Positions 1 to 64,000 of a stretch of 64,000 nucleotides of DNA are shown here, piece by piece; the first letter of the stretch is position 1; every line of letters starts with the position of its first letter. Position numbers and translations under genes: made by a program. The stretch is from Tetradesmus obliquus (taxonomy: Eukaryota; Chlorophyta; Chlorophyceae; Sphaeropleales; Scenedesmaceae): positions 2,099,501-2,163,500 of the forward strand of contig CP126194.1 of assembly GCA_030272155.1 (NCBI GenBank), read 5' to 3'. Below the pieces are notes generated by a model. It was not told where the DNA came from, ran no database searches, and saw only the letters and a list, made by a program, of their open reading frames with translations.

Positions 1-20
1 GTATGATGATGGAGGCATGT

Positions 21-103
21 GCGCTGTCTGTAAGACGAGCACACATTTTCAGTGCGCTGTCTGTAAGACGAGCACACATTTTCAGTGCGCTGTCTGTAAG
101 ACG
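21..103. repeat. 33-bp direct tandem repeat at the left edge
   Basis: A 33-base unit starting gcgctgtctgtaagacg begins at 21, 54 and 87; the third copy is cut short after 17 bases. The first two copies are identical. The array ends one base before the stop codon of the fibre-like gene on the minus strand, so it lies in that gene's 3' flank. It reads as an open 11-residue repeat on the plus strand, but nothing supports its being coding. It may be a terminator, a recombination product or part of a larger array left of the window. Confidence 0.85.
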
Positions 104-104
104 C

Positions 105-2780
105 TCACTTGATGAAGCGCACAAAAAGGTCGTTGGTGTAGGCCGTGCTCGCGCCGGGCAGGGTCTCCGAGTAGGGGGCGGTCAGGTTTTGGTCGTAGAG
201 CGAGTTGAAGCTAAAGTTGTCGCCCGACATCACCTGGTCTGGCCGCAGTGTCAGCTTGTAGAGGCCGTTGGCGTCCAGCACCTGCACCCCAGTGGCCGTC
301 ACGAACATGCCGTTGGCCGTAAAGCTGAAGGGGCCCATGGTGCCCGTGGTCGCGCTGGTGGTGGCCACCACGTTGCCATTGGGTTTGAGCGTCATGATAT
401 CCGACCCAGTCCCCGACGAGATGACCAGGTCGCCGCTGCCCCCACCTCGGACCCCGATGGTCCAGGCGCCCAGCTTGATGGTCCCGCCGCTCGCGCTGAT
501 GTTGCCGGCCACGTCCAGCTTGTTCGAGGGCGCGTTGGTCCCGATGCCCGTGTTGCCGCTGTTGCCGTCCACACACAGGCCAGTGGTGAAGTTGAAGCTT
601 GCACCAGATGCCAGACCTGACGGGCCATAGTTTATCGAGTACTTGCCGCCGATCTTGTAGACCTGGATGGGCGCGGGCGACACCGACGCCCTCCAAGCAC
701 TGCCGTCGTAGTAGCTGTCGTACATGTGCGCGATGTTGTCGGGTCCCCAGTTCAGCTGCTGGTAGATGGGGTACGCGCTCGAGCCCGTGTAGACGCCCAC
801 GAGCGGCCCTGCCATGGACCTTATGGCGCTGCTGGACAGGACGAGGCCGCTGGTGCCCGTGGGGGCCCCCTGCAGTCCGCTGGTTGGCCCGCTGCCGATG
901 CGCACGGTGCCGTTTACGACACAGTTGCCATTCACCGCCACGCCCCCGTCGGCTCGCACGACCAGCGAGGTGTTGCCCGAGGCCCCAGTGGTCCCTCGAA
1001 ACTGGAGGTCCCTGGTGGTCCCGTCGGTGGGCCCCACGGTCCACTGGGTGCCCGAGGTGTTGTCCAGGCGCAGGCATGCGCCCTTGTTGTAGCTCCAGGC
1101 CTTGAGCTCGCCGTAGACGTTTGCCCCCGAGTCGCTCAGGCGCATGACGTCTGAGACGGTGCCGCTGGTGAGGTCGGGCGTGGTGCCGAAGCGCAGGGGC
1201 TGGCCCTCGTTCCACAGAATGGACGTCGCGTTGGCATCGTGGCCGCTGTAGAGGCCCAGGTACCTGCAGCTGGGGCCCGTGAACTCGTTGGTGGCAAAGA
1301 CCTCGCCCCCGTACTGGCCGGCGACCTGCAGCAGCTTGCGCGGGTCCGAGGTGCGGATGCCCACGCGCTTGTTGGTGCAGTAGACGTTGGAGACCATGGG
1401 GTCCACCCAGGCCCAGTGGCGCGCGTCCATGAAGCCGTTGGCCGTCACGTTGGCCATGCCAGGCTTGTTCAGGATGAAGCTGGGCTCTGCCGGCAGCCCC
1501 TGGGTCCAGTCGGCCTGCCAGGTGTTGGAGAGCGTGATCAGGCCAGCGTTTGACACCGTGATGCGGCTGTTGGCGTCGGTGGTCAGCTTGACCTGCTTGG
1601 CGTTGAACGCGGCCCAGTCGGTGTTGCTGATCCAGCCCAAGGACACATTGGACAGGTTGGCGTTGTTCATGACGCGAATGTCATTGCGCCAGGTGGAGAG
1701 GCCTGGCACGTTGCCAGAGATCAGCAGGGGACAGGTGTTGGCCAGGGAGGGCACCATGTTGACGTCGCTCATCCTGATGGGGTTGAGGCCGGTGCTCTGG
1801 AAAACCACATTGGCCCCACTCAGCGTCACATTGGATGTCGCTGCAACATTGAGGCTGGATCCATTGCAGGTGAGGGGCCCGGTGAAGCTGGCAGCGCCCG
1901 CGACTTTGAAGGACGCTCCGTTAAAAGCCACGGTGTTCCCAAAGGTGGCTGGGCCGGTGACCTTGGCAAACGGCCGAAAGAACAGCTCCGTGCAGGACAG
2001 CCGGTCGGCCTGGGGTTCTATGAGAGGGAAGCGCGTAGCATTGTAATCCCCCTGCGGATTGCACCGCCAATCGCCTCCATACTCGGTCTCCATCCAGTTG
2101 GCCTCTGGCAGCGCATACACGGGCTTGCGCATGTACAGATTGCCAGGCAGCCAGGCCGAGAAGGCTTCGTAAAAGGCCACTCGCTGCGTGGCCGGGTTCC
2201 ACTCGCAAGGCGCGCCCGTGATCTTCTCCCACGGCACCTTGATTTCGCTGGAAGGATCGTCGTCGGGCAGGCTGGGCAGCGGAGGAGGCAGGAGCATGTC
2301 GGGAAAGAGCTGTGTCAGGATGGCTGCAGCAGACGCAGCGGTCGCAGCACTCCCCAGGGCCAGTGCAGCCTCGGCTATGCGCCTGGTCTCCTGCAGCTTG
2401 CCGTCCTCGGCCAGCCAGAAGCGCTGCACCACACTGGACCAGGGCACGGTGCTGGGCAGGGCCATTGGGGGAATGGAGGTGGTCGACAGGGACCCCTTGG
2501 CGCTCGTGGTGACCAGGGCCAGGCCGCCTGTGTTGGCGTCTCTGGACAGCGTGATGTTGGAGATGACCGAGTTGCCCAGCAGGAGCTGGGAGGGCAGCTG
2601 CAGGGGCACGTCAGCCTCGCGAGTGGTCTCTGCAACCTCGTCAAGGTACGTGACCCTCAGGGACCCGGTGTCGGCCACAGGGTACAGGTCAGTGACGTAT
2701 TCGAAGGGCGGGATGGCATTGGTGCCCTGATCTAGCAGAGAGGGCACGTACGCGCCTCGTGGGGCTCGGGCAGTGAACAT
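105..2780 (-). CDS. Long fibre-like virion attachment protein
   Basis: An 891-residue protein if started at the ATG at 2780 (MFTARAPRGA); this start leaves a 29-bp divergent gap to the lipase gene, and the open frame upstream overlaps that gene. After a unique N-terminal region of about 250 residues come many Gly/Ser/Thr/Asn-rich beta-type repeats, such as VAGNISASGGTIKLGAWTIG and VMRLSDSGANVYGEL. This style is familiar from phage and algal-virus tail-fibre proteins. There is no signal peptide, transmembrane segment or intron. The role, a trimeric fibre for host binding, is inferred from composition and from the neighbouring capsid genes. The C terminus (FVRFIK) has no recognisable self-cleaving chaperone domain. 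Confidence 0.75.
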   Translation of the reverse strand: MFTARAPRGAYVPSLLDQGTNAIPPFEYVTDLYPVADTGSLRVTYLDEVAETTREADVPLQLPSQLLLGNSVISNITLSRDANTGGLALVTTSAKGSLSTTSIPPMALPSTVPWSSVVQRFWLAEDGKLQETRRIAEAALALGSAATAASAAAILTQLFPDMLLPPPLPSLPDDDPSSEIKVPWEKITGAPCEWNPATQRVAFYEAFSAWLPGNLYMRKPVYALPEANWMETEYGGDWRCNPQGDYNATRFPLIEPQADRLSCTELFFRPFAKVTGPATFGNTVAFNGASFKVAGAASFTGPLTCNGSSLNVAATSNVTLSGANVVFQSTGLNPIRMSDVNMVPSLANTCPLLISGNVPGLSTWRNDIRVMNNANLSNVSLGWISNTDWAAFNAKQVKLTTDANSRITVSNAGLITLSNTWQADWTQGLPAEPSFILNKPGMANVTANGFMDARHWAWVDPMVSNVYCTNKRVGIRTSDPRKLLQVAGQYGGEVFATNEFTGPSCRYLGLYSGHDANATSILWNEGQPLRFGTTPDLTSGTVSDVMRLSDSGANVYGELKAWSYNKGACLRLDNTSGTQWTVGPTDGTTRDLQFRGTTGASGNTSLVVRADGGVAVNGNCVVNGTVRIGSGPTSGLQGAPTGTSGLVLSSSAIRSMAGPLVGVYTGSSAYPIYQQLNWGPDNIAHMYDSYYDGSAWRASVSPAPIQVYKIGGKYSINYGPSGLASGASFNFTTGLCVDGNSGNTGIGTNAPSNKLDVAGNISASGGTIKLGAWTIGVRGGGSGDLVISSGTGSDIMTLKPNGNVVATTSATTGTMGPFSFTANGMFVTATGVQVLDANGLYKLTLRPDQVMSGDNFSFNSLYDQNLTAPYSETLPGASTAYTNDLFVRFIK

Positions 2781-2809
2781 TCTAAAAAAAACCAGAGCAA
2801 TATTACAGG
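2781..2809. promoter_or_regulatory. Short divergent promoter region, fibre/lipase
   Basis: Only 29 bases separate the fibre start (minus) from the lipase start (plus). The gap is AT-rich, with an eight-A run and caatattac, in a GC-rich neighbourhood. Such a short shared spacer is typical of compact DNA-virus genomes. That it drives both genes is inferred from position. Confidence 0.45.
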
Positions 2810-3415
2810 ATGGCAGTGGACACGGCGCCAAACATGTTCGCACAAGGCGAACGTTTGGCTTTGCCAAACATGGCTGACTTTGCCAACGCATCCTACAGCG
2901 AGGCCCAGGACGCCGACACCATGCAAGGCTACAAGCTGGATGCAGAGCTGTCTGGCAAGGACTCCAAGGTCTGGGTTCGCAATGGTGATGGTCCTGGCCC
3001 AAAGACGGTCATAGGTCACAGGGGGACCTCCTTAAAGAAGCATGGTCTACGCGACATGACCAACAACCTGCTGAGCACCCTGGGCTTCGCACGCTTCACT
3101 AGTCGCCACAAAAACGCTGAAGCTCACCTGAGCAAAGTGATCCAGAAACATGGCAAGGAAGGCCTGGTGGCCACTGGACACAGTGCAGGAGGCCTGGTGG
3201 CTGGGCACCTGGGGACACGCTATGGCATAGAGACGCACCTCTACAATCCTCACGTGCCCCTGCTGGCCACAGCGAACTACTCAAAGCCGAACAATCACAT
3301 CTACATCTCTGGCAAGGACCCAGTGTCAGCCATGGCCCGCTTCTTCCCCAACAGCCGCATCACCTTTGTGAAAGCCAAGGGCAAGGACCATCACGCTCTG
3401 AAGAATTTTAGGTAG
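2810..3415 (+). CDS. Alpha/beta-hydrolase, class 3 lipase-like
   Basis: A 201-residue intronless protein. The nucleophile elbow GHSAG lies at residues 123-127 (catalytic Ser125), preceded by hydrophobic VATG and followed by a small-residue helix, as in class 3 lipases. A candidate acid is the Asp in SGKDPVS near residue 170, and a candidate His lies in the KDHHALKNF tail. The upstream IGHRGTS stretch fits the oxyanion-hole region of the family. Expected activity is hydrolysis of acyl-glycerols or phospholipids. Inside a virion gene cluster it may help breach the host membrane during entry or exit, which is inference. It converges on the HNH gene with a 32-bp gap holding a hairpin. Confidence 0.75.
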   Translation: MAVDTAPNMFAQGERLALPNMADFANASYSEAQDADTMQGYKLDAELSGKDSKVWVRNGDGPGPKTVIGHRGTSLKKHGLRDMTNNLLSTLGFARFTSRHKNAEAHLSKVIQKHGKEGLVATGHSAGGLVAGHLGTRYGIETHLYNPHVPLLATANYSKPNNHIYISGKDPVSAMARFFPNSRITFVKAKGKDHHALKNFR

Positions 3416-3435
3416 TCGCACGGGACTCCGGTAGG

Positions 3436-3447
3436 GTCGCACGCGAC
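3436..3447. terminator. Hairpin between convergent lipase and HNH genes
   Basis: The 12 bases GTCG-CACG-CGAC form a 4-bp stem with a 4-base loop, directly after the motif CCGGTAGG. The element fills the gap between two convergent stop codons. The motif GGTAGGGTCG followed by a GTCG/CGAC hairpin recurs after the capsid gene at 5611-5631, suggesting a shared 3'-end signal. Function is inferred from position and recurrence. Confidence 0.4.
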
Positions 3448-3954
3448 TCATCCAAAGTTCAAGTGAGCATCCGCTCCCCTCAGCTCCTTCGCATGGAAAT
3501 CAAAGACGCTCGCAGCCTCCTCGGGGGTGTCGTAGAGACCCAGGTGGACCCGCACGCCCTGGTGATGGATCTGGGCCTGGTACCTGCGTGACTGCTTGTG
3601 GTAGCATACACCACGGAAGCAGCAATCGCCCCAGGTCCTCCGGTTTATACTGTTCAGCGACCTGCTAGCCCAGCGCAGGTTGTCGACGTGGTTATTCAAG
3701 GGATTGCGGTCCACGTGGTCAACCTCCGCAAGACCTTCAGGATTCGGCAGAAATGCCATCGCCACCAGGCGCGCCAGGCTCATGGTCTTGTCGTTTATCC
3801 GGACCTTGCGATAGCCCTTGGTGTTCACATAGCCATTGAGGATGCGCCCTTGCCTGGTCTTGAAGGACATTACGCGTCCAAGGTTGCTCACGCTATACTC
3901 GGGGGCGCACTCGACACTGATCCAAGTCTCCGGAAGGGTCGGTACCGACTCCAT
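3448..3954 (-). CDS. NUMOD4-HNH-AP2 homing-type endonuclease
   Basis: A 168-residue protein. Residues about 8-50 (ETWISVECAPEYSVSNLGRV) match the NUMOD4 DNA-binding module. Residues about 77-95 (EVDHVDRNPLNNHVDNLRW) are the HNH nuclease core with the DH, N and N-LRW positions. Residues about 112-160 (FRGVCYHKQSRRYQAQIHH, then LGLYDTPEEAA) form an AP2-like DNA-binding domain. This order is standard for free-standing homing endonucleases of phages and large algal viruses. It stands alone between the lipase and small-protein genes and is not inside an intron or intein. It is probably a selfish gene or a nuclease acting on competing genomes; the choice cannot be made from sequence. Confidence 0.88.
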   Translation of the reverse strand: MESVPTLPETWISVECAPEYSVSNLGRVMSFKTRQGRILNGYVNTKGYRKVRINDKTMSLARLVAMAFLPNPEGLAEVDHVDRNPLNNHVDNLRWASRSLNSINRRTWGDCCFRGVCYHKQSRRYQAQIHHQGVRVHLGLYDTPEEAASVFDFHAKELRGADAHLNFG

Positions 3955-3995
3955 GGTCTCACGAGCATTAATATCTCGCGAGGGCTTATATCACA

Positions 3996-4193
3996 ATGCC
4001 CAGCTTTGGTTCATTCGTCCGCAAGGTCCAGTCCGGCGTGCACAAGGCCCTGCCAGTCCTCAAGCGTGCCGGCAGCATCGCTGCCTCCGTGGCCAATGTT
4101 GCAGGCCCAGCACTCTCTGGGGTCACAGGAGGTGCCTCTGAGATCATAGCAAGGGGCGTGCAGACAGCCAATCGCATGCTGCAGGCAGCCTGA
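3996..4193 (+). CDS. Small Ala/Ser/Val-rich protein upstream of capsid gene
   Basis: A 65-residue protein starting MPSFGSFVRKVQSG. It is basic and amphipathic with two helix-prone stretches (VHKALPVLKRAGSIAASVA and ASEIIARGVQTANRMLQAA) joined by a Gly/Pro turn, and has no cysteine. It lies just before the major capsid gene on the same strand; upstream, cttatatcac precedes the ATG. Size, composition and position resemble small virion-core or membrane-active peptides of adenovirus-like and polinton-like viruses, but I see no specific match. Function unknown. Confidence 0.6.
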   Translation: MPSFGSFVRKVQSGVHKALPVLKRAGSIAASVANVAGPALSGVTGGASEIIARGVQTANRMLQAA

Positions 4194-4258
4194 GTTGGGC
4201 TTTGCCACAGTGCCAACAAGGCAGCTTAGCGCCCATACTAGGGCAGCCTGAGCCCAAC
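4194..4258 (+). terminator. Inverted repeat between small protein and capsid genes
   Basis: GTTGGGCT at 4194-4201 is perfectly complementary to AGCCCAAC at 4251-4258. The flanks are also related, since GCAGCCTGAG precedes both arms. The repeat begins at the stop codon of the 65-residue protein and ends about 50 bases before the capsid start. It may be a 3'-end hairpin or a duplicated segment that later inverted. Confidence 0.4.
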
Positions 4259-4310
4259 AAGCCCGCGGCTCGCCACCATTTATTTCTGCTGAAGGGTTAC
4301 CATCAAGCTC

Positions 4311-5585
4311 ATGTCCATCGCTGAAGGAATCCCCCGCAACCTTGCCATCATCGTGCAGCGCCTGAGCCAGTACCAGTCCAACACGCTGAAGATCACGCCC
4401 ATGAACACCGACACGTTCGGCCCCGGCGCCGTGTGCTCCTTCAGGCTGCCTGCGTACAAGGTGCTGGACACGCACTCCATCTGGCTGCAGGGCAAGTTCG
4501 ACGCTGGCGTCAGCACGGCCACCAAGAAGGCGTCCCTGCCAGGCTTTGGTGCAGGCATCATTCAGCGTGTTACAGTGAGCTGCAACGGCGTGACCATTGG
4601 CTCAGGCGCGACGAATTATAATGAGGTGATCGCCATGATCGACAACGTGACCCTCGCTGCAGCAAAGCGCAAGGAGCTGGCCGTGTACGAAAACTACACC
4701 GACCTGTCCACTGCCACAGACCACCAGGCGACCCTGGCGATTCCAGGCTCGGTCGCACCTGCCGCAGGAGGCGCCCAGGCCACATGGTCCGTCAACAGCC
4801 TGCACGGCACCCTGCTGGGAGGCACGCACCAGCGCTTCATCGACACCGGCGCCCTCGGCACGGTGCAGCTGGACATCCAGTTCGCGCTGCCCAAGGTGCT
4901 GGCGAGCGACGATCCCTCCCCCACCTACCAGCTGTCGAAGACATGCATGTATGTGAAGACAATCGACTTTGGCAACGGGCTGTACCAGGCCATGATCGCC
5001 AAGAAGGTCAACGCGGGCGGCCTGGTGATTCCCTTCAAAAACTACGTGACCGCCGTGTCCACCGCCGGTGGCACCAGCCAGGACCACACCGTCATGGTGA
5101 GCTCCCAGTGCATCGACCAGCTGTGGGGCATGCTGCGCGCCACGGGCTACACCGGCAACCAGGGCACCTACGAAGCAAACAACGAGCTCAGCAACTACTT
5201 CAACTCAAGCTCGATGGGCTCCAACACCCAGCTGAACTTTGTGCTAAACAACGCCACACTGCCCGCCTTCCCATGCGACTGCGACACCGCCTACATGCTG
5301 CTCAAGAGCGCCCTGAACGGCACCGGCAAGAACCTGCTCTACTTCAGCTCCATCAAGGACCAGGCCGACTGGACCTCCCGCAAGTTTGTGTTCACAGTGA
5401 GCCTGGAGCACGGCGCAGAGCTGGGCGAGGTCCCAGTGCTGTCAGGCATGGACACCATGGCCAACCCCATGCCCATCATTTTCCGCGTCACCAACGCCAG
5501 CGGCGGCCACACAGCAGTGATCGTGGTGGAGTGCACAAGCCAGTGCGTGGTGTCGCCCGGCCAGGTGGTGGGCTATCTGCAATAG
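4311..5585 (+). CDS. MCP: Major capsid protein, double jelly-roll (PLV type)
   Basis: A 424-residue protein without introns. The N terminus (MSIAEGIPRNLAIIVQRLSQ) followed by a beta-rich region, the central QLDIQFALPKVLAS segment and the C-terminal FRVTNASGGHTAVIVVECTS suit the polinton-like/virophage double-jelly-roll MCP, whose usual length is 400-600 residues. I rest the call on this overall pattern, the length, and the company of a packaging ATPase and a probable penton protein. It would assemble as trimers into pseudo-hexameric capsomers. The ATG at 4311 is preceded by an AT-rich stretch (catttatttctg). There is no frameshift or premature stop. Confidence 0.8.
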   Translation: MSIAEGIPRNLAIIVQRLSQYQSNTLKITPMNTDTFGPGAVCSFRLPAYKVLDTHSIWLQGKFDAGVSTATKKASLPGFGAGIIQRVTVSCNGVTIGSGATNYNEVIAMIDNVTLAAAKRKELAVYENYTDLSTATDHQATLAIPGSVAPAAGGAQATWSVNSLHGTLLGGTHQRFIDTGALGTVQLDIQFALPKVLASDDPSPTYQLSKTCMYVKTIDFGNGLYQAMIAKKVNAGGLVIPFKNYVTAVSTAGGTSQDHTVMVSSQCIDQLWGMLRATGYTGNQGTYEANNELSNYFNSSSMGSNTQLNFVLNNATLPAFPCDCDTAYMLLKSALNGTGKNLLYFSSIKDQADWTSRKFVFTVSLEHGAELGEVPVLSGMDTMANPMPIIFRVTNASGGHTAVIVVECTSQCVVSPGQVVGYLQ

Positions 5586-5610
5586 CAGATTTCTCCTTTG
5601 CAGTAGCACC

Positions 5611-5631
5611 GGTAGGGTCGTCACAGACGAC
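5611..5631 (+). terminator. Perfect 6-bp hairpin downstream of capsid gene
   Basis: GTCGTC (5617-5622), loop ACA and GACGAC (5626-5631) form a perfect hairpin 31 bases after the capsid stop codon. It is preceded by CCGGTAGG, the same motif as at the lipase/HNH junction. A transcription-end or RNA-processing hairpin is the simplest reading. Confidence 0.45.
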
Positions 5632-5725
5632 ATGCGCGACAAGCGCACATGCAGCAAATCCTTACTCTGCAGTGATGTGTGCTGGCGCACATACGACAAA
5701 TGTCTAAACCAATAGCATCATTGCA

Positions 5726-6025
5726 ATGGACGGCTCTGCACCACAGGGAGCACGCAAGACCTGGGCGTACGGCGCGAGCTTGCAGTTTGACAAGGGCGAC
5801 GCGCGTCAGGGCCTTCAGTACCAGGGCATAAACGGCTACACCGGCTTTGGTGGCAGCTACCTGCCCTACAACGCGCCAAGGTACCCCATTGCGGGCATAG
5901 ACCACCTGCCCAAGGGGCGCGACTTCAACACCTGGGGCGCCATGGGCTACGCCAACACGCCCAGCAAGGTCGACAAGGATGCCTTCAATGGCAGCAACGA
6001 CCCCAAGTTTTCACACAAGTGGTGA
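5726..6025 (+). CDS. Small Gly/Tyr-rich protein downstream of capsid gene
   Basis: A 99-residue protein starting MDGSAPQGARKTWAYG. It is rich in Gly, Tyr, Asn and Asp (for example GINGYTGFGGSYLPYNAPRY), with no predicted membrane segment and no cysteine. It converges on the discoidin-like gene with only 15 bases between stop codons. I do not recognise the family. Its place in the virion cluster suggests a minor structural protein. Confidence 0.6.
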   Translation: MDGSAPQGARKTWAYGASLQFDKGDARQGLQYQGINGYTGFGGSYLPYNAPRYPIAGIDHLPKGRDFNTWGAMGYANTPSKVDKDAFNGSNDPKFSHKW

Positions 6026-6040
6026 TTCATCCATTCAGAG

Positions 6041-6934
6041 TCATCCAGACTCCAAGAACAGCGTGGCGGGCGACCCGAGCGTCACGGGCGTCCTGTCTGA
6101 AGCCCATACCAGCCTGAGAGGCAGTGGCTGCCCAGGCCCCAGCGGCAGCACCCGCACCGCCCCGTTTTGGTGGGCGCACGTCGTCCATGTGATCGCGCCC
6201 TTGAACACGACCCCTAGCACCGTGCTCGGGCACTTTGATCTGGTATCGAATGACTCCCGTTGAACCACGGAGTCGCTCAACACCAAGATGTGGTCCTGGC
6301 GCGCATCACTGGCATACGCAAGCTGCAGCGGGCTGACTCCCACCAGCTTCAGTGTCGACCCTGTCGACCCTACCGACACCGGCCACTGGGGGCTGATGTC
6401 GGTCTCCAGGATCAGTGTCAGCGTGGGCAGGAAGGCTGCGTAGGCGGGCAGGTTGGGGTCGCTGTGCAGCACTCCGCGGACCACCAGGCGGTAGGTTTGA
6501 TACGCTGAGCTGGGCCGGTTCGGGAGCGCGCTGCGCACCCAGGTGTACTGGGGACCGGTCGTGATCAAGGCCTGAGCGTTCCACGGAAACGACTGGCCGC
6601 CGTCATTGGAGCCGTAGACGACCCACCGCCCAGGCTGCCCATCCTTGGGCAGGGAGATGGCACTAAAGTCGTAGGCCACCAGCCTACCAGCCACAGGCAT
6701 GTCCACCTGGAGCCACTCGCCCTGAACACCTGAGGTGACAGGCGCCGAGCCCCCTGCGTACTTGAGCAAGTTGACAGCATTGGGCGTATACGTGGCCGCA
6801 GAGGTCCAGGCGGTGGAGCCGTCGCCGTCAAATGCGTTGGATGGATCGCTGCCAGAGGAGCTGGTCACACGGTAGAGGGTTCCCTGGACCGGGTGCTCAG
6901 TGGAGCCAGGAAGGGTTACGCTGATCAGGGTCAT
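6041..6934 (-). CDS. Discoidin (F5/8 type C)-like virion protein
   Basis: A 297-residue protein from the ATG at 6934 (MTLISVTLPGSTEH); the longer frame would enter the next gene upstream. The N-terminal half reads as a galactose-binding-like fold: SNAFDGDGSTAWTSAATYTP, then GEWLQVDMP, then GRWVVYGSNDGGQSF and YQTYRLVV. These are landmark segments of F5/8 type C/discoidin domains. The C-terminal half is beta-rich and unassigned. The fold commonly binds carbohydrate or lipid head groups, so a role in host-surface attachment alongside the fibre is plausible. That role is inferred. Confidence 0.72.
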   Translation of the reverse strand: MTLISVTLPGSTEHPVQGTLYRVTSSSGSDPSNAFDGDGSTAWTSAATYTPNAVNLLKYAGGSAPVTSGVQGEWLQVDMPVAGRLVAYDFSAISLPKDGQPGRWVVYGSNDGGQSFPWNAQALITTGPQYTWVRSALPNRPSSAYQTYRLVVRGVLHSDPNLPAYAAFLPTLTLILETDISPQWPVSVGSTGSTLKLVGVSPLQLAYASDARQDHILVLSDSVVQRESFDTRSKCPSTVLGVVFKGAITWTTCAHQNGAVRVLPLGPGQPLPLRLVWASDRTPVTLGSPATLFLESG

Positions 6935-6960
6935 GGTAGGGCACACTACGTGATGACCTT

Positions 6961-7389
6961 TCAATCGATAAACTCTAGCAGAATGGACCACTCACCGCCC
7001 GCCACGGCGGCGACCTTGCCCGTGACATGCTGCAGGCTCACCGTGAGGTAGGTCTCAAAGTTGCCGGCCTGCACGTCGATGGGGCCATTGTCGGCGTCGG
7101 TCGCATAGTACACGTACTGGCCGCTCACGTTGAGCTTGGGCTGCAGCAGACCCACCACGCGCCCCATGGACTTGGTGCCTGTGTCGTAGGAGTCCTGCCT
7201 CAGCTGCGGGATGACCACCGCGATGCTGTCCAGGGTCCCCGTGACCACACAGCTCGACCACACCAGCTTGACTGCCGAGTACTCCCCGAGGGGCAGCGTG
7301 GAGGGCAGCAGCCAGGTGGCGGTGGAGGCGTTCGGCCGGTCCGAGGCGGCGCTACTGCTCAGCAGCACTCTGTGACCCGTCCTCTCCAT
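6961..7389 (-). CDS. Probable small structural protein, beta-rich
   Basis: A 142-residue protein when started at the ATG at 7389 (MERTGHRVLLSSSAAS). A longer frame reaches 7452, but its added residues overlap the preceding acidic gene more deeply. The body alternates beta strands, such as SAVKLVWSSCVVTGTLDSI and GNFETYLTVSLQHV, and ends ILLEFID. The phrase VLLSSSAA..NASTATWLLPSTLPLGEYSAVKL resembles short single-jelly-roll-like proteins beside PLV and virophage capsid genes, but I cannot name it. It overlaps the upstream gene by 38 bases and stops 26 bases before the discoidin-like gene, suggesting co-transcription. Confidence 0.6.
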   Translation of the reverse strand: MERTGHRVLLSSSAASDRPNASTATWLLPSTLPLGEYSAVKLVWSSCVVTGTLDSIAVVIPQLRQDSYDTGTKSMGRVVGLLQPKLNVSGQYVYYATDADNGPIDVQAGNFETYLTVSLQHVTGKVAAVAGGEWSILLEFID

Positions 7390-7576
7390 CGTCGATCGAC
7401 ACAGAGCTTGCATACTGCGCACATAGTTTGTCCAGCGCATCCTCCACGTCATACTCGTCGCCGAGCTCCTGCTCTAGGCCTTGGTGTGTCTCTATGCACA
7501 GCTCCAGCACCTCGCGCTGCACGTTGGGGAACTCGGCGCACAGCATGTCCAGCATGAATTCGGGTGGGCTGCTCAT
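7352..7576 (-). CDS. Small acidic protein with CUE/UBA-like helix pattern
   Basis: A 74-residue acidic protein, MSSPPEFMLDMLCAEFPNVQ. The segment LDMLCAEFPNVQREVLELCI followed by DVEDALDKLC resembles the ubiquitin-binding CUE domain (hydrophobic-FP, then a third helix with DVE-A--L). The C terminus is acidic and Ser-rich. It overlaps the next minus-strand gene by 38 bases. The CUE reading is tentative because the domain is short and degenerate. If right, it would be a virus-encoded ubiquitin binder. Confidence 0.4.
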   Translation of the reverse strand: MSSPPEFMLDMLCAEFPNVQREVLELCIETHQGLEQELGDEYDVEDALDKLCAQYASSVSIDDGEDGSQSAAEQ

Positions 7577-7604
7577 CTGTGGGTCGGCGGCTATAATTTC
7601 GTGT

Positions 7605-7623
7605 CACGGTTGACGCGACCGTG
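7605..7623 (-). terminator. Hairpin downstream of packaging ATPase gene
   Basis: CACGGT (7605-7610), a 7-base loop and ACCGTG (7618-7623) form a perfect 6-bp stem in the 146-bp gap between the ATPase stop and the next minus-strand start. The AT-rich box tataatttc just beside it (7591-7599) could serve the following gene. Function is inferred from position. Confidence 0.4.
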
Positions 7624-7722
7624 CGCGTCGCTGACCTTCGTGTCAGCTCGACCGAGAGGGGGCTGGTGCCCCTGGGCGCGCGGATGCAGCCTGCACCGCA
7701 GAAGCCAAACCAGCAGAGCACT

Positions 7723-8715
7723 CTAAACCACAGGGAGCGCACTCTTAGGGTGCGTGTCATTTGTGCTTTTTGCAAAGCTAATAATTTCGTCCCAGCCCGC
7801 TCGCAGGCGGTGCTTCTCGGGCGCGCCAAAGTCGATGCACAGGAAGCCAAAGGGCCGGTTGGTGGCGTACTCGTAGGCCTTGAGCAGCTGCGCCTGTGGC
7901 ACGTCCGCGCCGTACATGTCCAGGAGCGCTTGCACCATCTTCTCGTCCTTGAGCTTGAAGATGCCCACCAGCGAGGCGTTCTCGCGGATGGAGCGAGGCA
8001 GGCCCGCAGCCTGCGCCTTGAGCGACTGCGCCACCAGCCACAGGGAGCAGCCCAGGCCCCCTGCCACGTGCCGGTGCCGGAGCGCCAGGTTGTGCAGGGG
8101 CGCCTTGTAGGAGCCCGCCATCAGCTCCGTGCCCTGCACGTCATCCAGCACGATGTGCAGCACAGGGGGCTTGCCCTTTCTGCTGGCGGGCCGATTGGCG
8201 TCGTAGCGGTAGGGCGGAGGGGGCTGGTCGATGAAGTCGCCAGAGAAGGCCCTGAACAGCAGGTCGGGGTCGATGCGCTCGATGTCGACGTGGCGCTTCT
8301 TGAGCAGGCGCTGCAGCAGCGCGTAGTCGTCCAGGGCGCGCTTGTGCTCCTGGTACTCGGCGGCCTCCTGGTCGATCGCCTCCAGCACCTTGATCAGGCT
8401 GGCATTGGTGGCGTCATCCACCAGGTCTTCGTCAGCGACCCCCGCCGACGTGTACAGGTCGCGGTTGCTCTGGCAGGTGGGGCTCAGCACCCAGATGCGG
8501 TCCGCCAGGCCCTCAGCACGCAGCTGCCTGAGCAGGGAGAAGAGCGCAAAGCCCTTGCCACCGCCCTTGCGGCCCACGATGAGCCCCAGTTGGTGCAGCG
8601 GGATGCCATCCTCGGGCGTGTCCACGGCGAACGCGTGCTTCAGCTTTGCAGCCGGGGCCTTGACCTCGTAGCGCGGGACCTTGGTGACGTGTAACGCGCC
8701 GTGCATTTGCATCAC
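7723..8715 (-). CDS. FtsK/HerA-type genome-packaging ATPase
   Basis: A 330-residue P-loop ATPase. Walker A is GRKGGGKG at residues 48-55; Walker B is LHIVLDD at about 187-193, and LWLVAQS near 226 fits a sensor-like strand. This set and length match the A32/FtsK-HerA packaging ATPases of polinton-like viruses, virophages and NCLDVs, which pump DNA into preformed capsids. It is a hallmark gene for the element. Start: MMQMHGALHV offers ATGs at 8715, 8712 and 8706; the first is used. It is followed by a small gene after a hairpin-bearing gap and preceded by the basic repeat protein. Both motifs look intact, so it is probably active. Confidence 0.88.
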   Translation of the reverse strand: MMQMHGALHVTKVPRYEVKAPAAKLKHAFAVDTPEDGIPLHQLGLIVGRKGGGKGFALFSLLRQLRAEGLADRIWVLSPTCQSNRDLYTSAGVADEDLVDDATNASLIKVLEAIDQEAAEYQEHKRALDDYALLQRLLKKRHVDIERIDPDLLFRAFSGDFIDQPPPPYRYDANRPASRKGKPPVLHIVLDDVQGTELMAGSYKAPLHNLALRHRHVAGGLGCSLWLVAQSLKAQAAGLPRSIRENASLVGIFKLKDEKMVQALLDMYGADVPQAQLLKAYEYATNRPFGFLCIDFGAPEKHRLRAGWDEIISFAKSTNDTHPKSALPVV

Positions 8716-8737
8716 GGAGTTAAGTCATGTCTGGATT

Positions 8738-9580
8738 TTAGTCGCGCATCGACAATGGGCGGAGCCTCAGGTCTTCGTTGAACTCGCGGCGGTAAGCTCT
8801 CCATGGAGCTTCCTGAGCCAACTGGCGCTGAGTGCGACGCGGTTTGGCGATGACAGGAACAGGGCGCAGTCGGTTGGGATCCGGACGAGCCCTTGCAACA
8901 GCAGGAGGAGGAGGGTTGAGCTGGTTCTCGGCGGGTCGGGGGTTGAGCTGGTTCTCGGCAGGCCTCGCGGGGTTGCGCTGGTTCTCGGCGGGCCTCGCGG
9001 CAGGCGACCTCACGACAGGCGACCTCACCGTACGAATCCTGACACCAGGCTCCTGCTTTACGCGCACGGGGTTGGCTTGATTCTGAGGGGGGCGGGCATC
9101 GCTCCGGTCTGGCGCATCTGGCTGCAGCGAAGCCACCGTGAACGAGTCGCTCATGGACAGCGGGGCTCGGGACCTTTGCGTCGCCTGGCTTGCCGTTGAC
9201 GCCCGAGTGCTCTTGGGCTCCTTCTTGACGACCACAGGCTCCGAAGCACCATTCATCGTGGTGCCCTTGGGCTTGGCGTCCACCTCGGTCAGGGCAGGGA
9301 GCCCGTAGACAGGGCGCTCAACAGGTTGGGGAACGCTGACGTTGAAGCCCATGGGCATGGGCGCGTACCCACCACCACCACCAGCGCTGCTCAAGGAGAT
9401 GTTGTTCTTCACAATTGTGCTCTTGGTGATGGCGCGCAGCATAGCCCTGTGCGCCTGCACACTCTGGACGATGGAGGAGGCCTTGGTGGCCTTGGGCTTG
9501 GTGGCCTTGGCCTTGGCCTTGGCCTTGGGCTTGGGCTTGGGCTTCGTCCCAACATTACTGGGGGGCTTGCTGGGGGGCAT
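8738..9580 (-). CDS. Basic low-complexity virion or DNA-binding protein
   Basis: A 280-residue, strongly basic protein. The N terminus is a Lys/Ala/Pro tract (KPKPKPKAKAKAKATKPKA), encoded by hexamer-type DNA repeats near 9490-9545, resembling histone-H1 tails. The middle is disordered, and residues about 195-225 carry three or more copies of RPAENQ(L/R)NP. No enzymatic motif is visible. A Lys/Ala/Pro tail suggests nucleic-acid condensation, perhaps core packaging, but this is inference. It lies between the ATPase and the probable penton gene on the same strand with 22- and 6-bp gaps. The open frame despite repeats suggests selection. Confidence 0.65.
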   Translation of the reverse strand: MPPSKPPSNVGTKPKPKPKAKAKAKATKPKATKASSIVQSVQAHRAMLRAITKSTIVKNNISLSSAGGGGGYAPMPMGFNVSVPQPVERPVYGLPALTEVDAKPKGTTMNGASEPVVVKKEPKSTRASTASQATQRSRAPLSMSDSFTVASLQPDAPDRSDARPPQNQANPVRVKQEPGVRIRTVRSPVVRSPAARPAENQRNPARPAENQLNPRPAENQLNPPPPAVARARPDPNRLRPVPVIAKPRRTQRQLAQEAPWRAYRREFNEDLRLRPLSMRD

Positions 9581-9586
9581 TGTGCT

Positions 9587-10372
9587 TTAAGACCGTGTTG
9601 ATTTTTTGAGATCCAGCAGCTCGGCCGTGTTCTTGTTCAACAGGCTCATCTGGTCCTCAAACACGTCAGCCACCTCTGCAATGGTGACGGTGCAGTGCCA
9701 GGGCTCGGCACAGGTGGGGATCAGCCCCAGCTCAGCGTCACTGATCCACACCCGAATGCTGTCGATCAGGCTGGAGTGGTAGAACACGGCGCGGTCACCG
9801 CTCAGGTCTTCAAACGGATAGGGGATCTCATCATTCACAGGCAGGGTGCACAGGACCTGTGTGTTGGTCTTCAGCACCCCATCCCTCCACACGTGCGTGT
9901 TGCTGGACAGGCTGGAGTGTACGATGACGTAGTCCAACAGACCCAGCTGGGGCGCCTGCACAGAGCTGGAGCCAGCAGTCAGGGTCCTGACACTACGAGG
10001 CAGGCCCAGCAGGTCGGCACAGGAGTTGGGCGCAGAGACGTCCAGCTGGCCAGCGGTCTGAAAGATGAAACGGTTGTCCACATGGCTCCACTTGGTCACA
10101 CAGCCAACACTGCTCAGCTGGTAACAGATGTCTTGCGCAGTGGACTTGCCCGGCCACAGGTAGTACTGAACATTGTTCCACCCGAACGTGTTGTTGGCAG
10201 CCGAGATGTTGGGGATGAAGCTGGGCATCACGATCTTGCTGATCCACACCTTCCAGCTGGTCTTGTGGCTGGAGTCCACCTTGTGCAAGAGCATGGGCGG
10301 CAGGTGCAGGTCCACAGAGGCAGTGCTGCTGCTAATCAACAGGTGGTGCGTCTGCAGGGGGCGCTGCATCAC
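9587..10372 (-). CDS. Probable minor capsid (penton) protein
   Basis: A 261-residue protein, MMQRPLQTHHLLISSSTASV. Beta-rich segments include KVWISKIVMPSFIPNISAAN, YYLWPGKSTAQDICYQLSSV and LDYVIVHSSLSSNTHVWRDG. The segment ending SLIDSIRVWISDAELGLI recalls the conserved 'i-si-v-l-d-e-g' strand of polinton/PLV penton proteins (single jelly roll). Its length matches the family (230-300 residues). With the capsid protein and ATPase it completes the usual morphogenesis trio. The closeness of this call rests on pattern memory; a profile or structure comparison would decide. The C terminus (LLDLKKSTRS) is basic. Confidence 0.62.
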   Translation of the reverse strand: MMQRPLQTHHLLISSSTASVDLHLPPMLLHKVDSSHKTSWKVWISKIVMPSFIPNISAANNTFGWNNVQYYLWPGKSTAQDICYQLSSVGCVTKWSHVDNRFIFQTAGQLDVSAPNSCADLLGLPRSVRTLTAGSSSVQAPQLGLLDYVIVHSSLSSNTHVWRDGVLKTNTQVLCTLPVNDEIPYPFEDLSGDRAVFYHSSLIDSIRVWISDAELGLIPTCAEPWHCTVTIAEVADVFEDQMSLLNKNTAELLDLKKSTRS

Positions 10373-10373
10373 G

Positions 10374-10598
10374 TTACCTAAACTCCAGCAGGAAAGGGCC
10401 AGGAAGGATGCGCAGCATGCCAGGCTCTACAGTGGATCGGTGGATCCTGTAGCGCGCACACTTGGCGCAACCGCACTCGGTCCAGTCAGCGTGAGGCGGG
10501 CGACGACGGGGCTTCTCGGGGCTGGGAGACTCAGGTATGGTCGACACGGTCGACTCAGGCATTTGACACATCTCAGAGAAGCCAAACAAACTACACAT
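10374..10598 (-). CDS. Small Cys-rich protein
   Basis: About 74 residues from the ATG at 10598 (MCSLFGFSEMCQMPE). This start overlaps the preceding gene's stop by 8 bases, typical of tight viral packing; the longer frame to 10703 lies wholly inside that gene. A Pro/Ser/Arg-rich middle is followed by WTECGCAKCARYRIH, a CxCxxC cluster that could bind metal with the nearby His. Its stop is one base from the probable penton start. Family unknown. Confidence 0.5.
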   Translation of the reverse strand: MCSLFGFSEMCQMPESTVSTIPESPSPEKPRRRPPHADWTECGCAKCARYRIHRSTVEPGMLRILPGPFLLEFR

Positions 10599-11256
10599 GT
10601 GGCACGCACACGTCCACCCGCTGGCCATCATCCAACAGCTTGGGGTCGCGGTCAATCTGGCGCAGGATGGTGGCAATGCCATCCCTGTAGTTGGCAGCAC
10701 CATAGCTCACGCCATCCTGGAAGGCAGTGCGACCCCCACGCACAAAGTTCAGGAAGCGCTCAATGCCCCACCTGTCAATGCCAGCCTTGATGACGCGCAC
10801 AGCCACAGGCAGGTTGCTGACCTGGTTCAAAGACCAGGGGTCCACAGAGGGATCCACCTGGCGCACCAGGTCAATGGACAGATTGAACAGAGAAACATTG
10901 GCAGCATCACCATCACGATCCTTGGTGGCGTCCCTGTCATCAGAAGACATGGTGGTGGTCTCCTGCATGGCCATGGCCACCATCAGGGCAGTCAGGTGGG
11001 GAGGCACGCCAGCATTCTTGCAGACCATGACCAGCCGCTGCTTGTTGTAGCGAAGGATGAAGCCGTACTCGTTGATGGCGTAGGGCAGGGAGGCAGGGCT
11101 GTTGGGCAGGCACTCACTCCAGTAGCGGGTCATCTTGACTGGGCCAGAGAGTTTATCTGGCTGCATGGAACTTGAGGCAAGCCAGAGGAGCCATACCAGC
11201 AACCCAGCAACAACAGCCAACATGCCAACCAAGTGCCACTTCTGCGGAGGCGTCAT
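10591..11256 (-). CDS. Membrane-anchored lysozyme-like domain protein
   Basis: A 221-residue protein. An N-terminal membrane segment (MLAVVAGLLVWLLWLASS) is followed by a globular domain. Recognisable landmarks are ALMVAMAMQETTTMSSDDRD, NVSLFNLSIDLV, VRGGRTAFQDG and YRDGIATILRQID. I recall a similar domain (AMAMQETT..S.DRD, FN.., RGGRTAF.DG) in uncharacterised fungal and viral proteins. A conserved Glu in a helix before a DRD loop resembles lysozyme/transglycosylase folds, but no activity can be assigned. Starts at 11256 or 11223 are both possible; the latter ATG shares bases with the plus-strand gene's ATG. It may be a virion membrane or entry enzyme. Confidence 0.6.
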   Translation of the reverse strand: MTPPQKWHLVGMLAVVAGLLVWLLWLASSSMQPDKLSGPVKMTRYWSECLPNSPASLPYAINEYGFILRYNKQRLVMVCKNAGVPPHLTALMVAMAMQETTTMSSDDRDATKDRDGDAANVSLFNLSIDLVRQVDPSVDPWSLNQVSNLPVAVRVIKAGIDRWGIERFLNFVRGGRTAFQDGVSYGAANYRDGIATILRQIDRDPKLLDDGQRVDVCVPHV

Positions 11257-11461
11257 CTACGTACCCAGGACCATGAAGAACAAGAGGAAAGCAATCGCAT
11301 GCATGGCAAACAAGCAAGAAGCCTGCAGCTTCCCAGCACACCCAGAGTGCGCCATCAGGCAGATGGACAAACTGAAGAAGAGAGACAGGCAGGGGATACT
11401 GGGGTTCATAGAGCTCAGCGAAGCGGGCCTGCTGAGGCCAGAAGACGCCCAGCGGGAATAG
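11222..11461 (+). CDS. Small zinc-finger-like protein
   Basis: A 79-residue protein from the ATG at 11222 (MPTKCHFCGGVIYVP). Cys and His positions (CHFCGG, then ACMANKQEACSFPAHPEC) give a possible zinc site of the CxxC...C..HxxC kind, followed by a basic, helical C-terminal half. It is divergent from and overlaps the lysozyme-like gene; the four bases CATG at 11221-11224 could hold both start codons. It is the last gene clearly belonging to the virus-like block. Function unknown; small Zn proteins are common in PLVs. Confidence 0.55.
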   Translation: MPTKCHFCGGVIYVPRTMKNKRKAIACMANKQEACSFPAHPECAIRQMDKLKKRDRQGILGFIELSEAGLLRPEDAQRE

Positions 11462-12303
11462 GCGAAGAGGTCGCGGGTTCGAACCTGGCCTGGTGCTTTC
11501 ACTTTTTGGGTGATGGCTCGCTCCTGAAATTTTTTCACTGGAACGGGGAGCTGACGGCTCCAATACGTTTGGCACAATGTAAAACCACTGTGGGAACTGC
11601 TTGGGCCCCAAGGGGGGTGCTAAAAGACTGCGCGCAGCGCTTAGGCGTGGCTACCATCTATCTGAAAGCAGATGGACTGCAGACGATGACCCAGTTCCTG
11701 CCAGCAAGGATATTGCCGCCGAGCATGCCTACAGTAGAGAAGGAGGCATTGGTTAAAGCACACAAACCAGACATAGTGCTATACCGCACCAACAAGGATA
11801 CAAAAAACAAGCACAGCTACATATTTGTGGAGGTCAAGTACTGCAGAGACACGCAACTGCAAGACCAAGTGCTGCACGCCAGGGAGCAGCACCACAGTCT
11901 GTTGCAAGCAATAAGGAAGTACACCTCTCATAACGACACTGCAATACAACTGGTAGTCATCCCCCTGGGGGTTGCCGGCACAGTATACACTAGTGCCAAG
12001 AAGCTCCTGAAGGAATCACTAGGCGTCTCGTCCCCAGCACTGGACACACTGCTGCGTAACCTGCATCTCCATGCCGTTCGATCACTCACCAACGTGATAA
12101 GATACAGGCGCATCAAGATGGGCACTCGCCTTGGCAAGCAATGGCGCCAACACAGCCATGCAGCAGGTGGTAACTGTGTAACACAACGAAACAGCGGCAG
12201 CGGCAGCAGCACCAGCAATGCAGCTAAAAACGGCCGGAAGAGGCAAGGGCCCAGACTACCCAACTTCAAGCGCAAGAAACGCAAGAAAAAGCAGGGAGGA
12301 TAG
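11462..12303 (+). pseudogene. PD-(D/E)XK nuclease-like ORF, likely retroelement remnant
   Basis: An open frame of about 280 codons with no in-frame ATG before MTQFLPARILPPSMP unless one starts upstream inside the zinc-finger gene (first ATG at 11233). KPDIVLYR followed by YIFVEVKYC gives the D...ExK pattern of PD-(D/E)XK endonucleases. Then come DQVLHAREQHHSLLQAI, LVVIPLGVAGTVYTS and a Lys/Arg-rich tail (NFKRKKRKKKQGG). I associate this combination with C-terminal nuclease-like regions of repetitive ORFs in green-algal genomes, probably non-LTR retroelements. No reverse transcriptase is in the window. It could also be a cargo gene of the virus element. Confidence 0.45.
11465..11500 (+). other. 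tRNA 3'-half-like sequence at the element's right side
   Basis: The run aggtcgcgggttcgaa matches the variable loop, T-stem and T-loop of a typical eukaryotic tRNA, especially tRNA-Ile (AGGTCGCGGGTTCGA). The 3' half of the T-stem is imperfect and no matching 5' half or acceptor stem is seen within 80 bases upstream. It may be a tRNA-gene fragment at an integration site or part of a tRNA-derived SINE. Confidence 0.4.
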
Positions 12304-13356
12304 TTACCTCCAATGCATATGGCTGGGGCTGGGAGACTTTAGGGAATGGGGCGGCAGGGGTGCTGGATGTGGTGGGCAGCAGCAGCAGCAGCAGCGGTGA
12401 TGGGTTGCTGCCTGCTAGCATGGTCTCATTGTTGCAACGGCTCTACATTGTGATCACTTGGTATCATTTGATCGTGTGTTCAGCGGAAGCAGCGAGGGGA
12501 GCGTGCTGGAGCCACGACAGTACAGCAGGGGGCAGAGGAGATGCCTGCTGCTCTGAAGACCTAGAGGACTCGCAGCTTTCTTTAAGGAGGAAGTCATATG
12601 TTTTTGATGGACTGCGGATGGCAGAGCTTGTCGTAGGGGAAGGGCGGGAGTCCCGTGGCACTGTTACGCGGTGTTATGGCCCTGTCCTTTGCCCTCCTTT
12701 ACTTCCGCTCTCTGAAAAGAGAGCGTAGACACTTTCACTTTCACGGGGCACGTGCTGCTACGTGCACCTGCTGCAGGGGATGTTCATTTGTCAGTCACTG
12801 TCAACAGTCACCAGCAGCGCCGTCACCAGCAGGCCTGGCCCTATACAAGGGCCGTCACGTGGTTGTGTGCGCGCGTGCGCCAAGTTGTAGCTGTATCATG
12901 GTGACAGGCTGCCTCAACCAAGTGCAAGAGGTGGCTGTTTTTGAGTTGTGCAACAACATGTGAGTCACGAGCATCCTAGGACATGCAGGCTGACGGCGGC
13001 GCTGCCGCAATGGCTGCAATACTGCAATGCAGTGTCAACCGTGTCATGGGCTAACCACAGCACACCACGTACTGGCGCGTATTTGGGCACGTATCAATAC
13101 TCTCCAGGCAGCGTATTGCGTATCGCGTATCCAATACCATACGTATTGCGTATTAAGCAACCCTGTTACATACGGGCATCGCCTGGGCAACAAGCTGAAC
13201 ATAGGTCCCAGATTGGATGCAGCAGATAAATCAAGAATGTAAACGCAAGTTGAGTGAGTTATGTTGTGCTGTGTCGTGCGTGTTTGAGCTGCAACGTTGC
13301 TGCTGCCGCAGCAACTCCAGCATAGCAACTGCTGCTGCTCCCTCCAAGCCTGCTGG

Positions 13357-13391
<35 letters not shown>

Positions 13392-14686
13392 CTGGTACTG
13401 CTACACCTTGTGAACGCCTGTACATGCCTTATTTGAACTTATGTTTGCACATCAGCTGCTGAGGCCATCTGCCAGGCCCTGGCTGGCCTGAGGGCAGGTG
13501 CTATCTCCTGCAGGGTCCTTCAGGGCAGGGGCATTTCGAGCAGTCATCTTACAGCATGTGCCGTTCAATTCAAAGCCAGCAAACAAATAGTTGATTGATA
13601 AGAGAGAGACTATTAGTACGCTTGTGCGTGTTCGGCGAATCGCCTTCACTCGGGGTGTAACTAGCTGTTGGCACCACCAAAGGTAACTTTGAACGGGTAT
13701 CTACGCTTACGCTGTATCGCTTCGGATTATATCTCCTATTCAAGCGTTGTGATGATATTGTTGCTGCTGTCGCAGCAGACGACTTAGTGGCTGCTGCTGC
13801 TACAGCAGCTGCTTTTGGTCACAATCGTCGGCTCGATGCAAGATGCGACAGCTCCAAGGCATTTTTGTTGCACTTCAATTGTCTAATCGCGTCCTTGCTG
13901 ACCTTGGCAGTGCTCCAATCGTTAGCGCAAAAATCCGGGCCGGATTTATGCATTTTCACTGAAAATCGCATGTAGGGTATGCTAGATCCGACATCTTTAA
14001 GGTGTAGTTATAGCGTTGAAAAGTCCATTGTGGCAGCAAACCTGCTCTGACAGTGCCCTGGTGCCCAGCCATTGAAAAGGGCGAAATTTTCCGGCCGGTA
14101 TTTTGCAGAATTGGCCATAGTCTCAACTTGCAAAGATCACAACAGAACACATCGCATAGCATAGAAACATATTACACTGTGACTACCATGACACCAAGCA
14201 GGTGCCATGGAAACTGTGCCAATGCATACTAGATATGTTAATTGGGTTTACTAGCGGCACAACCAGCCAAATCCTCATCAGCTGGGCGACGACATGATCA
14301 CAACATAAGCTTGAAACAAAACACATGGAATGCGTTATTGAGGGCATGAAAACATGCACAAACAGCACCAAGTGCAGGCGGGTAAAAAGCCTTTTTGCAC
14401 ACCAGCAGCTCGGCTGCACCGCGGAACACCAGGGCCACCATCAACCCCATAAGACACAAAACAATGCATCTCAAGCACATTGCTGACACCGCAGAGGCAG
14501 CAAGTGGCCCGTGGCAGTGGCCACACATTGCCACTCCAACTCATACCAGAGGTTGCTGCAGAAGCAGTTCCAACCAGCCGCTGGGTGGTGGCACCAGCAA
14601 GCGCCCCAACTGATCACTGCCATTCAATCGCTGGCAACGCTGCCTTGCACCCAAAAGTAATGCTCAAGCAATGCTTGTTCAAGTGG
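12304..14686. other. Non-genic interval with CTG microsatellite
   Basis: No reading frame here has a recognisable domain, and codon use looks random. It contains a (CTG)n/(GCT)n tract at about 13350-13400 and short imperfect repeats of gtattgcgtat near 13110-13150. The interval separates the virus-like block and nuclease ORF from the first host gene. No transposon ends were found. Confidence 0.6.
13350..13400. repeat. CTG microsatellite (representative of many)
   Basis: gctgctgctgctgctgctgctggtgct-type tract. Similar CTG/CAG tracts are at about 15264-15300, 16375-16398, 27750-27776, 33981-34011, 34418-34438, 40076-40112, 47661-47714, 49168-49206, 52534-52564, 57195-57234 and 62850-62880. In exons they encode Gln, Ala or Ser runs; in introns, CTG tracts often end directly in the CAG of a 3' splice site (for example 27750-27777, 30240-30267 and, with a short gap, 40076-40123). 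Confidence 0.85.
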
Positions 14687-15267
14687 TTATGCTGGCAGCT
14701 TTGTTGCCTTGAGAGGGACTGTCTCGTGGTGCTCTGCATACCACTTGTCCACACCTCGCTTGACTGCCTTCACCAGTGCCTGCCGAGGCAGCATTGCCAT
14801 GACCTTCATCGTGCGCACAGCAGCAGCAGGGAATGCAAGCACGCCACCCTGCACACAGCACCGATGTTGGAGGTCAGGCACAAGTGCACAAGCAACAGCT
14901 GTTGGTTAATGCGCTGATTTACAGCAGTAGCAGATGGGCTGAACCTTCTCTGTGCTATGGAAACGGTCAGGTACCTCAATAGGCATGGCCTGCCTCACAC
15001 AACGCATATGCTGTGCATGAATCATGCATGCATGCGCATGCTGACTGCTGGATCGCACGTACTTTGGCTGCACAGAGGAAGCTGAAGAAGCATCGCAGCA
15101 AGCATATACAACATACTGCGCTGCACTGCACTGCAAGCCGCCGAGCTGAAGTTATAGTCCGCACCCACCTTGCCACCTGCAATGCCATGGCAGATGTAGG
15201 CTGCTGCATCCTCTGCAGTAATCGCCCCCAGCTTCTGCTTCAGTGCCTCCTCAGGCAGCACATCCAG

Positions 15268-15300
<33 letters not shown>

Positions 15301-17288
15301 AGGCCTCTTTTTCAGCACATCCTCCCCTGTCACAGCCACTGGACCTTCTGCTGCAGCTCCTACAGCAGCTACTGGTTGAACACTGCTGGATCTGCTACTG
15401 GTGAGGCTAACACCAGTATCCCCAGGAGCAGCAGCAGCAGCGTCTGCAGCACTGCCTGCCCCTGCTACAAAGCTCTCAGCCAGCTCAGTGGCTAGCCCCG
15501 TGAGTACCACGCCAGGGCAGATGGTGAAGACCTGTATGCCGCTGCCAGCCAGCTCCCCCTGCAGGCCCTGACCCAGGCTGAGCAGCGCCTGCTTGGACCA
15601 GGCGTATGGCAGCAGGCCCATCTGCAGCTGGCCTGAGGCAGCAGCAGCAGCAGCAGCAGCAGCAGTCATAACATAATCAGACCACTGCTGTGCAACGTTC
15701 AAACTGAAGCGGCAGAGTTAAAGAGGAGCGAGAAGCAATTTGACGACAGGGTCACTGTGAGCAGCTCTGCAGCAACAGGCAGACATTCAACACCTCCTTG
15801 ATGGTGTCTGAAGCTGCTGACATTGCTTGGCAGGAGCAGTGTTATGTTGCAGCTCATGCCTTGCAAGGCACGCCAACACAGCAACACATATGTTCAGGTC
15901 TACAAGTACACCACTGCTGTGCTTACCCGTAAACAGCACCGCATCCTTGGGCAGCACGGACACAGAGCTTGTGATGGCAACAGCAGCAGGCCTGCCAGTA
16001 GCAGCTGTGGCCTTAAGGAGTGGCAGCGCAGGCGTGACTGTGTTGAGCGTCCCTGCAGCACAACACAAAGCAGCAGCACTTGGTGCCCTACAGGAGCGGA
16101 GCCCTGCTGCAAGCAGCTGCAGCAGTGTTCGCAACTACTGGCAAGCATCGTGTGCTCTTGGCGCAGCCTGCACAACCAGACTGCTGCTGTGCATAGTATG
16201 CGGCAAAATGAAGCAGCCTTGGCGGGTGTTCAGTAATCTTTTTGAAATGAACAGGATTGTAAAATGGGCGATACGTGAGGTGCGCTAGTACTACTATTGG
16301 TAGCAGCGCTCACCCATGATGTTGGTGTGTGCAGCAGCCCACAGGTTGTCAGCAAGGGCAGCAACACCAGCACTGCTGCTGCTGCTGCTGCTGCTGCCTG
16401 GTGCTGCTGCCACAATGCCTGCATTGGCCAGCACCAGGTCCACTGGGCAGTCTGTGTGCACCTGTTGTTTGAACCAACAATCAAAGTAACAGTGGTGCAG
16501 GGCAACAAGCAGTGTTAGCAACACACACTTTGCTTTGCATCGTGCGGCAGCTGCCGCAGGCATGCAGATCTCGAAACTGATCAGCAGCAGCAAGCTGGCA
16601 TGATGTCTGACAGCGTGTCTTGCAGGCATACATCAGACACTGCTCAGCACGCCATTTAGACAATTCAGCAGCAGCAGCAGGGTCAGGTTGCCATGTATGC
16701 TTAATATTCGTGCACACTGTGGTACCTGCACTAGAGCGTCAGTCATGGCCGCTGCGTTGGTGACGTCAACACACAATGCATGCACCTGCGGCAGCAACAC
16801 CAGCACCAGCAGCAGCAGCAGCAGTAGCAACATTTTAAACGCAGCTGGATGGGGTTGGTGCACTCGCCGTGGAAGTGGTGACAAGCCCTTTTGGCTGTGC
16901 TGGCCAAGCAGGCCACTGAAGCTGCCTTGCATGGCTGTTCCACATGCCTCCTGCAGCTGAGGTGTACTGACTTGCCACCACGTTTGCTGCCAGCATCCAA
17001 ATCTGCCGTTTCATGCTAGTACAAACCACATTGTGCAACCCAACGCGCCAAACCTACTTGTGCGCCCTGCGCCCTGCATGCCGCCTCTACTGCTGCCAGG
17101 CGAGCCACATGTCTGCCGATCAGTGTGAGCGTAATTCCTGGCAGGCACGCCAGCTGCAATGCAACAGCTGCTCCGATGCCTGCACTTGCCCCTGTGATCA
17201 CTGCATGTCTGTACGGGAGGCCATCCACGGGTGGGGCTGGTGCTGTCTTCCGACCAGCCTGGTACCCTGTGGACACGCGCTGCCCCAT
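14687..17288 (-). CDS. Short-chain dehydrogenase/reductase (SDR), six exons
   Basis: Exons (minus): 17288-17058, 16785-16726, 16461-16314, 16052-15927, 15632-15169, 14848-14687; all junctions are GT-AG and phases agree, giving 396 residues. Exon 1 carries the Rossmann motif TGASAGIG; exon 3 has LANAGIV; exon 4 has the catalytic-Ser region AVAITSSVS; exon 5 has YAWSK (YxxxK) and ICPGVVLTG. The layout suits classical or extended SDRs such as 3-ketodihydrosphingosine reductase or DHRS7-like enzymes; substrate unknown. Poly-Ser and poly-Ala insertions, encoded by triplet repeats, sit in exon 3 and late in exon 5. The final exon (RTMKVMAMLPRQALVKAVKR) resembles a membrane-associated SDR tail. Confidence 0.82.
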
Positions 17289-18462
17289 CTTCACCCTTCA
17301 TGCACGTAGGCAGGTTTCTATGACGTGGTTTTGGTGAATAAAACTTTATGTCGGCTTGTTGTGAAGCGCTGTCGCAGCTGTGCAACTGTGCGAACCACCG
17401 ATTCGTGGCTCCCGCGTGCGCCTCGGCAGATCGATGCTCGTTCCAGCAAGCTCGGACCGCCCGAAAGAAAGGTCACTATTAGGCAAGACAGCCGTAGAAT
17501 GTAACATGCGCAAGGTTGCAAAGACGTGACACATCCAGAGTACTTGGCGGGAGCACATGCTGCAATGGTCTGTACTGCAGTACTGTACAGTACAAAAAGG
17601 CATATGCGAACGAAATCAATATTTCAGTTCTGCCGTATTGCATTTGCTAGTGCCTTTCAGGCGAGCAGCAAAGGCAAAGCGTTTGCAGATCTCATGTTGT
17701 GAAAGGGCAGCCTGCCCTGTCAGGCGAGCTTGCTGGCATTGCCGCAGGCGCAATTCAACCATCTGCTGAAGCAAGAAAAATGGAAATCACATCTCAAGAA
17801 AGCAGATATCCTGTTCTGCAGTTGAATTTACGGGTCAAAGCGCTGTGCTGAGCTGGTTTGTGGGAAGTTTGCAGAAACGATGGCCGCGCTATTGCACTGT
17901 TATCTGTGACAGGTGTGCAGCAACATTCCCGCAACCGGCAAGCTTCTGCCCAGCTGACCAATCAGAAGTAGTATATTTGCTCTGTAACATCTTTTGGCCC
18001 ATCAGACGATTTGTGCTGGTTGCAGCCAGGCTGGCAGTCCCACAAAGTGTGTCTTGATCAGCTAAACCGTGCCACTGAGGCTATCAAGACCCCCACACTG
18101 GCAATCCTGTGCCAGGGAAGTCCTGGGAAGCATAGCTGACTATAATTTAAAGCACATACGACAAGTTGCGGCTGCTCTGGGTTGTATACACGTCGGGGCA
18201 TGTGCACGATTGCCTTCAGCAACAGCAGCAGCATTGATGCTATAGTTGTGGCAGCAGCATGCTGGCTGCAACCTGCCTAACACGACGACTGACTTATTGT
18301 TTGAAGTCAAAGGGCCAGTGAATCACATTAAAACAGAGTTGCTGCAGTAAAAAGAGGTCAAGCGCCAGCGAGGGTTCTGCGTAATAAGTTCAAGGCAGCG
18401 ACTTACTTAGAAGCCGGTTTCGCCCCCTGCACGCCACCTTTTTGCGTCACCATCATATCAAA
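17289..18462. promoter_or_regulatory. Divergent intergenic region, SDR/SBPase
   Basis: 1.17 kb lies between two divergent starts, so both promoters should be here. No ORF with support is present. The SBPase side ends in a C/T-rich leader (gccccctgcacgccacc) just before aaaATGG. I see no unambiguous TATA element at a standard distance. Confidence 0.4.
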
Positions 18463-21453
18463 ATGGCCACCGCATTCGCTTCTCGCACCCAGCAGGCCTG
18501 CGTGGCCAAGGCCACCAGCGGCAAGGTACAGAAAGGAATTCCCAGCGATCTACAGCGCCATTGACAAAGTACCAGCTTCCAAAAGGATCCTTACATACAT
18601 AGTTTGGTGACGAGTTGGTCCTGTTTTGTTTGCAGGCCGTGGCTGCCCGCCCAGTGTCTGCTGGCAGGAGCACTGCAGTGAAGGCTGTCGCCTCCGCAAC
18701 CCGCAGCAGCTTCGCCGGCAATGCTGCTTTCACCGCTGCTGCCAAGCAGGGTGTGCGCGGCATGCGCGTGGGTCGCAGGAGCGCTGTGCAGACCCAGGCT
18801 AAGGTGGGTGCCCGGCAACCCTGCCGCGATCCCAGCAGTGTTCGCTCCTTGCAGCAAGCGGTAACAAGCAATCTTATGTTTATGCAGATCGGAGACTCTC
18901 TGGCAGAGTTCCTGGTTGAGGCCACCCCCGACACCAAGCTGCGCCAGCTGCTGATGAGCATGTCCGAGGCCATTCGCACCATTGCGTTCAAGGTGAGATG
19001 CCACACTGCTTCTGTATATTATTGAGCGCCTTTGTGTTGTGCATGCAGCAGAGCACGGTCAATGCAGGCCGAATTGATCAGCTTGGGCAGCTGCAATTGT
19101 GGGTGCCTGTTTTGCTGAACAGCAAGCACAGGCAAGCCATTGTTGAGCTAGCAGCATAAGTGATGTGTACACATGTTTATACTTTGTTTTCAGGCATAAG
19201 AAGGCATCTGACGCATGATGTGTAGCCGCTTCTTGCTATTGCTGTTGAACACTCCTCCACTCTCGCTGGTGTTGATGTCCTGCAAGAGCAAACCTCAACG
19301 TCTCAGCGGTCTGCCACCATCAGCTGCCTCTTTCTGTGCTCCTCAGCAATGACAGTACATATTTCCCTGCCGTCAATCCCGCAATCGCAGCACATAGCAG
19401 TCCTTCCACCAGCGTCGACTGCTTACATCCATCGGTTCTGCTGCTTCCGCTACTGCTTCTGCTACTGCTGCTCCTGCCGCGCAGGTCCGCACCGCCTCTT
19501 GCGCCGGCACCGCTTGCGTGAACAGCTTCGGCGATGAGCAGCTGGCTGTGGACATGCTGGCCGACAAGCTGCTGTTCGAGGCCCTGCGCTTCTCCGTGAG
19601 TGCTTGGCGCCTGCACTGTGTACCTGGTGTTGCTGCAGTTGGTACATTTAGCACAGCTCAAACTGCCATGTCATGCTGCCGTTGGCAGCAGCAGTTGGGC
19701 ATGGCCATGGCATGGCATGGCACAGCATGTGCAGCGTGAGCAAAGCAGCGCTGCAACGTGTGTGCCGGTCAAGCATTCTGCAGTCATGGCATGTTTAGCA
19801 CTGTGCTGCAAGCTGCAACACCTAGTGAGCAACTACGTCACGCCTGGATGCACTGACAGCACCGCCTCACCACCGCCCTCTGCTCGCCGCACTCGCACCT
19901 TCCACACCACTCCCACCTTCTCCACCGCAGCACGTGTGCAAGTACGCTTGCTCCGAGGAGGTCCCTGAGCCCGTGGACGTGGGTGGTGAGGGCTTCTGCG
20001 TTGCCTTTGACCCCCTGGACGGCAGCAGCATCGTGGACACCAACTTTGCTGTGGGCACCATCTTCGGCGTGTGGCCAGGCGACAAGCTGAAGGACATCAC
20101 CGGCAGGGAGCAGGTGCGGCGCGGCTGGGGTTGCAGTTTCTCCTTGGGTGGCCAACAGCAGTTTGCTTGGGTGGAGTGGTTGGGCGTCGGGAACATACTC
20201 GTGTCAGCTGTGCCTTGCAGGAAGCAGTGTGATTGAGTGCAGCGGAAAGCGCGTGTGCAGTTGGCAGCAGTAGTCGCAGGGCGATACAGCACAGCATCCC
20301 TGTCTTACCGTCTGCGCGCTTTCAGCAGCAAAGTGTCACATCTGCTCCCCACACAACCAGCACTCTGACAATCACATCATCCTTCCCCTCCCTCTGCCTC
20401 ATATATGTTTGCCCAACACCACCAGGCCGCCGCCGGCATGGGCATCTACGGCCCCCGCACCGTGTTCTGCCTGGCCGTGGCCGGCTACCCCGGCTGCCAC
20501 GAGTTCCTGCTCATGGACGACGGCAAGTGGGTGCACGTGAAGGAGACCACCGAGATCGGCGAGGGCAAGCTGTTCGCGCCAGGAAACCTGCGCGCCACCT
20601 TTGACAACCCCGCCTACGAGCGCCTGATCAGCCACTACCTGGGCGAGAAGTACACCCTGAGGTGAGGGCGCGAGTTGCTTGTTACTTTTTGTTACGTTAT
20701 TACATGGTGGGGGGAGGGCAGCTGTGCATGCCGTCTGAAGGTGAGGCAAGGCCCCTGGCATTGTGTGCTAGAACTCTGCAACCAGAACACCTGCCAAGCA
20801 CTTGCAGTTGCAACAGCCCAGCTACGCCACCGTCTCGCCTTTCTTACCAAGTTATTGCACTTTCTCCGCACTCGCAGGTACACCGGTGGCATGGTGCCCG
20901 ACGTGTTCCAGATCATCGTCAAGGAGAAGGGCGTGTTCACCAACGTGACCAGCCCCTCCACCAAGGCCAAGCTGCGCATCCTGTTCGAGGTGGCGCCCCT
21001 GGCCCTCATGGTGGAGCAGGCCGGCGGCGCCAGCAGCTGCGACGGCCTGTGCAAGTCTGCCCTGGACGTCGACATCAAGGGCTATGACCAGCGCACACAG
21101 GTCTGCTTCGGCAGCATCGGCGAGGTCAGGCGCTTCGAGGAGTACCTGTACGGTGAGTAAAACTGTGTATGGATGTATGGATGTAACATCCTTTTTGTTA
21201 TGTTGCTGTTACATTGAAATTTTATGTTATTGGTAACTTATTTCAATCCGTGCCGTTGCTGTGGGTGCATTGTGCATGCATTGCCTGTGTCAGCTATAAA
21301 CACGAGGGGTCTTGGAAGTGGGTGTCAGGCAGCCTTACTATGCAGTCTTGTTGCTGACGCGTGCGACATTCACTGCTGCTGCTTGCGCTGGCTGCAGGCA
21401 ACTCCCCCCGCTTCTCAGTGCCCAACGAGCTGGAGGCCAACCCCCGCCAGTAA
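18463..21453 (+). CDS. SBP1: Sedoheptulose-1,7-bisphosphatase, chloroplast precursor
   Basis: Exons: 18463-18525, 18636-18803, 18888-18992, 19485-19595, 19931-20113, 20426-20661, 20878-21152, 21398-21453; all GT-AG with consistent phase. The enzyme removes the C1 phosphate of sedoheptulose-1,7-bisphosphate in the Calvin cycle. Residues 1 to about 75 form a transit peptide ([17 protein letters not shown]; Ala/Ser/Arg-rich). [15 protein letters not shown] carries the Cys pair spaced as in the thioredoxin-regulated plant enzyme. [12 protein letters not shown] is the metal-binding motif, and [13 protein letters not shown] and EEYLYG follow plant and Chlamydomonas SBPase closely. FBPase lacks the CAGTAC cysteine pair at this place, which separates the two. 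It is probably fully functional. Confidence 0.95.
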
Positions 21454-23242
21454 GCAAGCAGCAGCAGCCAGCCCTGGCCAGGCCCTCCTACTCCTCATTC
21501 AAAGAGCTGCAGAGCTATCAGCAGCAGTGTTGTTACGCTGCAGCTTTGTAGCTTGAAGGTTCTTCGCGATGGTGGATTGGAAGGGTTTGAGTCGGCTGGA
21601 TGTGGTTGGCGTTTGCACTGCAGCAGCTGCGCGTGCCCTAGCCGCGAGCTGCCACCTGCAGCAAGCAGTAGCCGCAGCCGCCAGCAACTGCTGCCTGCTG
21701 CGCGCTGCTTGCCGCGCCTGTAGATAGGGGCTCTTTTGGAAAGACCCGCTGTGACGTGTTGGTTGAGGCCTGAGACTGAAGTGTATATGTTCTGCTGTTT
21801 GCCTGTCTCTGTGGCCGCCTGGCTGGGTGCCCCGCGCCCTAGCACGGGGTTGGTTGAGAAGAGTGTAAGGCCATTTTGTTGTCTGAGTCAGCGCTGGGTT
21901 TGGTAACAAACGTAACTGGCTTCCACTGTTCAGTACTGAACACCAGTGTATCCTGGTGGTGTTCACGCTGCATATTAGGGAGATGCAGTTCAGTTTCAGG
22001 GTGCAGCGCACCTGGAGGGATATGCGCCCCAAAACTCAACACAGCTGTCGTAAACACATGCATTTGGTGCAACTTCAAGTCTTAGGCTACGCGTGACATG
22101 AAAATGCTGCCAGCAGTCTCCGGGACCTCAGCTGCGCATCTCTCCTTGTGTTACATGCTGCAGAAGCAGGGCGTCTTCATCCATGCTGTGGAAGCAGGCA
22201 GGCAGATGCTGGCAAAGTGCGCTGCGCTGCCATCAAACATCATGGTGGTGCGCCTTTGCAGCGCACCCGATTATAACATCACCCAATCCATACAGCCATA
22301 GCCTGTCACAAAGCTGAGAAACCCTGCTTGGCAATGTCTTAAGTTCAGCACTGCGTGGCAGCCTTTTTGCTGAACAGTCATGCGTGTATGCTCCAGATGT
22401 CAATGGGGCCACGACCGAGTACAAAAGTTCTCACAGGCAGCGGCACTTGCAAAAATGATGCCTGCACAACCTGCTGTGGGTTGATTGCAAGAGCTGTCAG
22501 AGTTGCGCATGCGCTACTTCAGCAGACATACGCTGCTGCTGACTGCCAACGCTGTCTGGCACAACAGTACTCAGCAGGTGCTACTCAGCAGGTGCTACTC
22601 GGCGCAGCTCAACCACACCCGGCGCAGCTCAAGGGCACAAGCAAACTGCGGAAGCAATTGGCGTTGCCGACCGTACGAATGTGTTGCTTACTGTCGCGCA
22701 GCAACTCATGCACTACTAGCAATGGCAACAGCAACAGCAACCCTTCATGCTGCAGGCTGCCAACCACCCTGACAACCGTATATATACAAAAGCGAAACCA
22801 TCTGCAGCTGTCCGCAAGCAAGATGTATCTGTACGCCTGACGGCGTATACCACGCTGTGCTGCTGTTCCTGCTCGCAAGCATATGCCCCAATCATGCTTG
22901 CATCAGTGTGGCACACTAAGCTGGTGCTTACTACAGCCCAGCCGCAGGTTGAAAGCAATTCAGCATTGCTGGCGGCAACAACCAAGATGTGGATACGTCG
23001 AAAACACGCAATGCGCCATGCCTTCAAACTGCCCAGGCAAGTGCCAACTACTAGCTGCAGAAGTGGCAATGCAGGTGCAGCTGCATGAAGAGCACCCTGA
23101 CAACAGTATGCCACGCGCAGGGCAAAGAAGCTGCTGCATCTGACACAACTGCCGCAACAACCCAAATGCTGAGATTATGCACAAGCACGGCACACACCTG
23201 CCCCCTCCTGCTGCTGCTGCTGCTGCTTCCATTGCTGCTGCA
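21454..23242. other. SBPase 3' region and non-genic interval
   Basis: A TGTAA motif, the usual green-algal poly(A) signal, occurs at about 21865, giving a 3' UTR near 0.4 kb. The rest shows no coding pattern. Short direct repeats occur near 22570-22600 (cagcaggtgctactc) and 22610-22630 (ccggcgcagctcaa-like), and a (CTG)n tract at about 23209-23226 lies just past the YKT6 stop. Confidence 0.5.
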
Positions 23243-23845
23243 TCACATCATCTTGCAGCAGGAGTTTGTCTTGCGCGCCTGCTTGTAGAACATTTGGCTG
23301 GCGAGGCTGAGGTCTGCACTCTTGTCTACCAGCGTGTCTAGCTTCTCCCCGCGCTTCAGCACGCTGTCTATTGTTTGGTGCAGGATGACCTTCGTCTCAT
23401 CTAGGTCCTTCTGAATCTTGGTCAGCTTGTCTGCTGCTACAGGGTCCTGGTACTTCAGCAGCGCTGCCTCCAGCACTTGCAGTGCTGCGGTGTTGTCTGC
23501 TGCTGCTGTGCGCCACGAGTCGCCTGCTGCTTGCAGGAACTCCTCTATGGCCTTGTTCACTACTGAGAAGGCAGCAATGGTGGGGTAATCTCTGTCACAG
23601 ACCGCCACACCAGCAATGCCCGAGTCTTTCACATGCACGTGGCAGAAGTAGTCCTCCTGCTTGACGGTCTGCCGCTGCCCTGGCTGCGTGCGCTGCACTA
23701 TGGTCTTGCTAGTGAAAGACAGCAGCTCCTTCACTGACCCCCGCTGAAAGTAGCCGAAGCTAGATAGCTCTGCTGCGAATCCCAGACATATAGGCTCTAC
23801 CTCGGTTCCTTTGTATGTATACAGCGCGACTGCAAGCAGCTTCAT
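23243..23845 (-). CDS. YKT6: R-SNARE YKT6
   Basis: A 200-residue single-exon protein, the normal YKT6 length, from the ATG at 23845 (MKLLAVALYTYKG). The upstream open frame to 23962 lacks similarity. The N-terminal longin domain spans about residues 1-125 (FGYFQRGSVKELLSFTSKT, YFCHVHVKDSGIAGVAVCD). The R-SNARE motif spans about 135-195 (KIQKDLDETKVILHQTIDS, VLKRGEKLDTLVDKSADLS), with the zero-layer Arg in SVLKRGEKL. The C terminus NSCCKMM is a CCxxM lipidation signal, with a palmitoylated and a prenylated Cys. It mediates fusion in ER-Golgi, vacuolar and autophagic traffic. It is divergent from the DUF3067 gene, 522 bp away. Confidence 0.94.
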   Translation of the reverse strand: MKLLAVALYTYKGTEVEPICLGFAAELSSFGYFQRGSVKELLSFTSKTIVQRTQPGQRQTVKQEDYFCHVHVKDSGIAGVAVCDRDYPTIAAFSVVNKAIEEFLQAAGDSWRTAAADNTAALQVLEAALLKYQDPVAADKLTKIQKDLDETKVILHQTIDSVLKRGEKLDTLVDKSADLSLASQMFYKQARKTNSCCKMM

Positions 23846-24367
23846 CGTGCTAGCTGCGGTTGCTGTAGGTTTGGCGCTTAACGAAGTAGGCAGCACTATG
23901 CTCAACCAGGGAGTAAAACGATCTTGTCTCGCAACTGTAGACTGTTGGTGTTTCCATGCCATGCAGACCCTTTTTTACTCACGTTGCACGCATGCAACAG
24001 TTACGGGGTGTGAGCCCCGGTCTTGGTCGGGTGCGATCCTGCGCCTTGGTGACTTCTCATAAGCACCCACTATGTTCTGTCATCTTACAAAGACGTGTAG
24101 TGCCAGCACAAGGTGAAACCGGCCCCAAGTACCTGCAGCCTGTGAGCACCCTGCACTGCCCTTGTTGTGTGTCCAGACAGCTGGACAACCTCTTTACATA
24201 CGTACATTGGGCTTGTTGGCTGCTCCATTACAGTTGAATCACGTGAACGTGCACGGTGTGCTTGCCACAAGCACTGTAGCAAGGCACCAGGGCACCCCTG
24301 ACATAGTAGGCACGTTCACACACGCCGCACAGGCTGAAAGGGCACAGCAGCACTTTAGCGAGCAAGC

Positions 24368-25886
24368 ATGCAGTTGCTGCTGGGGCGCAGCCCACCCGCA
24401 TCTGTTCACTCCAAACACCACAGTTGTGTTGGTCAGACCAGGCCATGCAATGCAGGCGTAGCGTATGGTGGCAGCAGCAGCAACAGCAGCAGCAGAAGGC
24501 GCAGGCTGGGGCACTTGCAGCCAGCTCGAGCAGCAGGCACAGGCGGCGATGCAGAGCTCAGCCTGGAGCAGAAGCTGGCAGCTGAGCTGGCAGCACGGCA
24601 GGCAGCAGAAGCCAAGGCAGCAGAGTCTGCAGCAGCAGCGGCGTTTGATGGCACAGCGCTGCTGGGGTTGCTTAGGTGCGCATGGAGAGGAGTTGTGAAT
24701 GTGTCTGCCCAGGCGACAGCTTGCAATCGCGCTTTGGTGACTGCTTGAACTCTCACCGGTCAGTCGCTGCTGCACTAGCTGTCTGGCACCTGCCATGGCA
24801 TGATATACAGCAGTGACAAGCAGCTGAACTTGCTGTCTGATGCTGCGTCAGCCAGCCATCGGTGCATCCATGTGCAAGGCCTCTGCATATCTCCAGTGCA
24901 ACGTGCACACACACACTGTTTTTGTTTCCTTACAGGCAGAAGTACAGGCGCAGCTATGATGTCAGCTTAGTACAGCGCACATACCTGGGCAAGGTGAGCA
25001 GGGGCCTGGTCAGCCTGCTGCTTGAAGCCGCTGGCATTATCAAAAAGTGCACGCAGACTCTTCTCCCCACCGCAGCAGCTGCTGAGGGTCATGACTACGT
25101 GTACTAAACTTCATAAGCAGGCTGCGTAACCTTTGTGTGTACGCGTTTAACCCAGGCCTCGGGCAAAGCTAGTGTGAGACGCCTGCGTGTGATGAAGTGA
25201 AGCAGTTTGCCCAGCTGCTACATGCAGGTTGCGATTCTCACACATACTGTGTTGACCAAAGCAGCAGCAATAGCTGAGCACTACGTCTGGCTGTCTATCT
25301 GGCTCTCTATCAAAGAATTACATCTGTGCTGCTGTTTTTGCCAGGTGTTCATTGCGCTGAACATCATGTGGCGTTACAAGGTGCGTGCAAGCTCTGAAGA
25401 CGAAACAGCACAGTGGCAGACTTTGCTGAACATCCAGCAATGAGAAAAGCTTATGAAGATCGATTGTGGGTGGTGTCTTTTGGTTGCAATGGCAACCCTG
25501 CAGCACCTGGCTGGCCAGCTTCTGCGTTGGATGTGCTGGACTGTACAGCATGCAGCATGCCGTCAGTCAACAGGCTCCTATATGTTTTGCTGCCGGCAGC
25601 ACTGTGCGCATCAGCTCTTCCCGGACCATAGCTCACCTGCAACTGCCGCCTGCAACTCTCTAACTGCTTGCAAATTTGTCTACAGGAGCAGCAGAGCTTC
25701 AGCTACACTGAGGAGGAGTACATGCAGCGGCTGGACTATGTGGCTGCTGCGCTAGTGTCCTGGGGGGTGGTGCGCAGCGTGCAGAGCCAGCTGGCAGCAA
25801 CCAAGGAGCGGCCGCGGGTGGGCAAGGCCGTCTCCATCATGCTGGATGTGCCTGGTGATAAGGCACGGGAGTGGATCGCTGTGTGA
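24368..25886 (+). CDS. DUF3067 family protein, probably plastid-targeted
   Basis: Exons: 24368-24675, 24936-24993, 25345-25380 (only 36 bases) and 25686-25886; GT-AG throughout, phases agree, 200 residues. Residues 1 to about 50 are Ser/Arg-rich (GGSSSNSSSRRRRLGHL), plastid-transit-like. Then comes a short coiled coil (LSLEQKLAAELAARQAAEAK) and, from about residue 95, the domain: GTALLGLLRQKYRRSYDVSL, ALNIMWRYKEQQSFSYTEEE, ALVSWGVVRSVQSQL and ERPRVGKAVSIMLDVPG. This order matches the cyanobacterial/plastid DUF3067 family as I remember it. Function of the family is unknown. The 36-base microexon encodes the conserved ALNIMWRYK core. The start is the least certain part. Confidence 0.75.
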
Positions 25887-26549
25887 GCCGTCAATTCTGC
25901 AGCTGCAGGGGGTCTGTGGGTTGAGCGGCATCCTGGTGGCGTTTGGCATTGGCAAGCACTTGTCAGCAGACGAGGAGCTTTGCCATAGTGCTATCTGAAA
26001 TTAAAGGTCGTCGGCAGCAGCTGGGAGGTGGCTGTTCTGAAGTGTGATGATCCGGAAAGCGTGTCCCAGCTGATCAAGCATGCTGGGTGTGTTTGCTTGC
26101 ACCTTGGCGTGCTCAGCTTGCTGAGCAGCTGCGCCATTGTTTGCAACCGCAAAGGAGTGTGCAGGCTTTTGGCAGCCTCCGATCAGGCCTGCCGGCCTGC
26201 TTCTGCTGAGCAACAGAACAATCTTCTTGTTACGCATGTCTGTGGTTAGGGTTTGTGGTTGGCTTCTGTTATGTTGGCAGGACATGTGAAACAATTATTG
26301 ATGTTCTTGCTGTGTCTAAGTGGCTTATTGCGTCAGTGGAGTTGCTGGCATCTTGACCACGATGCTGCTCGTGAACGCCTACGATCTACATCGTCTGCCT
26401 GTGCCGACTGTATGTCTGCTGTAACAGCTGAAACACTTCATGTATGCTTGAAACCGTTCTCAAGCGGTTTCCGGATCAGACAGCGGCCGTCTGGCTCCAG
26501 TATCGTCAGTCTCTCCGACACCACACAGTAAACTCCCTGATCAGGTCTC
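25887..26549. other. Intergenic, DUF3067 to arabinokinase
   Basis: About 660 bases with no supported gene. It should contain the 3' end of the DUF3067 gene and the promoter of the arabinokinase gene. A small inverted pair, aaaccgttct/caagcggttt, near 26450-26470 could fold; no other structure seen. Confidence 0.5.
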
Positions 26550-29500
26550 ATGGCGTCAGATGCTACACACGATCCGCTCTCCATAGCATATTACTGCACT
26601 GGTCATGGCCTAGGTCACGCAACTCGCTCCATTGAGGTGTGCAAGCACCTAGTGGAGCGGGGCCACAGGTGAGAGCAGCACAGCAGCGGAAGCAGCAGCA
26701 TCAGCAGCAGCAGCAGCATGTAGGCGTGACTCGCAGTGCCAGCTACACAGGTCCTGCTGAACTTGTCACCGTAGTGTGCATATGTTTATAATAATATCCA
26801 TATTGCAAGAAGCTCCAACACTTCTGTATAGTATTGCCTGGATGCCAGATGCAGTGCAGTTGGGGCTGGGTCGCTCATACTGCTGCTTGTGGATTGCACA
26901 CGGCGCAAGCCATGCCTTGAAGAACACCTCAAAGCCATGCCTTGAAGAACACCTCAAAGCCCAGGACACTACATGCTGACACGCATGCACACCCGCCGCC
27001 TTCACACCGTTACATTCACACTGCATGTCTCTGCCTCGTCTGCAGCGTCACAGTCATCACAGCAGCACCAGCGCGCGTCTTCCTGCGAGAGGTGCCCTCT
27101 GCACGCTTCCTACTGCGCAAGGCAGTACTCGATGCAGGCTCCAAGCAGCTGGACCCCTTCACAGTAGATGTCAAGGGCTCCCTAGAGGACTACTACAACA
27201 CAGCAGTAGTGCGGCGAGATGAGATGCTTGCAGCAGAAGTGCAGTGGCTGCAGAGCAACAACTTTGACCTGGTGGTGTCAGATGTGGTGCCACTGGCATG
27301 CACAGCAGCAGCAATGGCGGGCGTGCCGGCAGTGTGCGTGAGCAACTTCAGCTGGGGTGAGTGACAAGCAGCAGCAGCAGCAGCAGCTGCAGTGTAAATG
27401 GAAACATAGTTTCGATTTAGATGCCACGATACAGGCAGCGATGTTGCAATGATTGCTGACACAGTTGGACTTCGAGCAGCATGGTGCGTAATTCCTGCAG
27501 CCGTGGGTAAACTTAAGTGGAGCAGAGCAGCAGTACGGTTGGTTCCCCTGCCCTGTCATTCAGCAGTGCTGTGGCAGCCAAGCACTTGCAGGCATGACAG
27601 CAGGCAGCAGGCTGCAGCCGACACTGCTGGCAGTGCTGGCAGTACAAAGCAGTCAGACATCTGTGTATCGTGTGCTCCTTTGCCTGCATAAGCTGAACTC
27701 GCATGCGTGGCTGTCACTACTGGTACCACTGCTCCATTGCCGCCGTGCTGCTGCTGCTGCTGCTGTTGCTGCTGCAGACTTTATTTACTCCGAGTACCTC
27801 ACCACGCAGCGCCGCACAGAGTTCAAGCGCCTGGTGTGGCAGATCGCGCAGGACTACTCCAACGCCGCGCTGCTGCTGCGCCTGCCTGGCTATGTGCCCA
27901 TGCCTGCATTCACTGCCATTGAAGATGTGCCTCTAGTTGTGCGGCACGCGCGCAAGTTTCCTGCACAGGTGCGCTGCTGGCACCGCGGGCTTGATTTGGT
28001 TCATTTTGCTGCAAGCCAGGCAGGAAGTTCAGTTGTGTGGACTGATGGCGCGCCCTAGCCGGCGATGCTCAGCTGGCATCTGCACAGTTGCAAACAGCAA
28101 ATATAACAGTGTACATGCGCCACAGTGCGCATGCACCATGCCCATGCCTGCATTTACTGCCATTGAAGATGTGCGGCTGGTGGTGTGGCACGGACTCAAA
28201 GGTTTCTGCACAGGTGCGCTGCAGGGTGCACTAATCTCTTGTGCCGACTCCACGCTATAAGCATTTTTCACTGAAATCAACCCATCCACAACATATGAAC
28301 TTCCTGCTAGCTATTTAACCAGTGCCAGCGAGGAGCTGAGCCTGCTTTTGGTTGGGGCTGCTGCTCCTATGTGGGTGGAAACTGATGTACTGTGCTGCCA
28401 TGCAAATCTGTGCAACGTGCTGCAATGCGATCTACACAAACAGGTGCGTGAGGAGCTGGGCCTGCCACTCGATGCCAAGCTGGCAGTGCTCATCCACGGA
28501 GGTCACAAGGCTGATGTACCGACTCACTTCCTTTTGCTGTCTCAGACATAAAACCACCCGTCCCAACAAAACATGCCTGCCAAGCTATATCTGTGCCTGA
28601 AACCAATGGCTCCTCATCCTACGCCTCTTGTTCGTAGGTGCGTGAGGAGTTGGGCCTGCCACTTGATGCCAAGCTGGCCGTGCTCATCCACGGAGGCCAC
28701 AAGGCCGAACTACGGGTAACAGAGGACTTCCTGCCCCCTGGCTGGGTGTGCGTGGCCTGCAACGGCGGCCGGCCACTGTCCCCAGATACGCCGCTGCCAC
28801 TAAATTTCAGGCTGGCGCCGGCTGATGTGTATACGCCGGATTTGGTGGCGGCCTGTGATTGCGTCATCGGCAAGATTGGATACGGGTGCGTGGGCAGGCA
28901 GGAGGCTTGCTGGCTGCAGGATGTTGCTTTTCAGCAGCAGCAGCAGCAGTGGCAGCTGCAGCGGTGCAGACAAGTATTGTTCATTATTGCTGACGTGTAC
29001 AAGCCGGACCTGGTGGCGGCTTGTGACTGCATGATCGATAAGGTTACAAAACGGGTGGGTTGCCAGATACGGGCTGGCTACAAAGCGTTGGCATGCAGAT
29101 GCAGCTGCAGTGACGCCGCCCTCCCTTGCTGCAGCACACTGCACGCTGGTGCCCATATCTCCTGCAGTCTTCCGTTCAGAATCACCACAAGCACCGCTTC
29201 CAATTGATATGTGCTTACGCACGTTTTCCTGTCGCAGCACGGTGAGTGAGGTGCTGGCGCACGGCGTGCCGCTGGTCTTTGTGCGCCGCGACTTCTTCAA
29301 CGAGGAGCCCTTCCTGCGCAAGATGCTGGAGCTGCACGGCGCGGCTGTGGAGATGAAGCGGCGCGACTTTTTGGAGGGGCACTGGGGGCCCTACCTGCAG
29401 CGCGCCTGCAGCCTGAATGTTCGTTACAAGTAAGCAACAGTTTTGCAGTGTTTGTTTGTTAGTTTAGGGTGAATGAGATCCCCATTCACCAATTTGCTGT

Positions 29501-32500
29501 GTTCTTGTACGTTTTTGATTGAGCGTGGAGCAGCGGGGTCTCCTAGAAGGGCACTGGGGGCCCTACCTGCAGCGCGCATGCAGCCTCAATGTGCGCTACA
29601 CGTGAGTTATGGATGTAGAGTATGAGAGTTTGGCTTGTATCAGAGTTTTTTTTTTAGCGAGCAATTGCATGCGGGCCTAGGCGGTGTCTCTGCCTGCATC
29701 TGCAGTTCTGCTGGCAGTTCAGCCAGCTGGGCATTCCTAGCTCTTTGGCGCTCTGCAACATGTATCTGCATGTTATGCAGTCAATCAACCCCGTTTTTTT
29801 TGTGAAGATGACATTTAATGCCGTACTTTGCTTCTGCTTTACCCATGCAGTGAGCCCACCAATGGAGCCGAGGTGGTGGCTGCACGGCTGGAGCAGGTAG
29901 CCCGTGGTGACGCAGCAACAGCACCCAAGCCCAACCCCATGACGCGGCTGCGCGACACGGTTGTGTTTGGCTACCTGATGGCAACACCCAAGCACGGCCG
30001 CGTGGACGTGCCGGACTGGTAGGTGGTGGATTGTACTGTAATTGTTGCAGTGATGATGGGTTGCGTTGATGGCTTGCTGCGTGTCCAGGCTGCATATTGC
30101 ATGGGGTCAAGCACCGCAGCAGCAGATCCGGCCTTAGCGCTTTGGCTACTCGCAAGATGCAGCTGCAGCAGCTTTGTGCTCTGCGGCGCTGTTTATCTGC
30201 CAAAAGCTGGTTCCTTGTGGCAGCTGCTGGACTGCTGCTGCTGCTGCTGCCGCCGCTGCTGCTGCAGGTATGTGAATGGTGCCGACCCCAATCGCCGCCT
30301 GGGTAGCTTCCGCAACCTAGCTGACGTGGCTGGCAGCACACCTGGTGCCAGCCTGGACCCGCTGCTGAAGGACTGGCGCGTGATTGAAGGTGACAATGGT
30401 GCATCATTGAATGCTTCAACTAGGATGTATTTGGGAGTGTTCATGGTTGGTGGTTGAGGATTACGGACTGGACTCGAGTCGCGCTGTTGGGTTGAAGGCG
30501 ACAGCATGCAGAGCATTTTGGTCATGTGCATGCCTGTCAGGTGTGTCAATGTGTGCAAGACCTGGCTGACGTGGCAAGCAGTGTGTCAGGTGTCAGCCTG
30601 GACCCTCCTGCTGAAGGACTGGCGCGTGATTGAAGGTGAATATGTTATTACTTACAGCAACACAAGCTGCAAGCTGCACATGACAACCTCAATAGTTGGC
30701 AGTTCCATGCTGCAGATGCGGCTTGAGGCGTTGAAGGTTTGCTCGAAAGCGGCAGCATGCACAGCATTGGTGTCACATCAAGCTGTGTTAGGTGACGATG
30801 TATGCTGAGCAGCGCACCCCCTCCTGCATGCCATGTTTACTGCTGCCTCTGCAGGTGACAGCAGGGTGCTGCCGCACATGCCAGACACAGTGGCTTTCCT
30901 GCAGCTGCTGCGGCAGCTGGACAGCCCACACGCAGAGGAGCAGCGAGGCAGCGGCGGCGGCAGCGACAGCAGCAGCACCGCTGGAGCAGCTGCTGCTGAT
31001 GGAGCGGAGGCTGCTGCTGAAATGGAGCTGCCTGAGTTTAGGGCAGCACGGGGCCTGTTCAGGTAGGCTGTGGTTGCATTGGGACCTGGCTGCTGCGGCA
31101 GGCGAGTCATCTGAGCTGTGGCTGCGGTGGCGCTGCCTGCTTGCTGGTCCTTCATGTGATGCACCCTCGGCTGTGATAAGTATCTTGGCAAGAGCCACGT
31201 GACTGGCGCTGTCATGCTTGAAGTTTACCGCGGCCAACCAGGAGTTTGTTTTGGCTCAATTTACACCTTCTTGCCACAGGTGGGATGATGAGCTGGTGGT
31301 GACGCGTGCCCCAGGCCGCCTTGACGTGATGGGCGGCATCGCTGACTACAGCGGCAGCCTGGTGCTGCAGATGCCCATCGCTGAGGCCTGCCACGTGGCG
31401 CTGCAGCGGCACCCACTGGCCAAGCAGCAGGTCTGGAAGCACATCAAGGTGCGGGTTTTTAATGTGTTTGTTGCTATTGAGGAGGTGGCAGTGCTGCATG
31501 ATAACAAGTTGAGGGCGACAGTCGTGCGCAGAGCGTGCTGCATGCCCTGGTTGCACACTTGCATAGCAGTGCATCCCTGCTTGCTGTTTCACCTGCCGTT
31601 TCGGAGGCAGCTGCAGGCGCGCCACGGCCTCATGGCTGATTCACACCTGCATAACACCACCTCCCTGCATATGGCTGTCGTACCAGCACCTGCTGTCACA
31701 GGCGCGCACCGGCCACACGCCTGCTATTATTGCTGCATAATACCGCCTCTCTGCATTGCCTGCTTCACTTGCCGTTTACCTGCTGCTGCAGGCGCGCCAC
31801 GACAAGCTGGGTGGCCCGCGGCCTGCGCTGCGTGTGGTGTCGCTGCACGCTGATGACACCAACCGCGCGCCCACCTTCGACATTGACCTGGACGACCTCT
31901 ACGAGCCTGACGGTGAGGATGCTTGGATTGGAGGTGGCTTTTTCTTGCGTACTTGCGTTGTCTTCTGGCTGGTCCTATTACATGATTCAGGACAAGACTT
32001 CTGCTTGGTGCGAGGTCTGGGTTGCACCCTGTACAAGCCAGAATGATGCATGCAGATTTGTCTGCGTGTGTGGTTGTGCATGCGTTGCTGCAGGCAGCCT
32101 TCGACTGCTGCTGTGTTTGCCATGTGCTGTGCGCGTGTGCGCGCACGCTTGCAGGCACTGTACTTCTCTGCGGCTTGTCACACACAGCTGTTTTGTTTGC
32201 CGTGTGCATGCGTGTCCCTCTGCAGGCAGCCCCATCCCCTACTCCTCGCTGCGCTCCTGTTGCAAGAAGGACCCTGCCAGCAGCTGGGGCTCATACAGGC
32301 AGCCCATCTGCAGGCAATCTCGCACTGCTGCTGCTGTTTGCTGGCTTCAAACTGCAGGCAGCCCCATCCCCCACTCGCTGCGCTCCTACTGCAAGAAAGA
32401 CCCTGCCATTAGGCAAGGCTCACAACAGGCAGACTAACACTGCTGCCGTGTTTGCGAATTGTGTGCCATCCATCTGCAGGCAGCCCCATCCCCTACTCCT

Positions 32501-33978
32501 CGCTGCGGGCCTACTGCAAGAAGGACCCCGCCAGCAGCTGGGGCGCCTACGTGGCGGGCTGCCTGCTGGTGCTGGCGAGGGAGAAGGGGGTGGCCTACCC
32601 TGATGGCATCAGCATACTGGTGGCCTCGGATGTGCCTGAGGGTGAGTCAGCAGCAGCGGCAGTAACAGCTGCAGTTATTGTGCTGCAGGGGACGCGAGGG
32701 GGTTCACCAGCTGAGATTGGCATTGGTCAGGTGATGTTGATAGATAGCATGCAGCAGAGATGCATGGTATGGGCTGCTGGGTGGTTTGGTGCAGTTGGCA
32801 TGTTGGGCTGCACGGGCAGCTGATGACATTCTGGAAAGGATGCATAGCCACAGCTGTTTTTTGGTGCAATGCCTGGCATAAACTGCTGTCACTGCTGCTG
32901 CTGCTGCTGCCGCCGCAGGCAAGGGTGTGTCGTCATCTGCCGCGCTGGAGGTGGCGGTCATGACGGCGCTGGCTGCTGCTCATGACTGCAGTCTGAGCAG
33001 CAGGGAGCTGGCCATACTGTGCCAGAAGGCTGAGGTGCGGCCCTGCCATTCCACACACCTGCATGTTGGTCAACATCCATCGCTGCGTCCCTTGCCAACC
33101 ATTATGGCCAGACTTGGCCGCTGGCTCATTGTTTTGCAATTTTGTTGGTCGGAGTATGTTGAAGTCTATGGCCGCCGCATGCTCTAACGCCTGCTGTGTG
33201 CCTGCATGTTAGCTTGCTTCCTAAGCCCTTGCTCAAGTGCCTTCAAGCCATCTGCAGAGCATGCTTGCATTGTGCAGTGTTGTCTGTTCAACCATGTACG
33301 TGCTGTTGCTTGCCTGCGCGCTGTGCAGAACCTGGTGGTCGGGGCCCCTTGTGGCGTGATGGACCAGCTCACCAGCAGCCTGGGCGATGCGGGGCAGCTG
33401 CTGGCGCTGCTGTGCCAGCCGGCTGAGGTGCAGGGCACCACACCTATCCCGCCACAGGTGTGTGGGTGACTTGTGCTGTGCTGTGTGTCACTTTCGACTG
33501 GGTGTGTGTACGGAGTGCAGCACAGTGCGCGTCAAAAGACCGGCTGCTGCTCGTGCAATGGCGCTGACTGAAGTGCAAATCCTGCACTGATGTGCTTAGC
33601 TTGTCTTGCATGCCAACTCTGGGGCCTGTCATCTGCGCACCTCTGTGCATGCTGATGCTGTTGTGCTGCGCCATGCGCTGCCAAATTCCCTGCGTATGCT
33701 TGTTCCGACCTTCTGTAACCCAGGTGCGGTTCTGGGGCATTGACAGCGGCATCCGCCACAGCAACGGCGGCAGCGATTACACCAGCGTGCGTGTGGGAAC
33801 CTTCATGGGCCTCAAGCTCATCAGCGAGGCAGCACGGCGCCTGCAGCGCAACAGCAGCAGCATGCACGACAGCAGCGGCAGCGGCAGCGGCAGGAACACC
33901 AGCAGCAACCCTGGCAGCAGCAGCGTAGCAGCAGCGCTGACTGCTGCTGTGTCTCCGCTGCACAAAGATGCGCACGTC

Positions 33979-34012
<34 letters not shown>

Positions 34013-35034
34013 GTGACAGCAACAGCGGCCGTGCCAGCATAGACAATTCGCGCTTAATGTGTGCCTTTGGCGGCTATCTGGCTAACATCAGCCCGAGTCA
34101 GTACAAAGAACTGTTTGAGTCTCAGCTGCCCAGCCATCTGCAGGGCAGTGACTTTTTGAACCTGTATGGCCCCCACCTGGACAGCGTCACCAGCATCGAT
34201 CTGAGTGTGAACTACGCGCTGCGCGAGCCAACTTCACACCCCATCCACGAGAACTTCCGGGTGAACAGCTTCAGGGCGCTGCTGGCAGCAGCAGATGCGC
34301 TGGGAGACGCAGCGACAGCAGCTGTGGTGGGTGGAGGGGGCGAGGCGAGGCAGCGGCATGGCAGTGTGGGGCAGGACTCCAGGCCAGGCTCTTCTTCTGG
34401 TGCTGAGCTACCACCAGCAGCAGCAGCAGCAGCAGCAGGTGCTGGAGTGTCACACGGAGGGCACAACGCTAGAAGCAGCATGGAGGATCTACTTGGTATG
34501 CAGCAGCTAGCGCTGGAGCATGCAGCAGCAACCACGCAGCAACAGCAGCATGCTCCTGGCAGCAGTGGAAACAGCTGGCCTGAGAGCAGCAGCAGCAGCA
34601 GCAGCAACGGAGCTCAGCAGCAGCAGCAGCAGCAGCGGCAGGTACGGCTGGTGCATGTAGATGAGCAGCCGCCAGCAGCACTTCTAGGTCCATTGGAGAC
34701 CCTGGGCGAGCTCATGTTCCAATCACACGCCAGCTACAGTGCATGCGGGCTCGGCAGCGACGGTACAAACCGCCTGGTCAACATTGTGCGAGAGCACATG
34801 CTTGATGCGCGCAAGGCGGGCCGTGCACCTGCACTGTATGGTGCAAAGATCACCGGAGGCGGCTGCGGAGGCACAGTGTGTGTGCTGGGGCTTGCAGGTA
34901 GTGCTGGTCAGGCTGCTGTGGATGCTGTGGTGAAGCAGTACCAGGCAGAGACCGGCTACACGCCGTTTGTGTTTGCGGGCAGCAGCGTGGGTGCCGCGCG
35001 CTTCGGGCACCTGCGGCTGATCCGGCGCAAGTAG
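26550..35034 (+). CDS. ARA1: L-arabinokinase (GT-B-like plus GHMP kinase)
   Basis: Fourteen exons: 26550-26668, 27046-27356, 27778-27968, 28638-28885, 29238-29429, 29851-30018, 30268-30389, 30855-31062, 31280-31448, 31792-31912, 32480-32641, 32919-33034, 33329-33457, 33724-35034; phases agree, 1188 residues (plant ARA1 is about 1040). It phosphorylates L-arabinose with ATP to L-arabinose 1-phosphate in cell-wall sugar salvage. The N-terminal half is glycosyltransferase-like ([49 protein letters not shown]). The C-terminal half is GHMP kinase: [16 protein letters not shown], the phosphate loop [17 protein letters not shown], and [15 protein letters not shown]. The last exon holds Q/S-rich insertions encoded by CAG tracts. 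Several introns contain degenerate copies of adjacent exon ends. Confidence 0.93.
28139..28209 (+). repeat. Exon echo: copy of ARA1 exon 3 3' end
   Basis: Bases from cccatgcctgcatttactgc through ctgcacag|gtgcgctg repeat the last 72 bases of exon 3 (27897-27968) and its 5' splice site, about 240 bases downstream, within intron 3. Coding potential is degraded (VVRHARKF has become VVWHGLKG with a length change) but the donor is kept. Confidence 0.8.
28444..28513 (+). repeat. Exon echo: copy of ARA1 exon 4 5' end
   Basis: gtgcgtgaggagctgggcct, continuing for 70 bases, copies the start of exon 4 (28638 onward) with its preceding AG, 194 bases upstream in intron 3. It encodes the same [20 protein letters not shown] peptide, so it could act as a competing acceptor; the following stop excludes a full exon. 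Confidence 0.85.
28985..29042 (+). repeat. Exon echo: copy of ARA1 exon 4 3' end
   Basis: The stretch encoding [18 protein letters not shown] repeats the exon 4 stretch [18 protein letters not shown] (about 28821-28874), about 165 bases downstream in intron 4. The substitutions are mostly synonymous or conservative. The splice site has changed to ag|gttaca. Confidence 0.8.
29545..29602 (+). repeat. Exon echo: copy of ARA1 exon 5 3' end
   Basis: gaagggcactgggggcccta, continuing through gcgctacac|gtgagt, copies the last part of exon 5 ([18 protein letters not shown]) with a strong donor, about 170 bases downstream in intron 5. Confidence 0.85.
30557..30635 (+). repeat. Exon echo: copy of ARA1 exon 7 3' end
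   Basis: The segment from acctggctgacgtggcaagc to gcgcgtgattgaag|gtgaat repeats exon 7's last 80 bases and its donor, about 245 bases downstream in intron 7. The final 29 bases (ctgctgaaggactggcgcgt and onward) are identical to the exon. Confidence 0.88.
32222..32412 (+). repeat. Two exon echoes of ARA1 exon 11 5' end
   Basis: Two copies, at about 32222-32300 and 32354-32412, of the acceptor and first 60-70 bases of exon 11 (ctgcaggcagccccatcccc, encoding [17 protein letters not shown]). Spacing between copies and to the true exon is about 126-132 bases, so this is a short tandem array with three AG acceptors. Two weaker echoes of exon 10's start (ctgcaggcgcgccacg) lie near 31611 and 31698 in intron 9. 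Confidence 0.85.
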
Positions 35035-35131
35035 GGCAGGGTGATTTAGAGCAGCAGATGTCGTGCATGAACCATCCTGCTCAGCATGCATGGCATGCAG
35101 AGCGAGAATGCCATTGTGCACCATGCGAGGA

Positions 35132-35158
35132 CACTCCGGCGCAAGTAGGGCAGGGTGT
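35132..35158 (+). repeat. Echo of the ARA1 stop-codon region
   Basis: tccggcgcaagtagggcagg plus gtg repeats the ARA1 C-terminal codons, stop codon and first 3' bases (35021 onward) about 110 bases downstream. It shows that the duplication habit is not limited to splice sites. Confidence 0.75.
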
Positions 35159-35783
35159 GTTGTGATGTGCACTGTTCGGCGTAGCACAGTGAGTGCACAG
35201 CTCATGGCTGAGTTGCTGACAAATTGCCAGTGAAACGTGTGTGGATTATTTTGGGGAGGTGCATCACTGTATATTATTGCACGACTGTGGGGCTGTGCAT
35301 GCATGGCTCTGGCCTGGCAGCTTTGCAGCAGTGATGCATGCGTCCATCGCACGGTGCATGCACAGCAAGAGAAGCACGAGTGCCAGTCCTTGAATGTGCA
35401 GTCGGCTGGTCAGCTTGCTTGTTGAGCAGGCCTGACATGCAGCCGAGCTGCGCCTGCAGCATCTGCTTTTGATGGTGCAGTGTGGACAGGACTCAGCTCT
35501 CTCCCACTGCTCTCCATGCACTACAAAGGCTTTGGGAGATGTCAGTGAGGCAGTCATGATTAGGTACAGTGGAGCCGGATACCATTGATGATGTTGGAAA
35601 GAGCAAGAGTGAGTGGTGAGCCGCCACAGTGGAGCAGTGGGGACGACGGGACAGGATTCCTTGGTGAGGGTAGTGGTGAGCTGCTGGAAAAAACAGTGGG
35701 CGCGGCCGGGTTCGAAACGTGAGCTGCCAAATCAGCGTTCATATACCTGTCATCAGCTGATGACTGCATCATCTGATGAGAAA

Positions 35784-35857
35784 GCCCTATTAGCTCAGTT
35801 GGTTAGAGCGTGGTGCTAATAACGCCAAGGTCATCCGTTCGAGCCGGGTATGGGGCA
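35784..35857 (+). tRNA. trnI-AAU: tRNA-Ile (anticodon AAT)
   Basis: A complete cloverleaf can be folded. Acceptor GCCCTAT pairs with ATGGGGC (one G-U); D-arm GCTC/GAGC with loop AGTTGGTTA; anticodon stem TGGTG/CGCCA with loop CTAATAA, so the anticodon is AAT; variable loop AGGTC; T-arm ATCCG-TTCGAGC-CGGGT; discriminator A. There is no intron. Box A (TAGCTCAGTTGG) and box B (GTTCGAGCC) promoters are present. It lies in the 1.5-kb gap between ARA1 and the ZIP transporter. The T-stem and acceptor differ from the common tRNA-Ile consensus but remain paired, so the gene may be functional. Confidence 0.88.
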
Positions 35858-36563
35858 GCATCGTTTTGCAACTTTGTGTCTCAGTTCAGTGAGAACTGTG
35901 CCCCGTCACTGCGTCAGGGAAGCATGGCAGCCAGCAGAGCTGATGCAAATGGACGGTGGTAGGCAGAGCCAGCATGCTTCCATAGAGACACTGCTGTAGC
36001 ATTCATTCTTCAATGTTTGATGGCTCAAATGCTTAGTGTGCAAACAAGAAACATCCATAACATTTGTTGAAGGGCCAATTTATGACCAGAACTTCACATC
36101 ACCAACCCGGGCCTATGGGAAGAGGAGACAGGGGGTGACCCATGTGGTGCCTGGTGCCACCGGTGGCCCACTGTCAGTTCATGTGCACCAGCAAGCAGCT
36201 GCTGCAGCAGCCTAGACTCACCTCCGTCTTAAGCTTGAAGCAGTAATTTTCATACATGCTACGATTATCTGCCCTGTGTCCATCGGTGGCGATCGTGAAC
36301 AGTGGGGGGTTACGTGAACTTTCGTAATCACTTCCAAGTGTGGGGTCCACACGCCGCGTCACGTAGCCCTACCGCAGCGGCGCATCACTGCCATGGCAAC
36401 GTCACGCTTGCAGAATCGTGCAAAACTAGTGGTTCGACGCTGTTTGTGATGAGAGCATCGGATGTGTGCGGCGGGACGATTATTGAGCGTGTGACTGCGA
36501 AACCGGTTTGACGAGGTTGCAAGGCGCTGTAGTCCTCCGTGGCCTTGCCAAAGCCTTGGTGAA
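35858..36563. other. Intergenic upstream of ZIP transporter
   Basis: About 700 bases without a supported gene, expected to hold the ZIP promoter. No repeats or structured elements stand out apart from the tRNA gene at its left edge. Confidence 0.5.
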
Positions 36564-39500
36564 ATGGACTCGGTAGCATGGGGATTCGTCTTGGCGATAA
36601 TTGCTGGATTGACGGCGCCGCTGGGCGCTTGTGTCTGCTGCTTCATGCAACGACAGCAGCACGAATGGCTTGCAGCTTCCATTTCGTTAGCAGCTGGAGT
36701 CATGGTGTTTGTCTCTCTCACAGAAGGTGACTGGATAGAGGGACAGAGCAGACCCTGCAGGGCTAAAGCCACCCCAATTTACAGTTGGAGGGCCCCAGTG
36801 CGCACTGCATGCAGGCAGCAGCTGACGATGTACTTGCTGCGCAATCGCAGTGTTGGGTGATGCGTTGACCGATCTGCAAAGTGGAGGTCTTTCCAGGACT
36901 GCCTCACATGCTGTGGCTTATGCTGTGAGTGGGTCCTCGCGGCGGCTATATTTGAATCACAGCATGCACAGCACACGCAGCAGACACGAGCACACTGCTC
37001 AGCATCGCTTCTGTGTATTGCACCCAAGTGCATACTGGAAACATCAGCCAGCCTTCACACATTTGCTTACATGAGTTGCTCCACGCAACGGCTTGCAAAG
37101 CAGCCTGTGCAAGCCACCACACTCCTTATCGCAAAGCATGCGCCGTTCTTGTGCTGTTGCTTGTCTTCTGCTCAGGCGTTCTTTGGAGGGGTGGTGCTGT
37201 GTGGCGTGCTTGACCTAATAACAGACTTGATCTTAGAGTGCGCAGCGCACCGCCGCCAGCGCAGACACAACAGCAGCGGCAGTGACAGCAGCGAAGCTAG
37301 CAGTGAAGCACCAGCCGTGGATGCAGAGGTTTCCTGCAAGCTGAAAGATGTGGATGCATGCCATCACCACCACGCTGCTGGCGCTGATAGCGTAGTAGAT
37401 GTGCTGAGCATCGCAGCAGGTGGCAGTGGGAGCACGGATGAGATCATTGTGGACGTCAGCTTGCAGGACGCTGCAGCAGCAATGAAGAGCAGCGATGAGC
37501 TGCAGCTGGCTCGCACCAGCTTGCTGATTGCTCTGGCGCTGGGCTTCCACAACCTCCCCGAGGGCCTGGCTACGTTTGTGGGGTGCGTGCTGTGCTGCAG
37601 CTGCTGCTAGTTGTTACTCTGGTTGCTGCTGTGCTGTGTATGTTGGTCTGCTTGCCATCCTGCAAGCAGCTGCTTTAGTACTGCTGGAAGCCAGGCGAAA
37701 CTGGCAGCAGCTGCGCACGGCAGAGTTTGCGGCAGCTTCAAGCAAAGTTTGAGCCTTGCCAACTTCCCAATCTCACATATCGCTGAACATGCTGCTGGCC
37801 TTCATGCCCTGCACACCACTGCCATGGCGCGAACAGTTGCGGCGCGCATGCTAAAGTTGATCTGCTGCATGCTTGCCTGCAGGTACATGTCATCGCCACA
37901 CCTGGGCATCACCATTGCCATTGCAATTGCAGTGCACAACTTGCCAGGTGACTGGCCAGCAGCACAGTGCTCTCATGCCAAAAAAACCATGGGCAGCAGA
38001 CATGCTACTAGCACAGGATGCTGTTCCTTTGCGCAGCATTGCATGCAGGTGCTCACAACAATACCAACGCTACATGCCTTTTACTTGTATCACCCAATGC
38101 CCAACTGCATGCTGCTCTTGGATGGTAGGAGGCGTGGAGGCGCCTGAGGTATCCTCAATTCCACACACGTCCCCTTCCCTAACTTACGCGGGTGTTAAGT
38201 GTGAACACACCACGCGTAGCTCATTCATTCCTTCATTCATGCTGCTCTTCTTGTGTTACTCGTTTATGGGTACAGCGGTACCACTGTATGCATGTCACCA
38301 CTGTCATTGCACTGCCCAGAAAGCTCACCAAGTCACACATGGTCCCTCCTGCTGCATTGCCTTTACCTGTCTGCAGAGGGCATCGCAGTGGGTGTGCCGG
38401 TCTACTTTGCAACGGGCAGCAGGGCCAAGGCCATCTGGTATGCTGCCATCAGCGGCATGGCTGAGCCTGTGGGGGCGCTCATTGGGCTGGCGGTGCACCT
38501 GTCAGGCGCCCTCAACCTGGTGGCAATGGGCATGTGAGCGGCGCTGGTGTTTGCAGTATGTGATAGGTAGCCTGGCGCTGCATGCACGGTGTTTGTGGCG
38601 GTCTACTGTGTTGTTGCTGTTGCGGGCTGGCGGCGCACCTGTCGGGCGCCCTGCACCTGGTGGCAATGGGCATGTGAGTGGCGACTGGCGCCTTTGTTGT
38701 AGGAAGCTTGGTGTTGCATGTACGTTGCTTGCCTGTCATTGGAATTGGTGCTGACTGCCATTTGGCTGGCGGTGCACCTGTCTGGCGCCCTCAACCTGGT
38801 GGCGATGGGCATGTGAGTGGCAGCTGGCGCCTATGTTCAAAAGACTGTGGTTATTGCATGCATGTTGTGTTCTGTGTTTGACGATGATGTTAGCGACGTT
38901 GAGCTGGATGTGCACCTGTCAGGTGCCCTCAACCTTGTGGCAATGGGCATGTGAGTGGCAGCTGGCGCCTATGTTTAAAGTAGCATTGAAATTGCATGCA
39001 TGTTGCTATGCGTGATTGGAGATGGCGTTGCTGACGTTGAGCTGGCGGTGCACCTGTCTGGCGCCCGCAACCTGGTGGCAATGGGCATGTGAGTGGCAGC
39101 TGGTGTCTTTGTTCTATGGTAATATGAAGCTTTGGCATCGCATGCATGTTGCTTGCTGTTGTTGGCGCTGTTGTTGCTGACGTTGGGCTGGCGGTGCACC
39201 TGTCTGGCGCCCGCAACCTGGTGGCAATGGGCATGTGAGTGGCAGCTGGCGTCTTTGTTCTATGGTACTATGAAGCTTTGGCATCGCATGCATGTTGCTT
39301 GCTGTTGTTGGCGCTGTTGTTGCTGACGTTGGGCTGGCGGTGCACCTGTCTGGCGCCCGCAACCTGGTGGCAATGGGCATGTGAGTGGCGGCTGGCGCCT
39401 TTGTTCTATGGTACTATGAAGCTTTGGCATCGCATGCATGTTGCTTGCTGTTGTTGGCGCTGTTGTTGCTGACGTTGGGCTGCCGGCGCACCTGTCTGGC

Positions 39501-40074
39501 GCCCGCAACCTGGTGGCAATGGGCATGTGAGTGGCGGCTGGCGCCTTGTCAAAAGGAACCTGGTGTTACATGCACGTTGCTTGCTTTCCTTGGGCTGGCA
39601 ATGCACCTGTCTGGCGCCCTCACCCTTTGATTAATGACTAACTGACTGCTCGCCTGCCTGCCACCTGTTTGCTGCAGCATCATGTCGTTGGTGTCGGGCA
39701 TCATGACAGGCATTGCCTTCAGGGAGCTCATCCCAAGGTGGGGAGCACAACTAGTAGGATAAATAATTTCAATGCTGACTTTTGACGAACGCGTACATGC
39801 AGAACTGTCTGTCAACAACTGACAGCGCCAGCCAGAGGTGCAGCTGAGCAGCAGGCTGCAGCAGCGCAGCAAGCGCTCCAACGGCTTGCCTTGCTCACCG
39901 CCTGCAGCACAATGACTGTGCAGTGCTCGAATTTGCAGGCTGTGTAGTGCCCTGAGCATGCGCCGCCCTCCATGCTGCACAGTCTATGTGTTCATCTCTC
40001 TGGTGTTTTCAAGTTCGTTTCTGTTGCTGCATACACTGCTGCCGCCTGTCATGATTGCAACTGAACGATGTGGC

Positions 40075-40116
<42 letters not shown>

Positions 40117-40223
40117 CCTGCAGGGCATTGCAGTACGACCCCAGCAACCGCTACACAGCGCATGGCATCTTTGCAGGCATGGGCATCATGGCGCTGTCAC
40201 TGCTGCTGCTGGGGCTGATGTGA
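36564..40223 (+). CDS. ZIP-family metal transporter (ZupT/GufA-like)
   Basis: Seven exons: 36564-36726, 36851-36924, 37176-37582, 37883-37947, 38377-38533, 39678-39737, 40124-40223; phases agree, 341 residues. It should move zinc or another divalent metal across a membrane. The first helix is GFVLAIIAGLTAPLGACVCC; SISLAAGVMVFVSL follows. A variable loop between helices 3 and 4 contains a His cluster (ACHHHHAAG) as usual for ZIPs. The metal-binding helices are LALGFHNLPEGLATFVG and ITIAIAIAVHNLPEGIAVGV, both with HNLPEG, the ZIP signature; the second is split by an intron. IMSLVSGIMTGIAFRELIPR and GIMALSLLLLGLM complete the C-terminal helices. The tandem array lies in intron 5. Confidence 0.92.
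38534..39640 (+). repeat. Tandem array of exon-end plus donor units in ZIP intron 5
   Basis: About eight degenerate copies of the last 47 bases of exon 5 (encoding LAVHLSGALNLVAMGM) with its 5' splice site (gggcat|gtgag). They begin near 38628, 38765, 38901, 39040, 39189, 39335, 39481 and (partial, without donor) 39595. Spacing is 135-149 bases, and exactly 146 for the last two full intervals. The spacers are also repeated (ctttggcatcgcatgcatgttgc). The newest copies (39189, 39335, 39481) are nearly identical, as expected for growth by unequal exchange or slippage. It is not a CRISPR array. Confidence 0.92.
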
Positions 40224-42760
40224 TAGGAGCCCTCCCAACTCGCTGCCAGGCCAGATGCTCATTTGCTTTGCCGGGCTGTTGCTGCAGCAGTGTCAAGTGT
40301 CGGTTATGACGGCTGAGTCCCCAGCAGGGGCTGCTGCTGCGGCTGCTATCACAGCAGCTCGTGTTATCCTGGACTAGCCAGCTGTGCTGGTGGTGTCCTG
40401 CAGTGTATCTTACAAAGTGTACATATCTTATTTCTGGTGTTCAAGCGCATGCAGCAGCGGGCCGTAGTGCCACGTCCTGGGCTGCTGCTAGTTGAGTGTG
40501 AGTCTTGACAACAGTGGCCAACCTCACATTATGAGGCTGAACGCAGCATTTGATGACATAATGCATGTCTCTTTCTTGCCGAAGCCAGGGCTGTATCCGT
40601 TATTGAAACCCAACTTTTGCATATTGTGCATTTCAGGGCATGCTGCTCGTAGATCATGCACACGTGCGGCACAAGTTGCACGGCTTTTGCCGTGATTTTA
40701 CCCTGTGAGTTCAAGGTTCAACTTTGAGATTGTTGTTCTGTGGAATCACATCAGTTTCAGCTGCAGCTGCTGCAACAGCATGCTGTTCTTGAGCGATGAA
40801 GTGGTTTCATTATTTGGCACTGAACATGGTTTGAGGCAGCAGCCCATGGGACACAGCACATATCTGTAGATGATCTCACTTGGTGTTACAGATAGACAGC
40901 TGTTACCAGTGTCCAGTGTTGCCAACCACTTCGTGTACGCAGCAGCAGCAAACACAGCCTGCAGTGCATTGTTGTGACCAGTCCGTGCAGCACATGAACA
41001 TGCGTGCAAGGGCACATTAAGGTCATGCACGCCACGCCACGTCCCACCTTCCAGCGCAGGCAGGGCCATGGCGACAAGTCTTCCGTGTCACATAGACAAA
41101 CTGAATGTAACATATACCAATCATGGGCCATGTCGCACTCGGCAAACGCTGTGCCAAGCCACCAAGCATAAGCTGCTGCGGCTCCAGGCAGCTGCATATG
41201 GCTCCAAGCAAGCAGCCGAGAGTGACGGGCCAACACCTTGCTGCCTGGTCTTCCTGCGCGTGACGATGTATGCACAATCCACGGTTGGTGGAGAACCAAC
41301 AAGACAGACGGCATCTGCGAGGTGGCGCGAGGGCTGTGGGCAGCATGCACCACCATGTCGCAGTTGGCTTCTCCACTAGAGAACTGAAGCAACCCCAAAC
41401 ACTGGTGTTGAACTCAGGTGAACTGCCTATATGTCGTCAACCACGAAACCCAATAAACACATAACTCATCCCATGTAGTAAATCCCTTGGGGTCCACCAA
41501 AATGTGTGTGCCCTACATTGGCTCAAAAGCTTCATGATCCCCAACATGATGTCAGCGCTGAAGTGTCTCAGGACACAGCTTGAGAACTTGCCACCTCGCA
41601 GCAACAGAACCATCGCCACAACAGGGTTGTCGCTGGCTGATATCAACTTCTGCCGCAAACACAACGTGTCACGCATGCACACTGCAGCAACAGCCGTGTG
41701 TGTGCTGACAAGTGAGTGGTTTCTTCTGGCTACAACACAGCCAACTCAACATTACTAGACGTGCGGAGCACCACTAATGCAACCCTGTCCTACATGAATG
41801 CAGGGTTAACTACTGCTACGAAGCCATCAACACCCAACAGAAACCATCAATGCTGTGTTCCAAGGGTGCAGAACACGCACAAGACCTGAAAACCCAAAGA
41901 CGTTGGTACGTTGCTGTCACAGCAGTAACCAAAGAATTAGATTGTGTGCAAGCGATATCACTATTTGCACTGGCCAGACAAGCATGCTTATCACGGCCTC
42001 TGGCAAAACATTGCGCGATCCACTTATTGAAGCTGACAACCGCGGCGCATACTCGCAAAGGCCAGTGCAGCGCGGCTGCAACACTTGATGTTGCACATCA
42101 TACAACACCCGGGCGCAGCACACAAGAAGGCAACAGCGACATCCAACCTCCATTCAAGTTGACTGAGCAACTAAGCACATTGCAGTGCGCCCCAGACCCA
42201 CGTATCAAGCGCCTAGCACATATTGGTTGCTTGCAGGAAGCAATACAACCTTGTGCAGGGCACAAACAACGGCCTTCCCCATGGCAACTACTCATACGAT
42301 GTGCTTGCTGCAGGGTGCAGACAGGGAACGCCACCCTGCAGGTTGCACATCAGTAGGTGTGAACCGTGGTCACGGCCTGCTGTGGTGTAGGGTAGCCGCA
42401 GCAGCAAAGAAATCTTCTGCACTTCCTCACTCGCACACTCGTTCACTGATTCATTCACGCGCTGCTATTGTACATCACAACCCTATGCGTGGCAGTGCCA
42501 GCCAGCCAATAGCTGACATGCCATGGGCCTTGCTCTTGCTACAGACAACTGCCGTAGCAACCGAACACCTGCAATCAATGGACATGCCTTGTGAACTCAT
42601 GCCTGGTAAGAGTACATTGCCAGCGCAGTCGCTGGCGCAGCCACCGTCAATGCTGCTGTATATGCCGCATCCTCAGCGACACCGCCACCACTATCAGCAG
42701 CCCCGACAGTCTGCACTGCCTCAGCCGCCATGTTACAAGGTTGGCTGAGCAGCAATGCTT
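40224..42760. other. Non-genic interval between convergent ZIP and PfkB genes
   Basis: About 2.5 kb between two convergent genes. Several long minus-strand frames (for example 40886-41398) are rich in Trp, Cys and His with no domain or conserved pattern; I treat them as chance. A degraded transposon is possible but no terminal repeats or transposase motifs were seen. Confidence 0.5.
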
Positions 42761-44953
42761 CTACGACGCATCAGCAGATGATGCAGTAGCAGCAGCAGCA
42801 GCCACGCCTGCCCTGCTGGGCCTGCGCAGGCCTGCCACCACCCACTCAGCATCCTCAGGACTCAGCTGCGGCCCGTGCTTGGCAATCACAGCCGACGCCG
42901 TCTTTGCTGCCAGGTGCCCCATGCTGTGCAGGTCCAGCCCACACAGGAAGCCATACAGCAGGCCTGCTGCATACGCATCGCCAGCACCGCAGGTATCTAC
43001 TGGTGGCTTGGTGCTCCAGTATGGCGGCACAACAACCAGCTGCCCCATGGCCGTGATGTAGCTGCCCTTGCTGCCGTCAGTGACAACCACCATGGGGCAA
43101 GCTGAGGCCAATTGCAGCGCAGCATCCATGCCGCTGGGCTGCTGCATGCCGTTGCTGCTGCTGCTGTGGCTGGCAGGGCTGCTGGCGGACGAAGAGGCGC
43201 TGCTGCCGCCAATTCCTGCAGCCTTGTTGTTGGCAGCGCTGCTGCCCAGGCGCTCCAGCTGCATGGCAGTGAAGTCCTGCTCTTCATCTTCCAGTAAGTC
43301 TGCTGCCACAGCATCCTGCTGCTGCTGCTCGAGTGCGGCACGCGCCTGCTGCTGCTCAGCCTGCTGCGCATGCAGGTGCTGCACCAGCGCGGCTGCCTCG
43401 GCCTCGTTGCCAAACCAGATGTCCACACCAGCAGCAATCGCTTGCAGCACCTGAGGACAAAAGCAGCAATACGCGCATGGAAGATGTCAGCATGCACCAA
43501 GGCAACAGCAAGCTCTCCACGCCAGCTAGCTGGGGCCTACAGACGGTGCCACATATGATCCGAAAAAGCCTGCAGCAGTGTAATGCCGCGCAAGCATGAC
43601 AGCTTGCAGTGCCTCGCATATGCGCCGCACCACTAACGCAGCCCAGCAACAAACACTGATGAATCACAGCCCTCACCTTAGCACCATGCCGCTCCACCAC
43701 ACCAGCATCGCCAGCAGTGAGTGCCACCAGCGTGCCCACGCTGCGCGCATGCCTCACCAGCGCAGGGATGGCCTCAGCCGCGCCCTCAGTCTCCCACATG
43801 TACCCCTCAATCAGCAGCAGCCGTGCACTGGCAGCTGCGTCCTGCAGCTGCTGCGACATGTGCAGGCTGTCTTCGCTGCTGAAGCTAGATAGGAAGCTGC
43901 GCTGCGCATCAGGCGTGGTGAACACCATGACCACGCCTGTTGCGTTGCTGGTGGGGCCAGGGCCGACCACATCCACGCCTGCAGCTTGTAGCTGCGCGCG
44001 AGCAAACTCGCCGAGAGCGTCGCTGCCGCCAACACAGCCAGTCATGCCCACGCGCACGCTGTCAGTACTGGCGGTGCTTGCAGGAGTTGAGCTGCTGCTG
44101 TCGCTGCGCTCCTGTGCTGCTGTTAGCTGCCCCAGGCCCACGAGGGTGTTGGCAAGAGACCCTCCTGCACTGACCTGCAAGCAAGCAGAAAACCACATAC
44201 AAGTCGCATGGCCCTGCTGTTGGTGCGAGCAGTGGGAGCAGCAGGTTGGTGGTATATCAGTTACAGCAGCAGCACAGCAAGGAGCAGATGTTTCCTTGCT
44301 CGCAGCCACTGCTTGGTATGACGGTGCATAGTTGCTGCTGATGTAGCCGGTGCGCTGGAGCACTAGGTGTGATTCAGAAACACCTACCTGGCTGTCGCAG
44401 CCGTCCAGCAGCTGCATGACCTCTGCACGCTCTGGCACTGATATGACCCTGCGCCCGCCTTTTGGCACGTTCAGGGACTGCAGCATGCCTTCATCCACGC
44501 TGGCAGCAAAGTCCACCTGCAGGCAGCATGGTGTGCATCACATCAGCAGCCACAACATGATGAGTCAGAGCCACAAGCACCAGCTATGGCTGCTATGCAC
44601 CTTGCAAGCCAGCTGCACAGCAGCTGTGTCAGAGACAAAGCATGACAGCTCACCATTGCCTGGCCAACCCCCAGGACGTCCCATTCTTGCTGACCACCGG
44701 TATGCTCCCTGCACTGCACTGGGGCCTCTACAACGAAGCTCTGCATCGCCAGTGGCAGGTTGCCGGAGCTGCCAGTGCTGTTACACATCTGCAAGTTTCT
44801 TTCCGTTGTCCTCTGGAGCGCTGGGCTGGCATTGGAGGCTGCAAAAAGTTTCGAAATGTTCTGTGGCCGGGCCGACGCCTGTGCATAGACAGCCGACTTG
44901 CCCTTGCCTTCAGCTCCCGAACGACACTTTGAAGGTGATTTGAATACTTTCAT
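42761..44953 (-). CDS. PfkB-family sugar/nucleoside kinase
   Basis: Exons (minus): 44953-44654, 44516-44388, 44174-43677, 43450-42761; GT-AG, phases agree, 538 residues. It is a ribokinase/adenosine-kinase-like enzyme that phosphorylates a sugar or nucleoside with ATP. The N-terminal region (residues 1 to about 60) is basic and Ser-rich, possibly plastid-targeting. Motif 1 region: VSAGGSLANTLVGLGQL. Motif 2: PPVDTCGAGDAYAAGLLYGF, with catalytic Asp in DTCGAGD. VGQAMVDFAASVDE and SVPERAEVMQLLDGCDSQ recall the plant PfkB protein related to At1g19600. A Q/A/S-rich insertion of about 70 residues (HAQQAEQQQARAALEQQQQD) lies inside exon 4. Substrate unknown. Confidence 0.9.
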
Positions 44954-45356
44954 CCTGCCGTTTTGCTGCAAATGCTGTCTGGCTCCGATGCTAACAACTG
45001 AAGCGATGCGCAAGCAAAGCTGCAGCAACAGCAGAGGAACAGCAGAGCAACAATAACCAGGCTGTTGACAACAGCCACGTGCCTCAAACATTATGAGCCG
45101 GCAACTCCCCACTCCCTAACACCTGCAACTCGGGCTCAACCTGTCGACAAGTGCGATCTTTGGCTTGAGCTCAGTACGTTGTTTTAAATGGCTGCATTAC
45201 ATGTTTTTGTTTGTCTTCAAAGGTGTTCTGGTGCTGACAACCGGCTCCTTCAACGTTGTACTTTTAGCCCTTGTCAACTGCTGCATGCTGCATCACCTGG
45301 TGCTGATCAATCACAGCTCATGCATTGCAGGTTTGTAGGGGTTACTTTGCTTTAGA
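44954..45356. promoter_or_regulatory. Divergent intergenic region, PfkB/TEL2
   Basis: 403 bases lie between the two start codons, presumably a shared or bidirectional promoter. No convincing TATA box at a standard distance was identified on either side. Confidence 0.4.
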
Positions 45357-47657
45357 ATGAACAGAGACGCCGCAAGTTGGGCTGCTGCCCGCTGCGTGGG
45401 CGCCTGGGTGCAGCAACAGCTCACTTGCCTCCAAGGCGCTAAGGACCTACAGCATGTAGCAGACTGTTTGCATGCAGTGCTGCAGCTGTTCATCAGTGAC
45501 AGCCAAGACAACAGCGCCAAAGATGCGGAGCAGCCAGCAGGCACATGCACAGATGGCGATCAAGTGCAGCAGCAGCTGCTGCAGCATGCACAGGCTGTGG
45601 GCTGGCCTGTGTTGCAGCGCTGCTTCTTTGACGACCAGTATGGGACATGGGCAACCACAGTGTTGACAGGTGACTCTAAAATAGTAACGTGGCCCTTGCT
45701 TTCCGTCTTCCAGCTCTGCCAATGAGATGCATATGTTCAGTTCAGCATCGTTGCTTGCTTCAGCCATGTACCCGCAGCACATGAGCTCTGTGCTTTCAGC
45801 CTGTCTCCTCATACCAAACAAATCCACTGCTCCATGTATCACCTCACTTTCAGCAGCATGTCTGGGAACACCCACCGCACAGTGCTGTGACGCATCCACC
45901 TTGTAAACAACCTTGCTGCTCGCTGCAGTTGCTGCTGGAGAGTGGATGCAATGTGCAGAGGCTTTGGCGGCAGACCAGCAGTCACTGCAACGGCTCATCG
46001 CAGACACCTTCCTTTGCAGCCCAGCAGCAGCAGCCCTGGCAGCACTCACTGAGTGAGTGCATTGCAACTGTTTGTAACATGCCTTGCTGGGCTGGCTGCA
46101 TGCTTGGTGTGCCTGCTGTGTGCGTGAGAGACATGCTTGTGGAAGTGAGAAATTTTCTTACCATCCTTCGCATGTGTTATCGACCAGCAACCAGCAGGAC
46201 CATGATTGCGTGTGCGATGTGCCGCTGTCACCCGCTCTGCATTGCTCTCATTACTACTGCTGGTGCTTTGCAGGCACCTCTCAGCTGTGCTGCCAAAGCG
46301 CAGCCACCACAGCAACAGAAGCAGCGCCACTGTCACAACCGTGGCAGCTGATACAGCAGCAGAGCTCCTGGCGCAGCGCTTTGCTGCACCAGGCAGCTGC
46401 GGCATACAGCAGCTGTTGCTCAGCTGCGATGCTTGGCTGCCAGAAACCCACAGTATCACACAGCAGCAGCAGCAGCAGCAGCAGCAAGGCGCATGGAGAG
46501 GCATGCCGCCCCTAATTTCTGACCAGATTGAGGAGGCAGCACAGCAGCTGGCATCCATACCTGACCGAGTGCAGCAGCTGCCAGAGGTGCCCGCGCTGCT
46601 GCAGCCTGGCTGCTTCGTGCATCAGGTGCTGCAGCAGGCCCTGCAGTTCATCAGCAGCAGCACTCCTGGCAGCACTGTTGGTGCATCAGCACAGCAGGCT
46701 CCAGCAGCAGCAGCAGCGCCACCAGGGGCCACCGCTTTTGTTGCGCGGCTGGTGCAGAAGCTGCTCACACGCGGCCACGCCAAGCACGTTGCGGCTGCGC
46801 TGCTGCAGCTGCTGGACGGCCATGCAGCTGAACCAGCAGCAGCAGCAGCAGATAAAGCGCAAGCAGCAGCACCAAGCCTGCTGGTCGCAATGCAGCTGGT
46901 GCTGCTGCAGCTCAGCAGCCACACTGCCGCAGCAGAGAAGCTGCTGGTGCAGCTGCTGAGGCAGGCTTGTGCGCACAACGTACAGGAGCAGCAGCAGCAG
47001 CGGCAGCAGCACATCAAAGCGCTGCTGTGCCCGTTGCTGGTGCTAGACCCTAACCTGCGCAGCGTGGCCACGCATCGCCTGCTGCTGGCCCGCACGCTGC
47101 CAGCTAGCTGCCTGCAGCTGCTGCTAGATGTACTCGTCAGCTGCCAGCCTAGCCTTGTTCCTGCAGCTGCAGTTGCCCTTGCGACTGCCTGGTCTGATCA
47201 GCAGACCTGCCACAATGCAGCTGTACAACAGCAGGCTTACATGACAGCTGCACTCGCTGCGTGCATTGAGCGGCTGCCGCGGCAGGTGCTAGACCCGGCA
47301 GCAGCAGCACAGGCAGCTGCTGCAGCAGCGGCTGCGAGCAGCGCAGGCAGTTCACAGCACTTCAGCTCAGCAGCACTAGCAGCATACCTAGCAGCAGCTC
47401 ACACAGTAGCTAGTACAGCATCCACAGCAGCAGCTGTAACAGCGTATGAGGGTTTACCACCTCAGCAGTTGAGCGTTCTAGTGCCCAGCATCCTGCAAGG
47501 GGTCAGCATGCGGCTGGCAAGCCCCTCGCCATCGATTAGGGCTCAAGCGATGCGCGTCGGCCACGGTTTTGCGGCCAAGCTGGACCCTGCTAAACCGCTG
47601 TTTGAGGAAGCTGGGGAACTGCCACTGCTGCCTGATGAGCTGTGGCCTGGGGCACTG

Positions 47658-47716
<59 letters not shown>

Positions 47717-49166
47717 CGGTGATTGGTCAGTGCAGGATGACAAGGTTGGCAATGGCCATGCCACTGCATCAGGTGAAGCTGCATCGGCTGAGGTGGCAGC
47801 GGATGACAGCAGTAGCAGCAGCAAGTTTAGGGCATTGCAGAGGCTGCAGGAGGCAGCGCTAGAGGCTGACAGTGACGATGAAGAGGACAGCACTGCTGCT
47901 GCTGCTGGCAGAGGATCGCATGAACCCCAGCAACAGCAGCAGAACGGGCTCAAGCACCACACAACTCAGCACAGTACTGGCAAAAATGATGCAAATGGTG
48001 ATGATGATGACAGTGCCAGCGATGCAGGCAGCGAGGGCAGTGCCAGCAGCTTGGTTGCATTTGATCTGGCAGAGGAGCCTGCAGCAGATGCCTGGTGGGG
48101 CCCTGATGGGCTTGGGCTGCCTGAGGGCAAGCAGCTGAGCTTGAGGGGGCTGGCTGCTGCACTGCGCAAGCAGGATGATGTGAATGGAGCGCTGGAGGCG
48201 CTCAGCAGGGTAAGTTGTGAATCGGGCGTCATGTTGTTTGTGTATGGATGGTGCTGCACCAGCTTTGAAGATGCGTCACATGGTTGCTGCGCAAGCAGGA
48301 TGATGTGAATGGGGCCCTGGAGGCGCTCAGCAGGGTGACGTTTGAGGGGTGTGATGTCACTTAATAGGTTCAAGGTGCTGCATGTGATATGCTTGTCTGC
48401 GTAGCGAGTATGCAGCAGGAGCAGAGTGCTGCAGCAGTTGGATGTGCCGGTGGTGGGACCAAAACGTGTGTGCAGCCATGCTAGCTACCCGCCTACAGGC
48501 CTGAAGTTGCTGCAGCTGCCAGAAGCTGAGCTGTGCTGTGAGCTGCAGCGCCAGAGCCCGCCACTTTGAATCAAGCCACCACCCCTAAACATTTGCTCGC
48601 CACACTTTTTCACACTCTCTGCCCACAGGTGGAGGTGCTTGTGCGTGCAGAGCCCGATGAGCTGGCTGTGGTGGCGCCAGAGCTTGCTCGCAGCCTGCTG
48701 CACTGCAGAGTGCCTGTCTGGGCAGCACCAGAGCCTGCAGCATCCCCAGGCCAGCAGCAGCAGCAGCAGCAGAAGCCTGAGCCTTCACCAGGTGTTAGTG
48801 CCGGCCTAAGCCCTCACGCAGAGGTTCAGCGGCAGCGGGCGCTGGCTGCTGTGTTATCTTTGTCGCCACTAACAGCTGGTGACACTATCGTTGCAGAGCT
48901 GTACTCACCACATCTGGATCAGTACCAGCGCATGCTAATCCTTGACAGCTTGGCAGCAGCAGCAGTGGAGATGGCAGACCCTCGTAAGGCTCCCAGGTTG
49001 GCAGCAGCAGCACCAGGGGAAGCACCAAAGCTGCTGCCGCCATCTGCAGCAGCAGCAGCAGCAAAGCAGGCAACTGCCCTGGCAGCGGCAAAGCAGCAGC
49101 AGGCGCTACCAGGAAGCTCTGCAGCTGGTGCAGCTGAGGACAGCAGCGGCTGTATAAAACCAGCTT

Positions 49167-49207
<41 letters not shown>

Positions 49208-50429
49208 CCTGGTATGGTTGCATCCAGCAGCAGGGTATGGGGCAAAGTCTCCCTCGCAAAGCAGCAGCAGGCTCAGGCTGCTGCTGCTGCTGGGCTGTCA
49301 GGCCCCTCAGGCCCCACTTCCAGGACCTTCAGGAACCGCTTTGCGCCTGTTGCAGTGCGCTGGGCCTCACTACTGCTGCAGGAATGTGATGTGCGCAAGC
49401 ACGGCGTGGATCTGTTTGGCAGGGACAGCTTACTGCTGGGGCGGCTGCTGACTGTGCTTGGGGCGTTTGTGGAGGCTGCTGCTGCCACGCCTGCTGCGCT
49501 GCCGCTGTCTGCTGGGCTGCTGGAGCTGGTCAAGGCGCCTCAAGTGTCTGGACACAAGGAGGTGGGTGGCTTGATTTGATTGATGACATTTTGGCAGCAG
49601 TTTGGTTGGGCAATTGTGATGTGGCATGAAGTGCTGCCGCTGTCTGCTGGCCTGCTGGAGCTGCTGAAGGCCTCACAGGTGTCTGGACACAAGGAGGTGG
49701 GTGGGGATAGCTTGGGAGGAGTTCCTATGGCATATGAAGGGGCATGCGGCTTGCTGTGTGCTTGGGCTGAGGGTGCACTGGGTGCTGCAGTAAGGGGGTG
49801 CGCACAGCGTATACGAGTGGCTGTGAGCGTATGGTTGCGCGCCACCACCTCAGCAACAGTCGTTGCATCTAGAAGCAGCATTGCGAGCTGCTGAAGGTGC
49901 TATGTGTTGCACGGTTGCACCCTCAGGGGTGTGCACAGGCTGTGCAGGCTCCTGCATGTCTGTGTCACGGGTGTGCCTATCCACTACAAAAGCCTCCGCA
50001 TAAGTCCCAGTGTTCTGTTGTGCAACTTCACTCTGTGTGCAGGTGTTTGTGCGCCGCGCTGCACTGGTGGCTGCCTCTCAAGTGGTGCGCCACCTGCCCC
50101 CAGCACGGCTTGCAGGAGCCTTAGTGGGCAGGCAGCAGGATGCTCAGGATGCAGTGCTTGTGGAGCGCCTGCAATGGCTGACGAGTTGGGCTCAGGCAGT
50201 TGCTGCTGGAGACGTCGATGAGCACTGTAGGGTGCTTGCTGCTGGCTGTGTTGCGTGGCATGTTGAGCTGGCAGAGGGAGCGATGGCAGCACTGGAGCAC
50301 TTGCCACAGACTGAGGGCCCGAGCTTGAGCACAGTAGCGAGGCCAGGCAGCAGAGGAAGCAGCAGAGGGATTGGACAGGGCGTGGACATCAAAGTGCCGT
50401 CCTTGCAGGATCGGCTGGTGCTGCAGTGA
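45357..50429 (+). CDS. TEL2: TEL2/TELO2 homologue (TTT complex)
   Basis: Exons: 45357-45669, 45929-46052, 46274-48209, 48629-49561, 50043-50429; phases agree, 1230 residues. TEL2 works with TTI1 and TTI2 as an HSP90 co-chaperone that stabilises PIK-related kinases (TOR, ATM, ATR). Support is a set of helical-repeat landmarks: ELARSLLHCRVPVW; QRALAAVLSLSPLTAGDTIV then LYSPHLDQYQRMLILDSLAA; the C-terminal RFAPVAVRWASLLLQEC, GRDSLLLGRLLTVLGAFVEA; and VFVRRAALVAASQVVRHLP. The long exon 3 contains a run of about 18 Gln encoded by CAG (47661-47714) and an acidic Asp/Ser tract; such tracts are specific to this lineage. Introns 3 and 4 contain echoes of exon ends. Confidence 0.85.
48283..48334 (+). 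repeat. Exon echo: copy of TEL2 exon 3 3' end
   Basis: The sequence ctgcgcaagcaggatgatgt, continuing to gctcagcagg|gtgacg, copies the end of exon 3 (ALRKQDDVNGALEALSR) and its donor, about 125 bases downstream. Differences are few (gagcgctgg becomes ggccctgg). Confidence 0.88.
49631..49696 (+). repeat. Exon echo: copy of TEL2 exon 4 3' end
   Basis: ctgccgctgtctgctggcct through gtctggacacaaggag|gtgggtgg repeats the last 63 or so bases of exon 4 (LPLSAGLLELVKAPQVSGHKE) and its donor, 135 bases downstream. It differs at only a handful of positions, so it is young. Confidence 0.9.
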
Positions 50430-50648
50430 GGGCAAGGATGGGTGGCTGTTATGTCTGACCTGCTGTCACATGAAAAGGGTTTGAGTATCGCGTGAGGGCT
50501 TATGGAATGGCGAGAGAAACAACCGATGCGTGCATAAAAAGCCGTGTCACAATCTTTGTAGTTGCTTGCCGCCGAGTTGGGTTTGGTGTGGAGTCCAAAC
50601 GAGTGCAGTGCCGAAACACACCCGGAAGTACCCGCTCGCAGCAGAAGA

Positions 50649-52532
50649 ATGGCAAAAGGCAGCAAGCACGCTCGGCAAAGATTTCGCAAGTGGATAAACT
50701 CATATCCAGACGTGTCAGCCTGGCTAGAAAAGTACGGAGACCTGGAGCAGCAGCTTGATGACAATGGTGGGCTGCTGAAGATAGAGAACTTCTTGCCTAC
50801 TTTTGTAGCAGAAGGCATCTTGGAGATGCTTCGGGGCATCGATGACAAGACATGGAACGTGAGCAATGCTTGGCAGCTGGCTACAGGATTCTGCTTGCAC
50901 TGCAGACAGCAGCAGCAGCATGCACACAGAAGCAGCGGCATCACTGCAAGCGTGACAAGGCCATCAAACGCAGTGAACAGTAACTGTGTATAGTGGGCAA
51001 CGCTTATGTTCAGATAAAAACATGCTCAGGCTAGCAGGCCACGCCATTGTGGTGTGTCAGCTTGCCGGTCTGCCAGCCACCAGCTGATCGTGAGTGACAC
51101 CTGCAGCACCTGCTAACATGCACTAATAGTCTGCTCAACTCCGACAATAAACCTCACATGCTGCCTTTATACACACACTTGCAGCTCACAGCTGCTGGTG
51201 ATGACTATGTGCACAACAACATCCGGCACGAGTTCCTGTCAGTGAAGCAGGGGCCGCCTGGGCTGCAGGACGTGTTCCGTATCTTCACGCTGCTGCTGCC
51301 TGACAGCCTCTTCACCTTCTCAGCAGCAAAGTACTGCAAGGTGGGGCGGGTACTGATGGTGGTGTGGGTGAATAAGCCCTTGGGATGTCAGCTGTTGCTG
51401 TTGCGCCAGCTGTGCTTCTGCTTGCCTGCAATGGCATGCACGTGTATGTTGTGACAGAAGAATATTTGGAAATGGCAGGCGCAACTACTGATGTGGTTTG
51501 TGAGCAGTTGCTTGGCCCTGACTCCTTTACCTTATGTATGTTCAAGCCTTAGTGGATTGTGCCTGCCTGCTGCTGCTGTCACTGCTCGCGCTGCAGGCTG
51601 GCCACATCGTGCCTCACGATGACAGGGCATACACGCAGGTGGGCGCACCAACTGATCACAGCCCAGGTGCAGTTGTATACTCCACCCTCCCATTTACGAC
51701 CTGCAGCGCATCATGTGCACAGCATGCCTCACATCCATCTCATCGTCAGCCTCAAAACGTGCACACTTTCACTTTCAATCCTGCAAACCACTGCTAACTT
51801 TCCCGACACTTTAAATGCCTGCTGACTTTGGCTTGAATCAACACCTGCACCTGCCCTGCCAGGTGCTCATGGATGACGGCAGCATGCAGCTGTGCTCCCG
51901 CACCATCGCCTGCATCTACTACCTCACACACGGCTGGAGCGAGGCAGATGGTGGCCACCTGGTGGACCTAGAAGCTCCTGGCGGGCCGCAGCAGCACCTG
52001 CCGGCCTTCAACAGCGTTGTGGCGTTCAGGATACCGCGCTGGCATGAGGTGAAGCCTGTCACAGGGGACAGGCCACGCTATTCGGTGAGGTAACTGCGCC
52101 GCAACTGCTGCTGCTGCCTTGCACGTGTGATTGGTATGACAGATTGTTGGGGCATAAGCACGGCGGAGTCTGTCAGCACAAACTGCTGAGAGCTGTGGTG
52201 AATCAACAGCTAAGCTGCAACGGTGCTGAATGTGCTGCCTGCTGTGGCTGCTGCAGATCTTCGGCTGGTTTCTGGAGCCAGGCAAACTGTATGAGCTCAA
52301 CACAGGAGAAGAGGCACCGCCACAGCAGCATAGCGAGGCAGTTCACGGCGCAGCAGAGCCAGAGCAGCAGCAGCAGCATGCTGCAGCTGCTGTCAAACAG
52401 AAACGCAAGAAGCAGCGTGAGAGCGTGCAGAAGCCGCAGCAGCAAGCAGCCAAGCCAGTATCACATGCATCGGCTGGTGTGAAGAAGAAGCGCAGACAGC
52501 GGGGTGTGCCACCGCTTTCAAACAGCACATCT

Positions 52533-52567
<35 letters not shown>

Positions 52568-52664
52568 CGGCAAGCAGAAACGCAAACAGCCCAGCGAGCC
52601 AGTACCGTCTGGCCGCAGTGCAGGCCAGGCAGCAGTTGCTATGAAGAGAATGGCAAAGGCCTAG
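50649..52664 (+). CDS. 2OG-Fe(II) oxygenase, Tpa1/Ofd1-like prolyl hydroxylase fold
   Basis: Exons: 50649-50858, 51185-51340, 51597-51638, 51863-52084, 52257-52664; phases agree, 345 residues. The start at 50649 (MAKGSKHARQRFRKWI) is chosen because the upstream open extension has no similarity. The double-stranded beta-helix holds the iron ligands HDD (in IVPHDDRAYTQ) and the distal His in PRWHEVKPV; the 2-oxoglutarate Arg is in RPRYSIFGWF-type context (here RPRYS followed by IFGWFLEPG). IYYLTHGW and GGHLVDLE are typical of the family. The last 100 residues are a Lys/Gln-rich disordered tail (KQKRKKQRESVQK, poly-Gln) that may localise to the nucleus. Substrate unknown; yeast Tpa1 and relatives hydroxylate ribosomal protein uS12. 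Confidence 0.88.
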
Positions 52665-53603
52665 CCGCAGCAGGTTCATACTGCACAGCTATAAAATATA
52701 TACAGCAATGTGGGAGCCGCAGTTGTGTGCAGTCATGGTGGTAGTGTGTGTACAGTCTTTTGGTGTAGCTTGCACACTCAGCATCCCATGCAGCAGGCGG
52801 GGGCTGGCTGGCTTTTCTGCTTGTTCGGACATGTTCGGACATGTTCAAGGTGTCAGCCAAATGCCTGGTATACAAGACCATACATAGGCCGCATCTGTTA
52901 ACAGGCTGCATCTGTTAACCAACGTTGGTGTTCAATTTGCTGGATGTTGAGAGCTAGTGACTGGCCTACAGTGCGGATTGGTTTTGCAACCCACAACAGA
53001 GGCGCCTCCTCAAGCCGCACTGGGTGCATGATAGTACAGCCCAGTCTGTACTGGCTTGAATGGTAACATGATGATGATGACGAGCCCAGTCTGCACAGAC
53101 TGCGTGTGCAGCTTGATCAAGCCTTCATGAAGGCTGACAACTTGCCACATGGACATAACATGCTTCAGCTTTGTCAGCTGGTCAGCAGACACAGCCAAAT
53201 TTAACCACATGGACATTTCTGACCGCAGATGCCACAAAGCTGTTGATGCTACTGCCAAGCCGCAGCATGCATGCCATATAGCCCTTTCATAACCACTCCA
53301 ACATCAACCAAGTTACTATGATAATCAATGCTATGGCGCAGGCGCAGCAGCTATGCGTGAGGCAACCGCTCACCGGCCAGCTGGTCAGACACACACGCTG
53401 GTCAGACACACACACAATGACACTAACATACACCAGGTACTGCAGCAACCCACGAATCCACTGCTACTGCCATCATGGCTATGATAGCTTTGCAAGAACA
53501 TCACTGTCGTACTCCATGCCTGCCAACCTCTGCTGCAACCACAGTTGTGGCTGTCAAATAGCAGCCATGTGTGGCTGACAAATAGCAGCCATGTGTGGCT
53601 GAC
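52665..53603. other. Intergenic, oxygenase to ankyrin-like gene
   Basis: About 940 bases between convergent genes with no supported coding sequence. Two related short segments (cccagtctg.act near 53039 and 53086) and the duplicated phrases ggacatgttc (near 52825-52845) and tggctgacaaatagcagcca (near 53570) are the only repeats seen. Confidence 0.5.
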
Positions 53604-54852
53604 TCACTGAAGGCTCAACCACTGCAGTACCTCTGGGTGGCGCTCTTCGGCTGCCTGCCTGCACGACTCCAAGTCCCATGGGCATGGCGGGTCCTGGCTA
53701 CGCGCCCACTGCAGCACCGACAGGTGGCCCCCAAGTGCTGCCTCTGTACACGTGCTTTGGTTCCAGGGACAGGGCGGGTCCTGAGCACGCAGCCACTGAA
53801 GTGTCTCGAGTCGGCCGCGACTTGCTGCATCGCGGCATGTCATCCAGTCCCAAGGGCATGGCGGGTCCTGGGAGCGCGCCCACTGCAGCACCGCCCGGTG
53901 ACCGCCTGATGCTGCCTGGGAGCATGTAGCAGAGGTTCAAAGGCATGGCGGGTGCTGGCTGCGCGCCCACTGCAGCACCGCCAGGTGGCCATACGCTGCA
54001 GCCCATGCGCATGTGCGCCAGTCCCATGGGCACCGTGGCTGCTGGGAGCGCAGCCACTGCAGCACATGTAGGTGGCCAGCAACTGCTGCGATGCTGCACA
54101 TGCTTGAATCAAACAGGCACAGCAGGTCTTGGGAGTGCAGCCACTGCAGCACCTGCAGGTGACCGGAACCTGCTGCTGCGGAACTGCACTTGTTCCAGTT
54201 CCATGACCATGGCGGGTTCTGCGCAGCTAACCACTGCAGCACTTCCACGTGGCCTTTCATTGCTGCCATGTTGCATGCTTCAGAGCTCCACGGACACGGC
54301 GGGTCCTGGGAGCGCAACCACTGTAGCACCTCCAGGCAGCCGAAGCATGCTGCACTGCTGCATGCACTCGAGTCCCATGCACAGGGCGGCTCCTGAACAC
54401 GCAACCACTGCAGCGCTGCAGGGTCACCCACTGCTGCACGGGCTGTCAGGCCACGGGCACCGAAGGGCTGCAGGGCATAGTGGGCCTGCAGGGCCCACAG
54501 TGGCAGCTCGGGGCTGTTGGCTGGCACAGTCGTGTAGTCTTGGAATGCTGTGCGGGCCGCCCTGTTCACCAGCTTGGCTGTGATGGCCTTGTCCTGCTTC
54601 GGCAGGTGCTGTAACACCCGCAGCACCAGCTCTACAGGAAGCACTGAGGGATACACCTGCACACAGAGAAGGTGCGCATGGTCATACCCTTGGACAATCA
54701 GCTGTATGCCCATGCAACACAGGTACCGACACATGCTGCATGCCGCAATGCACGCATTTATGTCGACTAATACTAATTAATAATCGAATCTCGTAAGCAG
54801 CCCGCACCTCCGCGTCGCGCTCGCTGTTGTAGAAGACGTCATCGCTCGCCAT
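53604..54852 (-). pseudogene. F-box/ankyrin-like repeat protein with an in-frame stop
   Basis: Exon 1 is 54852-54808 (MASDDVFYNSERDAE); exon 2 starts at 54656 (VYPSVLPVELVLRVLQHLPK, F-box-like). From about residue 75 come 28-residue units of the form GHLEVLQWLRSQDPPCPWD--TC--AA, related to ankyrin-type repeats of algae and giant viruses. The frame meets TGA at 53937-53939, giving a 254-residue product. In the same frame, without any shift, three more repeats continue to a stop at 53604. The TGA sits where every other repeat has the Trp codon TGG (CPW), so it is a TGG-to-TGA nonsense change. The gene is either newly truncated but partly functional, or a young pseudogene. Confidence 0.78.
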
Positions 54853-55457
54853 GAAGGGTGCTGATGATGGTGAATGAAAGTTTTTGGCCTTTTCTTACAA
54901 GTTCCTACACGAAACTTGTGTAACCACAATATCTACTGGTCTCCCAGCCAGGCCTGCCAACTTCAGTGATCAAGCTTGGCCTGCCAGGCTAAGCCTCGCC
55001 GGTTTAGCCCGCAGTTGTCTGATCGAATTCCTTGAGAAGGTTGCATGTCATCCAATAAATGGTTATTCTCAAATAATAGAGCAGTACCAACGTCATTAGC
55101 CGCATCAAGCAGCAGCAGACCCAAGCAGCTGCTACAATTGCCACTGGCGCAGCTGACGAGGGCAGTACTGCGCACTGACCGCGCGAGTTCGGTACTGAGG
55201 GCATGTCCACTAGTGGCATTACAAAATCAACTCAAAATCAATTGCAAAGCAAACATAACCACACGTGACAAACACAAACACTCCCAACTTGAGCTGCACC
55301 ACAGTACAGCCAGCATTTGATGGCTGCAAAAGCCCAGCTGCTTCGTAGGTCGATGCTGCGAGCCCTACTCACCTGCACGTGGGTACATATGGCAAGTGAT
55401 CGTATAGTGGTGACATAAGCAATCGAGTCCCACGTGTCGTAATCGCCTGTGCTCTTG

Positions 55458-57193
55458 CTATGTCCGCTCTGTTCCATCCTCCGTCCGGTCTTCACTAATG
55501 GTGACATCTGGGAACTGCCGCCTCAGCTGCCGCAAGCGGCCCTGGCCGACACCCTTGCAGCGAATCAGCGTAAGCTGCTGCAAGGAGCCTGCCTGCAGCA
55601 GCTGTATCAGCCCGCCTGCTGTCACCTTGTGGCTGCGTGACAGCGTCAGCTGCAGGGTGCAGAAGTTGCCAGCAGAAGGCAGACAGCAGAGTCAGCATCC
55701 GCATCTCTCTGTGTGCAAAACCCAACAGAAGACACACTTTAACACAAAACGCTTACTCAGCACAAAGGAGACACTGAAGAGCATCTCAGGCACTTTGCAC
55801 AGCTCACCTGTTTGAGCTGCGGGCATGTTGCCAGCACTGCCATGCATGCATCGCCCAGCAGCTGGTGCAGCGACAGGTCAAGCTGGCTCAACAATGGGCA
55901 TGATGCTGCCAGTGCCAGCAGGTGCTGCTGCTGCAGGCTGGGTACGCCCTCCCTGCAAGCGTAGCACAGCACACGCAGCTGCGGGCAGTGCTGTGTGAGC
56001 GTGAGGAGGCCTGTAGGAGTGACGGCCTGCAGTAGTGCAACAGATCACCACAGAAAGCTCATTATTGCAGGTGACAGTGTTTGCGGTTGAGTGATGATCA
56101 GTGCATGTGAGAAACTCTCGTGCTGCAGTACACATCCTCTGCAGGTCACACACGCAGGCATGCCCAGGTGCACAACAATCAGACGGTTTGGCGATGTCAC
56201 AGCACGACCAAGGAGTGCAACACAGTTCTGCTCTACGCACACATGAAGGACCTGGATAGGGCATGATAAGGCCTGACAATTGCTGGCATTTGAGCCGCAC
56301 CGTCAAGCTGATGTCCAGCTCCTGCAGTGCCCAGCTGGCCTGCTGCTGCACCAGGCCATCGCCAAGGCGGGCTTGCTTGGACAGATCCAGCACTCGCAGC
56401 GCCTGCAGGGAGGCATTGTTGCACACAACTGTGTGCAGGCGCAGTGGGTTTGAAGCACTGGTGGAGCACTGTGTGTGACAGCCCTTCAAGGCTGCAGCCA
56501 GCGCAGTACTGTCAGGACTAGCGTGCTGTTCCAAACAGCAGCATGGCATGCCACGACTCTGTTCCCTGTTTGTTCAAGGTTTGCAATGTAGCAGCAAGCC
56601 TTGGCCATTTGTATACACAAAGCTTGCAGCGCATACGAGCAGCAGCGCTGCCTTGCATCTAAACTAAGGGTGCTGTGTCATGTGGTTCAAGTTGTTCAAC
56701 ACCAGTAAACGCAGGCGGGCACTGCTGCCGCACAGCGGCTGTACCTGCCAGACTGCATGGTCAAATGGTTGTAAAAAAACTCTGCAGCAGCTGCTTGTAT
56801 GCACTGCATGCATAGATGATGTTCATCAAGCTGTCATAGCACCGTACCTCTTCAGGCAACATCTGCCTACCATCGTACCAAAGGAACTGACATAATGACA
56901 TCCATGCACAAGCTAATAGCTGCCTGCCTGCTGTTTGGCCAGCAGCAAATTTGAATGCTGCAGCACGTGCTGCGCACCTGGCAGTTGACAGCATTCAGCA
57001 GGCCCCTGAGAGATGCCTCGCTGACCTCAGAGCAGTGCAGGGCACGCAACATTGCTTGAGATGTGCTGCCAGCAGCAAGGTGCAGCTCCTGCAAGCTCCC
57101 TTTGCAGCCAGTTCCAGCAGCATGCTGCACGCCTGCTGCAACAGGCAGGGTGTTGGGAACCCCTGCTGAGGTGCCCTCACCACCAGGCTGGCC

Positions 57194-57236
<43 letters not shown>

Positions 57237-58511
57237 CTGCTACCGCCAGGGGAGAGCTCAACCACCCCATCCAGCTGCAGCACCTCAAGCTTCAGCTGGT
57301 GCATGTTGCCAGCTGCACAGGCTGAAGCCTGCTGGCATGTGAACAAGGCATGCAGCACTGCTAGATGCGGTAGTATGCAGCCCTGCAACGGCACGCAGCA
57401 AGAGCGGCATATGCACCGGGGTCAACAGTGCAGGCGTAGGGATTTAAAGCAAGCACAAGCAAAGCACACTGCGCAGGTACCGATGGAAGGCATAGCAGTT
57501 GTACACCAAAATCACCTGACCTGGAGTTACACTGCAAGTCACACTCCAGCAGAGAGGTCAGGACCACAGACACATGTATGCTGCCTAACACAGCAACTTG
57601 ATTGCCATCTTCTGTTGTGCGCATAGTAAGCATAGTCCATTCTTCAGCTCAGCAGCTGCACTGCAGCTCACCTGCAGATTCAGCGCTTTTAAGTTCGGGC
57701 AATGCTGCAGCAGCTGATGCACCAGCTGGGAAGCCTGGCACTCCATTCTGGCCAGATGCACCCCATGCAGCGTCACAGCCTGCAGCTGCGCTGTCATGCA
57801 AGGCAGCAGCGGCTGCAGCGACTGCAGGCCACGATAGGATCCACTGTCATACACCTTCAGGCTTGTCACATGTGGGCAGTGTGTGCCTGCAGAGCAGTAC
57901 AGTACAGTACAGAGTGTGCGTCTTCTGTTCATGTCAGTTGCGCGCCAACAGCAGTGCCACTCAGCACCACCGCAGGTTGTGGCTCAACCAACACTGATAC
58001 GAACATGAAGCAAAGCAGAAAAGGGAGAAAGGTGGTATGCTGACATGCAGTATGCTTCAGCACGCACTTATGCTCACCCACAAATGCCAGGTGCTGCAGA
58101 GCTCTGTGCCTTGCCCTTGCACTGAGCTCTATGCTTATGGTGTGCTGCTTGTTGTGTATGGCTGCCAACACCTGTTCCTTGATTTGCCTGCATACATCAA
58201 AGAGCATGTGGCGATAGTAGGTGTGACTAGTGAAAACAGAGTTGCAGCATCGCTACAAACTGCTGATCAAAGGCCAGCGTCAGGACAGCCAGCACTCCTG
58301 GGGGTGGCTGTTGAAATCTGATGACACCGCTGCTTGCAGGATGCGGCCAGCTGCAAGCTGAGGCTAAGGCACATGAGCATGTATGAACAAGCTGCTTGTG
58401 AGATTGTACACGAAGCATCACACTGTTTTCTTGGTGGTACCTGCTCGTGCAAACTAGACGAGCCCAGCCTGCAGCATCCAAGTGATCCAACACAGCCTCA
58501 GGCAGCAACAT
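55458..58511 (-). CDS. Leucine-rich-repeat protein, F-box/AMN1-like (exon model partial)
   Basis: A multi-exon minus-strand gene ending TEDGTERT-stop at 55458. LRR units of the cysteine-containing/AMN1 type are scattered over exon-like blocks: HCPHVTSLKVYDSGSYRGLQ (near 57890), LLQHCPNLKALNLQ, HQLKLEVLQLDGVVELSPGG (near 57300), LRVLDLSKQARLGDGLVQQQ (near 56400), HCPQLRVLCYACREGVPS (near 55980), LAASCPLLSQLDLSLHQLLG and LQQLTLIRCKGVGQGRLRQL (near 55570). A plausible start is the ATG at 58511 (MLLPEAVLDHLDAAGWARLV), resembling an F-box helix. I did not resolve all junctions. A poly-Ser tract encoded by CTG-antisense repeats lies at about 57195-57234. Such proteins usually confer substrate choice on SCF ubiquitin ligases. 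Confidence 0.65.
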
Positions 58512-58785
58512 CGTGGCAATGTCCAGATTAGTGCGCCCTTTCCAAACAGGTTAGCTAAGGTCAAAGTACGTCCTGAAGCCTTGTCAGCAGGGACTCGCTG
58601 GCAGGGAGACAAGCAGACAGGCAAGACTTGCCTGGCAAGTAACATTGGCATCCCAACACCAGAACCCTGCACTTGCACTCGAGGGTGCACGCGCCTTGTG
58701 ATGTGATTGAACTTCTGCGCGGGGTGAAATAAAGTTTCAGAGGGTTTGTGGCTGTGTACTTCGCACTTGGCGGCAGACCTTCATA

Positions 58786-60113
58786 ATGGCTTTCGCAGCC
58801 CACCAAACCAGCACAATGTCCGCGACACAAAACGCGTTGTTTCCCAGCAAGCATAAACAGTGCTTTATCACGAGGCGTCCCTGCTGTCGGCACGCAACAC
58901 CAGCCAGGACAGTAGCAGCAGCAGCACTGCCACATGTGGCTGCACAGGCTGTTCTGGGAGGGTCTTTGTGAGTTGCTCACTGTGAAGACATCTTTAACCG
59001 TATGATAGTATACTGGTCTTTCATGCATCAAGGTTCTTGACTCAATGCCATGGCATTTAGCCACCACATGTTCTTGTGCTCACCGTACACACTTACGGCG
59101 GCGCATGCAAAGCACATCCATACTAGTGGGATGCTGCCCTGCTCAAGCTCACCATCAGCACTCTTGCCACCTGCTGCAGGGTATGCCGTGAAGGCAGCAG
59201 CAGCGCCAGCAGCCGCAGCCAAAGCAGCAGTAGAGCATCCATTGTCGTCGCCAATGCTGTCAATCGCGTCGTGAGGCGGGGCAGGAGCGAGCCTCAAGCA
59301 GCAGGCCCAAGCCAGCAGCAGCCGCAGCAACAGAAGCAGCAGCAGCAGGACCAGCAGCAAGAGCACACACAGCAGCCACACCACAAGCAGCCTCAGCAAC
59401 CGTCCAACGCAGAGCCACAGACGCAGCAGCCGATTCTGATTGCGCTCGGCACCACTAGCGCTGCTGCTGCCAAAGCTGTCATAATGCAGCTGCGCACCTT
59501 TGGCAGTGCAGAGGTGTGGGCCACTAGCAGTGCCAACCACTTCACAGCTGTGCAAGCATTGGCAGAAGCTCACTGCTTGCTGGCAGGCCAGCAGCAGCAG
59601 CAGCAGCAGCGGCAGGGGCTAGCGGCGACGGCGCAGCTCTCAGCTAGTGACCAAGCAGTAGCAGATGATCAGAAGCGAGGTCTGCGGAAGCTGACGCTGC
59701 ATGTGCAGCTGACGCCTGCTCCCGTGGATGAGGCGGTGTGGGCGCCTGGCGCAGCCAACCATTTGTCAACCAACAGAATACGCGCAGTAGCAGAGCTGGT
59801 GGAGGCAATGCAGGTGCAGCTAGGGTCATCCGGCAGTAACAGCGCTGACAGGAGCAGTGCGCAATCAGCCGCAGCTGGAGGCAGCAGCAGCAGCAGCAGC
59901 GGCGGCGGCTGTGTTGTGCTGGAGGCGCGCGGGGAGCAGGCTGTTACGCGTGCGTTGAAGGCAGTGCTTTCGTTGCAGGCGGTGCAGCAAGGCAGGCTGC
60001 TGCTGGCTCCATGGGCTGGGCCTGTAGTGGATGTAGTGGCTGAGAAGCGGGGAGAGCAGCGGACTGCAGGAGGGCTGCTGCTGCATGTCAGCTGGCAAGA
60101 TGCTGCCCAGTGA
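58786..60113 (+). CDS. Plastid-type protein with SpoVS/Alba-like domains (tentative)
   Basis: Exons 58786-58967 and 59180-60113; the donor tt|gtgagt and acceptor ctgctgcag|g agree in phase, giving 371 residues. The N terminus (MAFAAHQTSTMSATQ, then RRPCCRHATPARTVAAAAL) is a good transit peptide. A Gln-rich linker follows. The folded part reads PILIALGTTSAAAAKAVIMQ with FGSAEVWATSSANHFTAVQA, and later NHLSTNRIRAVAELVEAMQV, VVLEARGEQAVTRALKAVLS. The pattern 'G-vev-a-g--a--qavkaia-a' resembles SpoVS or Alba nucleic-acid-binding folds, perhaps in two copies. I hold the domain call loosely; the exon structure is firmer. It is divergent from the LRR gene 275 bp away. Confidence 0.6.
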
Positions 60114-60700
60114 TGGCTGCTGGCCATGCATGATTGAGCGGGGCACAGCGTGGGTGGAACATGCTCCTTGCTGTGATTTGTGCGTTCATTGGTGACGCGT
60201 TGATGGCACATGCTCCTTGCTGTGATGGATGCTGTGGGTTGCTGCTGTTGAGTCAGCAGCAGCGTCTGCATACTGTGGCAAGCTTCAGACTGGTGGCAGC
60301 GACGCACACCACGACCTGACCAGCACTATGAAACGTCAATACGGTAACTAGTAAGGCTTTTGTTGCTTCGTTCCTCTGTAAAGTTGACAGCATGGCATTT
60401 TCACAATTGGTAAGCGGGGTGACTAATGTTGGCGCCAGCCCGCAAAGCAACCATGTAGGGCTTCAATTGGTGCTGTGGTATTGTGTTGAACGCCTTTAAG
60501 CTGTTCTGAGAACGGAATAAAGCGATCTGGCGACCCATAACGAGGCAAACACAGCAGGTCACCGCAGGTGTGACAGGTGTTACAAGACGTTCATCGCGAG
60601 GCCATTCAGCGTTTGATCCAGGCGAGCCGATGGTGCATGTGCTTTGGATTTGGTTTGCTGCTTGATCGCTGCAGCGTTAGTGGGTGCACTCCGACATACA

Positions 60701-64000
<3,300 letters not shown>

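Follow-up and report, generated by a model that had tools for sequence, protein, structure and literature searches.

The window analysed here is a 64,000-nucleotide stretch of the Tetradesmus obliquus genome (104.66 Mb in 17 contigs) corresponding to C4:2099501-2163500, and its first 11,663 bases form only the right half of an inserted element whose left half lies beyond the window. The element spans C4:2090129-2111163 (window -9371 to 11663; 21,035 bp), with limits found by comparing 10-kb pieces around the capsid-gene loci. The original prediction had placed a polinton-like provirus at 1-11461; its location of the open reading frames (ORFs) stands, but the element extends rightwards to 11663 and starts 9,371 bp to the left of the window. 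The features, in window coordinates unless otherwise noted, are as follows.

C4:2090129-2090343 (window -9371 to -9157): left terminal inverted repeat (TIR), 215 bp
L007:853-4800 (left half, outside the window): Tlr1-type helicase/polymerase-like protein, 1315 aa
L007:4819-7923 (left half, outside the window): integrase-like protein, 1034 aa, with a D-D-D triad
Left arm, after the integrase: three smaller genes, 151, 142 and 377 aa
105..2891, minus strand: fibre-like protein, 928 aa, labelled by eye; 96-98% identical in the C14 and C15 copies
2810..3415, plus strand: alpha/beta-hydrolase (lipase-like), 201 aa; UPF0227 at 2.7e-5, above cut-off, and Lipase_3 at 0.018, below
3448..3954, minus strand: NUMOD4-HNH-AP2 homing-endonuclease-like gene, free-standing, at the centre of a divergence peak
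4311..5585, plus strand: putative major capsid protein, 424 aa, from context and unnamed homologues
5726..6025, plus strand: conserved protein, 99 aa, 96-100% in four other copies
6041..6934, minus strand: 297-aa protein with a weak discoidin/F5-F8 type C match
6961..7452, minus strand: conserved protein, 163 aa
7723..8712, minus strand: putative packaging ATPase, 329 aa, with P-loop GRKGGGKG and Walker B-like HIVLDD
8738..9580, minus strand: basic low-complexity protein, 280 aa, fast-evolving
9587..10369, minus strand: conserved protein, putative penton/minor capsid, 260 aa
10591..11256, minus strand: GH134-like (beta-mannanase/lysozyme-like) enzyme, 221 aa, with an N-terminal hydrophobic stretch by eye
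11165..11461, plus strand: Cys-rich protein, 98 aa, its last residues and stop inside the TIR
11449..11663 (C4 end 2110949-2111163): right TIR, 215 bp
11664..11668: target-site duplication (TSD) GAAAG, 5 bp, with a second copy directly before the left TIR

The two TIRs are identical at 215 of 215 bases. When the flanks are joined, the resulting 115 nt match eight uninterrupted paralogous copies of a host repeat at 91-97%, which are thus empty sites. Given the TIRs, the TSD and these eight uninterrupted copies, the insertion is genuine and no misjoin; a misjoined contaminant, raised beforehand as a possible refutation, is excluded by the TSD and the empty sites. The host repeat to the right of the element (window 11664-12364) is matched over its full length by at least eight other sequences at 89-92%, and its ORF resembles by eye a PD-(D/E)XK-type retroelement end with no Pfam match. 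GC content is 61.7 per cent in the element part of the window and 56.5 per cent in the remainder. A candidate tRNA-like sequence at the TIR edge (GGTTCGAACC) was rejected, as ARAGORN and Rfam place none there, and a tRNA-Pro called within the helicase gene was taken as spurious. Between the 377-aa and 928-aa genes, a 33-bp unit is repeated in tandem three times at window 19-117 (the third at 70% similarity); the C10 copy of the element has fewer repeats.

The twelve predicted ORFs of the right arm are each a single open frame at the expected place, and they cover 88% of window 1-11663. Counterparts in the same order are present at C14, C15 and C5, and in part at C13 and C10, a recurrence that makes them unlike chance ORFs. 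A further predicted frame at 10374-10703 (109 aa) is probably no gene, being overlapped by another ORF and broken in C14 and C5, and the true start of the fibre-like gene may be nearer 2780. The lipase (alpha/beta-hydrolase) label at 2810-3415 is borne out by the UPF0227 match (2.7e-5, above cut-off); the discoidin label at 6041-6934 survives as a weak one (F5_F8_type_C, E=0.014, below cut-off). The putative ATPase keeps its Walker A and B motifs across four aligned rows, down to 39% identity, and its profile matches are weak (AAA_16, 0.0096; PHROG terminase, 0.0025).

The double-jelly-roll and penton assignments are putative and derive from context and unnamed homologues. A genome search places the capsid gene at five places (six rows), and the 424-aa protein has 16 related database proteins in public sets, none named capsid and with organisms not shown. 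No Pfam model matched it at E up to 1, and among its 16 relatives three families only gave matches, each in one member and at chance level (best E 0.055). A PDB search with the capsid profile gave nothing meaningful, and a phmmer match to an antibody was taken as chance. IMG/VR yielded no relatives by the capsid, the capsid alignment, the helicase, two distant capsid homologues or the ATPase alignment; the phage collection held no capsid relative and returned only generic helicases to the helicase query. The 260-aa putative penton has seven database hits with no annotated relative among them. No Pfam model at E up to 1 matched either it or the fibre-like protein, the latter scanned without its first part.

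The protein predicted to be lysozyme-like is assigned by Pfam to glycoside hydrolase family 134 (5.4e-7, 30.6 bits against a cut-off of 27), a beta-mannanase family with a lysozyme-like fold. Its match to the solved beta-1,4-mannanase 5xtj is weak (E=0.0076); one Glu aligns with the 5xtj Glu that we take to be catalytic, and the second catalytic residue, presumably an Asp, is unaligned. Mannose is described as high in the cell walls of a Scenedesmus strain (PMC9372998), which together with the GH134 match makes it plausible that this protein opens the host wall. During entry, the fibre and lectin-like proteins would bind the alga, the GH134-like enzyme would open the mannose-containing wall and the lipase would breach a membrane. 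A role of lipases in the entry of polinton-like viruses (PLVs) has been proposed (PMC4642659).

The 1315-aa protein of the left arm is an SF1 helicase on its C-terminal side (AAA_30 at 5e-12, above cut-off; PIF1 at 1.2e-5, just below) and also matches RecD-type helicases in PDB and NCBIfam. Pfam shows this helicase part only. Its putative palm and vOTU parts stand at motif level; the vOTU-like C259/H361 and the palm-like D541, K652 and KSD753 were assigned by eye, are identical in the three copies aligned, and include a motif C (KSD753) without its first Asp. The integrase-like protein has D186 and D228 in all eight aligned rows and D84 in all six that hold that part, two gene models being without it. 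RVE integrases have Glu where this protein has Asp228. An 'LGILD' stretch resembling that of the integrase is present in a second, distant family of this genome. Pfam matches of the C15 copy are both below cut-off (rve, 0.0028; rve_3, 0.17), and the integrase profile had no meaningful match in PDB. Two T. obliquus database proteins with OEZ85 tags, a locus-tag series that we take to be that of strain UTEX 3031, align with about 30% of the left-arm integrase, at 95% identity.

Three further full-length copies are present in the genome, along with several truncated ones:

C15: full length, 21,397 bp, TIR 189 bp (99.5%)
C14: full length, 21,686 bp, TIR 190 bp (99.5%)
C5: full length, 20,944 bp, TIR 174 bp (98.3%)

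The TSDs are exact in three of the four full copies (GAAAG, GATGA and ACATA), for which chance stands at ∼4e-9 at equal base frequencies, and the C5 pair (TGCAG/GGCAG) agrees at four of five bases. The copies differ in state. C14 has counterparts of all 18 frames examined, with a stop only in the doubtful 109-aa frame and with the integrase and the first part of the fibre gene aligning in pieces. In C15 the helicase is interrupted by two stops. In C5 the capsid, fibre and doubtful 109-aa frames contain stops, and no 142-aa gene was found. The left arm and the genes from fibre to HNH are missing from C13, whose capsid gene is partial and contains a stop, as do its 297-aa and 260-aa genes.

Codon comparisons covered 13 frames, a set without the helicase, the integrase and the 151-, 142- and 280-aa genes, and three overlapping frames were kept out of the pools. 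Pooled dN/dS over ten genes is 0.246 (C4-C14), 0.301 (C4-C15) and 0.273 (C14-C15); it is 0.26-0.28 against C5 (eight genes) and 0.15-0.19 against C13 (four genes), with a range of 0.15-0.30 over ten pairs of copies. Single-gene values run from 0 to 0.99 where changes are few. The original prediction had read the undamaged frames as signs of selection or of a recent insertion, and both readings gain support: the former from pooled values of 0.25-0.30 for C4 against C14, C15 and C5, the latter from the 215/215 identity of the TIRs together with the open frames. The purifying selection on the particle genes could predate the insertion.

The C4 element is not of one descent throughout. Here lineage A denotes its TIRs, helicase and integrase catalytic half, and lineage B the following part of the integrase together with the window genes. 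Within the window part, C4 is 92-97% identical to C14 and C15 in DNA, and its proteins are 90-100% identical, except for HNH (77-80%) and the low-complexity protein (53% in C15). Further left, the C4 pieces alignable with C14 fall to 63-80% DNA identity, and the C4 helicase is 43-44% identical to those of the B copies. The TIRs of the B copies align with one another, whereas the C4 TIR against each of them is matched or exceeded in score by 150-159 of 200 shuffles; a 7-base match near the tips of C4 and B TIRs is weak, being reached by 58 of 2000 shuffles. At C13 a TIR pair was not found, and a B-like end is visible.

Both borders can be placed. In the integrase gene, 90-base bins give C4-C15 identities of 50-81% as far as about codon 414, followed by three bins at 93-99%. 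After these come one bin at 73%, ∼700 bases at 87-99% and values of 60-98% near the end, and the border is thus sharp on one side only. At the right end, C4-C14 identity stops at 11445 and the C4 TIR begins at 11449, and the inner edge of the C14 TIR lies 12 bp past the end of the sequence shared with C4. One whole right TIR has in effect been replaced by another, within ∼12 bp of the old inner edge. The C4 element is therefore a hybrid, with TIRs, helicase and integrase catalytic half of lineage A and the remaining integrase and window genes of lineage B.

The same junction occurs elsewhere. At C10:166-179 kb, B-type sequence is joined to an A-type TIR, a helicase (98%) and an integrase N-terminal half (97%), the last two with one stop each; this left arm is 98.7% identical to C4 over 5.6 kb, and the copy is cut off inside the lipase gene. 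Two OEZ85 gene models likewise run from A-type into B-type sequence. The hybrid left arm at C10 and in these models indicates that the hybrid existed as a mobile lineage. No A-type element with particle genes of its own was found in the genome, and the donor was thus not seen. A copy at C5:5.07-5.09 Mb was considered as the A-type parent and rejected, since the stretch read (5076001-5084400) is truncated inside the integrase and continues into an unrelated long ORF. That 1518-aa open frame (C5:5078380-5082933), beyond the truncated A-type left arm, is retroelement endonuclease/reverse transcriptase-like by eye at its start.

A second site of divergence lies within the shared right arm. In 250-bp bins, C4 and C15 differ by a median of 1.55% (50 bins) but by 23% and 13% in those of the HNH gene. 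Two bins were covered by two pieces, of which the one with the capsid gene was taken and the other showed up to 14%. The peak recurs in C4-C14 (12-20%) and C14-C15 (14-23%), and dS for HNH among these three copies is 0.48-0.53, whereas the ATPase, 260-aa and 377-aa genes have values of 0.01-0.03 and the GH134 gene 0.03-0.05. Minor peaks occur near 2875, 5625 and 8625. A working hypothesis for the HNH peak is homing with co-conversion of the flanks; no HNH-less allele was seen among the compared copies.

Public gene models bear on mobility. The P0018 model joins host phosphoesterase exons to viral helicase and integrase; in the present genome these exons lie at C8:3.594 Mb, and C8 is without a helicase or integrase match. 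This suggests an insertion present in the other assembly and absent here at C8, bearing in mind that gene models can join distant exons. P0017 and P0018 both apparently splice viral frames, with P0018 fusing them to the phosphoesterase. The host part of one OEZ85 protein matches the genome at 57-95% over four exon stretches (best locus), and the OEZ85 source and the analysed genome may be different strains or sister species.

Truncated left arms also lie less than 16 kb from four contig starts (C1:5608-7189, C10:8111-15309, C11:383-1333 and C12:1841-2682), in all four with the start of the helicase pointing inward. Each of these contigs begins with 300-400 bases of telomere repeats (CCCTAAA), and on C11 a few bases separate the array from the broken helicase match. 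Four of 14 helicase/integrase loci thus lie near contig starts, which make up 0.5% of the genome (p ∼7e-7, with the cut-off chosen post hoc). Either telomere healing on broken elements or a preference for chromosome ends would account for them. A second, distant PLV-like family is represented by two very similar copies (C10:274636-292970 and C1:6646066-6661309); its matched parts are stop-free, and it is 39% identical to the C4 element in the ATPase and 26-27% in the helicase.

The C4 element is very probably an integrated Tlr1-type polinton-like virus, a hybrid of A ends and replication genes with B particle genes. The provirus originally predicted is upheld by the TIRs, the TSD, the empty sites, the sister copies and the integrase-like and Tlr1-like proteins. 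The linear viral DNA would be copied by protein-primed replication from the TIRs, and the integrase would cut the host 5 bp apart and join the TIR ends. A and B would have been joined by a crossover within the integrase gene; a copy of the new left TIR would afterwards have replaced the old one on the right, because replication and integration would need matching ends. A fuller proposal is possible rather than probable: the TIRs, replication protein and integrase catalytic half would form a single transferable 'ends-and-engine' cassette, two linear viruses having recombined in the integrase gene, the mismatched right end having been rewritten as a copy of the left (as panhandle repair would do) and the foreign-ended hybrid having spread to further sites, while the free-standing HNH between lipase and capsid would drive a second, local exchange hot spot.

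It might instead be supposed that no swap took place, that A and B diverged in the left arm and that gene conversion within the host genome homogenised the right arm among copies. The uneven divergence inside the shared part would fit such a history. However, the C4 TIRs resemble B TIRs no more than shuffles do, and the right TIR changes ∼12 bp from the old edge, such that homogenisation must have stopped just at the TIR; this account is quite improbable. Movement within the nucleus only, as a capsid-bearing transposon that no longer makes particles, is an alternative that we regard as unlikely. The RVE-like integrase, TIRs and TSDs, and the several dispersed copies and truncated relics, are what a transposon would show, but the window genes are the best conserved part and are under purifying selection between copies (omega 0.15-0.30), and the 16 capsid-related database proteins (organisms not shown) also speak against it.

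Domestication of the genes for antiviral defence or another host use would account for the undamaged frames, and PLVs have been discussed as antiviral (PMC12220804). It is very hard to reconcile with a complete element that lies in a multicopy host repeat and is bounded by TIRs of 100% identity, with broken sister copies at C15, C5 and C13, and with one site seemingly occupied in another assembly and free here, and it is accordingly given very little credence.

The four full-length elements measure 20.9-21.7 kb with TIRs of 174-215 bp, as described for PLVs (linear elements of ∼14-40 kb whose TIRs run to hundreds of bp), and the element ORFs gave no Ulp1-type cysteine protease against Pfam at E up to 1, as in PLVs; peptidase-named matches are weak and confined to the lipase-like protein. 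Tlr6f (PF19058), said to occur in nearly all PLVs, was matched by none of the scanned element ORFs at E up to 1. Strict polintons differ, as no separate pPolB or protease match was obtained in Pfam and the TSD is 5 bp, not 6. Tlr1-like helicases are described as combining a vOTU, a palm that has lost the first Asp of motif C and an SF1 helicase (PMC11071308); here the SF1 helicase is supported by profile, and the palm (first Asp of motif C missing) and vOTU are found at motif level only.

Several known systems are close. Monoraphidium neglectum belongs to the same order as the Tetradesmus host. Its PLV is likewise integrated in a green alga and without a protease, and its RVE integrase and protein-primed polymerase signature would have their counterparts here in the RVE-like integrase and the palm-like motifs; by description, that PLV carries a pDNAP, whereas the C4 motifs lie in the Tlr1-like helicase (PMC4642659). 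Tlr1 of Tetrahymena and Tlr1-like helicases share a probable RVE integrase with C4 and the large vOTU/palm/SF1 protein, the latter here at motif level; comparing gene sets by description, Tlr1 differs in its ciliate host, and the C-terminal nuclease has no profile assignment in C4 (PMC11071308). Cryptophyte PLVs are described with TIRs of hundreds of bp, TSDs of 5-6 bp and HNH genes free-standing or fused, and a NUMOD4-HNH-AP2 protein is named for a Symbiodinium element; in contrast to C4, they are reported without lipase genes, and neither GH134 nor lysozyme appears in the main text (PMC12220804). Endogenous PLVs with TIRs and integrases are described as common in protists and known in chlorophytes, Tetradesmus and Scenedesmus being absent from the main text of that survey (PMC10120064). 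An algal-pond virus survey mentions Scenedesmus, virophage and polinton together (PMC11633385), and the literature search returned no paper pairing Tetradesmus with polintons or endogenous viral elements.

The C4 element represents a new polinton-like provirus family in which a swap of ends plus replication genes is unusually clear, module exchange itself being known. PLVs and virophages are described as mixing replication and particle modules, and in the EMALE02 virophages of Cafeteria recombination is thought to have swapped one genome half, the particle half being changed for unrelated PLV-like capsid genes and the remaining half keeping its homology (PMC8547959). In C4, by contrast, the ends and the replication half changed, the particle genes are near-identical and the border lies inside the integrase gene. 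The exchanged half of EMALE02 is unrelated and the mechanism is hidden; here the sister copies are a few per cent apart, and the border can be placed within tens of bases and both ends seen to have changed together. How TIR sequence, replication protein and integrase are linked can thus be tested in the T. obliquus copies. The element also provides a TSD-resolved provirus at chromosome scale from a cultured green alga, and public protein sets already contain relatives of it, annotated as hypothetical or as gene models fused with host sequence.
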